A stretch of DNA of 64,000 nucleotides from an uncultured Actinomycetes bacterium (GTDB taxonomy: Bacteria > Actinomycetota > Thermoleophilia > RBG-16-64-13), in contig CAIQPS010000080.1 in the NCBI GenBank assembly GCA_903873715.1, positions 1 through 64,000 on the forward strand, given 5' to 3'. Positions 1 to 64,000 of this stretch are shown here, piece by piece (positions within the stretch are counted from its first letter, which is position 1; each line of letters begins with the position of its first letter). A model generated the notes under the pieces. The model did no database searches, was not told the DNA's origin, and saw only the letters and a list, made by a program, of their open reading frames with translations. A program made the position numbers and the translations under genes.

Positions 1-30
1 AGGCACAGCCTGCGGCGCCCCAGGCCTTTT

Positions 31-81
31 CTTCCTGTGAGCCGGCCTCGTCTTCCGGGGGCGGGGCCGGCTCACAGGAAG
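31..81. repeat. Perfect 17-bp inverted repeat (CTTCCTGTGAGCCGGCC / GGCCGGCTCACAGGAAG), 17-nt loop
   Basis: Read directly: arms 31-47 and 65-81. Confidence 0.8.
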
Positions 82-93
82 GCGAGAGACAAA

Positions 94-121
94 GAGGGCG
101 GCCCCGTACGGGGCCGCCCTC
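94..121 (-). terminator. Perfect 28-nt palindrome GAGGGCGGCCCCGT/ACGGGGCCGCCCTC, probable terminator of the DUF5684-like gene
   Basis: 14+14 bp self-complementary, followed on the minus strand by TTTGTCTC, just downstream of the stop at 152. Confidence 0.7.
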
Positions 122-151
122 GGCATTCCAGGTCTCAGTGTCTTCGCGCGG

Positions 152-547
152 TTACCGGTACGCGCCGCCCGCCACCGGGGGTTGCCCTGCGCCCACGCCG
201 CGCCAGGTGGCGCTCCCGAAAGCGATGATCGGGTAGAAGATGTACGGCAGGAAGATGAGCCCCACCGTGAAGCCCGCCCCCTTGCCGTAGTTCGTCGCGA
301 TACCTGCCATGATCATGATCTCGATGATTATGTTCACCAGCGGTATCAGGAGCAGGAAGATCCAGTACCAGGGTTTGCCGGCCACCCGCAGCATCACGAT
401 GATGTTGTAGATGGGGATGAAGATCGCCCAACCCGGCTGCCCGGCTTTGGAGAACACACGCCACATCGCCGCCATCATGAAGACGGCGACCGCGAGCACG
501 ACGATAACGTAGATGACGATGGCTACGGCGGCTCCTGCATTGCTCAT
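152..547 (-). CDS. DUF5684-like small membrane protein
   Basis: Hydrophobic segments; FSKAGQPGWAIFIPIYN...VAGKPWYWIFLLLIPLVNI pattern. Confidence 0.75.
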   Translation of the reverse strand: MSNAGAAVAIVIYVIVVLAVAVFMMAAMWRVFSKAGQPGWAIFIPIYNIIVMLRVAGKPWYWIFLLLIPLVNIIIEIMIMAGIATNYGKGAGFTVGLIFLPYIFYPIIAFGSATWRGVGAGQPPVAGGAYR

Positions 548-576
548 TCAAGCCCCCCTTGACGGTTCGGAAAAAT

Positions 577-608
577 AAAGAGGGGCCGGGTCACCCCGGC
601 CCCTCTTT
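577..608 (-). terminator. Rho-independent terminator
   Basis: AAAGAGGGGCCGGG-TCAC-CCCGGCCCCTCTTT, then TATTTTTCC on the minus strand. Confidence 0.8.
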
Positions 609-634
609 GAGCCTTCGAAAGAAAGGAAGGGGAT

Positions 635-1108
635 CTACTCTTCCTTCTTGTTGTTCGCCAGGTTCTTGACGGCGTCGTCGCTCACGCGGCCGCCGGTCAC
701 TTTGGCGAGGACATCAGGACCGGCACCCTGGAAGAAGGCGCCCTTGATGGTCTTGGTGTTGATGTACCAGATAAGGGCGGCGTCGATGATGATGCCGATG
801 AGAGAAGAAGTGCCGTACGCCCACGAGGCCATCATCACGATCGCCCACACGATATTGAGCGCCAGCAGGCCCATGAGACCCCACCAGGCCCAGGGCTTCA
901 GGCTGAGGAAGGCTCTGGCCAAGAGAAGTTCCACGATGGAGAGGATGAGGTAGATCACGGCCACGGCCATGACGCCCCCGCCGACTCCCACGGAGAGCCC
1001 GGCAACGACAGCACCGGCGCCGAACACCGCGATGCTGCCGAGGATCCCCATGATCCCGCCGATGATCCCCAAGATACCGATGACCAGCACGCCGGTAGGT
1101 CTTTTCAT
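635..1108 (-). CDS. Multi-TM membrane protein; start at MKRPTGVL
   Basis: ORF 635..1180; AGGAGGGG ribosome-binding site (RBS) just upstream of ATG at 1108. Confidence 0.75.
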   Translation of the reverse strand: MKRPTGVLVIGILGIIGGIMGILGSIAVFGAGAVVAGLSVGVGGGVMAVAVIYLILSIVELLLARAFLSLKPWAWWGLMGLLALNIVWAIVMMASWAYGTSSLIGIIIDAALIWYINTKTIKGAFFQGAGPDVLAKVTGGRVSDDAVKNLANNKKEE

Positions 1109-1229
1109 CCAGTTCCCCTCCTGTAGTCGCTGACTGTTACAGATCTCCACGAACAACCATCGCCAAAAACTGTACAACATCGGTATTGATTTGCATACTG
1201 CCGGTGGGCCCCGTTTTGCCGAAAAAGAG

Positions 1230-1292
1230 AAGACCCGCCCCCTTGGGGAGGGGGCGGGTCTTGAAACGGGCTCCCTGGACCATCAGGGAGCC
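1230..1292 (-). terminator. Tandem hairpins downstream of the Ig-like protein gene
   Basis: AAGACCCGCCCCC...GGGGGCGGGTCTT (1230-1262) with minus-strand T-rich tail, plus GGCTCCCTG-gaccat-CAGGGAGCC (1269-1292). Confidence 0.75.
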
Positions 1293-1297
1293 GTCCA

Positions 1298-4200
1298 TCA
1301 CTTGATGGTTATCGAACCGGTGCCCGGTACGAACAACTGCTGGACGGTCCCCCAGGCCTTGCCCGTCTTGACCCAGTGATTGCTGAAGAAGAGGGCGCTG
1401 GTCTTGCTCGACTGCACGGTGAAGGCCACTCCGGCCGCGCTGCTGGCGATGAGCTGCAGGGACGCGCCGCCGTCCAGGGAGACGACCGAGCCGTCACCCA
1501 GCACCTGCGTGATGCTCGCCTTGCCGTTGATCGTCGCCAGTCCGGTGGCCACTGTCGCCGCCGTCAGGGCGTTGGACTTCACCACATAGAAGGAGTCGCT
1601 CGGGCCGGGGATGATCAGGTAGATCTGACCCTTGGGCGTGGTGCCCTTCTTGTAGGTGAGGTAGAAGCCGGCCTCGACGCTGTTGCCTGACCCCATGGAG
1701 GTGGTCAGCGAGCCCTCGGTCCCCAGGTCGGTGAGAGAGGTGTTCGACAGGTAGCCGATGAACCCGTGCCCGGAGATGCTGCTGGCGATGGCCGGCGTCT
1801 GCACGGTGATGGTGGCGCTTGCCACGTTGACGTCGAGCTGGCTGCCGGTGCCGAAGTTGCCGCCGGTGAAGGAGCCGGTGACGGTGACCTTCACCACGTA
1901 GGACTGGGCGCCGTACTGCCCGGAGCTCAGGGTCACGATGGTGCTGGCGACACCGTCCGTGGTGCTGCCGGCCACGCTCGCGACCGGGATGTCCTTGGCG
2001 AGGAGCTTGTTGGTGATGGCGTCGGTGAAGGTCACCTTCGCGTCGCTGATGTTCCCGCCCTCGAGTTTGGACTCATCGGTGACCGACGCCTTGAGGGTCA
2101 CCTGGGCGCTGGTGTCGGTGGAACTCTTGGTGGCGATGAACGTCTGTCCCGTGTACCAGGCGACGGCGCCGCCGCGGGCGCTGACGGTCATGGTGCCGTT
2201 GACGTAGGTGATGTCGTAGTTGTCGAGGCCGGTGCCGGATGCGGCGCTCGGCACGATCGCGTAGGTGCCGGCTTTGGCGCTCGCCGCCGCGCCCGCGCTC
2301 GTGAGGGTGACCGAGGAGACGGCCGCTTCGTCATCCGTGAGGATGCCGGACGCGGTGAACTCGGTGCCGGCGAAGGTGAAGGTGCTGCCGTAGGCCTTGG
2401 TCTGGTTCTTGGCCGTGATGGTCAGGGGCGCACCATCGACCACCTGGGACAGGTCTTCGGACGTGCTCGAGTTGTAGGTGCTGTCGCCGGAGTATTCGGC
2501 GGTGATGACGTGGGTGCCGGCCGTGAGATCGAAGGCATCGGTGGTGATGCTGGCCACGCCGGCGGCGATCGTCTGGGGCTCGCCGAGTTCCACGTCGTCG
2601 TCGTAGAACTGCACCGTGCCGGTGGCGTCGGTGAGGGCGGTGATGCCTACCGGGCTGCCCAGCGGCGCCACCGGCGGAGAGCCGGCCCCGATGGTGGCCG
2701 TGAACGTTACCTTGTCACCGTAGGTGGAGGGGTTCTTGCTGCTGGCGACCGCGGTGGTGGTATCGCTCTTCGTGTCGCCTTCGTTGACGACCTGGTCGAC
2801 CGAGGTAGACGTGCTCTCCTCCCAGGCTTCGTCACCGGAATAGACGGCGGTGATGAGGTGGCTGCCGGCGGTCAGTTCGGAGGTCTTGTATGTGGCGACA
2901 CCCGCGGCGACGTCCTGCTCATCGCCCAGCGCGGTCTCGCCGTCGTAGAACTGCACCGTACCGGTGGCGTCGCCGAGGGCCGAGATGGAGCCCACAGCCG
3001 CTGCCGCGGCGGCCGGGCCGCCGAGCGGAGGCGCGGTGGCACCCTCGGTGATGGTGGCTGTGAAGGTCACCTCGGTGCCCGCGTCGGACGGGTTCACGCT
3101 GCTCGCGAGGAGCGTGATGGTGGGCTCGGGAGAGAAGTCGGACTTGAACACGTCCTGGTCGTAGATGTATTCGTTCGACTCGCGCGGTTCCCCGTGCGAG
3201 CTGTGCCACGCCGCAAGGACGTCCGACACCTGGGGATAGATGTTGTCCTCCTCGTTGTCGATCCAGACGCGGCCGCTGATGGCGATGGGGGCCGGCTGCC
3301 CGGGCCTCCACGCCATCACTTCTTCCACGGTCTCTTCGCCGTAGGTGGCGTGCAGCATGACGACATTGTTGCCGTGCGCAGCGATCCTGAGGTACTCCTC
3401 AGAGGCGCTGGACGTCGTGACCTGGGTGCCGCCGACGGGGTCGCCCGCTTTCCACATGAAGAGCGCCGCGTTACCGTTAGACGCGTCTGCGCCCTGCCAC
3501 ACGATGGTGTCGCCGCTTCCGCAGATCTGCGGCATGATGTTCTTGGTGGCGTTGCCGGTGACTGCCTTCGCCCCGAGGGGGTCGTCCTCGGTGGTCCAGG
3601 TGTAGATGTCCGTCGTATCCGAGTCCCACTCGCTGGTCGAGACGTCCCATACCAGACGACCCCCGCTCAGCATCGTGAGGTCCCGGCGGGCGGGCTCGTA
3701 TTCCAGCGCCTGCACGATCACGGCGTCCGCATCGATGTCGTACTCCCAGTTCGTCCAGTCCACGGGGCTCAGGTCGAGCACCAGGGTGGAGACTCCCCGA
3801 TAGCCGTCGAACAGGACGTATTCGCAGTACGCGAGAAGGTCGCCGTCGACCAGCACGGAGTCGTGGTCGGTCCCGGTGGCCGTCACCAGAGAACTGCCGT
3901 CGGTGTCGCCCACCTTCCAGGTGAGCACCTCATAGGCGCCGGTGTCGTACCAGTATTCCACCCATGCCAGGCGGTCGCCCGAGAGCGCCACATCCTTGAT
4001 GGACTGTTCACTCTCAGCGCTCTCGACCAATGTAGGGTCGGTGTCCTTGCTGAGGTCCATGGTGTACAGCAGCGAGCCGGCCGTCTCGTCGTTCTCTATC
4101 CAGGCGACGCGATCCCCGTCGATCACGAGGTCGCCATCGTAGATCACCGAGTCCGCGGGGATCTCGTAGAACGATTGCGCGGATTCGCCATCGGCGGCGG

Positions 4201-4456
4201 TCCACAGTTCCCATGTGTATGCATTGCCACCGCTGGCAACGGTGGGGTTGTAGTACGCCCAGACGATGCGGTCCCCGGAGACCAGGGGCTCGCTGTCGCA
4301 GGCGGCCGGGTTGTTGCTGACGTTGACCGCCGAATCCCAAGTGCCCGCGAGGGCCACCGAGGAGAAGGCGAGGATGAGAGCCACCGCTAGGACGGCCCCG
4401 GCCAGCACGCTGCCGGACCTCCAGAGGCGGCGGGATCGAGACGGACGGTTCACCAC
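1298..4456 (-). CDS. Large secreted protein: N-terminal propeller-like repeats, two Ig-like (Big_3-type) repeats, MBG-like domain
   Basis: Signal peptide ...AVLAVALILAFSSVALAG; repeated SGDR(I/L)VW; paired TVQFYD...AGxHxITAxYSGD repeats; ITAKNQTKAYGSTFTF. Confidence 0.75.
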   Translation of the reverse strand: MVNRPSRSRRLWRSGSVLAGAVLAVALILAFSSVALAGTWDSAVNVSNNPAACDSEPLVSGDRIVWAYYNPTVASGGNAYTWELWTAADGESAQSFYEIPADSVIYDGDLVIDGDRVAWIENDETAGSLLYTMDLSKDTDPTLVESAESEQSIKDVALSGDRLAWVEYWYDTGAYEVLTWKVGDTDGSSLVTATGTDHDSVLVDGDLLAYCEYVLFDGYRGVSTLVLDLSPVDWTNWEYDIDADAVIVQALEYEPARRDLTMLSGGRLVWDVSTSEWDSDTTDIYTWTTEDDPLGAKAVTGNATKNIMPQICGSGDTIVWQGADASNGNAALFMWKAGDPVGGTQVTTSSASEEYLRIAAHGNNVVMLHATYGEETVEEVMAWRPGQPAPIAISGRVWIDNEEDNIYPQVSDVLAAWHSSHGEPRESNEYIYDQDVFKSDFSPEPTITLLASSVNPSDAGTEVTFTATITEGATAPPLGGPAAAAAAVGSISALGDATGTVQFYDGETALGDEQDVAAGVATYKTSELTAGSHLITAVYSGDEAWEESTSTSVDQVVNEGDTKSDTTTAVASSKNPSTYGDKVTFTATIGAGSPPVAPLGSPVGITALTDATGTVQFYDDDVELGEPQTIAAGVASITTDAFDLTAGTHVITAEYSGDSTYNSSTSEDLSQVVDGAPLTITAKNQTKAYGSTFTFAGTEFTASGILTDDEAAVSSVTLTSAGAAASAKAGTYAIVPSAASGTGLDNYDITYVNGTMTVSARGGAVAWYTGQTFIATKSSTDTSAQVTLKASVTDESKLEGGNISDAKVTFTDAITNKLLAKDIPVASVAGSTTDGVASTIVTLSSGQYGAQSYVVKVTVTGSFTGGNFGTGSQLDVNVASATITVQTPAIASSISGHGFIGYLSNTSLTDLGTEGSLTTSMGSGNSVEAGFYLTYKKGTTPKGQIYLIIPGPSDSFYVVKSNALTAATVATGLATINGKASITQVLGDGSVVSLDGGASLQLIASSAAGVAFTVQSSKTSALFFSNHWVKTGKAWGTVQQLFVPGTGSITIK

Positions 4457-4532
4457 GGTCCTCCAAAGCGAGGGGATGAGTAGATATAGAGTCAGAGTAG
4501 TCCTTGCTCCTGACCGAGGGGATAGATGGAAT

Positions 4533-4545
4533 GGGACTTTAGTCC
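4533..4545. promoter_or_regulatory. DosR/DevR-box-like palindrome GGGACTTTAGTCC
   Basis: 13 of 14 matches to the core GGGACTWWAGTCCC of the mycobacterial DosR motif, in a divergent intergenic region. Confidence 0.4.
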
Positions 4546-4669
4546 ATCATTTGGCCAGTTTTCGTTTCCTTAGCGTGTAAATTTTTAGCAAAAACAGCAA
4601 TGACAGGGCCGCGACCGGTCTCCGCCAGGCTCTGCGACCCAGCTCACATCGTTTCGCATACGCGTCAAT

Positions 4670-4705
4670 CGAGCGCTCGCTCTATGCGTCCTTTTGTCGT
4701 ATAAT
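4670..4705 (+). promoter_or_regulatory. Putative promoter of the AbfD-like gene with palindrome CGAGCGCTCG at the -35 region
   Basis: TATAAT at 4700-4705; 10-bp perfect palindrome at 4670-4679. Confidence 0.45.
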
Positions 4706-4750
4706 GCCTTCACTCGGTCAAGACTCATAACTCAGGCCCTGGAGGTCGTG

Positions 4751-6295
4751 ATGGGGATCGGTACCTACGAGCAGTTCGTCGAGCGGCTCGCGAACATGAA
4801 GCCCAACGTGTACATGTACGGCAAGAAGCACGACCGCACCGGCGATTACATGCGCGGCGGTCTGTATTGCATGCAGCAGACCTTCGACTGCGCGCACGAC
4901 CCCAAGTATGAGGACGTCTGCACGGCCACCTCGCACCTCACCGGTGAGAAGATCAACCGGTTCACCCACATCCACCACTCCGTGGACGACCTGCTCAAGA
5001 AGCAGCTCATGACCAAACTGCTCAGCCACCGGGTGGGCGGCTGCATCCAGCGCTGCATGGGCACGGACGCCATGAACGCCATCTCGGTCGTGGCCTACGA
5101 CTGCGACCAGGCGAACGGCACCAGCTACTATCCGCGGTTCGAGAAACTGCTGCGCTACTGGCAGGATCTGGACATCGTGGGCTGCTGCGCCCAGACCGAC
5201 GTCAAGGGTATCCGCGGCGTGCGCCCCATCGACCAGCCGGATCCCGACCAGTACCTGCGCATCGTGGACGTCCAGCCGGACGGCATCATCGTGCGCGGTG
5301 CCAAGGTATGCAACTCGGCCGCTCCGTACACCGACGAGATCGTCGCCCTGCCGACCCGCTTCATGGGCCCGAAGGAAGCCGCCTATGCGGTGGCCTTCTC
5401 GCTGCCCTCCGACTGGGACGGCATCAAGCTCATGGCCCTGCCCGGCCTGCGCCACAAGCGCAAGCATCTCCAGTCCCCTGATGCCTGTGTGGGTGACGTG
5501 GAATCGCTCACCATCTTCGATGACGTGTTCGTGCCCAACGAGCGCGTCTTCATGAACGGCCTCGAGCATCCGGACGTGGTGCAGTACGCCGGCTACCTGG
5601 CCCTCATGTTCGCCCACTTCCATCGCCACTCGTATTGCGGCTGCAAGACCGCCGTGTCCGAGGTCATCGCCTCGCAGGCCGCCCTGGTGGCCGACGTCAA
5701 CGGCATCACCAAGTACCCGCACGTGCAGGAGAAGATCTCGCACATCATCGGCACCGCCGAACTGGTGTTCGCCGCCGGTCAGATGAGCGCCTACCGCGCC
5801 ACCGAGTTCCCCAACGGTTCCTTCGTGCCGGACGAGATCCTCACCAACGCCGGCCGCCGTATCGCAGGCAACGAGATCTACCACGAGTACGAGGTGCTGG
5901 CCGACCTCACCGGCGGCATCTGCGCCTCTCTGCCCACCGAGGAATCGTTCTACGATCCCGAGACGGCCGATCTCATGGCCAAGTACATCACCCGCAACCC
6001 GAAGTACACCGCCGAAGAGGCGCACCGGGTCTTCCGGATGATGGAGAACAAGCTCTGCGACCCGTTCTCCGGCGCCCAGATGGTGGCCGGCGTCCACGGT
6101 GGCGGCTCCCCGGTCATGGAGACCATCACCATGATGGCCCGCTACGACCTGGAACCGCTCAAGGGCATCGCGCGTTACCTGGCCGGGATCGACCCGGAGA
6201 TGCCGCGCTACGAGCGTCCGAACGCCACACCGCGCGCCATGCTGGACAAGTTCAAGAAGACCGTCGCCGAGGGCGACAAGAAGGTCTGCAACTAA
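4751..6295 (+). CDS. 4-hydroxybutyryl-CoA dehydratase/vinylacetyl-CoA isomerase (AbfD)-like flavo-Fe-S enzyme
   Basis: GGCIQRCMGTDAMNA and FHRHSYCGCK align with the AbfD cluster regions (CxxxC and HX6C); GGAGGT RBS at 4741. Confidence 0.85.
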   Translation: MGIGTYEQFVERLANMKPNVYMYGKKHDRTGDYMRGGLYCMQQTFDCAHDPKYEDVCTATSHLTGEKINRFTHIHHSVDDLLKKQLMTKLLSHRVGGCIQRCMGTDAMNAISVVAYDCDQANGTSYYPRFEKLLRYWQDLDIVGCCAQTDVKGIRGVRPIDQPDPDQYLRIVDVQPDGIIVRGAKVCNSAAPYTDEIVALPTRFMGPKEAAYAVAFSLPSDWDGIKLMALPGLRHKRKHLQSPDACVGDVESLTIFDDVFVPNERVFMNGLEHPDVVQYAGYLALMFAHFHRHSYCGCKTAVSEVIASQAALVADVNGITKYPHVQEKISHIIGTAELVFAAGQMSAYRATEFPNGSFVPDEILTNAGRRIAGNEIYHEYEVLADLTGGICASLPTEESFYDPETADLMAKYITRNPKYTAEEAHRVFRMMENKLCDPFSGAQMVAGVHGGGSPVMETITMMARYDLEPLKGIARYLAGIDPEMPRYERPNATPRAMLDKFKKTVAEGDKKVCN

Positions 6296-6405
6296 GGTAG
6301 TACTGCGGCCCCGGCCGGCTATCCCCCCAGCCCGCCCGGCCGCCAGACTTCGAACGCCCGGTCTCCTCTGGAGGCCGGGCGTTCGCTATTCTTGGGTGGA
6401 ACGCG

Positions 6406-7341
6406 ATGCCGAGGATAGGAACGACCATGGAACCCGGTCTCCCTGAACTGTTCGCGGACGTCTCGCACATCGAGCGCAAATGGCTGGACATCCCGTATGC
6501 CGGCGTGTCTCCGGCCCAGGCGCTCGACATCTACCTGCCGGCCGAGGGCGACGGCCCCTTCCCGGTGATCTTCGTGATCCACGGCGGCGGCTTCGAGATG
6601 GGGGACAAGCGCCACTTCATGGTCGCACCGTTCCTGACGGGCCTCGACCGCGGCTACGCGGTGGTGGCCGCTAACTACCGGCTGAGCGGCGAGGCGCACT
6701 TCCCTGCCGCGGTGCGCGACCTCAAGGCGGCGGTGCGCTGGCTGCGCGCGAACGCGGCGGCCTATCGCCTCGACCCCGGCCGCATCGCCGCCTGCGGCGA
6801 CTCTGCCGGCGGCAACCTTGCTGCCATGCTGGCGACTTCCGAAGGGGCGGTCCTGTTCGACGACGCGACTCTCGGGAACGTGGAGCAGTCCTCGGCGGTG
6901 CAGGCCGCCGTCGACTGGTACGGCCCCATGGATTTCTACAGCATGCCGGAGCAACTCGAGGCCAACGGGCTTCCCGTGGGCCCGCCGCCCGGGCCTCCCG
7001 TCGGGATGCCGGACATCCCGTTCCCGGGCTCCGGTCCGTCGCCCGAGGTCAAGTACCTGGGAGCGGAACTCGAGGCGGTCCCCCACCTGGTCCGCGCCGC
7101 CGATCCCGAGACGTATCTGCATCCGGGCATCCCACCCATCCTCATCCAGCACGGCGATGCGGACGGGCTGGTCCCCGTGCAGCAATCCATCGAGTTCGCC
7201 CAACTCATCGAGCGGCGGGTGGGGCCCCGGCGGTGCGAGTTGGACATCCTGGAAGGAGCCGGCCACGGCACGCCGGAGTTCGGCAGCCCGGATAACATGG
7301 AGCGGGTGTTCCGCTTCCTCGACAGGCATCTCCGGCCATGA
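6406..7341 (+). CDS. Alpha/beta hydrolase (HSL-type esterase)
   Basis: HGGGFEMG oxyanion motif, GDSAGG nucleophile elbow, C-terminal GAGHG. Confidence 0.85.
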   Translation: MPRIGTTMEPGLPELFADVSHIERKWLDIPYAGVSPAQALDIYLPAEGDGPFPVIFVIHGGGFEMGDKRHFMVAPFLTGLDRGYAVVAANYRLSGEAHFPAAVRDLKAAVRWLRANAAAYRLDPGRIAACGDSAGGNLAAMLATSEGAVLFDDATLGNVEQSSAVQAAVDWYGPMDFYSMPEQLEANGLPVGPPPGPPVGMPDIPFPGSGPSPEVKYLGAELEAVPHLVRAADPETYLHPGIPPILIQHGDADGLVPVQQSIEFAQLIERRVGPRRCELDILEGAGHGTPEFGSPDNMERVFRFLDRHLRP

Positions 7342-9047
7342 GACGGCGCGCCACTCTCATACCACTGCTCATGGCGGCCCTCGCGGCCGTGCTCTCGCTC
7401 GGCATCGGCTGGGACAGCGCCGCCGCCGCCACCGTCACGCGGTACGAGCAGGGCGCGGCGCAGCTGGCCCGCAGCGGGACCTGGACGACCGTGACCTCAA
7501 CCTCGGCCAGCGGTGGCAGTTACACCCGGGCGGATGCCCCCGGGGCCGTCGTCAGCGCCACCTTCAAAGGCACCTCCTTCGCCTGGATCGCGCCCGTGGG
7601 GCCCGGCTACGGCATCGCGAGTGTCTCGCTGGACGGCGGGTCGCCGCTCTCGGTGGACCTGTACGGCGGAGCGCCCGCGTTCGGCAAGGTGTGGAGTACC
7701 GGCGCCCTGGCGTCCGGCTACCACACCGTCAGGATCAGCTGGACGGGGCGCAAGAACACCGCCGTGGGCGGGACGGCGATAGGCATCGACGCCTTCGATG
7801 TGGCCGGCACGCTGGTGGGGCTGACCCGGGTGGAGCAGACCGACCGTCACCTGGGCTGGCGGGGCGCGTGGACCAAGACCTCGCTCGCCTCCTACTCCGG
7901 CGGCACAGCCTGGTTCGCCAACACTTCCGGCTCGTCGGTGACCGTGGAGTTCGACGGGGCCGGCGTGAAACTCCTGGGCAAGAAGGGCCCCAACTACGGC
8001 CTGGCCCTGGTGCGGCTCGATGGGGGCGCGCCGATGACCGTGGACCTGTACGACTCGAACATCCTGTTCCAGCAGGCCCTGTGGAGCAGCGGGTGGCTCA
8101 AGCCCGGGCATCACGTGGTCACGCTCTCGTGGACCGGCCAGAAGCGCGCGGTGGCCACCGACACCAACGTGGCGCTGGACGCCGTGGAACTGCGCGGCGC
8201 GCTGACGGCCGCGCCCGGCTCCCAGCTCGCCTTCGACCAGACCAGGGCGATGGCCCATCTGTACAAGCTGTCGGTCGGGATCGGCGTGCGGCACGGCGGC
8301 AGCCCGCAGGAACTCCAGGCGGCGCAGTACGGGATGGCGTACTTCCAATCGCTGGGCTACTCCACCCGCATGACCGACGTCCCCCTGCCGGACGGCACCA
8401 CCTCCCACAACGTCATAGCGGTCAAGCCCGGGTCGTCCGCGCTCACGGTGGTCGTGGGCGGGCACATGGACAGCTTCGGCCTCTCGCCCGGCGGCAACGA
8501 CAACGGGTCGGGCGCTGCCGCCGTGCTCGAACTGGCGCGGGCCATCAAGAACGTGGACCTCGTACCGACAGTGGTCCTGGTGCTGTTCGGCCACGAGGAG
8601 CCCATGGGCGACGGCAACGCCGATCACCATCACTACGGCTCCCGGCGCTACGTGGCGACGATGACCGCCCAGGAGAAGGCAAACCTCGCAGGGATGATCT
8701 CGCTGGACATGATCGGGGCCGGCACCACGCTCAACGTGCGCTACATGGAGCGAGGGCCGCGGTCGTTGGTCACCATGCTGATGAACTACTCGGCGCGGAC
8801 GGTCAACGGCGCCGTCTACATGAAGGACCCGTCGACGTACGGCTACAGCGACCACGAACCGTTCGAGCTCGCCGGCTTCCCGGCCGCGTGGGTGGAATGG
8901 CGCGAGGCGACGTCCTACCACACCGCCGCGGACACCTACTACACCGTCAGCCCGGGCAAGGTGCAACTCGCCGGCGGGATGGTCCTGGGCTTCCTGGCCG
9001 GCCTGCGGCAGGCCGATCTGTCCGCGCTGGCAGCTGCGAGTCAGTAG
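7338..9047 (+). CDS. Secreted M28-family metallopeptidase with N-terminal beta-sandwich repeats
   Basis: GGHMDS...GGNDNGSGAAAVLELAR...FGHEE; signal peptide; ATGA overlap with the upstream gene. Confidence 0.85.
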   Translation: MRRRATLIPLLMAALAAVLSLGIGWDSAAAATVTRYEQGAAQLARSGTWTTVTSTSASGGSYTRADAPGAVVSATFKGTSFAWIAPVGPGYGIASVSLDGGSPLSVDLYGGAPAFGKVWSTGALASGYHTVRISWTGRKNTAVGGTAIGIDAFDVAGTLVGLTRVEQTDRHLGWRGAWTKTSLASYSGGTAWFANTSGSSVTVEFDGAGVKLLGKKGPNYGLALVRLDGGAPMTVDLYDSNILFQQALWSSGWLKPGHHVVTLSWTGQKRAVATDTNVALDAVELRGALTAAPGSQLAFDQTRAMAHLYKLSVGIGVRHGGSPQELQAAQYGMAYFQSLGYSTRMTDVPLPDGTTSHNVIAVKPGSSALTVVVGGHMDSFGLSPGGNDNGSGAAAVLELARAIKNVDLVPTVVLVLFGHEEPMGDGNADHHHYGSRRYVATMTAQEKANLAGMISLDMIGAGTTLNVRYMERGPRSLVTMLMNYSARTVNGAVYMKDPSTYGYSDHEPFELAGFPAAWVEWREATSYHTAADTYYTVSPGKVQLAGGMVLGFLAGLRQADLSALAAASQ

Positions 9048-9137
9048 CCCCGGGAGCCCGCGCCGGCGCCGTCAGGGCGCCGGCGCCGCCGTGCTGTGCC
9101 GGCCTGTGTGGCTGTCGCGCCTGCTCATGGAGCGATA

Positions 9138-9173
9138 ACCGTTTCTGGTATACTCGTACCGTTTTCCGGTACG
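9138..9173 (+). promoter_or_regulatory. Two tandem operator-like dyads 20 bp apart around a -10 TATACT
   Basis: ACCGTTTCTGGTA (9138-9150) and CGTACCG-ttttc-CGGTACG (9155-9173); TATACT 9149-9154. Confidence 0.5.
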
Positions 9174-9215
9174 TAGTCAATCGTGCTATCCAACATTCCC
9201 AAGGGGGAGCGAAGC

Positions 9216-10022
9216 ATGTCGAACGTGGTCGTCGATCCCGTCACCGGGCTTCAGTTCGTGGAACTGAGCCACGTGTGGGGCCATGGAGCCCCGTCCTATC
9301 CGGGGCAGAACGACGTCGCTATGAAGCGCGGCGTCAAGCATGCCCAGCACGGCGTTCTCGCCTGGCGCATCGTCACCGTGATGCACACGGGCACTCACAT
9401 GAACGCCCCCATCCACATGATCCAGAAGGGCAAAGACCTGGCGGCTGTCGACCCGGCCCGTTTCTTCGGCAACGGCTGCGTCCTGGACATCCCCAAGGGT
9501 TCCTGGGGCCTCATCACCGCCGATGACCTCAAGAACGCCAAGCCCGGCATCAAAGAGGGCGACATCGTCGTCATCAACACCGGCTGGCACCACGAGTACT
9601 CCGACGGTCTCAAGTACTACGGCGAAGCCCCGGGCCTCACCAAGGAAGCCGCCGAGTACCTCGTGTCGATGAAACCCAAGATGGTCGCCATCGACACCCC
9701 GTTCGTCGACTCCCCGCTGGCCACCTCCATGGCGAGCCACCGCGGCGGTCCGCAGATGAAGCGCCTCGAGGCCGAATACAAGAAGGCCACCGGTCTCGAT
9801 CCCAAGAAAGAGCATCCCGAGTGGAACGTCGCCCACCGGACCATCCTCGGCGCCGATATCCCCACCATCGAGCAGGTCGGCGGTGACGTGGACGACGTCT
9901 CCGGCAAGCGCGTGACCCTCGCCGCCACTCCGTGGAAATTCGAGCACGGCGATGCCTGCCAGGTCCGCTTCGTCGCCATGTGCGACCCGAGCGGCAAGTG
10001 CCGTATCGAGCCTGGTAAGTAA
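9216..10022 (+). CDS. Cyclase family (KynB/isatin hydrolase-like) protein, paralog 1
   Basis: HTGTHMNAPIH (Asp to Asn in HxGTHxDxPxH); start MSNVVVDP behind GGGGGAGCG. Confidence 0.8.
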   Translation: MSNVVVDPVTGLQFVELSHVWGHGAPSYPGQNDVAMKRGVKHAQHGVLAWRIVTVMHTGTHMNAPIHMIQKGKDLAAVDPARFFGNGCVLDIPKGSWGLITADDLKNAKPGIKEGDIVVINTGWHHEYSDGLKYYGEAPGLTKEAAEYLVSMKPKMVAIDTPFVDSPLATSMASHRGGPQMKRLEAEYKKATGLDPKKEHPEWNVAHRTILGADIPTIEQVGGDVDDVSGKRVTLAATPWKFEHGDACQVRFVAMCDPSGKCRIEPGK

Positions 10023-10050
10023 TCATCCCGCGGAGCCGAAAGGACTAGCG

Positions 10051-10833
10051 ATGGCGCTCAAGATCTACGATCTCACCCATACGTTCACCCAGTTCATGCC
10101 CGAATGGCCCTCCACGCCCAGCGTGAACATCGATATCAACAAGTTCCACGCCAAAGACGGCGTCTACGAGATCCAGTGGGAAGGCATCATGCACCGCTGC
10201 ACTCACATGGACGCGCCGCTCCACGTGACCGAGAACACCCCCACCATCAACGATTACCCGCTGTGGCGCCTGTTCGGCACCGGCGTGTGCATCTCGCTGC
10301 CCAAGGAGAAGTGGGGCGTCATCACCGCTGAGGATCTGGAGAACGCCACTCCGAAGATCCAGGAAGGCGACATCGTCGTCATCAACACGGGCTTCCACCG
10401 CCTGTGGGGCGATACCGACGAGTACTTCGCGTACGGCCCGGGCGCCCGTGAAGACGCCGCCCAGTGGTTCGTGGATCACAAGGTCAAGATGGTCGCCTAC
10501 GGCTGCCAGGCCAACGACCACCCGATCGCCACGAAACTCGTGAACCACGGGCTTGGCCCGACACACCCGCACCTCATCCAGGAGTGGAAAGACACCTACG
10601 GCCGCGACCCGCTCGAGGACTTCGGCAAGTGGGAGCCCGCGCACAAGACCCTCATGGTCAAGGGCGGCATCCCCGGCATCGAGAACGCGGGCGGCGCGCT
10701 GGACGAGATCAGCGGCAAGCGTTGCACCTTCATGTGCTTCCCGTGGCGTTGGCCCGAGGGCGACGGTTGCATCGTGCGGCTGCTGGCCATCACCGACCCG
10801 GACGGCGACTTCCGCTTCGAGACGGGCGAATAG
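10051..10833 (+). CDS. Cyclase family protein, paralog 2
   Basis: HRCTHMDAPLH (Gly to Cys in the motif); start MALKIYDLTH; shared EGDIVVINTG with paralog 1. Confidence 0.8.
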   Translation: MALKIYDLTHTFTQFMPEWPSTPSVNIDINKFHAKDGVYEIQWEGIMHRCTHMDAPLHVTENTPTINDYPLWRLFGTGVCISLPKEKWGVITAEDLENATPKIQEGDIVVINTGFHRLWGDTDEYFAYGPGAREDAAQWFVDHKVKMVAYGCQANDHPIATKLVNHGLGPTHPHLIQEWKDTYGRDPLEDFGKWEPAHKTLMVKGGIPGIENAGGALDEISGKRCTFMCFPWRWPEGDGCIVRLLAITDPDGDFRFETGE

Positions 10834-10873
10834 GGGCGAGGCGCACCAACCCTCCGCTCACACTGTTCGGTTC

Positions 10874-10906
10874 GGGCCCCGGGGCATTGCCCCGGGGCCC
10901 TTTTTT
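10874..10906 (+). terminator. Rho-independent terminator after cyclase paralog 2
   Basis: GGGCCCCGGGG-cattg-CCCCGGGGCCC followed by TTTTTT. Confidence 0.9.
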
Positions 10907-10982
10907 GTCCATCATCAGCCGGTGCCTGTAGGGACGGTTCGCACCGGTGCAGCAAGAGTGCGCGGTTCTGCTGCTCGGCCCA

Positions 10983-11012
10983 TGTGATTGTGCGAGATAT
11001 CGCACAATCACA
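10983..11012. repeat. Perfect 13-bp inverted repeat TGTGATTGTGCGA-gata-TCGCACAATCACA
   Basis: Read directly; lies between convergent genes. Confidence 0.85.
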
Positions 11013-11082
11013 GGTGGTTGGGAGGACTGCAGGGTAGTTGCGTCGGCCACGTGCCACGTAGGCGTGCGGTCCGAGAAACAAG

Positions 11083-11111
11083 AAGGCCGGGGGTTTGGAG
11101 CCCCCGGCCTT
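11083..11111 (-). terminator. Terminator of the PrsA/SurA-like gene
   Basis: AAGGCCGGGGG/CCCCCGGCCTT with minus-strand CTTGTTTCTC. Confidence 0.75.
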
Positions 11112-11179
11112 CGCCGGTCCTGTGGTCCGGTCCCGCCCCGCCGGTCGTGCCGGGGGCCGGAGCCGGTATGCCGCTCCTG

Positions 11180-12475
11180 TTACTGTGCGGCCGTTGTGGT
11201 GGTCTCGGCCGGGGCGGCGGTGGTGATGCTGCCGGAGACGGTCGTGGTCGTCTCGGCCGGGGCGGTGGTGTCGCTCGAGCCGGCCGTGGTGGCGGTGGTG
11301 TCGCCGGTGGCGGTCGTGGCGGTGGAGCCGTCGGCCGGGGTGGTCGACGAGGTGGTGGTCGTGGTCACCCAAGCGCTGGCATAGGTGACGCCCACTTTAG
11401 CCTTCTGGCTGTCGATCCACTTGCTCCAGGTGTCGCTTTTCTTCTCGCTGAGCAGCTGGCTCTTGATCTCTTCCTTGACCTCGTCCAGCGTGTACTGCTT
11501 GGCTTCGTTGATGCCGGTCACCTGGATGACGTGGTAGCCGTAGGCAGATTTGACCGGGTCGGAGATCTCGTCGACCTTCTGGGAGAAGACGGCATCTTCG
11601 AACTCCTGGACCATCTCGCCCTTGGAGATGGTGCCGAGGTCGCCGCCGGTCTCTTTGGAGCCCGGGTCGTCGGAGTACATCTTGGCTTCGATGGTCCAGT
11701 CGGCGCCGGCCTTCAGCTGAGCCTCGACCAGCTGGGCGGCCGCGAGGGCGGAATCCCAGTCGGCCTGCGTCGGGGCGGCCGTGGTGGTGGTCGACTCGGA
11801 GGAGGCCGTCGACGTGGAGTCGCTCGTGCTGGTGGCCTCGCTGGTGGTGGTCGTGCTGGCGGCCGTCGTGGTGGTGCCGTCGGTACGGCCCGCCACCGGG
11901 GCTATGAGGATGTGCCGCGCGGTCCGGGTCTCCGGGGTGAAGTAGTCGCTCTTGTGCGCGTCGTAGTAGGCCTGGAGATCGGCGTCGGCCACGGTGGTCA
12001 CGCCCTTGGTGACCTCGTCATAGACCTTCTGCAGCAGCAGCGACTCTTTGTAGCTGCGCTTGAGCTGGTCCATGGTGATGCCCTGCTGCGTGAGGGCCTC
12101 GTCGAACTTGGTCTGGTCGCCTGCGAACGTGTTCTGAAGGATGGAGTCGATCTCCTTCTGGACGTCGGCGTCGGTGACCGTGAGTTTCAGGTCTTTGGCT
12201 GCCTGGCTGGCAAGCTCGTACGTGATCATGTACTCGAGTACGTCCTGCTGGAACTGCTTGTACTCGGTGGGCTGGCTGGTCTTATCGGGGATCTGGCCCG
12301 CGTACTGGACCTCGAAGTCCGCCACCCTCAGGTCGAACGCTTTCTGGGTGATCATGACGGTGCCGACCTTGGCGACGGCATCCTTGGGCAGATTGCCGCC
12401 GCAGCCGGCCACCACGCCGGCCGTGCCGGCGAGCAGGAGGACCGCGAATACGGCCAGGAGGATCTTCTTGGTCAC
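11180..12475 (-). CDS. PrsA/SurA-like peptidyl-prolyl isomerase lipoprotein with Thr-rich insert and tail
   Basis: Lipobox VVAGCGG; SurA_N-like region; rotamase features (ARHILI, GDLGTISKGEMVQEFEDAVF, YGYHVIQV); GTG start at 12475. Confidence 0.85.
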   Translation of the reverse strand: MTKKILLAVFAVLLLAGTAGVVAGCGGNLPKDAVAKVGTVMITQKAFDLRVADFEVQYAGQIPDKTSQPTEYKQFQQDVLEYMITYELASQAAKDLKLTVTDADVQKEIDSILQNTFAGDQTKFDEALTQQGITMDQLKRSYKESLLLQKVYDEVTKGVTTVADADLQAYYDAHKSDYFTPETRTARHILIAPVAGRTDGTTTTAASTTTTSEATSTSDSTSTASSESTTTTAAPTQADWDSALAAAQLVEAQLKAGADWTIEAKMYSDDPGSKETGGDLGTISKGEMVQEFEDAVFSQKVDEISDPVKSAYGYHVIQVTGINEAKQYTLDEVKEEIKSQLLSEKKSDTWSKWIDSQKAKVGVTYASAWVTTTTTSSTTPADGSTATTATGDTTATTAGSSDTTAPAETTTTVSGSITTAAPAETTTTAAQ

Positions 12476-12641
12476 GTAAACCTCACTTGACACTGGTTGC
12501 GAAGACGGCGCGGGAGAGTATAGCCCGATTCCTGTAAAGACGGTGTTAAAAGGGCATCAAAAGGGCAGCTAGCAAGGGATTTCCGGCACCCTGAGGCGTG
12601 GAGTCCGGACGCGCTACACCGTCGGTCACATCTCCACACGC

Positions 12642-12667
12642 TAACGTAGCGAACGCTCACTCAGTTA
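12642..12667 (+). promoter_or_regulatory. Imperfect 26-bp dyad TAACGTAGCGAACGCTCACTCAGTTA upstream of solute-binding protein 1
   Basis: TAAC/GTTA ends and AGCG-aa-CGCT centre; shares GCGAACG with the TetR/SBP2 intergenic region. Confidence 0.35.
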
Positions 12668-12741
12668 TCATGCAAGTGCTAGGATGGAACCATGGGCCGT
12701 GGCGTTCGGCCCTTTCCACTCGTATCCACTGAGGAGGGGAT

Positions 12742-14175
12742 ATGGAAGACAAGCGTGTGAGCCGCCGTGACTTTCTGAAGATCGCTGGAGCCACCGGAGC
12801 CACCATCGGTCTGGGTGCCGGCCTCGGTGGAGTGTTGGCGGCCTGCGGCGGCACTGAGGAGACCACCACGTCGGTGACCGCTCAGGCGACCACCACCACA
12901 GCTGCGGCCACCAGCACGACCGCTGCCCCCGAGACGACCACTTCGGTCAGCGCGGGCCCGGAAGCCGGCCGCGAGATCAAACTCGGCCTGGTCTCCCCGA
13001 GCACCGGCCCGCTCGCCCTCTTTGCGAAGGCCGACGACTGGTGGGTGGACTTCGCCATGAAGGCCATCCCGGACGGCATCATCGGCGGCGACGGCAAGAA
13101 GCACATGATCTCCATCAAGCGCGCCGACAGCCAGTCCGACACGAACCGCGCCTCGCAGGTGGCCGGCGACCTCATCAACAACGACAAGGTCGACCTCATG
13201 ATGGCGTCCGGCTCCCCGGATACCGCCAACCCGGTGGCCGACCAGTGCGAAGCCTCCGCGATGCCGTCCATCGCGAACTTCGTGCCGTGGCAGCCGTTCT
13301 ACTTCGGCCGCGGCGCCACCCCGGACAAGCCCTTCAAGTGGACCTACGCGAACGCGCTCGGTCTGGAGGGTATCGTCTCCAACTTCATCGCGATGTGGGA
13401 CCAGGTTCAGACCAACAAGAAGGTCGCCTTCCTGTTCGCCAACGACACCGACGGCCAGGCCTGGACCGACATGAAGCAGGGTCTCCCTCCGGCCGTCACG
13501 GCTGCCGGCTATGAGTACTTCCTGCCCGACCTCTATCCGGTCGGCCTCGAGGACTACACCAAGTACATCGCCGACTTCAAGAAGAACGGCTGCGAGATCT
13601 GCTGCGGCACGATCATCACCCCTGACTTCACCAACTTCTGGAAGCAGTCCGTGCAGCAGGGCTACAACCCCAAAGTCCTGACCATCGGGAAAGCCCTGCT
13701 CTTCCCGCAGAGCCTCGAAGCCACCGGCTCGATCGCCTACAACACCACCGTCGAGTGCGTCTGGCACCCCACCTGGCCCTTCAAGGACTCCATCACCGGC
13801 ATGACCTGCAAGGAACTGGCCGACGACTACATGGCCAAGACCGGCGAAGAGTGGACTGCCCCCATCGGCCAGTACGGCAAGTTCGAATGGGCCGTGGACG
13901 TCTTCAAGCGCGTGACGAACGTCGACGACAAGGAAGAGATCGTCAAGGCCATCGGCAGCACCAAGATGGAGACCTGCCTCGGCCCGATGGACTTCACCGC
14001 GCCGGTGCAGTTGGGCACGCGGCACCCGGTCCCGAACGTGTACACCCCGCCCACGGGCGGCGCCCAGTGGGTCAAGGGCCAGACATACCCCTTCGAGCCC
14101 GTGATCGTCAGCAACGCCCTGGCTTCGGAGCTGACCCCGTCGGCGAAGGTCCAGCCGATGCAGTACGGCGCGTAA
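12742..14175 (+). CDS. Tat-exported lipoprotein, branched-chain amino acid-type ABC solute-binding protein (SBP1)
   Basis: RRDFLK...GGVLAACGG; Peripla_BP_6-like body; Thr-rich linker. Confidence 0.85.
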   Translation: MEDKRVSRRDFLKIAGATGATIGLGAGLGGVLAACGGTEETTTSVTAQATTTTAAATSTTAAPETTTSVSAGPEAGREIKLGLVSPSTGPLALFAKADDWWVDFAMKAIPDGIIGGDGKKHMISIKRADSQSDTNRASQVAGDLINNDKVDLMMASGSPDTANPVADQCEASAMPSIANFVPWQPFYFGRGATPDKPFKWTYANALGLEGIVSNFIAMWDQVQTNKKVAFLFANDTDGQAWTDMKQGLPPAVTAAGYEYFLPDLYPVGLEDYTKYIADFKKNGCEICCGTIITPDFTNFWKQSVQQGYNPKVLTIGKALLFPQSLEATGSIAYNTTVECVWHPTWPFKDSITGMTCKELADDYMAKTGEEWTAPIGQYGKFEWAVDVFKRVTNVDDKEEIVKAIGSTKMETCLGPMDFTAPVQLGTRHPVPNVYTPPTGGAQWVKGQTYPFEPVIVSNALASELTPSAKVQPMQYGA

Positions 14176-14239
14176 CCTACCCGTCACATCCGGAGCAGCC
14201 GCCGCAGCCTCCGTGCTGCGGTGACCGAGCCCCAAAAGC

Positions 14240-14273
14240 GAGAGCCCCGCGAAAGCGGGGCTCTCCGTTTTTT
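14240..14273 (+). terminator. Rho-independent terminator
   Basis: GAGAGCCCCGC-gaaa-GCGGGGCTCTC followed by CGTTTTTT. Confidence 0.9.
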
Positions 14274-14314
14274 CGTGCACATGCTCGGCTGCGCGGCGCA
14301 GGGGCGAGGGCGGC

Positions 14315-14968
14315 CTAGCAGGGAGCGGTCTTGCCGCCCTTGAGGTAGAAGGCGATCGCCTGCTTGAGCTCTCTATAGAGAGTGGTGCTGTCGATGCCGT
14401 AGTACAGCTCGTGCTCAGCCCCGAACACCAGGCGCCCCCGGATGATGGCCGCGTAGATCCCGTAGGCGACGTCCACTGCCAGTTCCTTGTCCTCGTGCCC
14501 GATCTCGTCGCTGTGGGCCATCATGATCTGGACGAAGGTCTCGCGGCGCTCCCGGTTGATGCGCTCCCCGCCGGCGCGGAGCAGCGGGTCCGTCACGGAG
14601 AGGGTCATGAAAGCGCGGGAGAGCTCCCGTTCGCCGACCACGTTGCGGATGAGGACGTCCACCGCGGCCTCCACCGCTTCAGTGAGCGTGCCCATCGGGC
14701 CGGCCTCGGCGATCATCTCGGCCCTGATCTTGGGTTCGAGCTTGCCATGGAAGCGTTCCTGGACGGCGTGGAGGAGTGCGGTCTTATCGGGGAACCGGGC
14801 GTAGAACGCCCCCACCGAAAGGCCTACGTTGTTCACCACCCCGCCGATGGTGAGCGATTCGAAGCCGTTGGCGCGGATCTGCTGCTCGGCGGATTCGAGC
14901 AGGCGTTCCAGGGATTCACGGCTGCGCTTCTGCCGGGGCGACTTGTAGGGTGTGAGGCGGTCTTGCAT
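14315..14968 (-). CDS. TetR/AcrR family regulator
   Basis: N-terminal helix-turn-helix IRANGFESLTIGGVVNNVGLSVGAFYARFPDKTALL. Confidence 0.85.
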   Translation of the reverse strand: MQDRLTPYKSPRQKRSRESLERLLESAEQQIRANGFESLTIGGVVNNVGLSVGAFYARFPDKTALLHAVQERFHGKLEPKIRAEMIAEAGPMGTLTEAVEAAVDVLIRNVVGERELSRAFMTLSVTDPLLRAGGERINRERRETFVQIMMAHSDEIGHEDKELAVDVAYGIYAAIIRGRLVFGAEHELYYGIDSTTLYRELKQAIAFYLKGGKTAPC

Positions 14969-15012
14969 GGGGTCACTATACAGCGGCTGCGGAGGCCGTG
15001 GCGGCGACTTTT

Positions 15013-15047
15013 GCGAACGGCACAAAAAAACAAGAATTCGCGTTCGC
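15013..15047. promoter_or_regulatory. Candidate TetR operator: inverted GCGAACG ... CGTTCGC
   Basis: Arms 15013-15019 and 15041-15047 in the divergent TetR/SBP2 intergenic region. Confidence 0.35.
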
Positions 15048-15146
15048 ATCTATTGAAATGGGGCCTCGAAATCCCTATTCTGTTATCTGGTTCAGAACGG
15101 CCCCGCGGGGGCCGGACAGTCAATCGAGGGAGCGAGGGGGCTACGA

Positions 15147-16574
15147 ATGTCCGAAAGCACCATCAGCAGGCGTGATTTTCTGAAACGCGCGGGGATCGCG
15201 GGCGCGACCCTCGGAGTTGCCGGCGGTCTGGGCGGCGTGCTCGCGGCGTGCGGCGGCACTGAAGAGACCACCACCACGGCGGCTGCGGCCACCACTACTA
15301 CCGCTGCGGCCGGTGGCGAGACCACCACTACCGCTGCGGCTGAGACCACCACTACCGCGGCGAGCGCCGGAGTCGAGACCGGCCGCGAGGTCAAACTGGG
15401 CTTCGTCAGCCCCATCACCGGCAAGCTGGCCACCTTCGGTACTGCGGACAAGTATGTCCACGCTCGCTGGATCGAAGCCATCGGCGACGGCATGGTCCTC
15501 GGCGACAAGAAGAAGCACCCGATCAAGATCGAACTGCAGGACAGCCAGTCCGACCCGAACCGCGCCAGCCAGGTGGCCGGCGACCTCATCAACAACACCG
15601 GCGTCGACATGATGATGGTGGCCTCCACTCCGGACACCACCGTGCCGGTGGCCGCTCAGGCCGAAGCCGCGGGCGTTCCCTGCATCTCCAACGACACCCC
15701 GTGGCAGGCTTGGTTCAACGGCCTCAAGGGCGGCGACGCCACCAAGGAACTCAAGTGGGTCTACCACACCTTCTGGGGCCAGGAAGACATCCAGGAACTG
15801 TACTTCGCCATGTGGGACCAGTTCGACAACAACAAGACCTACGGCGCCCTGTGGCCGAACGACGCGGACGGCAACGCCTACCGCAAAGCCTGGCCGGCGA
15901 AGCTTGAAGCCAAGGCCTACAAGCTCTCCGACCCGGGCGCGTTCGAAGACGGCCTCGAGGACTACACCAAGGTCATCTCCACGTTCAAGAAAGACGGCGC
16001 GGACATCGTCGCCGGCGTGCTCTCAGCTCCGGACTTCACCAACTTCTGGAACCAGTCCAAACAGCAGGGGTACAACCCGAAGGCCGTCACCATCGGTAAA
16101 GCTCTCCAGTTCTGGCAGACCGTGGCCAAACTGGGCGCCATCGGCATCGGTCTGACGACGGTGGTCTACTGGACCCCCACCTTCCCGTTCAAGTCCTCGC
16201 TCACCGGCGAGACCTGCGCGGAGTTCGGCGCCGACTACGAGACCAAGCAGAAAGAGCAGTGGGTGCAGCCGCTCTACCACTATGCCCTGTTCGAGATGAC
16301 CGCCGACGCACTCAAGCGCGCCGCCAGCATCGACGACAAAGCCGCCATCGCCACGGCCCTGTCGCAGACCAAACTCGACACTATCGCCGGCCCGGTGGAC
16401 TTCACGCTGCCCGTCGCTGAAGGCACCAAACACCCGGTACCGAACGTGTACCGTACCGTGTGCGCCGCCGGCCAGTGGGTCAAGGGCACCAAGTACGACG
16501 TGGAGCTCAAGATCACGAGCAACGCGGGCCACGAGGTCATCCCGGTGGAGCAGAAGACCACGGCGCTGGCCTAG
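15147..16574 (+). CDS. Tat-exported lipoprotein ABC solute-binding protein (SBP2), paralog of 12742..14175
   Basis: RRDFLKRAGIAGATLGVAGGLGGVLAACGG; shared DSQSDxNRASQVAGDLINN. Confidence 0.85.
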   Translation: MSESTISRRDFLKRAGIAGATLGVAGGLGGVLAACGGTEETTTTAAAATTTTAAAGGETTTTAAAETTTTAASAGVETGREVKLGFVSPITGKLATFGTADKYVHARWIEAIGDGMVLGDKKKHPIKIELQDSQSDPNRASQVAGDLINNTGVDMMMVASTPDTTVPVAAQAEAAGVPCISNDTPWQAWFNGLKGGDATKELKWVYHTFWGQEDIQELYFAMWDQFDNNKTYGALWPNDADGNAYRKAWPAKLEAKAYKLSDPGAFEDGLEDYTKVISTFKKDGADIVAGVLSAPDFTNFWNQSKQQGYNPKAVTIGKALQFWQTVAKLGAIGIGLTTVVYWTPTFPFKSSLTGETCAEFGADYETKQKEQWVQPLYHYALFEMTADALKRAASIDDKAAIATALSQTKLDTIAGPVDFTLPVAEGTKHPVPNVYRTVCAAGQWVKGTKYDVELKITSNAGHEVIPVEQKTTALA

Positions 16575-16616
16575 GCCTGACCTAATCCCCCCGGCTCGGC
16601 CTTGGCCGAGCAAAGA

Positions 16617-16660
16617 GTGGACCCCGGCCGCCGCCCGGAACGGCAGCCGGGGTCCCCTTT
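16617..16660 (+). terminator. Terminator-like hairpin after SBP2
   Basis: GGACCCCGGC...GCCGGGGTCC followed by CCTTTCG. Confidence 0.6.
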
Positions 16661-16804
16661 CGTTCCCACTCGATGGCGGCGGGTTGGTATCCTTGCATCA
16701 CTAATGAGTGAGTGCTTACCAGCCGTGGACGCTCGCCTGTGTCCGTGTCTACAGCCGGAGGCCGTCCGCCCGAAGGCGACACTCCGCCTCGAAAGGAGTT
16801 CCTG

Positions 16805-17830
16805 GTGAAGACCATCGACTTTGAAACGCACTTCGTCACGCAGGAATGGGTGGATGCGACCTACGCAAACCCGGGCTACCCGAAGTTCAAGGACGATCCT
16901 GCCACCGGCCGCCGCCGGATGTACTACCGGGAGGACGCCTTCGAGCCGCACGGCGACTTCTTGCTCGACCGCCTGCTCGACATCGGTGACGGGCGCATCG
17001 CGGAGATGGACAAGGGCGGCATCGACAAGGCCATCCTGTCGCTGACTTCGCCGGGCGTCGACCACTTCGACCCTGCTGTCGGCACCGGCATCGCCCGCCG
17101 CGCCAACGACGCGCTGGCCGCGGCCATCGCGAAACACCCCGACCGGTTGATGGGCTTCGCCGCACTGGCTCCCAAGGACCCGCAGGCCGCAGCCGCCGAA
17201 CTCGAGCGCTGCGTCAAGGAGTTCGGTTTCAAAGGCTGGAAGACTCACTCCAACTTCGGCGACTCGTACATCGACGACAAGCGGTACTGGCCGATCCTGG
17301 CCAAGGCTGAGGAACTGGGCGTGGTCATCTACCTGCACCCGGTCGCCCCGATGATCAAGGAGCTGCGCACCTACGGGCTACCTCTGGCCGGCGCCGCCTT
17401 CGGTTTCGGTGTGGAGACCGCCACCGCCATGATGCGGCTCGTGCTGTCCGGCGCGTTCGACGCGTTCCCGAAGCTCAAGATCATGCTCGGTCACTACGCG
17501 GAGGGCCTGCCCTTCCTCATGCAGCGCATCGACCACCCGTTCATCCGGCCGCATCTCAAGGCCTCCGACCCGGAAGTGGTGCCGGACCTCAAGAAGGTGC
17601 CGAGCCAGTACCTGCGCGACAACATGCTCATGACCACGAGCGGAAACTACCTGCCGGCGGCGTTCAAGTGCAGCCGGGAGGCGTTCGGCATGGAATGGAT
17701 CCTGCTGGGGACCGACTATCCCTACGAGGAGATGACCGAGAGCATCGCTTTCCTCGAAGGCCTCGGGCTGTCCCAGGAGGAGAAAGAGCTGCTGTACTAC
17801 AGGAACGCGAGCGCACTGGGGATCGAATGA
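16805..17830 (+). CDS. Amidohydrolase (PF04909-type, ACMSD/gamma-resorcylate decarboxylase-like)
   Basis: IDFETHF start motif, GWKTHSNFGDSYIDDKRYWPILAKAEELGVVIYLHP, MLGHYAEGLPF, LLGTDYPYE; GTG start behind AAAGGAG. Confidence 0.85.
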   Translation: MKTIDFETHFVTQEWVDATYANPGYPKFKDDPATGRRRMYYREDAFEPHGDFLLDRLLDIGDGRIAEMDKGGIDKAILSLTSPGVDHFDPAVGTGIARRANDALAAAIAKHPDRLMGFAALAPKDPQAAAAELERCVKEFGFKGWKTHSNFGDSYIDDKRYWPILAKAEELGVVIYLHPVAPMIKELRTYGLPLAGAAFGFGVETATAMMRLVLSGAFDAFPKLKIMLGHYAEGLPFLMQRIDHPFIRPHLKASDPEVVPDLKKVPSQYLRDNMLMTTSGNYLPAAFKCSREAFGMEWILLGTDYPYEEMTESIAFLEGLGLSQEEKELLYYRNASALGIE

Positions 17831-19035
17831 TGGAACGCTTGAAGTATCGCGACATCCTCTATGACGACAGGCAGATCGGGCTGTGGCCCACGGACAAGCT
17901 GAAGCGGGTCCCGAAGCCCACCAACGACATCGTCGGCACGATAGAGCGGCGTGACGAGCGTGAAAGCCCCTTCGGGAAGTCGCTGTTCGGGGAGTACGGG
18001 GAGGAGATCCAGCGCGAGTTCATGCGCATGACCCGCCGCTATCCCCTGGGCGCGTCGTTCTGGGACATGACGGACATCGTCAACAACGCCATCCTGCGCA
18101 AGCGGAACCCGGTGGCCCCGGAGCGGGCGCCCATCCCCGAAGACCCGCGGGTGCTGAGCCGGCACATCAAGATGCTCGGGCACTTCCTCGGTGCCGACCT
18201 CGTGGGCATCGGGCCGCTGAGCCAGTCGGCGGTCTACAGCCACAACATGAAAGGCCGGGAGCTCGAGGCGCCGTTCAAGTACGCCATCGTGCTGCTGGCC
18301 CGCAAGTACGAGCCCACCTGGAACGCCGCCAACGGGTGGGAGGAGATCGTCGACCCGGCGAGCTTCCAGGCATACCAGCGCCTGCTCATGCAGACCGAGA
18401 CCATGGCCAACTACATGCGCCGGCTCGGGTTCGAGGCCGAAGCCTCCAACATGAACCGCTATCTCACCCTCATGCCGCAGGTGGTGCTCGACGCGGGCCT
18501 CGGGGAGGTGTCCCGCATGGGCATCATCCTCAACCCGTTCCTGGGCGCCAACTTCAAAGCGGCCTGCGTGCTCACCAACATGGAACTCGAGGTGGACGGC
18601 TACATCGACTTCGGCCTACAGGACTACTGCAGCAAGTGCACGGTCTGCGCGCAGCAGTGCCCGTCCGGCGCCATCCCGCGCGGGCCCAAGACCCTCTACA
18701 ACGGCTACTACACCTGGAAGCTGGACAGCAAGACCTGCTCCGACTTCGACGTGCTGAACAAGGAAGGCTGCGTGTGCGGGCGCTGCACCAAGGTCTGCCC
18801 GTGGCACGTGCCCTTCGCCGAACCGCGGGACTTCGACGCCTGGGACGGCAGCAACGAATGGCTGCACAAGTACGTGGACGCGCAGAAGGCCCGCCTGGTC
18901 GCCGAGAACTACGTCCACCCGACGGAGGCCACCGACAAGTGGTGGTTCCAGCTGGACGAGCAGGACGGCAAGCTGGTGTTCTACGACGAGCGGAACGAGC
19001 AGAAGGTCTGCAAGGAGTACCCGCTTCAGAGGTAG
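17827..19035 (+). CDS. Reductive dehalogenase (RdhA)-like Fe-S protein without Tat signal
   Basis: CSKCTVCAQQCPSGAIP and C...CGRCTKVCPW; GLGEVSRMGIILNPFLGANFKAACVLTNMELEVD matches the RdhA core; overlaps the upstream stop. Confidence 0.7.
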   Translation: MMERLKYRDILYDDRQIGLWPTDKLKRVPKPTNDIVGTIERRDERESPFGKSLFGEYGEEIQREFMRMTRRYPLGASFWDMTDIVNNAILRKRNPVAPERAPIPEDPRVLSRHIKMLGHFLGADLVGIGPLSQSAVYSHNMKGRELEAPFKYAIVLLARKYEPTWNAANGWEEIVDPASFQAYQRLLMQTETMANYMRRLGFEAEASNMNRYLTLMPQVVLDAGLGEVSRMGIILNPFLGANFKAACVLTNMELEVDGYIDFGLQDYCSKCTVCAQQCPSGAIPRGPKTLYNGYYTWKLDSKTCSDFDVLNKEGCVCGRCTKVCPWHVPFAEPRDFDAWDGSNEWLHKYVDAQKARLVAENYVHPTEATDKWWFQLDEQDGKLVFYDERNEQKVCKEYPLQR

Positions 19036-19203
19036 GCGGGCGCCGCGCGCAGGGGCGCGGCGGTACAAGCACCTGGCATGACACGGGGCCCGGGGCGCCT
19101 TCGGCGCCGCCGGGCCCCGCCGTTCTCACGGTGAGTGCGAGGCGCCGCCGCCGGGCTGCGGCGCCGCCGTCCGGCGGCGGGCTGCCGTAGGCCCGCCGCG
19201 CGC

Positions 19204-19809
19204 CTACTTCTTGGTCTTCGGCCCCGGTTTGAAGCTGGCCACGATCTGGTCGAGCAAGGGCTTCGCGCGGTCCCAGGTGTCCAGGGCCGCCTGCTTGCTG
19301 AGCTCGTACTCCCGGGCGCCGTCGAACAGGAAGTAGAGCGTCGACCGCATGGGCACCGAGTCCTTGGTGAACGTGTACGTGATCTCGTAGCCCTTGAGTT
19401 CCGCCGCGGTGGTCTGGGTGAGGTCCTTCTCCACCTTCACATCGTTGGTCTGGTTCTCCAGGGATGCGAGCACGCTCCCGAGCTCGGTCTTGATGTCGGA
19501 CGACCAGGGGTCGTCCACCGTGAAGCTGAGGTTGTACACCATGACCATTGCCAGGTCGACATAGGTCCCACCCACCTTGGTGCCGGTGGGGTCGTAGACT
19601 CCGACGTTCCCGGCCACGGCACCGCCCGCGGTGACGTCGCTGGTACCGATCTGCACCTTCCAGGTCTCGGGATAGGAGAAGCTGTAGCCGTACTTGGAGT
19701 CGTTGTAGACCTTCTGTGTGGAGCCGCAGCCGGCCAGGGCCATCGCCGAAAGGGCGAGGGCCAGGAACAACGCGGCGCAGATCACGACAGAACTTCTCAG
19801 ACGCTTCAT
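19204..19809 (-). CDS. Secreted lipoprotein (PsbP/DUF1795-like)
   Basis: Lipobox ALAGCGS; YGYSFSYPETWKV. Confidence 0.7.
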   Translation of the reverse strand: MKRLRSSVVICAALFLALALSAMALAGCGSTQKVYNDSKYGYSFSYPETWKVQIGTSDVTAGGAVAGNVGVYDPTGTKVGGTYVDLAMVMVYNLSFTVDDPWSSDIKTELGSVLASLENQTNDVKVEKDLTQTTAAELKGYEITYTFTKDSVPMRSTLYFLFDGAREYELSKQAALDTWDRAKPLLDQIVASFKPGPKTKK

Positions 19810-19993
19810 ATCGCCATCCTTCTGCCAACCCCGAGGCGCGCGGCTCGGGCTACCGAAGCGGACCGTAGGGCTCCATCGTACCCCACATACGGACGGGACA
19901 GATTGCCTGGGCTACACTGGAGGCCGGGGCTCCGTTTCTCGACAGCCTGATAGGCCCCGGCGGGCGCGGGGCATCGATCGACGGGAGGCAGCA

Positions 19994-21007
19994 GTGGAGG
20001 CACGCATCATCGGGCTCAAAGGGTGCGGCAAGACGACCCTTGTGGCGGCTCTTGCCGAGGGCAAGGGCGAAGGCCACGTGGCCACCGTCCATGTCGGCGA
20101 CGCCCGGGTCCGCGCCCTCTCCGAGATCTTCCAGCCCAAGAAGACCACGTTCGCCGAGTTCAAGGTGCGCGAGGTGGCCTGGCCCGAGGCCACCGGCCGC
20201 AAGGGTGAGATGGAGAAGTACCTCGACGCTCTGGGTGGCGGGCAGGTCTACGTGCACGTGCTCCGCGGATTCGACAGCCCGATGCTCGGCGAAGAGGCCC
20301 ATCCCGTCGACGACCTCGCCGAACTGGACAACGAGTTCGTCATGTTCGACCTCATCCGCATCGAGCGCGCCTTCGAGCGTTCCAAGAAGGCGCCCATGCC
20401 GGACACCGGCAAGAAGGCCCTGCTCAAGTGCCAGCAGCATCTCGAAGCCGAGACCCCGTTGCGCGAGGTCGACTTCGACGAGGCGGACCTGGCCTTCATC
20501 CGGCAGTACCAGTTCCTCACGCTTACGCCGCAGCTGTTGCTGCTGAACACCGAGTCCGGCGCCGCGCCCGACACGAGCGGCCTGGAGGCGGCGGCCCGCG
20601 GGCGGCGGCTTATGGCGTTCCCGTTCCCGGACGCCCTGGACGTGTCACAGTTGTCACCGGAGGAGCAGGCTGAATACGCGGCAGCCCTCGGGTTGCCCGG
20701 TCCGGCCGCGGAGATCGTCGCCCAGGCCGCCTACGAGGAGCTCGGACTCATCAGCTTCCTCACCGCCGGCACCGACGAGGTGCGGGCCTGGCCCATCCGC
20801 CGGGGCGAGACCGCCAAGGAGGCGGCCGGCGCCATCCACAGCGACATCCAACGCGGTTTCATCCGCGCCGAGATCGTCTCCTACGACGACTTCATGAGCC
20901 ACAACGCAAGCATGAAGACGGCCCGGGAGGCGGGCGTGCTGCGGGTGGAGGGCAAGGACTACATCGTCCAGAGCGGGGACATCGTCAACTTCCGGTTCAA
21001 CGTCTGA
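19994..21007 (+). CDS. Divergent YchF/Obg-like P-loop protein with TGS/DUF933-type C-terminus
   Basis: GLKGCGKTTL P-loop; EIFQPKKTTFAEFKV; C-terminal AAGAIHSDIQRGFIRAEIVSYDDF...EGKDYIVQSGDIVNFRFNV. Confidence 0.75.
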   Translation: MEARIIGLKGCGKTTLVAALAEGKGEGHVATVHVGDARVRALSEIFQPKKTTFAEFKVREVAWPEATGRKGEMEKYLDALGGGQVYVHVLRGFDSPMLGEEAHPVDDLAELDNEFVMFDLIRIERAFERSKKAPMPDTGKKALLKCQQHLEAETPLREVDFDEADLAFIRQYQFLTLTPQLLLLNTESGAAPDTSGLEAAARGRRLMAFPFPDALDVSQLSPEEQAEYAAALGLPGPAAEIVAQAAYEELGLISFLTAGTDEVRAWPIRRGETAKEAAGAIHSDIQRGFIRAEIVSYDDFMSHNASMKTAREAGVLRVEGKDYIVQSGDIVNFRFNV

Positions 21008-21027
21008 CAGCTGGAGCGGCCCTCCAC

Positions 21028-21921
21028 GTGCGACTGTCACTGGTCATAGTCAACTGGAACGGGAGGGACTGGCTGGGCGACTGCCTGGCGTCGGTGGCGG
21101 AGGCCACGGCCGGCACGGAAGCAGAGGTCCTCGTCGTGGACAACGCGTCCACGGACTCGTCGGTGGAGTTCATGGCGGAGCATCACCCGGAGGTCGCGAT
21201 AATACGGAACCCCGAGAACAACGGCTTCGGTCCGGGCGCGCAGCTCGGGGTGAGCGCCGCCCGCGGGGAGTACATCGCCGTGTCCAACTCGGACGTCGCT
21301 TTCACGCCCGGCAGTCTCACCGGCCTGGTCGCCTTCCTTGACGAGCATCCGCGCGCGGCCTGGGCAGGGCCGAAGATCACCGGGCGGTCGGGCAGGATAC
21401 AAAGCCAGGCTCTTCAGCTGGCAGGGATGCTGCAGCCTCTCCGTTACGTCCCCGGCGTGTCCCGGCTGCTTCCCCCCAGGGCCGCCAAGACCCACGACCA
21501 CGCCATCCGCTGCGAGAAGCTCTACGGCGCCTGCATGGTCTTTCGGGCGCCCATGCTTCGCGAGATAGGCGGCATGCCCACCGGCTCCTTCCTAGGCGGC
21601 GAGGAGCAGATCCTCGGTGCCCGCTTCAAGGCGAAGGGCTACGAAGTCTGGTACGTGCCGGAATACTCGGTGCTCCACGACCAGAGCTCGGGGAGGAAGC
21701 GCCGGTGGCCCCACGATGCCGGCATGGCGGAGATGCACAAGGGCAGCAGCCTCAGCATGAGGGAGACGCTGAACCGGGCCGAGTTCGCCGCCTTCCAGGC
21801 TGCGTACATCGTGTTCGTGCTCCTCTGGTTCGTCCGGGGGCTCTTCCGCCGTAAGTTCCGCCTCAGAGCGACACTGACAGTGATACGCAACGCCGTGCGG
21901 GACGCCCTGTTCAGAACCTGA
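21028..21921 (+). CDS. Glycosyltransferase family 2
   Basis: LSLVIVNWNGRDWLGDCLASV, DNASTDSSVEF, NSDVAF. Confidence 0.85.
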   Translation: MRLSLVIVNWNGRDWLGDCLASVAEATAGTEAEVLVVDNASTDSSVEFMAEHHPEVAIIRNPENNGFGPGAQLGVSAARGEYIAVSNSDVAFTPGSLTGLVAFLDEHPRAAWAGPKITGRSGRIQSQALQLAGMLQPLRYVPGVSRLLPPRAAKTHDHAIRCEKLYGACMVFRAPMLREIGGMPTGSFLGGEEQILGARFKAKGYEVWYVPEYSVLHDQSSGRKRRWPHDAGMAEMHKGSSLSMRETLNRAEFAAFQAAYIVFVLLWFVRGLFRRKFRLRATLTVIRNAVRDALFRT

Positions 21922-21942
21922 GACCCACCACGGAGAAGGTCC

Positions 21943-23727
21943 TTGCTAACCACCATCCGTCAGGCGTTGTACCTCATGGGGCGCGAGCAGCGCCGGCGCT
22001 GGGTGCTCCTGCTCCTTCTGGCCGTCGTCACAAGCCTGCTAGAGATCGTCTCGGCTACGCTCGTCTACCTGCTCGTGGCCCTTGTGGCCAACTCGGACGG
22101 GGCCGTCAGCCTGCCGTTGATAGGCGACATCCGGTCGTATGCCGGGGGGCTGGACCGGACCACGCTCCTGCTCGTGCTCTGCGGTTTTATGCTCGGGTTC
22201 TTCCTCATCCGGGCCGGGGTGTCGATAACGGCTGAGTACGTGATGGCCAGGATGACCGAGAACGCCGCCGCCCGCCTGTCCCGCAGACTGGTGGCCGGCT
22301 ACCTGGCGATGCCGTACCCGTTCCATCTGAACAGGCACTCGTCCGAGCTCATCCGGAACAGTCACCAGGCCACGCTGGACATCGCCACCGCGGTGTTCTC
22401 TCCGCTCATCCGAGCCGCTTCGGAGACGATCCTGGCCCTCGGCCTGCTCGCCCTGCTCCTCACCGTGTCGCCGATCGGGGCGGTGCTGGCCATCCTCGTG
22501 GTCGGGGGAGCGAGCGCGCTCCTGCTGGCCGTGATCCAGCCGCGCCTCAAGCGTTACAGCATCACCACCTGGGCGCTCGACAAGGAGACGCTTGGCTCCC
22601 TGCAACAGTCGTACGAGGGCGTGCGCGACATCAAGCTCCTCGGCAGGGAAGGCTCGTTCGCACGGACGTACGGGCACGCCCGGTCCCGCCTGGCCCGCAT
22701 GCTCTACACCCGCACCGCGTTGCTCACCGTCCCGCGCCTCATCCTCGAGACATCGCTCATCTGGTTCATCATCGTCTTCTTCATGATCGCTCTGGCGACA
22801 GGCTCGGATGCCCGGGCCGCGCTCTCCACGCTGGGCCTGTTCGCGTACGCCGGTCTGCGGTTGCAGCCGTCGCTCACCCGGGTGGTCTACGGGTTCACCA
22901 GCGTGAAGTTCTCCGGCGCACTCACTGCCGCGCTGCGTGATGACCTGCGGACCATCGAGGAGCAGCCGTCCGAGCAGGAGCCTGTCCGGCCGCTCCCGTT
23001 CGAGACCGAGTTGCAGCTCGAGCACGTCTCCTTCTCTTACGAGGGCAGGACCGCGGAGGCCGTCGCGGATGTCGACCTGGTCATCAGGCGGGGCGAGCAG
23101 ATAGGCATATGCGGCTCCACCGGCGGCGGCAAGACCACCCTCGTGGACCTGATCACCGGTCTGTTGCCCGCGACATCCGGGCGGGTCCTGGCCGACGGCG
23201 CGGACATCGCCGAGGATCTGCGCGGCTGGCAGCGGAACATAGGGATGGTCTCCCAGGTGGTGTTCCTCACGGACGACACCCTTCGCCGCAACATCGCGCT
23301 GGGTGTCGACGACGACGATGTGGACGAGGCGGTCGTCGCAGAGGCGGTGAAAGTCGCCCGCCTTGAGGAGCTGGTGGCGTCGCTACCGGACGGTCTCGAC
23401 ACCGTGGTCGGGGAGCGGGGGGCGAGGATATCCGGAGGCGAGCGGCAGCGGATCGCGATCGCGCGCGCCCTCTACCACCGCCCGCAGGTGCTGATCTTCG
23501 ACGAGGGCACCTCGGCCCTCGACAACCTCACGGAACAATCGCTGATGCGCTCGCTCAGAGAGTTGCGGGGCTCGCATACCATCCTGCTGGTCGCGCACCG
23601 GCTGTCGACGGTCCGGGAGGCGGACCGCGTGGTCTTCATGCAGGACGGGCGGGTCGCCGGAGTCGGCACGTTCCAGGAGCTGTTCGAGCGCTGCGACGCT
23701 TTCAGGCGGATGGCTGAAGCAGGTTGA
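21943..23727 (+). CDS. ABC exporter, fused TM and ATPase (PglK/MsbA-like)
   Basis: Walker A GSTGGGKTT, signature ISGGERQR, Walker B VLIFDEGTSALD; TTG start. Confidence 0.85.
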   Translation: MLTTIRQALYLMGREQRRRWVLLLLLAVVTSLLEIVSATLVYLLVALVANSDGAVSLPLIGDIRSYAGGLDRTTLLLVLCGFMLGFFLIRAGVSITAEYVMARMTENAAARLSRRLVAGYLAMPYPFHLNRHSSELIRNSHQATLDIATAVFSPLIRAASETILALGLLALLLTVSPIGAVLAILVVGGASALLLAVIQPRLKRYSITTWALDKETLGSLQQSYEGVRDIKLLGREGSFARTYGHARSRLARMLYTRTALLTVPRLILETSLIWFIIVFFMIALATGSDARAALSTLGLFAYAGLRLQPSLTRVVYGFTSVKFSGALTAALRDDLRTIEEQPSEQEPVRPLPFETELQLEHVSFSYEGRTAEAVADVDLVIRRGEQIGICGSTGGGKTTLVDLITGLLPATSGRVLADGADIAEDLRGWQRNIGMVSQVVFLTDDTLRRNIALGVDDDDVDEAVVAEAVKVARLEELVASLPDGLDTVVGERGARISGGERQRIAIARALYHRPQVLIFDEGTSALDNLTEQSLMRSLRELRGSHTILLVAHRLSTVREADRVVFMQDGRVAGVGTFQELFERCDAFRRMAEAG

Positions 23728-23740
23728 TCCGTCCAGCCTC

Positions 23741-24412
23741 TCAGGCCGTCCAGACCACGTTCTCGCGCTCGACGCGCGCCGGCACCCCGGCCACCAGGCA
23801 GCCCGGAGGGACGTCGTGGGTGACGACCGCACCGGCGGCGACCACGGCCCCGTCCCCGATGGTGACGCCCTTCAGTATCAACACCCGGCTGCCCACCCAC
23901 ACGTGACGTCCGATGGTCACAGGTTCGATGCTGGAGCGGGCCGACCCCTCGATCTCGTGCGCGTCGGAGTCGCGGATCTCGGTGTTGCGCCCGATGAGCG
24001 TCCCCGCTCCGATGGATATCCTCTTCCGGCAGACGACCGCCACCGATTCGCTGACGGTGACATCTTCCAGCGACAGCGTCGCGCCCTCGTACGCGCGCAC
24101 GTAGGACCCGGCGAAGACCGAACACCGGCCCTTCACCTCCAGCGTGGCTCCGTCGTCGAGGATCAAGCGGGTCTCGAGCCGCGAACCGCGGATGACCTTG
24201 TGCCCGAGTAGCAGCCGGCCCTCCATGTGCATCCGCGCTCCGGAGCGCAACCGGATCCGGCACCATCGTTCGGGAACGAACACGTTCCCGGTCCTGACGT
24301 CCGCCCGGGTGTTCTTGCGCAGCAGGTTGATGGTCAGGAACCATGTCCAGGCGCGGGGCGACAGTCCCATGTAGGACAGAGCCTTCGCCATCGCCCAGAA
24401 CCTGTGTCTCAT
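23741..24412 (-). CDS. Hexapeptide-repeat acyltransferase
   Basis: Left-handed beta-helix repeats; VWVGSRVLILKGVTIGDGAVVAAGAVVTHDVPPGCLVAGVPAR. Confidence 0.85.
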   Translation of the reverse strand: MRHRFWAMAKALSYMGLSPRAWTWFLTINLLRKNTRADVRTGNVFVPERWCRIRLRSGARMHMEGRLLLGHKVIRGSRLETRLILDDGATLEVKGRCSVFAGSYVRAYEGATLSLEDVTVSESVAVVCRKRISIGAGTLIGRNTEIRDSDAHEIEGSARSSIEPVTIGRHVWVGSRVLILKGVTIGDGAVVAAGAVVTHDVPPGCLVAGVPARVERENVVWTA

Positions 24413-24466
24413 GGGCCGAGGGTACCACCGCTCACTCGTGACGTCCCACGTTGTAGACTGGCCGGA

Positions 24467-25468
24467 ATGGACGATGCGCCATCAACCGGACCGGCTCGAG
24501 GATCTCGCTTCGCAGTCCAGCGTTCGCTGAAGTGGCTTTCCGATCTCGGCCGCCCGCCGATCGCTGAATGGAGAGGGCCCTCTCTCTGCCTGGCCGACCT
24601 CGAGAAGCCCGGTCTCCCGCCCGGGGCGAGGATAGCCGCCGCCTACGTCGCCTACCATCCCGACGGTGGGTTCCCCGACCGGGTAGGGGCGACCCTCGAG
24701 CAGGTGGACCACGTCTACGTGGTGGACAACACTCCCGCGGTCAACGAGTTCGCGTTCGACGGCCGGGTCACGGTCGTCCGGAACATGCGCAATGCCGGGG
24801 TGGGGGCGGCGTTCGACCAGGCGGCCTCCCGAGCCTCGGCCGACGGGTTCGACTACCTGCTGCTCATGAACCAGCAAGACGCTCCGCGGGCGGGCATGGT
24901 GGACGCGCTCCTGGACGGCATTCGCCGTTGGCCCGGCCGGGCGGCCATAATCGCCCCCGTGCGTGCCGACCGTAACATGGGTCTCCGCTACACGCCCGAG
25001 GATCGGGGCCGGATCTGGCCCGTGCTCGCCGCGGGGGCGGCCGGCAGCTTGTTGGACCTGCGTGCCTACGAGGGATCGGGGCCGTTCCGCGTCGACCTCT
25101 TCATCGATCAGGTTGATCACGAGTACTGTCTTCGTCTGCGCCGCAACGGCTACGACATCGTGCAGACAGGAGACGCAGTGGTGGAGACCGAGTTGGGGAG
25201 CGGATCGCCGCACACCGTGGCGGGCCTCACCTTGGTCACGACCGGTCACAGCCCGCTCCGTCGCTACTACATCACCCGCAACCGCCTGATCGTGGCCCGT
25301 GAATATCCGGACTTCCCCCAATACCGCCGAATCGCGCGCGACTGGACCATCCGGGAGATCCGCAACGTCATCCTCTTCGAGAAGCGGCGCCCGGCAAAAC
25401 TGTTCATGGCCGCCCGCGGAGTGTGGGACTACCTGCGCGGCAAGACCGGCCCGCTGAAGGGCGGCTAG
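24467..25468 (+). CDS. Glycosyltransferase family 2 (rhamnosyltransferase-like)
   Basis: VVDNTP...ITVVRNMRNAGVGAAFDQAA...DYLLLMNQQD; YYITRNRLIVAREY. Confidence 0.8.
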   Translation: MDDAPSTGPARGSRFAVQRSLKWLSDLGRPPIAEWRGPSLCLADLEKPGLPPGARIAAAYVAYHPDGGFPDRVGATLEQVDHVYVVDNTPAVNEFAFDGRVTVVRNMRNAGVGAAFDQAASRASADGFDYLLLMNQQDAPRAGMVDALLDGIRRWPGRAAIIAPVRADRNMGLRYTPEDRGRIWPVLAAGAAGSLLDLRAYEGSGPFRVDLFIDQVDHEYCLRLRRNGYDIVQTGDAVVETELGSGSPHTVAGLTLVTTGHSPLRRYYITRNRLIVAREYPDFPQYRRIARDWTIREIRNVILFEKRRPAKLFMAARGVWDYLRGKTGPLKGG

Positions 25469-26421
25469 CTTCGCAGGTATCGCACTCCCTCCCTCACGGA
25501 CCGCACAGCGATCCCGAGGAGATCGGCCGGCGTCTCGGCCTCCCGCAGTTCTCTTCTGAACCACCTGCCCGTGCGGGCCAACAAAGTCCCGTTCGCCGCG
25601 CACTCGCACGACCGGCACAGGACGTCCAGCCGGGGGTCCTCCAGACCCCGCTGCACGCGGAGATACTCCACGCTTGCGAAGAGGGAGTCGTAGTCCTGGA
25701 GGAGCAGGTTGCCTATCACGTGGCGCATCCCGTAGTCGAGCGAGCAGATGAGGACGTCACCGTTCGGGAGCAGTAGGTTCTCCCAGGTCCTCAGGCAACT
25801 GAGCCGCCCGCCCTTCCTGACGTCGGCCACCCCCGCCACGTCCACGTTGCCCGCCCTTGCGGCCGGTGGGTAGGTCTCCACGGGAACGCGGCTGGTGGCC
25901 GGCGAGCCGCAGTTCCCACCGCCGGAGAGGAGATCGGCGACCATCGGGTGCACTTCGAGCCCGTGGCAGTGGCAGTGGCTCACCACACCGCTGTCAAGCA
26001 GGTCGTCGAGTCGGGACAGATACCCGCTGTCCACCACGATGTCCTCGAGCCCTTCGGCCGACGGCACATGGAGCACCATCTCGATGCCGGGCAAGGCCGT
26101 CACCCTGCGGACGTCTTCGGCCGTCATGCCGGTGGTAGTAGTGAAGACCTTCACCTGGCGCCCGTTCGTATGAGCCCACTCGATCATGCGCGTGCACTCC
26201 GGATTGAGCCACGGTTCCGACACTCCGGCGAACATGAGCCGGATATCGCCGGGCAACTTCTCGACGCAGCGCTCGAAGACCTCGAGACTCATCATCGGGT
26301 CGCCGCCGCCCTTGGCATACGCGCGCGTCAGCACCGGTTGAGGGCAGTAGACGCACCCACACGAGCAGCCGATGTTGGTGGCGATGTCGAGTGCGCTCGG
26401 ACGTCTCGGGCGGTGGTCCAT
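25465..26421 (-). CDS. Radical SAM protein with SPASM-like C-terminus
   Basis: CSCGCVYC (CX3CX2C); C-terminal CSLDYGMRHVIGN...CRSCEC. Confidence 0.8.
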   Translation of the reverse strand: MDHRPRRPSALDIATNIGCSCGCVYCPQPVLTRAYAKGGGDPMMSLEVFERCVEKLPGDIRLMFAGVSEPWLNPECTRMIEWAHTNGRQVKVFTTTTGMTAEDVRRVTALPGIEMVLHVPSAEGLEDIVVDSGYLSRLDDLLDSGVVSHCHCHGLEVHPMVADLLSGGGNCGSPATSRVPVETYPPAARAGNVDVAGVADVRKGGRLSCLRTWENLLLPNGDVLICSLDYGMRHVIGNLLLQDYDSLFASVEYLRVQRGLEDPRLDVLCRSCECAANGTLLARTGRWFRRELREAETPADLLGIAVRSVREGVRYLRS

Positions 26422-26439
26422 CAGTGCTCCGGCCTCGTC

Positions 26440-27810
26440 CTAGCCGCTCGGGGACGTCCGGCGCTCGATGTGGCCCTTCCATCCCGAACAGGGCTCCAGG
26501 GCACAATGCGGTGCGTGTGCCAGTTCGGCGAGGCCGCCGTTCCACTGGGGGACGTTGGAGGCGCACCGGACCGCCGCCTGGGAGAAGCCCACGAGTGGGA
26601 GGTCCTCGAGCGTCCAGGCATTGCGGATCATCTCGATGGATCCGGGATCGAAGCCCATGACGAGGCTGCAGGCGGTGTCGACGGCCACCGGATTGAGCCC
26701 GGCGGCCAGCAGCCCCAGCGGCCGGGGCTCGGTCATTATGGGCCCGTTGCCCTCGCCCGCCACGACCCCGTCCACGATCGTCAGCATCCGGTGCTTTCGT
26801 TCGCCCGGTGCCGCCTCCGGCAGGACGAGCGCGCCGTCCCGCCTGCCATGGAAGAAGAGCTTGTTGAGATCCAGCACCATCCGCCAGGCCGTGTCGTTGC
26901 CGTGCCAGTTCCCGCCTGCGATAGCGGGGGAGCGCGGCAACTGCATGTCGTACCGCCGCAGCGCTCTCCTCACGAGTCCTTTCAGACGCCGTGCTGCCGC
27001 CAGGCGGGCGGTCACCCGGAAGAGGGTCCGCCGCGATCCAGGCCGCCAGCCCAGGTCCGGGCCCTCGTCCCCGCCCCGCCCGGGGCCCCCGGTGGTGAAG
27101 TGGGGCAGCGCACCCCTGTCCCCTGCGATACCGACGAGGTTCTTGAGCGCGAGCGTGACGCCGGTCTTCTGGTGCGTCTTCATCTTCGGCAGGTTGATGA
27201 GCACGTCCGCGGTCAGGACGGTCCCCGCGAGGCGGTAGCTGTGCCTGCCCGCGCCATGGGCGGACCGCATCGCGCCGGGGTCGTCGTCGTTGGAGCGGAA
27301 GCGGCCGGCTTCCGGTGCTTCCCGGAATTCGCTGCGCCTCCCGAGATCGAACTCGGCGTACCCCAGCGGATCCGCTCTGAGGTCGACGACCTCCAGGCCG
27401 ATCCCATGGAGGTCCGCCACCTCGTCCCGGAGCGAGTCCAAGCCGAGCAACGATGCGGCCGCCGAGAAGTCGGACAGGCTGTGAGGGCCGTCGGCCACGA
27501 CGAGCCGCCCGCTGCCGGCCAGCGCCTCGGCTGCCAGCAGCGCCGCCGCCCGCACCACCTCAGCGTGAGTGACGAGACAGCCTCGGTCGACGAAGGAGGC
27601 CTGCAGACCCACCATGTTCGGCTTGAGGACGACCGTGTCGCCGGGACTGACGAGCGACGCGAGTGGACCCCGAGCCGGGTGTGCGGGATCGACCGTCAGG
27701 CCTATGTGGGCGAGCGCGGACACGAGTCCCTGCTCGATGGCCGCCCGGTCGTACCCGCAGGGCTCGACCTGCTGGATCCCTACGAGGTGCGGCAGTCCGG
27801 GCTCGATCAT
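26440..27810 (-). CDS. DUF362-family protein
   Basis: VLKPNMVG, LINLPKMKTHQKTGVTLALKNLVG, GVVAGEGNGP. Confidence 0.75.
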   Translation of the reverse strand: MIEPGLPHLVGIQQVEPCGYDRAAIEQGLVSALAHIGLTVDPAHPARGPLASLVSPGDTVVLKPNMVGLQASFVDRGCLVTHAEVVRAAALLAAEALAGSGRLVVADGPHSLSDFSAAASLLGLDSLRDEVADLHGIGLEVVDLRADPLGYAEFDLGRRSEFREAPEAGRFRSNDDDPGAMRSAHGAGRHSYRLAGTVLTADVLINLPKMKTHQKTGVTLALKNLVGIAGDRGALPHFTTGGPGRGGDEGPDLGWRPGSRRTLFRVTARLAAARRLKGLVRRALRRYDMQLPRSPAIAGGNWHGNDTAWRMVLDLNKLFFHGRRDGALVLPEAAPGERKHRMLTIVDGVVAGEGNGPIMTEPRPLGLLAAGLNPVAVDTACSLVMGFDPGSIEMIRNAWTLEDLPLVGFSQAAVRCASNVPQWNGGLAELAHAPHCALEPCSGWKGHIERRTSPSG

Positions 27811-27826
27811 GTGATCGACCCGGCGC

Positions 27827-28909
27827 TCAGAGGATGTGTGGGAAGGTGAAACGGGGCTCCGAACCCAGGATGCGTTCGGCCTCGGGATCGCCCTGCTTGA
27901 GCCGCTCGATGAAGTCGTTGTAGAGGACACCGCGGTGGCGGCTGCGTTGGGCGCTGTAGGTGCCGCTGTCCTGCGCGGTTATGTTGGCGACCCGCTCGGG
28001 CGCCCACAGGAACCCGGGCTCGATACCCGCTCCGAGGTCGGCGATGACGAAGTCCGGGTGGTACTTGACCTCCGCGGCCAGGTAGTTCCGGCGGTCGGCG
28101 CCGACGACCATCATCAGGTGAGCGGAATGGTACGCCGAGAAGGAGAGCGGGCGGTCCTGGTATCGCTGCAGGGACACGTCTATCTCGATGGTCGAGGAGA
28201 ACTCTTCCTGCAGTCTGGCGATCTCCTCCAGCACGCCCTGCTGCGGTTCGGGCTGGGGCCGCCCCTCGTCCCAGTGCCGGCAACGGGGGTGGAAGTAGAG
28301 CCAGTGGACTCCGGAGGCCGCGGCGTGGCCGGCCAGATCGCCCATCCGGTCGAGGCGCTCGTGCGAGGTCAATGCGCTGACTCCCACACGGAGCGGGCTG
28401 TTCTCCCTGTCGATCCGGGCGCGAAGCGCCTCGAGGCGCTTGAAGATGGTCTCGGTTCTGCCGAAGCCCCCATCCTCCCAGTCGTAGAGCGACACGCGGA
28501 CGGCCGACGCGTGCGCTGTGAGAGCCGCGCACACCGTCTCGTCGTCCAGGTGGCTGCCGTTGGTGACCACCGCTATCTCTTTGAACCCCCGCTCCCGGGC
28601 CAGAGCCAGCGTGGAGGCGAAGAGCGGGGAGATGGTCGGCTCCCCGCCGGTCAGCAGCAACCCGGTGGTGTTCCCGCCGAGCACGGTGAAGAGGCTGTCG
28701 ACGAAATCCGCGGAGAGTTCCCAATGCTCGGTGGCTCGGGTACTGGGGCAGTCCTGGCAGGTCCGGCTGCAGCGGCTGGTGAGATCGAGTTCCAGACAGA
28801 CCGGGTAGACCGGCTCGCCCGCGAGATACGCGAGGACGCGCTCGCGATGTGCGGCGATCTTGTAGCCGGAGGCGACCTCGCCGTTGACCGGTTGCTTGCG
28901 TCCCACCAT
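27827..28909 (-). CDS. Radical SAM protein
   Basis: CSRTCQDC, LLLTGGEPTISPLF. Confidence 0.8.
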   Translation of the reverse strand: MVGRKQPVNGEVASGYKIAAHRERVLAYLAGEPVYPVCLELDLTSRCSRTCQDCPSTRATEHWELSADFVDSLFTVLGGNTTGLLLTGGEPTISPLFASTLALARERGFKEIAVVTNGSHLDDETVCAALTAHASAVRVSLYDWEDGGFGRTETIFKRLEALRARIDRENSPLRVGVSALTSHERLDRMGDLAGHAAASGVHWLYFHPRCRHWDEGRPQPEPQQGVLEEIARLQEEFSSTIEIDVSLQRYQDRPLSFSAYHSAHLMMVVGADRRNYLAAEVKYHPDFVIADLGAGIEPGFLWAPERVANITAQDSGTYSAQRSRHRGVLYNDFIERLKQGDPEAERILGSEPRFTFPHIL

Positions 28910-28987
28910 GAGCCGACACGCTCCTTCTAGGCTTGTGCTGCGGGGAATGATACGAGGCGGGCGTGGAAAAGCCCAGGCTGCAGCGGG

Positions 28988-30004
28988 CTACTCCCCCACG
29001 TAGCCTCGGGCCGCGTGGTACGTCGCCCGGTCGAAGAACACCGCGAAGCGGCTCTGCAACTCCATGACCCGGTACATCTCCATGGGCCGCTGCCAGACCC
29101 CCTGCGAGCGCGCGTGGGCCCATATCTGCCGCTTCAGCAGCATGATGGCCGAGAGGAGTTCGTGCAGCGATACCCCCTGGGAATGTCGTCGTGCCCCGAG
29201 TGCATGGAACGACTGCTTGATCTGCTCCTCGGTGCGCTCGCCCTCCAGCCAGCCGCCCAGTTGGCGCAGCGTGGCCGTGCATTCGGCCAGCAGGTGCTCC
29301 GGGTCGAGATGCTGGTAGCTGCTGGTGGTGTGGTTGGAGCGGACGTCGGCCAGCCATAGTCTGGCGACCAGCGGGATGCTGTCGTTGACGAAGCCGATGA
29401 GGCTGTCGGAGAGCATCTCGGAGCCGGGTTCCGCGCCTGCGGCCTCGCCTCCGCTCGCGCCGACGCCCTCCTCGAGCCGCCGGAACGAGTCGTGGATGGC
29501 CCATTCGTCGCGGTGGAGGTCCGCGCACAGCCGGATGGCCTTCTCGTTGTGGGCGAACGCGAGCGGTGGGAGTCGGTCCAGCGGGAAGTAGTCGACCTCC
29601 TCGGCGTCGTCGCCCGGACGCTCCATGCCCAACAGCTTCTCGACCTCGAAGGTCACCACGAGGACGTCGCCGTAGAAGGGCCCGTACGACGATTCGGCGT
29701 CGATGAGGCGCACCACCCGGCCGGTGACCCCGGTCTCCTCGTGGAGTTCGCGCAGCGCGGCCTCGACGATCGTCTCACCGGTCTCGGCGAAGCCGATGGG
29801 GAGGCACCACATGCCCTCTCCGGGCGGGAACTTGCGCTTGACCAGCAGGACCCGGCGCAGCTGGTCCAAAACGAGGGCCCCGGCCGCCGGGAGGGGATTC
29901 TGATAGAAGACCGTGCAACAGCTGCTGCAGACGTCCCTGGGCCTGTCCCCGACCGTCTGCACCTCTATCTGACCGCCACACTTGGAACAGAAGCGAGCGT
30001 TCAG
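28988..30004 (-). CDS. NUDIX hydrolase with zinc ribbon, fused to RsbRD-N-like helical domain; probable CTG start
   Basis: NUDIX box GFAETGETIVEAALRELHEETG; extending upstream of the called GTG (29962) restores FCSKCGG...VCSSC. Confidence 0.65.
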   Translation of the reverse strand: MNARFCSKCGGQIEVQTVGDRPRDVCSSCCTVFYQNPLPAAGALVLDQLRRVLLVKRKFPPGEGMWCLPIGFAETGETIVEAALRELHEETGVTGRVVRLIDAESSYGPFYGDVLVVTFEVEKLLGMERPGDDAEEVDYFPLDRLPPLAFAHNEKAIRLCADLHRDEWAIHDSFRRLEEGVGASGGEAAGAEPGSEMLSDSLIGFVNDSIPLVARLWLADVRSNHTTSSYQHLDPEHLLAECTATLRQLGGWLEGERTEEQIKQSFHALGARRHSQGVSLHELLSAIMLLKRQIWAHARSQGVWQRPMEMYRVMELQSRFAVFFDRATYHAARGYVGE

Positions 30005-30807
30005 CTGATGGGCTCCTCCGTGGCCTGCATGAACACGTGCGACCCGTCGTCGTGTGTGTACACCGACAGTTGTTTACCAAGTTCGGCCGGGCAGGCGCGC
30101 ACCTTGCCGATTGCGGTCTTGCCCGCGGTGACCACTTCCCCGATGGAGATCGCCGGATCTTCGATGAACAGGATCGAGAAGGTGACCCCGCTCATCTCCT
30201 CGGGGCGGATGTCCACCTGCACGTCGTCGTACTTGCCGTAGAGCTTGTAGTGCTTCACGGCCGTGACCGTGCCCGAGATGGGAGCGGCCACCGGGCATCC
30301 CACCGCCGCGCCCACAAGGATGGCGCCGGTGGGACCGGTGCCGTCGCCGGGAAGCTGGTAGTACCGGATGGCCGGCTGCCCGGAGAAGATGTTCCGGAAG
30401 AAGCGGACCACCGCGTTGGAGTTCACTCGCTCTCCGATGGGGGAGAACTGCACGGACTGGCTGTCCGCCACGGGCTGGTACGCGATGATGGTGGCGTCCT
30501 TGGCGCGGACGGGCAACAGGAGGTTGCGGTCGCCTATGCGGGCGAACGCGGGATGGCCTTCAGGGTCGGCCGTCACCGCGGCCGAGGAGGACGAGTCGCC
30601 GGTAGCCAGCAGCGATTGTGCGCTCACCTGTTCGGTCGAGCCGCCGGCCGTGACCGCGATGATCACGCCGGCGATCACGAGACAGAGGACGGCAAAGCCC
30701 GCGGCGAAGCGGATCCTGCGCCTGCGATACACGGATTCCTGGCGCCGCTTGCGCCGGACAGTCCCTTCCCGGCGAACGACTTCGGATGAAGATGCCCCTT
30801 CGTTCAT
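30001..30807 (-). CDS. Membrane-anchored protein with degenerate M23/lipoyl-like domain
   Basis: Single TM, then GCPVAAPISGTVTAVKHYKLYGKYDDVQVDI; ATGATG start. Confidence 0.5.
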   Translation of the reverse strand: MNEGASSSEVVRREGTVRRKRRQESVYRRRRIRFAAGFAVLCLVIAGVIIAVTAGGSTEQVSAQSLLATGDSSSSAAVTADPEGHPAFARIGDRNLLLPVRAKDATIIAYQPVADSQSVQFSPIGERVNSNAVVRFFRNIFSGQPAIRYYQLPGDGTGPTGAILVGAAVGCPVAAPISGTVTAVKHYKLYGKYDDVQVDIRPEEMSGVTFSILFIEDPAISIGEVVTAGKTAIGKVRACPAELGKQLSVYTHDDGSHVFMQATEEPIS

Positions 30808-30964
30808 CATGAATACCTTATCACCGGGGGCTCGGCTTGCCCACAATCGGCCGCAGCGGGTCCACAAATACCCTGTATTCCCGCAATACTCCAACAACGG
30901 TCAGCCTCGGGACTGATAATCTTTGACCAGGGTCCCCCGTGAGGGGACGTAAGAAGGAGGGCAG

Positions 30965-32203
30965 GTGCACATCACGATCCCGCGATGGGCCCAGGCGGTC
31001 CTGATCCCGCTGGCCATCATCCTCGCCCTTTGGTTCGCCAAAGTGGCGAGTCACGCGGTGTTCGTGTTCCTCATGTCCACCGTGGTCGCTCTCCTGCTCA
31101 ATGCCGTCGTGCTCGGCATGGGGAAGCTCAAACTGCCTCGCTGGCTGTCGGTGCCGGTGGTCTACCTGGCGTTCGCGGCCGTGGTGGTCGTCCTCGTGAT
31201 CTTCCTCGGGCCCCCGCTCGTGCGGCAGTTCCAGAGGTTGTTCGAGGCCGTACCCGGCTGGCTGGAGGATTTCAACGGGCTACTCACAGACCTGCAGGGG
31301 TGGTTGGCGGCCCACAACATCTCGGTGAATCTGCGGTTGAACACCACAGACATCGTCAACTGGCTCCAGAACCAGGGGAGCAACGCGGTCGGCACGCTGT
31401 TCTCCGTGGGTGTGAGTGTCGCAGGGGTGATCGTCAACATCTTCCTGACGATAGTGGTCAGCTTCTACATGCTCATCGACGGCAAGCGCATCTTCCGCTT
31501 CATCTGCCGGGTTGTCCCCGGCAACACCCCCGAGGTCAAAGACCAGTATGTGCGGGGGCTGCAGAGCGCGTTCAGCCGGTTCGTGCGCGGTCAGGCGCTT
31601 CTCGCGGCGACCGTGGGCATCGCCTCCGGTCTGGCCGTGTGGATCCTCAGCTGGAAGATCGTGGGCGTCTGGCCGGAAGGCGGGCAGTACGCTCTGCTGT
31701 TCGGGTTCTGGGCCGGTCTCACCGAGGTGATCCCGTACGTGGGGCCCTTCATCGGCGCCGTGCCGCCGGTGCTCGCCGCATTCTTCCATTCGCCCACCGC
31801 GGCACTCGTCGTCATCATCGTCTATTTCGTCATCCAGCAGCTCGAGAGCCACATCCTCGCGCCCAACATCGTGGGGAGTTCCGTGGGCGTGCACCCGCTC
31901 ATAGTCATCTTCGCCCTGCTGGCGGGGGCGCAGATCGGGGGCATCGTCGGCATCATCGCCTCGCTGCCGCTGCTCGCGGTGCTGCGCCACACCCTGCAGT
32001 TCTACCAGTTCGAGCGATCCAGGGCCCCGTGGGCGGCGGATGACGGTATCGCCCTCATCCCGGCGAAGTCGGGAGCATCGCCGCCTCGGAGGGTGCCGAC
32101 CGAACCAGTGGCGCCCCCAGGCGGTCCTACGAACTCGTCCTCCGACGGGGGCGCGACGACTGTGAAGGCGCCGGATCAGGCACCTGGCCGGCCGGCGGAC
32201 TGA
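30965..32203 (+). CDS. AI-2E family transporter
   Basis: Multi-TM; GFWAGLTEVIPYVGPFIGAVP and QQLESHILAPNIVGSSVGVHPL. Confidence 0.9.
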   Translation: MHITIPRWAQAVLIPLAIILALWFAKVASHAVFVFLMSTVVALLLNAVVLGMGKLKLPRWLSVPVVYLAFAAVVVVLVIFLGPPLVRQFQRLFEAVPGWLEDFNGLLTDLQGWLAAHNISVNLRLNTTDIVNWLQNQGSNAVGTLFSVGVSVAGVIVNIFLTIVVSFYMLIDGKRIFRFICRVVPGNTPEVKDQYVRGLQSAFSRFVRGQALLAATVGIASGLAVWILSWKIVGVWPEGGQYALLFGFWAGLTEVIPYVGPFIGAVPPVLAAFFHSPTAALVVIIVYFVIQQLESHILAPNIVGSSVGVHPLIVIFALLAGAQIGGIVGIIASLPLLAVLRHTLQFYQFERSRAPWAADDGIALIPAKSGASPPRRVPTEPVAPPGGPTNSSSDGGATTVKAPDQAPGRPAD

Positions 32204-32248
32204 GCGGAAGCCGGCTTCCACACGCCGGATCCCGCCTCGCACGCCGAT

Positions 32249-32277
32249 TTGTGACACGGTAGGGATACTGTTACAAT
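32249..32277 (+). promoter_or_regulatory. Sigma70-like promoter TTGTGA-N17-TACAAT for the PI-synthesis operon
   Basis: Read directly, about 80 nt upstream of the ATG at 32357. Confidence 0.65.
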
Positions 32278-32356
32278 CGCGTGTTGCCGGGGTGGGTAGC
32301 CCGGATATCCGAAGAACAGACTGTCGGAGCAGAGTGCTTCGCAGCCAGGCAGGGCA

Positions 32357-32980
32357 ATGGAGAACATTCGCGATTCGGTCGGGTTAGGGCTGCGCAAGGG
32401 CTTCACGCCGTTCCTCTCCGCCCTCCATAAGATCGGGGTCACCCCCAACGCTGTCACCGTCGCAGGCACCATCCTCAACATGGGTGTGGGGGTGCTCGTC
32501 GTCTTCGACCATCTCATCTATGCGGGCATCCTGATCCTCGCGGCGGGCCTCTTCGACATGCTCGACGGCTCCCTCGCCCGTCTCACCAAGAAGGTCACAC
32601 CCTTCGGCGCCTTCCTCGATTCTTCGCTGGACCGGGTGTCCGAAGGCGTCATCCTGGCCGGTATCGCCTACTTCCTGGCCATCCCGGGAGACCGCCGCGG
32701 CGCGATAGATGCCGGTCTGGTGGTCTTGGCCCTTCTTGGAAGCATCCTTGTGAGTTACACTCGTGCGCGAGCAGAGTCTCTTGGCGTTGAGTGCAAGTCG
32801 GGCATCATGACCAGGCCCGAGCGCATCATCCTCGTCGCCATCGGGCTCTTCTTCAATGTGCTGCCTTATGTGATTTACATAATGCTGGCCTTGACCATGT
32901 TCACGGTCGTCCAGCGCATTGTCCACACATACCGGGAGCTCGGTAAGAAACGGGAACAGGGAGGATCCGTTGAGCGGTAA
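32357..32980 (+). CDS. CDP-alcohol phosphatidyltransferase, likely phosphatidylinositol phosphate synthase
   Basis: [23 protein letters not shown] matches DG(x)2AR(x)8G(x)3D(x)3D; overlaps ino1. Confidence 0.85.
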
Positions 32981-34052
32981 AGTTCGGGTAGCTGTCATCG
33001 GCGTCGGTAACTGCGCGTCCTCGTTCATCCAGGGCGTGGAGTACTACAAGAACGCCAAAGCCGATGAGTTCGTCCCCGGCCTCATGCATGTGAACCTCGG
33101 CGGATACCATATCTCCGACATCGAGTTCACCTGTGCCTTCGATGTCGACAAGACCAAGGTCGGCAAAGACCTGTCGCAGGCCATCTGGGGCGGGCGCAAC
33201 TGCACCACCAAGTTCTGCGACGTGCCCGAGATGGGCGTCAAGGTCTACCGTGGCATGACCCACGACGGCCTCGGCAAGTACCTGTCCGAAGTCATCGAAA
33301 AGGCCCCCGGCCCGACCGACGACGTGGTGGGCATCCTCAAAGAGACCAAGACCGACGTCGTGGTGAACTACCTGCCCGTGGGCAGCGAGATGGCCACCAA
33401 GTGGTACGTCGAGCAGATCCTCGAAGCCGGCTGCGCCATGGTCAACTGCATCCCGGTCTTCATCGCCCGGGAGAAATACTGGCAGGATCGGTTCATCGAG
33501 AAGGGCCTGCCGATCATCGGCGACGTCATCAAGTCCCAGGTCGGCGCCACCATCGTCCACCGGGTGCTCACCCGCCTCATGCGCGAGCGCGGCGTCCGGC
33601 TGGAGCGCACCTCCCAGCTCAACGTGGGCGGTAACACGGACTTCCTCAACATGCTCGAGCGCTCCCGCCTCGAGAGCAAGAAGATCTCCAAGACCAACTC
33701 GGTGACTTCTCAGCTCGATTACGACATGGGCGCCAAGAACATCCACATCGGCCCGTCCGACTACGTCGAGTGGCTCGACGACCGCAAATGGGCGTACATC
33801 CGCATGGAAGGCCGCACCTTCGGCGACGTGCCGCTCAACATCGAGCTCAAACTCGAAGTGGTCGACTCCCCGAACTCCGCCGGTATCGTCATCGACGCCG
33901 TGCGTTGCGCCAAGCTCGCCCTCGACCGGGGCATCTCCGGCGCGCTGTTCGAGCCGTCCTCGTACTTCATGAAATCCCCGCCCATCCAGTACAGCGACGA
34001 GCAGGCTCGGGTCAAGACCGAGGGCTTCATCGCCGGGGCTGCGGCGGAGTAA
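32970..34052 (+). CDS. ino1: myo-inositol-1-phosphate synthase
   Basis: [45 protein letters not shown] start overlapping the upstream gene by 11 nt. Confidence 0.9.
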
Positions 34053-34074
34053 CGAGCTTCACGCCTGACTACAG

Positions 34075-34105
34075 GGCCCGGGCCGCTTTTCAAGCGGCCC
34101 GGGCC
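34075..34105 (+). terminator. Terminator after ino1
   Basis: GGCCCGGGCCGCTT-ttc-AAGCGGCCCGGGCC then TTCGTATT. Confidence 0.75.
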
Positions 34106-34123
34106 TTCGTATTCTAGGGGTAC

Positions 34124-36217
34124 ATGGACAACAGCCTGCACATAGCTCTGGTCGCTCCGTTCTCCTGGAGCCGCCCCAGTGCGGTCAACCAGCATGTCGG
34201 CGAACTGGCCTTGGCTCTCAAGGCGCGCGGGCACCGCCCTGTGGTGGTCACGTCGGTAGAGGATCCGGCCGAGAGCGAGCGGACCCGGGCCCTGTTCCAC
34301 CGCACGAGAGGCCAGTTGGTGAGTCTTCTGGCGGACTACCGGGCTGGTGGCGAGGCCGATGCCCTCCTTCTGCCGCCCGACGCCAAGGGCCCGCTGGCCC
34401 CCGAGGACGGGATCCCCGTCATCCCCGTGGGGTACAGCTTCCCGGTCCGTCTGAACCGTGGCGTGGCCAACCTGGGACTTCCGGTGGATATCACGTCGCG
34501 TCTCGAGAAGCTCATGATCGGGACGGAGTTCGATATCGTGCACGTGCACGAGCCTCTGGCACCGTCGCTGAGTTTCACCTCCCTGCGGGAGGCGCGCAGT
34601 CCCGTGGTGGCGACGTTCCACATGACGCCCGTAGCGGTGGCCGCCTACGACCTCGGGCAGCCGGTGCTCGAGAGGTTCTTCCGGAGGTTCGACGGCAGGG
34701 TGGTCACCTATCCCGGCGCCCTCGCTCTGCTCGACGACCTCTATCCGGCCGACTACGAGACCGTGCCCTGTGGCAGCGCCATCACCCCGGACGGTCCGGA
34801 GGTGCGCGAGGCCGCCCTGGCCGGAGCGGTGCGCTACGCGCTCCACGTGTACCAGGGCGATTCCCGCCGCTCACTCCGCGCGCTGTTGCGCGCCCTGGGC
34901 GACGATTGGCCAGCCGGTATCGACCGGCTCGTCGTCGCGTTCCATGGCGCTTCCGCCGACCGCTGGCCTCCCCGCGCGGTGCCGCGCAAGCTGCGCTCGC
35001 GCGTCGACCTCGTGCGGTTCGATTCCCCGCAGGAACTGCGGCCGGTCTACGAAGGCGCCTCGGTGGCGATCCTTCCGTTCCTGGGTGGCGAGTGGCTGTG
35101 CCAGGCCATCGCGGACGCGGCCGTATGCGGTTGTCCGGTGGTGGGCCCGGATCTCCCGCCCGTGCGGGACTACCTGGCCGGCGCGGCGGCTCCGTTCGGC
35201 ACCGCGGCGACTGTGCCACCCGTATCGCCCGCCCCACTCGCGCCCACTCCCGGCGGGGCCGTATTCTCCCCCGGCGATTTCGCCTCGGTGGCCACCGCCA
35301 TCAGCGCCGTCATCGCCGAGGCCGACCGTGTGGCTTTCACCCCGGCGGCGCGGCAGACCCGGACCGAGTACTCGGTCGCCGCGGTCGCCGAGAAGCTCGA
35401 GACCCTCTACCGTGACACCATCGCCGCGGCCACGGGTGATCGCGTGGCCGGGAGGACCCCGGCGGCCACCCGTTCTCTCCACTTCCGCGGCATCGGGGAG
35501 GAGTCACCGCGCAAATGGGCCCGCGAAGCCGCCCTCAGCCCGGCCCGGCCCGACTGGATCAACGCGGACCTGCACATGCACTCCACCTTCTCCAAGGACT
35601 CGAAGAACTCGGTGGAGACCATCATCCGCACCGCGCGGGAGATCGGCCTGGGGGCGATCGCCGTCACCGACCACAACGAGATCAAGGGCGCCTTCAGGGC
35701 CCAGGAACTCGCCGGGGGTGACCCGTTCGTCATCGTCGCCGAGGAGATCAAGTCCCGGGAGGGTGAGGTCATCGGCCTCTTCCTCAAGGAGTACATCCCC
35801 CCGAAGCTGAGCTTCGACGAGACGCTCTCGCGCATCAAGGAGCAGGGCGCGCTGGTCTACGTGCCGCACCCGTTCGACGCGCTGCGCACCACGCCGTCGT
35901 ATCAGGCCCTGGTGGACAACCTGCACCGTATCGACGTCATCGAGATCTACAACGCCAAGGTGGCTCTCTCGGCCTTCAACCTCAGCGCCGAGCGCTTCGC
36001 GGCCAAGTACAACATCGTGGCAGGGGCGGGCAGCGACGCCCACGTGCGGCAGGCACTGGGCACCGCCATGTTGCGCATGCCCCGCTTCCACGACCCGGAT
36101 AGCTTCATGGCCGCGCTGTGGGAGGCCGACATCATCGCGCGCCGCAAGAACCTCCTGTACCTGCAGTCGATAAAGCTCCTGCAGACCACGCTCGACCGCG
36201 TCCTGCCCGAGGACTGA
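34124..36217 (+). CDS. PimA-like GT4 glycosyltransferase fused to PHP phosphoesterase domain
   Basis: N-terminus FDIVHVHEPLAPSLSF...VVATFH resembles PimA; C-terminus DLHMHSTFS, TDHNE, EEIKS, PHPFD, GSDAH. Confidence 0.8.
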   Translation: MDNSLHIALVAPFSWSRPSAVNQHVGELALALKARGHRPVVVTSVEDPAESERTRALFHRTRGQLVSLLADYRAGGEADALLLPPDAKGPLAPEDGIPVIPVGYSFPVRLNRGVANLGLPVDITSRLEKLMIGTEFDIVHVHEPLAPSLSFTSLREARSPVVATFHMTPVAVAAYDLGQPVLERFFRRFDGRVVTYPGALALLDDLYPADYETVPCGSAITPDGPEVREAALAGAVRYALHVYQGDSRRSLRALLRALGDDWPAGIDRLVVAFHGASADRWPPRAVPRKLRSRVDLVRFDSPQELRPVYEGASVAILPFLGGEWLCQAIADAAVCGCPVVGPDLPPVRDYLAGAAAPFGTAATVPPVSPAPLAPTPGGAVFSPGDFASVATAISAVIAEADRVAFTPAARQTRTEYSVAAVAEKLETLYRDTIAAATGDRVAGRTPAATRSLHFRGIGEESPRKWAREAALSPARPDWINADLHMHSTFSKDSKNSVETIIRTAREIGLGAIAVTDHNEIKGAFRAQELAGGDPFVIVAEEIKSREGEVIGLFLKEYIPPKLSFDETLSRIKEQGALVYVPHPFDALRTTPSYQALVDNLHRIDVIEIYNAKVALSAFNLSAERFAAKYNIVAGAGSDAHVRQALGTAMLRMPRFHDPDSFMAALWEADIIARRKNLLYLQSIKLLQTTLDRVLPED

Positions 36218-36295
36218 GCCGCGCCCGGTGGCGGCCGGGCCATCTCGAGCCGGCGCCCCGGAGGATTTCTCCTCCGGTCGGCCAATATGTAGGAC

Positions 36296-36919
36296 ATGAA
36301 CGACACCCAGCCGCTCGGTGAAGCCACCGAGATCTACCAGAGACTCGAAGAGCGCGCCATCAGCGACAGCAACGACCTCAACCATCGTGTCGTCGCCTGC
36401 CGCAGTTGCCGACGGGGGCAGGGCTTCCTGCCGGTGGTCGGCTCAGGGCATCCGCTCGCGGACATCCTGCTGGTCAAGTACCAGCCGCACTACCTCGAGG
36501 TCAACGAGGGCGTCTCGTTCTACGGACGGTCCGGCGCCGCCATCCTCAAGAGCATGGAACGCCTCGGGGTCAACCCGCTGGTGGTCTACGGCACCAACCT
36601 GCTCAAGTGCCACGACGTCCGCCCGGTGGAGGGGGAGAAGCACTGCCCGTTCTACTGGCTTGAGGAGTTCCAGATCACCCATCCCCGGATGATGGTGGTC
36701 ATGGGCAAGCGTACGCTCCAGGTGGTCAACAAGAACCGGGTCGCCGGCATGAAGAAGCTCGACTGGGACCCGGGCGCGCTCCAGACCTTCACGCCTTTCT
36801 GCAAGGCGCTGGTCACTCCGGACATCGACGAGTGCCTGGACGACGACCAGGCGAAAGCGGAGTTCTGGAAGGCGTTCCGCAGTCTGGGCGAGTGGTTCGC
36901 GGACGAACCGCCGTACTGA
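36296..36919 (+). CDS. Divergent uracil-DNA glycosylase-superfamily (Fe-S family 4-like) protein
   Basis: CRSC, FYGRSGAAILKSMERLGV, VVYGTNLLKCHD, EKHCPFYWLEEFQITHPRMMVVMGKRTLQ. Confidence 0.65.
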   Translation: MNDTQPLGEATEIYQRLEERAISDSNDLNHRVVACRSCRRGQGFLPVVGSGHPLADILLVKYQPHYLEVNEGVSFYGRSGAAILKSMERLGVNPLVVYGTNLLKCHDVRPVEGEKHCPFYWLEEFQITHPRMMVVMGKRTLQVVNKNRVAGMKKLDWDPGALQTFTPFCKALVTPDIDECLDDDQAKAEFWKAFRSLGEWFADEPPY

Positions 36920-36964
36920 TACCAGCCCTGTCGCGCAGGGCCCGAGACCTGGAGGGCGCACCTC

Positions 36965-37666
36965 ATGAAAAGGCTCATCGCTGTCACCGCCGCACTGCTG
37001 CTCGGACTCTTGATCGTGCTGTCGGTCCCGGGGTGCGGGACTGGGGGCGCGAACACGGACGGCGCGACCACCACCGCATCCGGAGCCAGCGGGGGACTGG
37101 TCACCACATCGAGTGAGAGCGGCAGCGCCTCCACCGAGGCGAGCTCATCGCCCACGTCCGACGCGGCTGCCTCCTCCACAGACACGACGGCCACAACGGC
37201 GGGCGCCGGGGACTCCGGCGGGTCCGACAAGGTCTTCCTGCCCCATGAGTTGCTCTCCGCCGATGAAGCGTCGGCTATCTCGACATTCGCCGTGACGTTG
37301 GACGCGGGCAGCTTGTACAAGGATGAGGAGAGCGGCACGATCTCCGAGCGCTACGTCTACGATCTCAGCGGGACCACCATCAACGCGCTCGTCGAGGTCC
37401 ACCAGGACAGCTTCAGGACCGGCGAAGGCAGCGTCAAGGACACCTTCGCGATGGAGAAGAATCTGGGCAAGAACGAGATCACCATGTTGAAGGACTTCGG
37501 TGACGAGGCGTTCACGCACGGACAGGGCCAGCTTCATCTGCTCTACCGTGGCTATTACATCGTCGTGGCCTTCGACGCCGATCCCTACAGCACCGACCAG
37601 AACGCGCCTCTCAACATCAAGCTGGGGACGCAGATCCTCGAGAACCTCAAGACGAAGCTGGGATAA
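36965..37666 (+). CDS. Lipoprotein with Ser/Thr-rich linker
   Basis: Lipobox LSVPGCGTG, then a long Ser/Thr/Ala stretch. Confidence 0.75.
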   Translation: MKRLIAVTAALLLGLLIVLSVPGCGTGGANTDGATTTASGASGGLVTTSSESGSASTEASSSPTSDAAASSTDTTATTAGAGDSGGSDKVFLPHELLSADEASAISTFAVTLDAGSLYKDEESGTISERYVYDLSGTTINALVEVHQDSFRTGEGSVKDTFAMEKNLGKNEITMLKDFGDEAFTHGQGQLHLLYRGYYIVVAFDADPYSTDQNAPLNIKLGTQILENLKTKLG

Positions 37667-37712
37667 GGGCGGTCTCCGAGGACGGGAGGGCGGACCGGCG
37701 GGCTGCCGCCGG

Positions 37713-39245
37713 CTAGAGCCCGCGCAGCAGCAGCCCCACGCACTCCACGTGCGGGGTGTGCGGGAACATGTCCACGGGCGTGACCCGGACGAGGCGGTAT
37801 CCGTATTCCTGGAACCTGGCGATGTTCGGGCCCATGGTGGCCGGGTTGCAGGAGACGTAGACGATGCGCGGCGCGCCTATCTGCCCGATGCGGTCGATCG
37901 CCTTGTCGGTGAGGCCGGCGCGCGGCGGGTCCACCACGATGACGTCCGGTCTGGCGACTTCCGCCGGTAACTCCAGCGCCCCTTCGGCCACGGCTCTCAG
38001 CACTTTGGCCACATCGCCCTCGAAGAAGCTGGCGTTGGAGATGCCGTTGGACCGGGCGTTCTCAACTGCGTCTTTCACCGCGTCCGGGATGGCCTCGATG
38101 CCCAACACCGCAGTGGCGTGCTTGGCCAGCGACAGTCCGATGGAGCCCACGCCGGAGTACAGGTCCCAGATGACGGGGGCGGAAGCGGCCGGAGCGGCAC
38201 CCTGCGCTTCGCCGGCCGGCGCACCCGGGACCGGCGCGGTCACTTCGCGGGCGGCCAGTCCGTAGAGCACCTCGGTCTGCCGGGTGTTGGTCTGGAAGAA
38301 AGCGTTCACGGAGACCTTCAGGGTGACCCCGGCGACCTTCTCCAGCAAGTACGCGCGGCCCCACAGCGTGGTCCCTTCAAGGCCGGCGCTGATCTCGGCC
38401 TTGCCCCCGTTCACGGAGTGCACGAAGCCCACGAGTTGCGGCAGTTCCGCGCGCAGCCGCGCGATGAGGTCATCCGCGCCGGGCAACTCCCCGGGCACCG
38501 TCACCAGACTGACCAGCAGTTCCGCGCCGTTCTGAGAGCAGCGCACCAGGAGGTGGCGGGCGAAACCCTCGTTGCGCCGCGGGTCCCACCCGGGCAGGTC
38601 CGTCTCCCGCAGCCACGCCTCGACGATGGCCCGTGCCCTCTCTATGCCCGGGTCCAGCAGGTGGCACTCGGATATCGGCAGGACCGTGTCCCACCGGCCC
38701 GGCACCTTGAACCCGACTATTGCGCCGGCCTCGCTGCGGCCGATGGAGAAATCGGCGCGGTTGCGGTAGCGCCACTGGTCGGCCATGCCCTCGATGGGCA
38801 GCAGTTCGAAATCTCTCAGACCGCCGAGGTGCTCGAGCGACTCGCGCACCTGCCGGGTCTTGTAGTCGAGTTGGACCGAGTAGTCCAGCCCCTGCCACAC
38901 GCAGCCTCCGCACGAGCCGAACGAAGGGCAGCGATGCTGGATGCGATCGGGGGAGGGGGTGACGATCTCCACAGCGCGGGCTTCCGCATAGCGCTTCTTG
39001 TACTTGGTGATGCGCGCTTTCACTACGTCGCCGGGGACGGCCCCGGTCACGAAGATCACGAACTCCCCGATCTTGGCGATGCCGGCTCCGCCGAACGCCA
39101 GATTGGTGACGTTCAGCTCCACCAGTTCGCCCTTGGGCAGCCGGGGGCCGCGCTCGGGGCGCTCTGGCTTGGGTGCCGGGACGGCGCCGTCGCCGGCCGG
39201 CGTGGCCGCTTCGGTGGGCTGCTGTGACAGGTCGTGCGAGTCCAT
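37713..39245 (-). CDS. TrmA/RlmD-family RNA (uracil-5-)-methyltransferase with TRAM domain and Fe-S motif
   Basis: N-terminal TRAM; CPSFGSCGGCVWQ; DLYSGVGSIGLSLA; VDPPRAGL; YVSCNPATM. Confidence 0.9.
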   Translation of the reverse strand: MDSHDLSQQPTEAATPAGDGAVPAPKPERPERGPRLPKGELVELNVTNLAFGGAGIAKIGEFVIFVTGAVPGDVVKARITKYKKRYAEARAVEIVTPSPDRIQHRCPSFGSCGGCVWQGLDYSVQLDYKTRQVRESLEHLGGLRDFELLPIEGMADQWRYRNRADFSIGRSEAGAIVGFKVPGRWDTVLPISECHLLDPGIERARAIVEAWLRETDLPGWDPRRNEGFARHLLVRCSQNGAELLVSLVTVPGELPGADDLIARLRAELPQLVGFVHSVNGGKAEISAGLEGTTLWGRAYLLEKVAGVTLKVSVNAFFQTNTRQTEVLYGLAAREVTAPVPGAPAGEAQGAAPAASAPVIWDLYSGVGSIGLSLAKHATAVLGIEAIPDAVKDAVENARSNGISNASFFEGDVAKVLRAVAEGALELPAEVARPDVIVVDPPRAGLTDKAIDRIGQIGAPRIVYVSCNPATMGPNIARFQEYGYRLVRVTPVDMFPHTPHVECVGLLLRGL

Positions 39246-39339
39246 AAGAGCGAGGATTATAGCGAGCCGGCACCGGAGGTGCGCCGCCGACACGCCCGGG
39301 CTCTTGCTTCGCGCCCGTCCCGCAGGTAGATTCGGCTGC

Positions 39340-40095
39340 ATGACCACCACCGTCACCATCCCGCTGTACCTCGACCTCGCCGCTGTGGGCCTCGGTGGTC
39401 TGGCAGGGTCGCTGCACGCGGTGCGACGGGCCTTCGCCATCACCGGGGTGGTGGCGATGGCCGTGGCGGCCGGCCTCGGCGGCGGCATCCTCAGGGACCT
39501 GCTGCTGCAGAACGGTCCCCCGGTCGCTCTGACGCGGCCTGCCTACCTGCCGACCGTCTTCATCGCCGCCATGCTCGGCTTTTTCTTCGGGTCGCTCGTC
39601 AGGCGGTTCCGCAAGCCCATCCTGCTGATGGACGCGGTCTGGCTCGGCCTCTACGCGGTCGTCGGCGCACAGAAGGCGCTCGGCTCCGGGCTGTCGGGTT
39701 TCTCCGCGATCCTCATAGGGGTGGTGACGGCCAGCGGCGGCTCGGTGCTCACGGACCTTCTCGCCGGAGAGACCCCCGAACTGGTGTTACCCGGCCCGAT
39801 GGTGCACTTCGGAGCGATCATCGGGTCGATCGTATACGTGTCGATGGTCAAGTGGTTGGGCGTGGCGGCTCTGGTGGGGATGTTCGTCACGGTGGCGTTG
39901 GTCTTCTTGATCAGGGTGGCGGCGCTGCAGTTCGGTATCCAGGCGCCGACACCCGTCGACATCCCCGAGAGGTTCAGCCGGGCAGTCGCCAGGCCGCGAG
40001 GGCGCAACGGGCACGCAGACGCCGGGGCCGCCGGCCCCCCCGCCGCCGAGTGCTGTGACGGCGAAGCGTCGCGCGAGCCACCGGCCGCCCAGTAA
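39340..40095 (+). CDS. TRIC (UPF0126) channel family protein
   Basis: GGGILRDLLL and GGSVLTDLLAGETP duplicated motifs; multi-TM. Confidence 0.85.
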   Translation: MTTTVTIPLYLDLAAVGLGGLAGSLHAVRRAFAITGVVAMAVAAGLGGGILRDLLLQNGPPVALTRPAYLPTVFIAAMLGFFFGSLVRRFRKPILLMDAVWLGLYAVVGAQKALGSGLSGFSAILIGVVTASGGSVLTDLLAGETPELVLPGPMVHFGAIIGSIVYVSMVKWLGVAALVGMFVTVALVFLIRVAALQFGIQAPTPVDIPERFSRAVARPRGRNGHADAGAAGPPAAECCDGEASREPPAAQ

Positions 40096-40138
40096 GGTCT
40101 CACCCGGCCGGCGTGCCGGCCGCGGTATCCCAGCCCAC

Positions 40139-40178
40139 AAAGACTCAGGCCTCGGTACTCACCGAGGCCTGAGTCTTT
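40139..40178. terminator. Bidirectional terminator between TRIC and clpB
   Basis: AAAGACTCAGGCCTCGGT-actc-ACCGAGGCCTGAGTCTTT, 18-bp perfect stem. Confidence 0.85.
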
Positions 40179-40235
40179 GGGAGGGGGATGGAGGCATGTC
40201 CGGCGGCGCCTGGGGGAGGAGCGCCGCCGACCGTC

Positions 40236-42869
40236 CTAGCTGTTGGCGGCAGGTTCCGCCGCAGGCTCGCCTGTGGCGGCGTCGTCCGGCCCCGCGACCT
40301 TGTCGAAGGTCAGCTCCAGCCCGCGCTCGTCCACATGGATGGTGTCGCCGTCGCGGAAGTCGCCCTTCAGTAGCGCGAGGGCCACCTTGTCCTGGATCTC
40401 CTTCTGTATGAGCCGTTTGAGCGGCCGGGCGCCGTAGGCGGGGTCGTAGCCCTGCTGCGCCAGGTAGGTCTTGGCCGCGTCGCTGATCTCCAGGGTGATG
40501 TCCCGCTCGGAGAGCCGCTTGCGCAGCAGGCCCAACTGGATCTCCACGATGCCCTTGATGTGCTCCAGGCTCAGCCGGTGGAAGATGATGATCTCGTCCA
40601 CCCGGTTGAGGAACTCCGGCTTGAACGTGGCCCGCATGAGCTCGTCCACCCGGGCGTCCATCTCTATCTCGGTGATGTCGGGGTCCAGGATGAACTGGCT
40701 GCCGACGTTGGAGGTCATGATGACCACCGTGTTCTTGAAGTCCACGGTGCGGCCGTGCCCGTCGGTGAGCCGGCCTTCGTCCAGGATCTGCAGGAGCAGG
40801 TTGAACACGTCCGGATGGGCCTTCTCGACCTCGTCGAGCAGCAGCACCGAGTATGGCTTGCGCCGCACGGCCTCGGTGAGATAGCCGCCTTCTTCGTAGC
40901 CCACGTATCCGGGAGGCGCCCCGATGAGCCGGGCGACGCTGTGCCGTTCCTGGAACTCGCTCATGTCCACGCGGACCATGGCCTTCTCGTCGTCGAAGAG
41001 GAACTCAGCCAGAGCCCGGCCGAGCTCGGTCTTGCCGACGCCGGTGGGGCCCAGGAAGATGAAGCTGCCGATGGGCCGGTTGGGGTCCTGCAGGCCCGCG
41101 CGGGCCCGCCGGATGGCGCTCGATACCGCCTCCAGCGCGTCGTCCTGGCCGACCACCCGGAGGTGCAGCCGCTCCTCCATGTGGATGAGCTTCTCCACTT
41201 CGCCTTCGAGCAGCCTGCTAACCGGGATGCCGGTCCACTTGCCGACCACCTCGGCGATGTCCTCTTCCTCCACCTCTTCCTTGAGCATGCGCACGTCGCG
41301 CTGCAGCTCGTTGAGGCGGGCGTTCTCTGCCACCAGCTGCCGCTCGGCTTCGGGGATGCGGCCGTACCGCAGTTCCGCGGCCTTCTGCAGGTCGGAGCCG
41401 CGCTCGGCGCGCTCGGCCTCGGTCTTGAGCTGGTCGATCTGCTCCTTGGTGGCCTGGATCTTGGTGATGGCGTCCTTCTCCGCCTGCCAGTGGGCCTTCA
41501 TGCCGGCAGACTGCTCGCGCAGGTCGGCCAGCTCGGCCTCGATGGCCTCGCGGCGCTCTTTGGAGGCCGCGTCCTTCTCCTTGCTCAGGGCGTGGTGCTC
41601 GATGTCGAGCTGCTTGATGCGCCGCTCCACTTGGTCGATCTCCATGGGCATGGAGTCGATCTCTATGCGCAGCCGGCTGGCCGCCTCGTCCACCAGGTCG
41701 ATGGCTTTGTCGGGCAGGAAGCGGTCGGAGATGTAGCGATGGGAGAGCACAGCGGCCGCGATGAGCGCCGAGTCCTGGATGCGCACGCCGTGGTGCACCT
41801 CGTAGCGTTCCTTGAGGCCCCGCAGGATGGCGATGGTGTCCTCCACGGACGGTTCGCCGACCAGCACCGGCTGGAAGCGCCGTTCGAGAGCGGCGTCCTT
41901 CTCCACGTATTTCCGGTATTCGTCGAGCGTGGTGGCGCCCACCACCCGCAGTTCCCCGCGGGCCAGCATGGGCTTGAGCATGTTGGAGGCGTCCACAGCG
42001 CCCTCTGCGCCGCCTGCCCCCACGATGGTGTGCATCTCGTCGATGAAGGTGACGATCTCGCCCTCGGAATCCGCGATCTCCTTGAGGACGGCCTTGAGCC
42101 GCTCCTCGAACTCGCCGCGGTACTTGGCGCCCGCCACCATCGCGCCGATGTCGAGCGCTATCACGCGCTTGTCCTTGAGGCTCTCGGGCACGTCGCCGGA
42201 GACGATCCGCTGCGCCAACCCCTCGGCGATGGCCGTCTTGCCCACGCCCGGCTCCCCTATGAGGACCGGGTTGTTCTTCGTCCGGCGGCTCAGCACTTGG
42301 ATGACGCGTCGTATCTCGTCGTCCCGCCCGATGACCGGGTCGAGCTTGCCGCGGCGGGCCAGTTCGGTGAGGTCGCGGCCGAAGCGCTGCAGCGCCTGGT
42401 ATTTCTCTTCGGCATTGGGGTCTTCGGCGCGCTGGGAGCCCCGCAGGTCTTTCAGCACGGTGAGGATGGCGTCGCGGGAGACGCCGTGGTGCTTGAACAG
42501 GTCGCCGAGGTAGCCCGGTACCGCCGCCAGTCCCATGAGCACGTGCTCGGTGGAGACGTAGGCGTCCTTCATCTTGTCGGCCTCGGACTGGGCGGTCTCG
42601 AGAGCCTGCTGGGTGTCCCGGGCGAAGCCCACCTGGGTGTCGCCGTGCACGGTGGCGAAGTGTGCCAGCCGGCGGTCCAACTCGCCCCGGAAGGGGATGG
42701 GGCTGGCGCCGATGCGCTCGAGGATGGGCACGGTGATACCGCCGTCCTGGTCCAGCAGGGCGACGGCGAGATGTTCGGGCTCCACCTGGGCGTGTCCGCG
42801 CTCCACGGCGAGTTTTTGAGCGGCGGCCAGCGCCTCTTGGGCTTTGAGCGTGAACCGTTCCAGTTGCAT
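40236..42869 (-). CDS. clpB: ATP-dependent chaperone ClpB
   Basis: Two AAA+ modules ([31 protein letters not shown]), middle coiled coil, Clp N domain. Confidence 0.97.
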
Positions 42870-42948
42870 CGTCTTCCACTCCTCATGGCCGCGATCCCGG
42901 TGCGTGACGCGCCGCGGGCGGAGTCATTAGTCAGATTATGTAGAAAAT

Positions 42949-42976
42949 CTTATATGACAAGACTCATATCTGTCAA
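42949..42976 (-). promoter_or_regulatory. clpB promoter TTGACA-N16-TATAAG
   Basis: Minus-strand CTTGACAgatatgagtcttgtcaTATAAG. Confidence 0.6.
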
Positions 42977-43104
42977 GGTGGCGGGGCGTTGCGGGACACG
43001 TCCGGTGTCGGTGAGGTTGTTGCTTGAAGCCGGCCTGTTCAAACCAGGCCTGGAGAACTGGGCGACCACGGGCCGGCGCAGGTCCGACCACTGGCCGGCG
43101 CCGA

Positions 43105-45201
43105 TCAGGGGATGGCCTGGGTGGTGGTCGTCCGCTTGGTCGACTTGGTGGTGCTCGTCGGCGGCAGGGTCGTGGGCGGGATGGTGGTCGGCGGGAGTGT
43201 GGTGGTGGTGCTCTCGGTGGTGCTCGAGGTCGGCCAGTACGCGTTCGGGCTGATGTAGTTGGGCAGGTACTTGACCAGCACCGACGGCACCGGGAACTCC
43301 ACCTTCGGGTAGTCCGTGTCCGCGACCGACATGAACTTCTGCCAGATGATGGCGGGCAGGCTCCCGCCCGTCACCGAGGAGAAGCCCTCTATGTTCTTCA
43401 TCTCGATCTGGCTCTTCGGGTAACCGACCCAGACCGTGGTCGAAAGATGGGGGGTGTAGCCGCAGAACCAAGCGTCGGCGTTGTCCTGCGTGGTCCCGGT
43501 CTTGCCGGCGGCGGGGCGGCCGATGTTGGCTCTGCCGCCCGTGCCGTGCGGGATGTTGGCGGCGAGTATCTTCGTGACCGCGTACGCGACACCGGCAGAG
43601 ATGGCCTGCGTCCGCTTGGGATTCGCCTTCCAGATGACCTTGCCGGTGGAGTCCTTGATCTGGGTGATGATGGTCGGCTCGACGTGCTGGCCCGCATTCG
43701 ACAGGGTCGCGTAGGCCGAGGCCATCTCCAAGGGGGACACGCCGTAGGTGAGGCCGCCGAGCACGATGGCCGGGTCGGCGTTGATATATGAGGTGACACC
43801 CATGCGGTGGGCTATGTCCACGATCCGTTCTGCGCCGACGTCCAGGGCCAACTGGGCGTACACGGTGTTGTCGCTTCGGAGCGTCGCCTGCACGAGGGTG
43901 GAGATGCCGTACCCCTGTCCGCCGGAGTAGGTCTTCACCTTCCACAGTTCGGTGGAGCCCGGCACCTTGAGTTCCACGGGTATGGACATGTACTGCGTCT
44001 TCTCGGGGTCGATCCCCATCTCTATGGCGGCGGTCAGGGCGAAGGTCTTGAACGCGGAGCCCGCCTGGCGGCGGCCCTGGGACGCGAGGTTGAACATCGA
44101 GGTGGTGTAGTCCTTGCCGCCCACCATGGCCCTGATGTAGCCGGTGGTGGTGTCGATGCTCACGAGGGCCGCGGACGGGTCGGCGTCTTTCTTGAGAGTG
44201 GTGTTGATGGCGTCGGAGGCCAGCTTCTGGTACGTGGGGTCGATGGTGGTCTCGACGCGCAGCCCGCCCTGGAACACCTTCTCTTCGCCGAACATGTCGA
44301 TGAGCTGTTTGCGGACGTAGGCGACCACGTATGGTTCGGCCACCTGCGTGTACGGGGAGTACGGGGCGAGTTCGATGGGCGTCAGGAGCGCCTGCTCGGC
44401 CTCGTCCTCAGTGATGAAGCCGTTCTTCAGCATGCTGTTGATGACCATGTTGCGCCGGACGAGAGCGCGGTCAGGGTGCTTGCGCGGCGAGTATCCGGTG
44501 GGAGCCTGAGGCAGCCCGGCGATGAGGGCCGCCTCCGCCAGGGTCAGCTGGGCCGGTTCCTTGTCGAAGTAGGTCTTGGCCGCAGCCTCCACGCCGTAGG
44601 CGTTGGAACCGAAATACACGGTGTTCAGATAGAGGTCGAGTATCTCCTCTTTGGAGTACTTGCGCTCGAGCTGCCAGGCCAGGGCCATCTCGCTGAACTT
44701 GCGGTTGAACGTGATGTCGGTGCGGTCCAAGTAGAGGTTGCCAACGAGCTGCATGGTGATGGTGGAGAAGCCCTCGGTGGTCCGCTGCGCGCTCACGTTG
44801 GTGGCCAGGGCCCGGACCACGCTCTCGAGGTCCACCCCTTTGTGCTGGTAGAAGCGCTCGTCCTCGATGGCGACCACGGCGTTGCGCAACACCGGCGGGA
44901 TCTGCCGGCCGCTTATGACCGTGCGGTTCTCCACCCCGTGCAGGTAGGCCAGCAGGTTGCCGTCGGCGTCGTAGATGGAGCTGGTCTGGGCCAGCGAGAC
45001 CTGGTGCTGGTCGGAAAGGGCGGGGATCTCGCCCTCGAAGGCGGCGACGGCGTGGAGCCCCATGCTGAAGATGACGGCGAGCACCGCTGCGGCGATGATC
45101 GGGATGGCCACGAGCACCGCTATCAGGATGATGATGCGACGCCTGCGGACCTTCTGAACTCGCCTGCGGCGGACGCTGCGTCTTTCTCGGCCGAGCCTCA
45201 T
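43105..45201 (-). CDS. Penicillin-binding protein 1A-type transglycosylase/transpeptidase with Thr/Pro-rich tail
   Basis: EDERFYQHKGVD, QRTTEGFSTITMQL, GRRQAGSAFKTF, AAGKTGTTQDNADAWFCGYTP. Confidence 0.95.
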   Translation of the reverse strand: MRLGRERRSVRRRRVQKVRRRRIIILIAVLVAIPIIAAAVLAVIFSMGLHAVAAFEGEIPALSDQHQVSLAQTSSIYDADGNLLAYLHGVENRTVISGRQIPPVLRNAVVAIEDERFYQHKGVDLESVVRALATNVSAQRTTEGFSTITMQLVGNLYLDRTDITFNRKFSEMALAWQLERKYSKEEILDLYLNTVYFGSNAYGVEAAAKTYFDKEPAQLTLAEAALIAGLPQAPTGYSPRKHPDRALVRRNMVINSMLKNGFITEDEAEQALLTPIELAPYSPYTQVAEPYVVAYVRKQLIDMFGEEKVFQGGLRVETTIDPTYQKLASDAINTTLKKDADPSAALVSIDTTTGYIRAMVGGKDYTTSMFNLASQGRRQAGSAFKTFALTAAIEMGIDPEKTQYMSIPVELKVPGSTELWKVKTYSGGQGYGISTLVQATLRSDNTVYAQLALDVGAERIVDIAHRMGVTSYINADPAIVLGGLTYGVSPLEMASAYATLSNAGQHVEPTIITQIKDSTGKVIWKANPKRTQAISAGVAYAVTKILAANIPHGTGGRANIGRPAAGKTGTTQDNADAWFCGYTPHLSTTVWVGYPKSQIEMKNIEGFSSVTGGSLPAIIWQKFMSVADTDYPKVEFPVPSVLVKYLPNYISPNAYWPTSSTTESTTTTLPPTTIPPTTLPPTSTTKSTKRTTTTQAIP

Positions 45202-45273
45202 TCACACCTCGAGAGCTGATGGCGCGGCGCCGGGACCGGCTCCGCTCTGCTCTGCGACGCATTGTACCTTTTG

Positions 45274-45447
45274 GAGGTTGCCGGCGGACGAAGCCCCGGC
45301 CACCGCAGCGCCCTGGGCGGCGGCATGGTTCGTCCTCGGTCGCGGCAATAGCGCTGCTATTCCCGCTTCCTGCGTCCTGCTCTCCCGCATACCCAGCGCA
45401 CCGCAGTGGCGAGGCGTCGTCCGCCGGCGACCTCTTTGGAGGTTGCC
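45274..45447. repeat. 18-bp near-perfect inverted arms with overlapping 13-bp direct repeat in the pbp1A/dnaK intergenic region
   Basis: GAGGTTGCCGGCGGACGA (45274-45291) versus TCGTCCGCCGGCGACCTC (45417-45434); TTTGGAGGTTGCC at 45270-45282 and 45435-45447. Confidence 0.6.
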
Positions 45448-45513
45448 CGTCGATGAGAGGTTTTCCGGGCCAGGAGCGGGGAATAAAATCCCTGTCAGGC
45501 GGCCTGCCCAAAA

Positions 45514-45543
45514 CTTGACACTAAGCCACTCAGATTTTATACT
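45514..45543 (+). promoter_or_regulatory. dnaK promoter TTGACA-N17-TATACT overlapped by a HAIR-like HspR operator
   Basis: CTTGACA-ctaagcc-ACTCAGA compared with CTTGAGT-N7-ACTCAAG; -10 TATACT at 45538-45543. Confidence 0.75.
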
Positions 45544-45598
45544 AGCCCCACGTTAATGAACCTATAAGACGCGCATAGCGAGCTCCGGAGGACATGTA

Positions 45599-47512
45599 AT
45601 GGGCAAGATCATCGGCATCGACCTCGGCACTACCTACTCTGCCATGGCAGTACTCGAGGGCGGCGAGCCGACCATCATCCCCAACGCCGAGGGTGGCAGG
45701 ACCACTCCGTCGGTGGTGGCTTTCACCAAGACCGGTGAGCAGTTGGTGGGCACCGTCGCCAAGCGGCAGGCCGTCACCAACCCGGAGAACACCATCTTCT
45801 CCATCAAGCGTTTCATGGGACGCAAGTACTCGAGCGTGAGCGAAGAGATGAAGATCGTCCCGTACAAAGTCGTGGAAGGCCCCAACGGCGACGTGCGCGT
45901 GAGTATCAAGGACGCGCAGTACTCCCCGCCGGAGATCTCCGCGAAGATCCTGCAGAAACTCAAGCGCGACGCCGAAGCCTTCCTGGGCACCGAAGTCACC
46001 GAAGCGGTCATCACCGTGCCCGCCTACTTCGACGACGCCCAGCGTCAGGCCACCAAGGACGCCGGCAAGATCGCCGGCCTGGAAGTCAAGCGTATAGTCA
46101 ACGAGCCCACCGCGGCTTCTCTGGCCTACGGCCTCGACAAAGAGCACGAGCAGACCGTCCTGGTCTTCGACCTCGGCGGCGGCACCTTCGACGTCTCCAT
46201 CCTCGAACTGGGTGACGGCGTCTTCGAGGTGAAGTCCACCAACGGCGACACCCACCTGGGCGGCGACAACTACGACAAGGCCATCGTCGACTGGCTCATC
46301 ACCGAGTTCCGGCGCGAGAAGGGCGTCGATCTCACCAGCGACCGTCAGGCTCTGCAGCGGCTGTACGAGGCCGGCGAGAAAGCCAAGGTCGAGCTCTCCT
46401 CCGTCATGGAGACCAGTATCAACCAGCCGTTCATAACCATGGACTCGAGCGGTCCGCTCCACCTGGAGATGACGCTCACCCGGGCCAAGCTGGAAGAACT
46501 CACCCGCGAACTCACCGAGCGGACCGTCGGTCCGACCAAACAGGCCATGAAAGACGCCGGTCTGAGCATGGGCGACATCGACCAGGTGATCCTCGTCGGC
46601 GGTATGACCCGCATGCCCTCCGTTCAGGCCAAAGTCCGCGAACTCACCGGCAAAGAGCCCCACAAGGGCATCAACCCGGACGAGGTCGTGGCGCTGGGCG
46701 CTGCCATCCAGGGCGGCGTGCTCGCGGGCGAAGTCAAGGACATCATCCTGCTCGACGTGACCCCGCTGTCGCTGGGCATCGAGACCAAAGGCGGCGTGTT
46801 CACCCGGCTCATCGACCGCAACACCACCATCCCCACCCGCAAGGCGGAGATCTTCTCCACGGCCGACGACGGCCAGACCTCGGTGGAGATCCACGTGCTG
46901 CAGGGCGAGCGCGACCTGGCGGCCTACAACAAGACCCTCGGCAAGTTCCAGCTGATGGGCATCCCGCCGGCACCGCGTGGCATCCCGCAGATCGAAGTGG
47001 CCTTCGACATCGACGCGAACGGCATCACCCACGTGTCGGCCAAGGACATGGCCACGGGCAACCAGCAGAAGATCGAGATCAAGAGCTCGTCCGGCCTGGG
47101 CGACGATGAGATCAAGAAGATGGTCCGCGACGCGGAACTGAACGCGGAAGAGGACAAGAAGAAGAAGGAAGCCGTCGACACCCGTAACCAGGCCGAGAAC
47201 CTGGTGTACTCCACCAAGAAGTCCCTCAAGGAGATCGGCGACAAGGTGGACGGCGCTGCCCGCGGCGACATCGAGAACGGCATCCGCGACCTGGAAGACG
47301 CCATCAAGGGCGACAACGTCGAGCTCATCCGCAGCCGCATGAACGCGCTGCAGGAAGCCGCGTACAAGCTGTCCGAAGCCGCATACCAGGCGGCCCAGGC
47401 CCAGCAGGGCGGCGGCGCGGCCGGCGGCGGCTACGACGGCGGCCCCAGTGGCGCGGAAGAAGAGAACGTGGAGGAAGCCGACTACGAGGTCATCGACGAG
47501 GACAAGAAGTAG
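45599..47512 (+). CDS. dnaK: Molecular chaperone DnaK
   Basis: [51 protein letters not shown]. Confidence 0.98.
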
Positions 47513-47609
47513 TCCCGCGGTCGATGAGTGGCGGCGCGCCGGGCCTCGTGCCCGGCGCTGCCCCCGGCCTCAAAGCCGGTGGCAATAGACAGAGTAGGAG
47601 GTAAGAGAG

Positions 47610-48092
47610 ATGGCACTTGTGAGATGGGATCCCTTCCGTGACCTGACTGCCCTGCAGAACGAGGTCAACAGGCTGTTCACGCGGGCTACCGGCGGCGACG
47701 TGGCCGAGCGGCAGTCTTGGACTCCGGCCATCGACGTGGTCGAGACCGACAACGCCATCGAGCTCAAGGCCGAGCTTGCCGGTATGAAGCCGGAGGACAT
47801 CAACATCGAGGTGCAGGACAACGTCCTCACCGTCAGCGGCGAGCGGCGGTTCGAGGAAGAGGTGAAGGAGGACAAGTTCTACCGCATCGAGCGGCGGTAC
47901 GGCTCCTTCAGCCGCTCCCTGGCCCTCCCGCCCACGGTCGACGAGACCAAGGTGGAAGCCAACTACGAGAACGGCGTGCTGCACATCAAGGTCCACAAGG
48001 CCGAGATCGTGAAGCCCAAGAAGATCACGGTGAGCATCGGCGGCGGCAGCGAGCCGAAGACCGTCGAAGCGACCGCGACGGAACAGCAGTAA
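47610..48092 (+). CDS. Hsp20/alpha-crystallin small heat-shock protein
   Basis: DVVETDNAIELKAELAGMKPEDINIEVQDNVLTVSGER; FSRSLALP; NGVLHIKVHK. Confidence 0.93.
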   Translation: MALVRWDPFRDLTALQNEVNRLFTRATGGDVAERQSWTPAIDVVETDNAIELKAELAGMKPEDINIEVQDNVLTVSGERRFEEEVKEDKFYRIERRYGSFSRSLALPPTVDETKVEANYENGVLHIKVHKAEIVKPKKITVSIGGGSEPKTVEATATEQQ

Positions 48093-48096
48093 CAGG

Positions 48097-49856
<1,760 letters not shown>

Positions 49857-49930
49857 CGGGGTGCCCGGGGAAAGCGCGATAGAGTAGATGGACTATCATG
49901 GCAGCACCAACCCGCGGGGAAGAGACGAAG

Positions 49931-50347
49931 ATGCCATTTGAGGACAAACTCAGACCGGTCTTCATGATCTCGGTGGCAGCCGAGCTGGCCGAGATGCACC
50001 CCCAGACACTGCGCATGTACGAGCGCCGGGGGCTCATCCGCCCGCGCCGTTCGTCAAAGAGCACCCGCCTCTATTCCCTCGCCGACGTGGAGCGTCTGCG
50101 CCGCATCCAGCAGTTGGTGGCCGAGTGCGGCCTCAACCTGGCCGGAGTCGAACGGGTCCTGCAGATGGAAGAGCAGATGGAGACCATGCAGCGTCGCCTC
50201 GACCAGTTGCAGGCCCAGATGGACGCGCTGGCGGCGCAGGCCCGGGAAGAGCTCGAGGCGGTCCACCGCAGCTACCGCAAGGAACTGGTGCCGATCTCCA
50301 ACTCCGGCCAAGTCATCGTGATCACCGAGAAGCGGCGCGGCCGGTGA
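49931..50347 (+). CDS. hspR: MerR-family heat-shock regulator HspR
   Basis: MISVAAELAEMHPQTLRMYERRGLIRPRRSSKSTRLYSLADVERLR; directly follows dnaJ. Confidence 0.9.
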   Translation: MPFEDKLRPVFMISVAAELAEMHPQTLRMYERRGLIRPRRSSKSTRLYSLADVERLRRIQQLVAECGLNLAGVERVLQMEEQMETMQRRLDQLQAQMDALAAQAREELEAVHRSYRKELVPISNSGQVIVITEKRRGR

Positions 50348-50949
50348 GCCAGGAGGAGCGGCCGGGCGGCGGCGCCCCCGGCACCACCGAGCAGCCGGAG
50401 CCCCATGTCCTGCCCGGCGCCACCGAGCAGCCGTGTGCCAATCATCCCGGCAGGATGACCATGGTCACCTGCAGCGACTGCGGGAAGCCCCTCTGCCCCG
50501 ATTGCATGGTCTTCTCCGCCGTGGGCATCAAGTGCAGGCAGTGCGCCCGTCTTCCCCGCTCCGCACGGGTGATGCTCAAACCGGAGCGTTTCGCCGCCGC
50601 GGCGGGGGCCGGTCTGGCGACGGCCATCGCCATAGGCTTTGCTTACTACTTCATCCTGGGGAGCCTGCGGTTCTCCTTCGGGCTGATCCTCATCTTCGTG
50701 GCGAGCGGCATCGGCTATCTCGTGGGCGAGGCTGTCAACCGGGCGTCCGGCAGGTATCGCGGCCTGCGGACCGCGCTCCTCGCCGCCGGCTGCACGCTCG
50801 TCGGCTTCCTGCTGCCGCCGCTCGTCGCCGCAGCCATCAGCGCCGGGCTGAACTGGCGCACCGTGGTCTTCGCGGTTGGGGCCCGGGGCATAGTCAGCTG
50901 GGTCGTGATGCTGGTCGCGGCCTTCCTGGCTTTCAACCGCAACCGCTGA
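50344..50949 (+). CDS. Membrane protein with N-terminal B-box-like zinc finger
   Basis: CANHPGRMTMVTCSDCGKPLCPDCMVFSAVGIKCRQCA then TM helices; GTGA overlap with hspR. Confidence 0.7.
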   Translation: MSQEERPGGGAPGTTEQPEPHVLPGATEQPCANHPGRMTMVTCSDCGKPLCPDCMVFSAVGIKCRQCARLPRSARVMLKPERFAAAAGAGLATAIAIGFAYYFILGSLRFSFGLILIFVASGIGYLVGEAVNRASGRYRGLRTALLAAGCTLVGFLLPPLVAAAISAGLNWRTVVFAVGARGIVSWVVMLVAAFLAFNRNR

Positions 50950-51040
50950 GCGGCGCGGGGCCGGGGCGCCGCTCCGGCCGTGCCTGAAGCGGCGCTGGGC
51001 GGCTGGGCCGCAGGCCGCATCCCCGACCTGCTTCACCGAG

Positions 51041-51067
51041 TTGGCACTCTCACCCAGCGAGTGCCAA
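51041..51067. promoter_or_regulatory. CIRCE-like HrcA operator TTGGCACTC-N9-GAGTGCCAA
   Basis: Perfect 9-bp inverted repeat with 9-nt spacer; consensus is TTAGCACTC-N9-GAGTGCTAA. Confidence 0.7.
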
Positions 51068-51073
51068 AAGTGC

Positions 51074-51102
51074 GTGACGAGCGGCTCGCCATCCGCTATA
51101 AT
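51074..51102 (+). promoter_or_regulatory. Promoter GTGACG-N17-TATAAT upstream of the zinc-ribbon gene
   Basis: Read directly; 34 nt before TTG at 51136. Confidence 0.6.
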
Positions 51103-51135
51103 CTCTGAGCTATCACCGTAGGAGGAAGAAGGGCC

Positions 51136-51462
51136 TTGCCTACTTACGAATACAGATGCCTCTCGTGCGATCATCAGTTCGAGCGCTTCCAGCGCATGTC
51201 GGACGATCCCGTGAAGGAGTGCGAAGTCTGCGGGGAGCCGGTCAAGCGCCTGCTCTTCCCGGTTGCCGTGCACTTCAAGGGCAACGGCTTCTACAGCACG
51301 GACTACGCCAAGAAGAACACCATCGGGACGCCCGGCACCAGCACGGCCAACGGCGGCGGTTCCGACTCCACCGCATCCGCCAAGGACGGCGGCTCCGAGC
51401 CGGCCAAGGCGCCGGAGGCCAAAAAGGCCGAGCCGGCAGCCACCACCTCCAAGAACGACTGA
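51136..51462 (+). CDS. FmdB-type zinc ribbon protein
   Basis: MPTYEYRCLSCDHQFERFQRMSDDPVKECEVCGEPVKRL; TTG start behind GGAGGAAG. Confidence 0.85.
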   Translation: MPTYEYRCLSCDHQFERFQRMSDDPVKECEVCGEPVKRLLFPVAVHFKGNGFYSTDYAKKNTIGTPGTSTANGGGSDSTASAKDGGSEPAKAPEAKKAEPAATTSKND

Positions 51463-51478
51463 GCCACTCGCTCCGCCC

Positions 51479-52359
51479 ATGACCGGCAGCAGGGACTGTG
51501 AGCTGGTCGCGTTCGGCTGTAGCCGCCCCCTTATCGTCCTCACGAACGACGACGGCGTCACCTCGCCTGGGCTCAGCGCGCTCAAGGCCGCCCTCGACCC
51601 GCTCGGCGACGTCCGGATAGTCGCTCCCGACCAGAACCGCTCAGGCGCCGCCCGCAGCATCACCATGCATGCGCCGCTCTGGGTCGAAGAGGTGCCGCTG
51701 CTCGACGGCAGCATCGCCTACAGCACCGACGGCACCCCCGTGGACTGTGTCCGCATGGCGGCTCTCGGCCTGCTCGACCGCGCGCCCGATCTCATCGTCT
51801 CGGGCATCAACCTGGGCGAGAACCTCGGCGACGACATCACGTATTCGGGGACGGTCGCCGCGGCGTTCGAGGGGATCATGCTGGACATCCCCGCCATCGC
51901 GATGTCGGCCCAGGGATATCACCCCGGATACGATCTGAGCGTCCCGGCCCGGTTCGCCCGGCGCCTGGTGGCGCTCGTCCTGGAGAAGGGCTTCCCGGCC
52001 AAGACGGTGCTCACCGTCAACGTGCCCGACCGGCGCTGGGAGGACCTGCGCGGCACCCGCCTGACCACCCTCGGCCGGCGCATCTACGGCGACAAGGTGG
52101 AGCACCGGGCCACCAGTGGCAACCGCCGCCAATACCACATCTACAACGACGACCTGGGGTTCCATCACGCCCCGGGCACCGATTTCGAGGCAGTCTCCGA
52201 AGGCTACGTGTCGGTGACGCCGCTGCACTTCGATCTCATGTCCCACGACGCGCTCGACCGGCTCCGCTCCTGGGAGGGCGCGCTGGGCGGCGACAATCCG
52301 GAAGCCGGCGCCCCCGGGGCCGCCGCGCTCGAGGGCCCCGACCAAGGAGGCCAAGCCTG

Positions 52360-52360
<1 letters not shown>
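51479..52360 (+). CDS. surE: 5'-nucleotidase SurE
   Basis: IVLTNDDGVTSPG, APDQNRSGAARSIT, VSGINLGENLGDDITYSGTV. Confidence 0.93.
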
Positions 52361-55109
<2,749 letters not shown>

Positions 55110-55170
55110 CCGGCCGCCCCGGTCCTGCGCCGGGCGGCGGGCAGAGCCCCGCTACCCGCGCCGGGTGGCC

Positions 55171-56004
55171 CTACGAGGGCCGGAACGACGTCAATACCGG
55201 CTTGGTCCCGTCGACGGTCACTTCCACCAGTCGCTGGATGCGCGGGCGGCCGCCCTGGTCGCGCTCCATGTGAGCGAACAGCGGCTTGATGGCGGTCAAC
55301 TGCTCGCCGACCTCCCTGCTCATCGACAGCCAGTCGGCGACTATCAGTTGAGGATCGGGCGCTTCCACCGTGGCCAGTCCGGCGGTGCCGGGCGTCACGA
55401 CCTGGAAGAACGCCGGGCCCTCCCTGCGTAGCAGCTCGGCCGCGACCACCCACGTGGGCTTCATGTCTGCGGCTTTCTGGAACACGTTGGCCCGGGCGGG
55501 TGTCCCGCGCTTGGCAGTGAGCTGCACGGCGAAGGAGCGGTCCCGCACCGCCGGCAGTTCGTCGTCGGCGTCGCTGACGGCCACCAGCCGGTGATCGCGA
55601 GGCAGCATGTCCACCAGCGCGTTGAGCAGCGTGGATTTCCCCACGTTGGGACCGCCGGACACGATGATCGTCCGGCGAAGGTTGAGCGATCCCGTCAGCA
55701 ACCGGGCTTCGATACCGGTGAGCGTGTTGTTGTCCACGAGGGTGCGGAGCGGCACGTTGAGCACCCGGCGGTCGGGCTGGTTGGCCGCGGCGTACATCAC
55801 CGACCGGGCTGCATCGAGCCCCGGGCCCCGGTCGAGGCGGAACGAGTCGTACGCGCGCACCACGGCCTGGGCCATCTGCGCGGCCAGCATCAGATGCGCG
55901 CGCTCCTCGTCGTTGGGAGCGAGCTCCGCGACGAGTTCATCGGCGAGCTTCTGCATGCCGTGTTCGTAGGCTGCGAGTATCCGTTCGAAACCAGGCACCG
56001 GCAC
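55171..56004 (-). CDS. VirB11/CpaF-like P-loop ATPase, stand-alone
   Basis: GGPNVGKSTLLNALVDMLPRDHRLVAVSDADDELP; WVVAAELLRREGPAFFQVVTPGTAGLATVEA. Confidence 0.65.
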   Translation of the reverse strand: MPVPGFERILAAYEHGMQKLADELVAELAPNDEERAHLMLAAQMAQAVVRAYDSFRLDRGPGLDAARSVMYAAANQPDRRVLNVPLRTLVDNNTLTGIEARLLTGSLNLRRTIIVSGGPNVGKSTLLNALVDMLPRDHRLVAVSDADDELPAVRDRSFAVQLTAKRGTPARANVFQKAADMKPTWVVAAELLRREGPAFFQVVTPGTAGLATVEAPDPQLIVADWLSMSREVGEQLTAIKPLFAHMERDQGGRPRIQRLVEVTVDGTKPVLTSFRPS

Positions 56005-56136
56005 CTCCGGGAGTGATTCTCCGATTCTATCGGCTGCAGAGTGCTGGAGCGAGAGGGGCTCTTCGTGCGGCTGGCGATTGGGTGTTCGAACATGTTAGAT
56101 TGATACCATTCAATCGTTCAACCAGGGAGGGTCTCT

Positions 56137-57099
56137 GTGAGCACACGTCGCTCGATCGGTTTCAGGCTGCCACGCTACGCGGCGGGCATAGTGCTCGGGC
56201 TGGCAATCCTGCTCGGGATCGCGCTGCTGGCCGTGGGATGCGGCGGCAGCGCAACGCCGTCGACCACCGCAGCCCCTGTCACCACCGCTCCGGCGGAGAC
56301 CACGACGACCGCGGCTGCCGAGACCACGACGACCGCGGCGCCCGCCGGCAAGACCGCTCTCGTGCTTGCCTCGACCACGTCCACGAAGGACTCGGGCCTG
56401 TTCGACGTGCTCATCCCCGCGTTCAACACCGCGTACCCGCAGTACGAAGTGAAGGTCGTCGCGGTCGGGAGCGGCGAGGCGCTCAAGCAGGGCGAGACCG
56501 GCGACGCGGACGTGCTATTGGTGCACTCTCCGGCCGCCGAAGAGACCTTCATGACCAACGGCTTCGGCTCCGATCGCAAGGCCGTCATGTACAACGACTT
56601 CATCATCGTGGGCCCGGCGGCCGATCCTGCCGGCATCAAGGGCATGACCGTCGCCGCCGACGCGTTCAAGAAGATCGCCGATTCCAAGTCCCTGTTCTTC
56701 AGCCGCAACGACAAGTCCGGCACCAACACCAAGGAGCTCGCCATCTGGAAAGCAGCAGCCGTCACTCCGGCAGGCGACTGGTACCAGAGCACGGGCCAAG
56801 GCATGGGCGAGACCCTGACCATCACCGACCAGAAGGCCGGCTACACCCTGACCGACCGGGCCACCTGGCTCGCCAAGAAAGAGGCGTTGAAAGGCCTGGT
56901 CCTGCTGGTGGAAGGCGACAAGGCCCTCTTCAACCAGTACCACGTCATCACGTGCAAGAACGGCAAGAACATCCAGGGAGCGAACGATTTCATGAACTGG
57001 ATCGTCTCGGCCGACGTCCAGCAGAACATCATCGCCAAGTTCGGGCTCGACAAGTTCGGCCAAGCGTTGTTCGTCCCCAACGCCGACTCGGCCAAGTAG
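56137..57099 (+). CDS. tupA: Tungstate ABC transporter substrate-binding lipoprotein (TupA-like)
   Basis: LASTTSTKDSGLFDVLIPAF, VAVGSGEALKQGETGDADVLLVHSP, NDFIIVGP; lipobox AVGCGG. Confidence 0.9.
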   Translation: MSTRRSIGFRLPRYAAGIVLGLAILLGIALLAVGCGGSATPSTTAAPVTTAPAETTTTAAAETTTTAAPAGKTALVLASTTSTKDSGLFDVLIPAFNTAYPQYEVKVVAVGSGEALKQGETGDADVLLVHSPAAEETFMTNGFGSDRKAVMYNDFIIVGPAADPAGIKGMTVAADAFKKIADSKSLFFSRNDKSGTNTKELAIWKAAAVTPAGDWYQSTGQGMGETLTITDQKAGYTLTDRATWLAKKEALKGLVLLVEGDKALFNQYHVITCKNGKNIQGANDFMNWIVSADVQQNIIAKFGLDKFGQALFVPNADSAK

Positions 57100-57127
57100 C
57101 GGGGCCGCGTGTAGCAGATAGTATGAT

Positions 57128-57157
57128 GGGGCGTCTCGCCGGCCGGCGAGACGCCCC
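57128..57157 (+). terminator. Perfect 30-nt palindrome between tupA and tupB (attenuator/processing hairpin)
   Basis: GGGGCGTCTCGCCGG/CCGGCGAGACGCCCC; no U-tract; 20 nt before the tupB ATG. Confidence 0.6.
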
Positions 57158-57177
57158 ACTCGCATGGGAGCCAGCAT

Positions 57178-57900
57178 ATGGGGGTTTTCTGGGAGGCCAT
57201 CAAACAGGCCTTTTCCCTCTTGGTACACGGTGACAGCTACGTCTACCAGGTCATGTGGATGTCCATCCGCGTGGCCGGGACGGCGACCATCTTCGGCATG
57301 GTCATCGGGATACCGCTGGGGGCGTGGCTGGGCATCAAGCGCGTGCGCGGTTGGGGGGTCGCCGCGACCATCCTCAACGTCGGCCTGATGCTGCCGCCGG
57401 TCGTCATCGGGCTTTTCGTGTTCCTGCTGTTGTCGCGCCAAGGCCCGCTCGGGTCGCTCAGTCTTCTCTACACTCCCAGCGCGATGGTCCTCGCCGAGTT
57501 CTTCATCGCCGCTCCGGTGATCGCCGCCATCACCATGGGCGGCGTGGCCTCGGTGCCCAAGGACGTGAGGATGCAGGCGATGGGGCTCGGCGCCTCACGG
57601 TGGCAGAGCGTCTGGCTGGTGCTGCGAGAGGCGCGGGTGACGCTGATATCCGGGATCGTCGCCGGCTTCGGCGCGGCGATCAGTGAGGTCGGCGCGGTCA
57701 TGATGGTCGGGGGCAACCTTTCCATCGCCGGACACAATCAGAGCGGGACCATGACCACCGCCACCATGGCGCTGGTCCGCCAGGGAGACTACGCTGGAGC
57801 CATGGCCTTCGGCATGATCCTCATCCTGCTCGCGTTCGTCATCACGTTCCTCCTCACCCGCACGCAGCAGGGACTGCGGCGGAGGTGGCTGCAGTCGTGA
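57178..57900 (+). CDS. tupB: Tungstate ABC transporter permease
   Basis: LMLPPVVIGLFVFLLLSRQGPLG, GFGAAISEVGAVMMVGGN. Confidence 0.9.
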   Translation: MGVFWEAIKQAFSLLVHGDSYVYQVMWMSIRVAGTATIFGMVIGIPLGAWLGIKRVRGWGVAATILNVGLMLPPVVIGLFVFLLLSRQGPLGSLSLLYTPSAMVLAEFFIAAPVIAAITMGGVASVPKDVRMQAMGLGASRWQSVWLVLREARVTLISGIVAGFGAAISEVGAVMMVGGNLSIAGHNQSGTMTTATMALVRQGDYAGAMAFGMILILLAFVITFLLTRTQQGLRRRWLQS

Positions 57901-59045
57901 CGGCAGGGACCGGACGAGACGACGCTCCCTGGGCGATCGAGGCCGAGGGACTGCTGAAACGCTACGGCGACCGCATCGTCGTGTCGGTCGACAGCCTGCA
58001 GGTGCGGGAGGGCGAGGTGCTCGCCATCCTTGGTCCGAACGGCGCCGGCAAGACGACTCTCTTCCGGCTGCTCGCACTCCTCGAACGGCCGGACGAGGGC
58101 ACCATAAGCTACTCGGGACGCCGGGTGGACGTCCACGATCTGGATGTGCGGCGCCGTACGGCGGCGGTCTTCCAGCGGCCCCTCCTCTTCCAGGGCTCCG
58201 TGGAGGACAACATCCGCTTCGGCCTCCGCTTCCGCAAGTTGCCCCGCGCGGAGGTCAAGCGCCGGATCGACGACACGCTGGAGTTGATGGGCATAGCCCA
58301 GTTCGCCTCGGCGGATATCCGCACTCTCTCGGGCGGAGAACTGCAGAGGGTGGCTCTCGCGCGCGCGTTGGCGGTCAAGCCGGAGATCCTCTTCCTCGAC
58401 GAGCCCACGAGCAGCCTGGACGTCCACGTGAGACGGCGTTTCAGAGAGGATCTGCGCCGGGTCGTGGACGGCCTGTCGGCGACCGTCGTCCTCATCACCC
58501 ACAAGTACAGCGAGGCGCTGGCGCTCGCCCGCCGCGTGGTGGTCGTCCAGGACGGTTCGATAGTCCAGGTCGGGACGCCCGAGGAGGTCTTCACGCGCCC
58601 GCAGAACGTGTTCGTGGCCGACTTCACCGGCGCCGAGACCATCTGGCACGCGACGGTGGTCGGGTGCGACGGCGAGGTGTGCGAGTTGCGCACGCAGGCC
58701 GGGGCGGCGGTCCGGGCGATGGGCCGGGGCAGGCCGGGAGAGAAGGTCATGGTGGCCATCCGTCCCGAGGACGTGATCCTCCTTCCTGGCGCCGACGGAC
58801 CGGCCGGCGGCGAGACCTCGCACAACCAGTGGCGCGGGCAGGTCTGCAGCGCCATCCCGACGGGAGGCCTGGTGCGTGTGACGGTCCGGTTGGACGGCAC
58901 CGCGGGCGCGTCGGCTTCTCTGGGAGCCGAAGGCGAGGTCGTCGCTCTTGTCACCCGGGCCGAGGCGTCCGAGTCAGGTCTGGCCGCGGGAAGCGTGGTC
59001 ATCGCGACCGCCAAGGCCACGGCCCTCCACATAGTCACCGGCTGA
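57885..59045 (+). CDS. tupC: Tungstate/molybdate ABC transporter ATPase with TOBE-like C-terminus (GTG 57897 also plausible)
   Basis: GPNGAGKTT, LSGGELQRVALARAL, LFLDEPTSSLD; C-terminal regulatory domain. Confidence 0.88.
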   Translation: MAAVVTAGTGRDDAPWAIEAEGLLKRYGDRIVVSVDSLQVREGEVLAILGPNGAGKTTLFRLLALLERPDEGTISYSGRRVDVHDLDVRRRTAAVFQRPLLFQGSVEDNIRFGLRFRKLPRAEVKRRIDDTLELMGIAQFASADIRTLSGGELQRVALARALAVKPEILFLDEPTSSLDVHVRRRFREDLRRVVDGLSATVVLITHKYSEALALARRVVVVQDGSIVQVGTPEEVFTRPQNVFVADFTGAETIWHATVVGCDGEVCELRTQAGAAVRAMGRGRPGEKVMVAIRPEDVILLPGADGPAGGETSHNQWRGQVCSAIPTGGLVRVTVRLDGTAGASASLGAEGEVVALVTRAEASESGLAAGSVVIATAKATALHIVTG

Positions 59046-59120
59046 ACCCCTCTTACCGTCTCGGTGCGGTAATCTCTCCGAGCCGGGCGCAAGACCCGGG
59101 ATGAGACGAGGAGACGAGAC

Positions 59121-60266
59121 ATGCACGATGCAGTGAGCCTTGCGCTGTTGGCCGGCGGCCGTTCGGTGAGGATGGGAGAGGACAAGGTCTTCGCCGAATT
59201 CGGCGGCACGACGGTCATCGAGTGGATGCGCGACCGGTTCGCCCCGCTGTTCCGCAACGTCTTCTTCGTCACCCGCGAGCCCTCCCGGTTCCACGGCTTC
59301 GGCCTTCCGGTCGTCAACGACGCCCTCTCCGACACGGGCTCCGCGGTCGGTCTGTACACTGCCGTGCTTGCTTCGCCCACCGACCGGGTCATCTGCCTGG
59401 CGTGCGACATGCCGTTCGTGACCCCTCGTTTTCTGAAGACCCTGGCCGACCGCTCGGCCGGCTACGACGTGTTCGTCCCCCGGCACGGCGAGTACATGCA
59501 GCCGCTGTGCGCCGTCTACGGCAAGGGCACGCTGGACGCCTACCGCGAGTTCATCGTCTCGGGTGGCCGGCGCATCTTCGATATCTATCCAGATCTCAAG
59601 ACCGGCTACCTGGACATGGACGGCGGCGAGTACGGCGACCCGGACAAGCTGTTCATGAACGTCAACACGCCGGACGAACTGGCGGCCGCCCGGGAGCGGG
59701 TGGCTGTGGAGGGCGGGGGCTGGCGCGCGGCGCTCCAGCCCCGGATCCAGGCCTTCATGGACGCCAGCCCTATCCCGGTCGTGTCGTTCATAGGCAAGAA
59801 GAAGTCCGGCAAGACCACGGTGCTGCTCGGTGTCATCAAAGAACTGCGCGACCGCGGACACAGGGTGGCCGTCCTCAAGCACGACACTCACGGCTTCGAC
59901 ATCGACATCCCCGATACCGACTCCTACCGGTTCAAGGAACTGGGCACCGAGGTCGTCGGGGTCTCCTCCCCGTGGACGTATGTCTGGGAGGTCCGGGCCG
60001 CGCAGGAGCCGACCCTGGCCGACCTCATCTCGCAGATCCGCGAGCCGGTCGACATCGTCATCACCGAGGGGTTCAAGCAGCAGGATGCTCCCAAGATCGA
60101 GGTCTCCCGCAGCGGCCGCAGCAACACGCTGGTGAGCACTCCCGACGAACTGATAGGCATCACCAGCGACCAGCGCTTCCCGGACTACCCCGTACCGCAG
60201 CTCGATCTGGACGATTTCAAAGGCTTGGCCGACTTGGTGGAAGCGCGTATACTCAGTCAAGTATAA
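59121..60266 (+). CDS. MobA-MobB fusion (molybdenum cofactor guanylyltransferase plus GTP-binding adaptor)
   Basis: LAGGRSVRMGEDK; second domain VVSFIGKKKSGKTTVLLGVIKEL. Confidence 0.9.
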   Translation: MHDAVSLALLAGGRSVRMGEDKVFAEFGGTTVIEWMRDRFAPLFRNVFFVTREPSRFHGFGLPVVNDALSDTGSAVGLYTAVLASPTDRVICLACDMPFVTPRFLKTLADRSAGYDVFVPRHGEYMQPLCAVYGKGTLDAYREFIVSGGRRIFDIYPDLKTGYLDMDGGEYGDPDKLFMNVNTPDELAAARERVAVEGGGWRAALQPRIQAFMDASPIPVVSFIGKKKSGKTTVLLGVIKELRDRGHRVAVLKHDTHGFDIDIPDTDSYRFKELGTEVVGVSSPWTYVWEVRAAQEPTLADLISQIREPVDIVITEGFKQQDAPKIEVSRSGRSNTLVSTPDELIGITSDQRFPDYPVPQLDLDDFKGLADLVEARILSQV

Positions 60267-60307
60267 CGACACGGCCCCTCGGGCCATTACGCATCGGGAG
60301 CTTGAAC

Positions 60308-61288
60308 GTGAATCCGCCTGCGGGGCAGAAGATCGATTATCTCCGGCTATCGGTCACAGACCGGTGCAATTTCCGCTGTGTGTACTGCATGCCGCCGGAG
60401 GGCGTGGAGTTCAAGTCGCACGAGCAGATCCTCGCCTACGAGGACATGGTCTTCTTCGTCAAGACCGCGGTGGAGTTGGGCATCACCAAGGTGAGGATCA
60501 CAGGCGGGGAGCCGCTGGCCCGTAAAGGTCTCACCGATCTCGTCCGCCAGATCCGCGCCATCCCCGAGATCCGCGACGTATCGCTCACCACGAACGGGGT
60601 CATGCTGCCCCGCAACGCCGCTGCACTCAAAGAGGCCGGGCTCAACCGGGTGAACATCAGCGTCGACTCGCTCGATCCCGACCGCTACCGCATGCTCACG
60701 CGCGGCGGCTCGCTCAAGTTCGGTCTCGCCGGCGTCGAGGCCGCCCTCGAACACGGGTTCCACCCGGTGAAGATCAACGTGGTCATGATGCCCGAACTGA
60801 TCAACGAACTCCCCGCCTTCGTCCAGATCACCAAGGACAGGCCCATACACGTCCGTTTCATCGAATGGATGCCGGTCGGCAGTTGCGGTCCGCGCACGGT
60901 GGGCGAGTCGCTGAGCAAGGATCGCCTCATGGCCGAACTGGAGAAGATAGGCTTGGAAGGCCCCGGCGAACTGAAGCCCGTGGCCTCGCCCGGCGGCTGG
61001 GGCCCCGCCCGCTACTACCGCTATCCGGGCTACGAAGGCACGATCGGCTTCATCGGGTCGATGTCCGACCACTTCTGCAACGAGTGCAACCGCCTGCGGC
61101 TCACGGCCGACGGCAAGCTCAAGAACTGCCTGTTCTCGAGCCACGAGGTGGACGCCAGGCCGGCCATGCAGGCCCGGGACCGCGAGGCCGTCTTGGCCGC
61201 GGTGTCCGAGTCGCTCGGCTGCAAGACCTTCGACAAGAACGTGCTGCCCGGCCGCACCGCCCGCAACATGAGCCAGGTAGGGGGCTGA
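60308..61288 (+). CDS. moaA: GTP 3',8-cyclase MoaA
   Basis: CNFRCVYCMP, RITGGEPLARKGL, FCNECNRLRLTADGKLKNCLF. Confidence 0.95.
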   Translation: MNPPAGQKIDYLRLSVTDRCNFRCVYCMPPEGVEFKSHEQILAYEDMVFFVKTAVELGITKVRITGGEPLARKGLTDLVRQIRAIPEIRDVSLTTNGVMLPRNAAALKEAGLNRVNISVDSLDPDRYRMLTRGGSLKFGLAGVEAALEHGFHPVKINVVMMPELINELPAFVQITKDRPIHVRFIEWMPVGSCGPRTVGESLSKDRLMAELEKIGLEGPGELKPVASPGGWGPARYYRYPGYEGTIGFIGSMSDHFCNECNRLRLTADGKLKNCLFSSHEVDARPAMQARDREAVLAAVSESLGCKTFDKNVLPGRTARNMSQVGG

Positions 61289-61289
61289 C

Positions 61290-62297
61290 ATGGCCGAGTA
61301 CGGCGCCGGGCGCCTGAGCCACGTGGACGAGACGGGTGAGGCCCGCATGGTCGACGTCACCGGCAAACAGCCCACCGCCCGCGTCGCCCGGGTGGGCGCC
61401 CGGGTGTGGATGGCCCCCGAGACCCTGCGGCTCCTCAAGGAGCAGGCCCTTCCGAAGGGCGATGTCCTGACCGTCGCCAAGGTGGCCGGGATCATGGCCG
61501 CCAAGCGCACCAGCGAACTGATCCCGCTGTGCCATCCCATCGCGCTGTCCCAGGTGGACCTGAGCTTCGAGATCGTCGAGGAGCAGTCGCGCATAGACAT
61601 CGAGTGCGTCACCCGCACCGAGGACCGCACCGGCGTGGAGATGGAGGCCCTCATAGGCGCATCCGTCGCCGCCACCACCATCTACGACATGTGCAAAGCC
61701 GTCGACCGGGGCATGGTCGTCGGTGACATCCGCCTGCTCGAGAAGACCGGCGGCAAGGAGGACTACGTGCGCCCGGCAGAAGAAGCATCCGCTGCCCCGA
61801 CGGCCGTCGCCCAGCCGGGCGGCCCGTGCGCCATGCCGGCCGACCCGCCGTCGGGCACGGTCATCGCCGCCAACGTCAGCGAATCGAAGGGCGAGCGCAA
61901 GAAGGCCGCTCCCGAGGTAATGCTGCGCGCCGAGCACGGCATCGAGGGCGATGCCCACGCCGGCCCCTGGCATCGCCAGGTGAGCCTGCTCGCCCAGGAA
62001 TCCATCGACAAGATGCTCGCGGCCGGGCTCGACGTCGGCCCCGGCGATTTCGCGGAGAACATCACCACCGAGGGCATCGACGTGGCGGCCCTCCCCATCG
62101 GCACCGTGCTCGACATGGGTGAGGCCCTCGTGGAGGTCACTCAGATCGGCAAGGAATGTCACGCCCGCTGCGCCATCTACTACCAGGCCGGGGACTGCGT
62201 CATGCCCAAGGAGGGCATCTTCGTCAAGGTGCTCCGCGGCGGCCGCGTCGCTCCCGGGGACCCGGTGAGAGTGCGCGCCTGGGGGTTCGGGGCGTGA
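61290..62297 (+). CDS. MoaC-MOSC fusion
   Basis: MoaC: ELIPLCHPI, MEALIGASVAATTIYDMCKA; MOSC: GIEGDAHAGPWHRQVSLLAQESIDKM. Confidence 0.92.
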   Translation: MAEYGAGRLSHVDETGEARMVDVTGKQPTARVARVGARVWMAPETLRLLKEQALPKGDVLTVAKVAGIMAAKRTSELIPLCHPIALSQVDLSFEIVEEQSRIDIECVTRTEDRTGVEMEALIGASVAATTIYDMCKAVDRGMVVGDIRLLEKTGGKEDYVRPAEEASAAPTAVAQPGGPCAMPADPPSGTVIAANVSESKGERKKAAPEVMLRAEHGIEGDAHAGPWHRQVSLLAQESIDKMLAAGLDVGPGDFAENITTEGIDVAALPIGTVLDMGEALVEVTQIGKECHARCAIYYQAGDCVMPKEGIFVKVLRGGRVAPGDPVRVRAWGFGA

Positions 62298-62836
62298 GCG
62301 GGAAGCTCTCGTCGCCCATCCGGGCGGCGGTCGTGACCCTGAGCGACAAGGCCAGCGTCGGCCTGCGCGAGGACGCATCCGGACCGCAGCTCGTGGAACT
62401 GCTCCAGGGCATCGGCGCCGTCACCCGCGACGCCATCGTCATCCCGGACGACCAGCCCACCATCGAGCGGACCCTGGCCGAGTTGGCCGACGCCGGCGAC
62501 GTCGACCTGGTTCTGACCACCGGCGGCACCGGCTTGGCTCCGCGGGACCACACGCCCGAAGCCACCCTCGCAGTCGCCGACCGTCTGGCGCCCGGCTTCG
62601 CCGAAGCCATGCGGGCGGCCTCGCTCGCGATAACGCCCAAAGCCATGCTCAGCCGGGCCACGTCCGCGGTGCGCAAGAAGACGTTGATCATAAACATGCC
62701 CGGGAGCCCCAAGGCCTGCCGGGAGCATTTCGCGGTGATCGCCCCGGTGCTCGACCATGCCGTCGAGACCGTGAGAGGCGAAGCGTTCGAGTGTGCCACG
62801 CCGGAGGCGTCAGCGCCGCCGGCCGAGTCGGTCTAG
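62294..62836 (+). CDS. MogA/MoaB-like molybdopterin-binding protein
   Basis: VVTLSDKASVGLREDASGPQL, TTGGTGLAPRDHTPEAT, INMPGSPKA; GTGA overlap. Confidence 0.92.
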   Translation: MSGKLSSPIRAAVVTLSDKASVGLREDASGPQLVELLQGIGAVTRDAIVIPDDQPTIERTLAELADAGDVDLVLTTGGTGLAPRDHTPEATLAVADRLAPGFAEAMRAASLAITPKAMLSRATSAVRKKTLIINMPGSPKACREHFAVIAPVLDHAVETVRGEAFECATPEASAPPAESV

Positions 62837-63828
62837 GCGCGCCCGCGCCCCGTCTTACGCTCTTTGGCCGCGTAGAGGTTCTGGTCGGCCGCCCTGAGCA
62901 GCGCTTCCCGGCTGGTGCCGTCGGACGGACACTGCCCCGCACCGAAACTCACTTCCAGGCTGACCATACCGCCACCCAGGCGCAAGTGGTCGTTGCTGAT
63001 GGAGTCGGCGATCCTGCGGCCCACAGAGGCTATGGCGTTCCGATCGGCCTCGGGCATCAGGATGACGAACTCGTCGCCGCCGTACCGGCAGGGGATGTCT
63101 GTGTCGCGGATGTTGACGCGCATCGCGGCGGCCAGGTGCTTGATGGCCTCGTCGCCGGCTGCATGCCCGAAGGTGTCGTTGATCAGCTTGAGGCTGTCGA
63201 GGTCGAGCATGAGCACCGCGAATGGATGGCGGTAGCGTTTGTAGAGCTCGACATGGCGGTCGAGTTCCTGCTCCATATACCTGCGGTTGTGCAGGCCGGT
63301 GAGGGTGTCGGTGTGGGCCAGGCGGTCGAGTTCCGCGCTGGACTGCCGGTGGTACGCCTCTGCGGCGCTCATCATGACCCGGTGCAGAGCCAGGCGCAGG
63401 ATGCGGACCAGCTCCAGGATCTCTTTGTCCTGCTGGCGGAGGCCGCCCTCCAAGCGTTCCCAGATGGCCTGCTCGAGAGCGTCCAGGCTGTCGATGAGCG
63501 GGCCGATCCCGCCCGACTCGTCATGCTGGAGCAGCCCGAGGGCCGAGGCCTGCCTGTAGTAGAGGCCGCCGGGGCCGAACTGCTGCAGGGTGTCCTCGTC
63601 GGAGAGGCAGTTGGCCAGACCCTCGATGAGCTCCACCGAGGTGCGGATGGTCTCCTGAGTGGGGAAGCGCTGCAGGGCCCGGAGGTCGTCGATCTGCGTG
63701 ATCAGACGGTTCAGCCAGACCTTGGTTATCTCGAGCTTGTTCTCCTCGAGGATCCGTTTGGCCTTATTGAGGACGACCGTGCGCTCAGGCGGGTCGAGGG
63801 GCCTCAATTGACGTACTTCCTTCGGCAC
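62833..63828 (-). CDS. Diguanylate cyclase (GGDEF) with N-terminal RsbRD-like helical domain
   Basis: YGGDEFVIL; DTLTGLHNRRYM; helical N-terminal half. Confidence 0.9.
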   Translation of the reverse strand: MPKEVRQLRPLDPPERTVVLNKAKRILEENKLEITKVWLNRLITQIDDLRALQRFPTQETIRTSVELIEGLANCLSDEDTLQQFGPGGLYYRQASALGLLQHDESGGIGPLIDSLDALEQAIWERLEGGLRQQDKEILELVRILRLALHRVMMSAAEAYHRQSSAELDRLAHTDTLTGLHNRRYMEQELDRHVELYKRYRHPFAVLMLDLDSLKLINDTFGHAAGDEAIKHLAAAMRVNIRDTDIPCRYGGDEFVILMPEADRNAIASVGRRIADSISNDHLRLGGGMVSLEVSFGAGQCPSDGTSREALLRAADQNLYAAKERKTGRGRA

Positions 63829-64000
63829 GGACTAACCTCTGCGCTCTGCTGACAACTTTGCACTCAGTTTATAGTGAATCGACACCAGGGCACAAGGACA
63901 ATAGAGGGGCCTTTGGTACTATTTATTCAGCGGAGATATGCACCGCGCTGACTCTGACGGGCCGGCTGGAGGGCATGTGAGGATAGGATTCGACGCAAGG

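Follow-up and report, generated by a model that had tools for sequence, protein, structure and literature searches.

The question raised by this locus is whether a dyad of the CIRCE type, located in the genome of an uncultured member of the Thermoleophilia before a gene for a zinc-ribbon protein of the FmdB family, is an operator of the repressor HrcA, and which genes such an operator would serve. The whole stretch of 64 kb in which the dyad occurs is referred to here as the window. Our answer, to which we give a probability of about 87%, is that the dyad is an HrcA operator, by which a redox-activated chaperone of the Ruc type (FmdB family) is placed under the same control as groES-groEL; the features of the window that are concerned in this reading are collected in Table 1.

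Table 1. Positions of the putative HrcA operator, its promoter and the neighbouring genes in the window.
Feature	Position	Strand	Remarks
hspR, end of the dnaK-hsp20-grpE-dnaJ-hspR cluster	49898..50347	+	NF047375
CIRCE-type operator, putative HrcA site	51041..51067	+	TTGGCACTC-N9-GAGTGCCAA; kept at orthologs
Sigma-A type promoter-like site GTGACG-N17-TATAAT	51074..51102	+	10 of 12 to consensus
FmdB-family zinc-ribbon gene, Ruc-type	51136..51462	+	Cys 8, 11, 29, 32; hydrophilic 59-residue tail
surE	51479..52360	+	16 bp after the end of the ruc-like gene; may be co-transcribed with it
HAD-family hydrolase gene	52360..53004	+	overlaps the surE stop codon
ligA (NAD-dependent DNA ligase)	53016..55109	+	11 bp after the HAD gene; last of the possible unit

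The probable operator and its counterpart at groES

The dyad at 51041-51067 reads TTGGCACTC-TCACCCAGC-GAGTGCCAA, i.e. two 9-bp arms that are close to the CIRCE arms TTAGCACTC and GAGTGCTAA and perfectly complementary to each other, separated by a 9-bp spacer, just as an earlier note on this DNA had described it. It is the single match to TTRGCACTC-N9-GAGTGCYAA with up to 3 mismatches in the 64 kb window, where shuffled sequence is expected to give 0.03 such matches. In the whole assembly (3.33 Mb, 169 contigs, 96.9% complete), exactly two perfect CIRCE sites occur: this one and the site at C14:2141, which is followed by groES and groEL and has identical arms. Each arm departs from CIRCE by one symmetric change, present in the groES site as well; the compensatory change that the earlier note had singled out is real, but it is not peculiar to this dyad, as the TTGG/CCAA form of the arms is found at both sites of the genome and in most relatives. 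Because both sites share this form, the variant letter is the normal operator of the lineage and no mark of a divergent target.

The regulator is encoded in the same genome (hrcA, C13:6486-7541, TIGR00331 E 1.3e-75), with a second dnaJ 3' of it. The earlier note had held that HrcA control would fall if the genome had no hrcA, or if its groE promoters carried an unrelated operator; hrcA is there, and the arms of the groES operator are the same. The dyad is very probably a real HrcA binding site. The region upstream of hrcA contains no CIRCE within 3 mismatches, and, in contrast to many hrcA genes, that of this genome is apparently not subject to autoregulation.

Some further observations concern these loci. 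The hrcA gene (L006 6486-7541) is located directly after a hemW-like gene. At groES, a half-degenerate second CIRCE overlaps the -35 of the promoter (L004 2199-2225), with a similar arrangement in G009 and G014; two HrcA dimers may therefore be bound at groES. In two members of the window's family, G003 and G008, a third CIRCE (L044 3074 and L053 3035) is located away from both groES and the ruc-like gene.

Conservation of the operator in Thermoleophilia

The conservation set comprises the FmdB gene and its upstream region from relatives, which are not independent samples, with the best CIRCE-like 27-mer taken within 250 bp. The mismatch counts of these 27-mers fall into two separate groups, of 0-3 (39 genomes) and 6-10 (57 genomes), and only 0.02% of shuffled upstream regions contain a 27-mer with 3 mismatches or fewer. 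In all readable genomes of the window's family (17/17; one more has an N gap there), the ortholog follows a CIRCE with 0-3 mismatches, and the same is true of 17/17 genomes of a second family and of scattered members of three others. Within the window's family, identity is 94% in the arms, 35% in the 9-bp spacer and 27-30% in the flanks; by this measure only the operator is kept, and the site is under selection. One family member, 'Thermoleophilia bacterium isolate Chersky_299' (L228), is identical to G006 in the 27-mer and in the first 60 residues.

Three families of the class are devoid of the site though they have hrcA, and HrcA control of the gene is therefore not universal. An explanation of the missing site by the absence of hrcA was considered and rejected, nearly all of these genomes having the gene; since hrcA was found in 96/99 relatives, the site marks membership of the regulon, not the presence of the regulator.

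The probable Ruc-type gene

The product of the gene at 51136-51462 matches the profiles PF09723 (E 9e-17) and TIGR02605 (E 1.5e-18), in agreement with the FmdB-type zinc ribbon recognised in the earlier note. Several of its features are those of Ruc: an N-terminal zinc ribbon CxxC-N17-CxxC; a hydrophilic, low-complexity C-terminal tail of 59 residues with 7% VILMFWY, the disorder of which is judged from composition only; and the MPTY-Y start and the FKG motif. Beyond cysteines and motifs, identity to Ruc is modest (6/18 and 4/18 in the fragments compared, which for Ruc were read from Cys-to-Ser primers, so that its cysteines are counted as mismatches). In the small protein Ruc, i.e. Rv0991c of M. 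tuberculosis, a zinc ribbon (Cys 8, 11, 29, 32) is joined to a disordered tail; on oxidation, zinc is released and the protein becomes active as a chaperone, and in this oxidised form it assists DnaKJE (PMC7448276). The ruc gene is directly repressed by HrcA along with the Hsp60/Hsp10 genes (PMC7448276; PMC8557902), and both a temperature of 45 C and mutation of hrcA strongly increase its expression (PMC7448276). Our literature search found no paper on FmdB together with HrcA, nor on HrcA in Thermoleophilia. On these likenesses, the gene of the window most likely belongs to the Ruc type and is controlled by HrcA, and by analogy its product would be a chaperone.

In one Thermoleophilia family, we have observed relatives of Ruc/FmdB without any cysteine, with a CIRCE (0-2 mismatches) located 25-45 bp before a cysteine-free copy in 15 of the genomes checked: G031, G046, G081, G084 and G098 (L093, L108, L138, L141, L154), and L279, L280, L286, L287, L289-L292, L294 and L296. 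Since Ruc with Cys-to-Ser changes is active without oxidation (PMC7448276), these relatives may be chaperones controlled by HrcA alone.

Downstream genes

The earlier note had proposed a unit of the zinc-ribbon gene, surE, the HAD gene and ligA. Such a unit is plausible from the tight spacing on the same strand, and no terminator-like site occurs on the + strand between these genes, so that some read-through from the ruc-like gene into surE, the HAD gene and ligA is likely; its order, though, is retained by only some members of the window's family. In roughly half of this family, surE starts approximately 1.7-1.9 kb after the start of the ruc-like gene, instead of 0.35-0.5 kb, which leaves room for another gene, while outside the family the linkage of the ruc-like gene with surE mostly fails. 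Because the order of surE, HAD gene and ligA is only partly kept, the constant target is the ruc-like gene.

Position of the operator and alternative readings

The promoter-like site that had been noted just 3' of the dyad is borne out (Table 1), and in the window's family its -10 is conserved, while its -35 is not. With transcription starts inferred from the -10, the operator occupies approximately positions -68 to -42; the whole of it lies 5' of the -35 hexamer, which is not where a repressor acting by blockage would usually bind. The usual position of CIRCE is just after the -10, and this is where the groES operator of the window's family starts, at a TTGACA-type promoter. From the downstream edge of CIRCE to the -10 of the ruc-like gene, the distance in the window's family is either 28-31 bp (8 genomes) or 41-42 bp (9 genomes), a step of approximately 12 bp, near one helical turn; in most members of the second family the edge is located 16-21 bp before the -10, over or beside the -35, and in a third family 10-11 bp before it.

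These distances bear on an alternative in which HrcA, bound upstream at helically phased spacings, contacts RNA polymerase and in this way represses transcription, or even activates it, without blocking the promoter as at groES. The two spacing classes, held despite the diverged intervening sequence, the distances that prevail in the second family and the lack of a conserved -35 would all agree with it; on the other hand, a single insertion may account for both classes, and to our knowledge HrcA is known only as a repressor. As the site at M. tuberculosis ruc works in repression (PMC7448276), we consider the polymerase-contact alternative unlikely. We rate slightly lower the idea that the heat response comes from another promoter, overlapping CIRCE, the TATAAT promoter giving basal expression only: the SigH and HrcA sites do overlap at M. 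tuberculosis ruc (PMC7448276), and the operator of the window does sit upstream of the TATAAT promoter, but no conserved promoter-like element is found upstream of or across CIRCE in the window's family, where conservation is confined to the -10 of the TATAMT promoter.

The neighbouring regulator HspR, which the earlier note had considered for cross-regulation, is very improbable as a controller or co-controller of the ruc-like promoter. Its gene does end 0.7 kb upstream of the dyad, as had been noted, with a gene for a B-box-type zinc protein in between, and members of the window's family retain the dnaJ-hspR neighbourhood; a HAIR-like site (CTTGAGT-N7-ACTCAAG, up to 3 mismatches) is nevertheless absent from the promoter of the 51136 gene, and the two weak HAIR matches in the 64 kb window are near the number expected by chance. 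That the dyad is a terminator, an RNA hairpin or a chance repeat with no regulatory role is hardly credible at all. Any perfect 9-bp dyad can fold, and a single strand of this one forms a stem; the fold, however, is no better than that of shuffles (z -1.55), the dyad has no T run and is not called by terminator prediction, and it is located 5' of the promoter and hence outside the mRNA made from it. Together with the conservation of the arms against diverged spacer and flanks, this has led us to reject a terminator or hairpin at 51041-51067; an Rfam search of the 64 kb window found no family.

A separate observation concerns the dnaK promoter of the window, the -35 of which is overlapped by CTTGACA-N7-ACTCAGA (45513-45533), 4/14 letters off HAIR; this is possibly a degenerate HspR (HAIR) site.

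The association beyond the class

GTDB species genomes were scanned for start codons that closely follow a CIRCE and open a reading frame with a Pro-x-Tyr N-terminus. The scan gave at least 119 matches, and among the matches listed 73 are FmdB-family proteins, located in Actinomycetes (Arthrobacter, Gordonia, Cellulomonas, Pseudonocardia, Actinoplanes) and in other groups: Acidimicrobiia, Chloroflexota (several Dehalococcoidia), Armatimonadetes (Armatimonadota) and Riflebacteria. With several phyla represented, the view of the zinc-ribbon gene as an odd HrcA target has to be dropped; as far as these matches indicate, the association of CIRCE with FmdB is common, and either ancient or repeatedly evolved.

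Two other groups of sites were seen. In Microbacteriaceae and Georgenia, where a methyltransferase-like gene follows a CIRCE, the arrangement was set aside as ordinary, a divergent groES being present at most loci checked. An rpoH-like (sigma-32) gene, too, starts approximately 30 bp after a perfect CIRCE in L166, L168 and L187 (Haliea/Halioglobus) and in L250 and L256; in these genomes, HrcA may control the heat-shock sigma factor.

Proposed control and comparison with known systems

In other bacteria with the CIRCE/HrcA system, it is established that GroEL keeps HrcA active. In the control that we propose for the window, active HrcA, with GroEL, would bind at 51041-51067 and lower transcription from the TATAAT promoter, repression being the sign of control that we infer; under heat or folding stress, HrcA would be titrated or lost and the ruc-like gene would be expressed, and some of its transcripts would probably extend into surE, the HAD gene and ligA, while oxidation would remove the zinc from the product, which would hold unfolded proteins and hand them to DnaKJE. 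HrcA control of the zinc-ribbon gene, as suggested in the earlier note, is strongly supported by the presence of hrcA, the identical arms at groES, the conservation at orthologs and the case of M. tuberculosis ruc (PMC7448276; PMC8557902). Control of a Ruc-type chaperone looks like an old, general second role of HrcA beside groESL; the M. tuberculosis case would be extended through whole families of Thermoleophilia, in which the operator is conserved, and to Chloroflexota, Armatimonadota, Riflebacteria and Actinomycetes. Two points depart from what is known in M. tuberculosis: the upstream position of the operator, and the occurrence of the same operator before relatives of Ruc that have no cysteines.

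With the HspR/HAIR regulon, the locus shares the neighbouring heat-shock cluster, but its promoter is without a HAIR-like site. The classical CIRCE/HrcA control of groESL is matched in the 9-9-9 operator, the arms of which are those found at groES in this genome; the target, however, is not a chaperonin gene, and the operator is located upstream of the -35, not after the -10. The closest counterpart is ruc (Rv0991c) of M. tuberculosis (Becker et al. 2020, PMC7448276). The two differ in neighbourhood, the gene of the window adjoining the dnaK-hspR cluster and preceding surE-HAD-ligA; in the placement of the operator, which in the window is upstream of the TATAAT promoter and in M. tuberculosis overlaps the SigH site; and in the window genome having no CIRCE at hrcA. 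They are alike in being targets of HrcA, demonstrated for ruc and predicted for the window, in the control shared with the Hsp60/Hsp10 genes, in the FmdB-type zinc ribbon with Cys 8, 11, 29 and 32, in the hydrophilic tail of the disordered type and in a start codon other than ATG.
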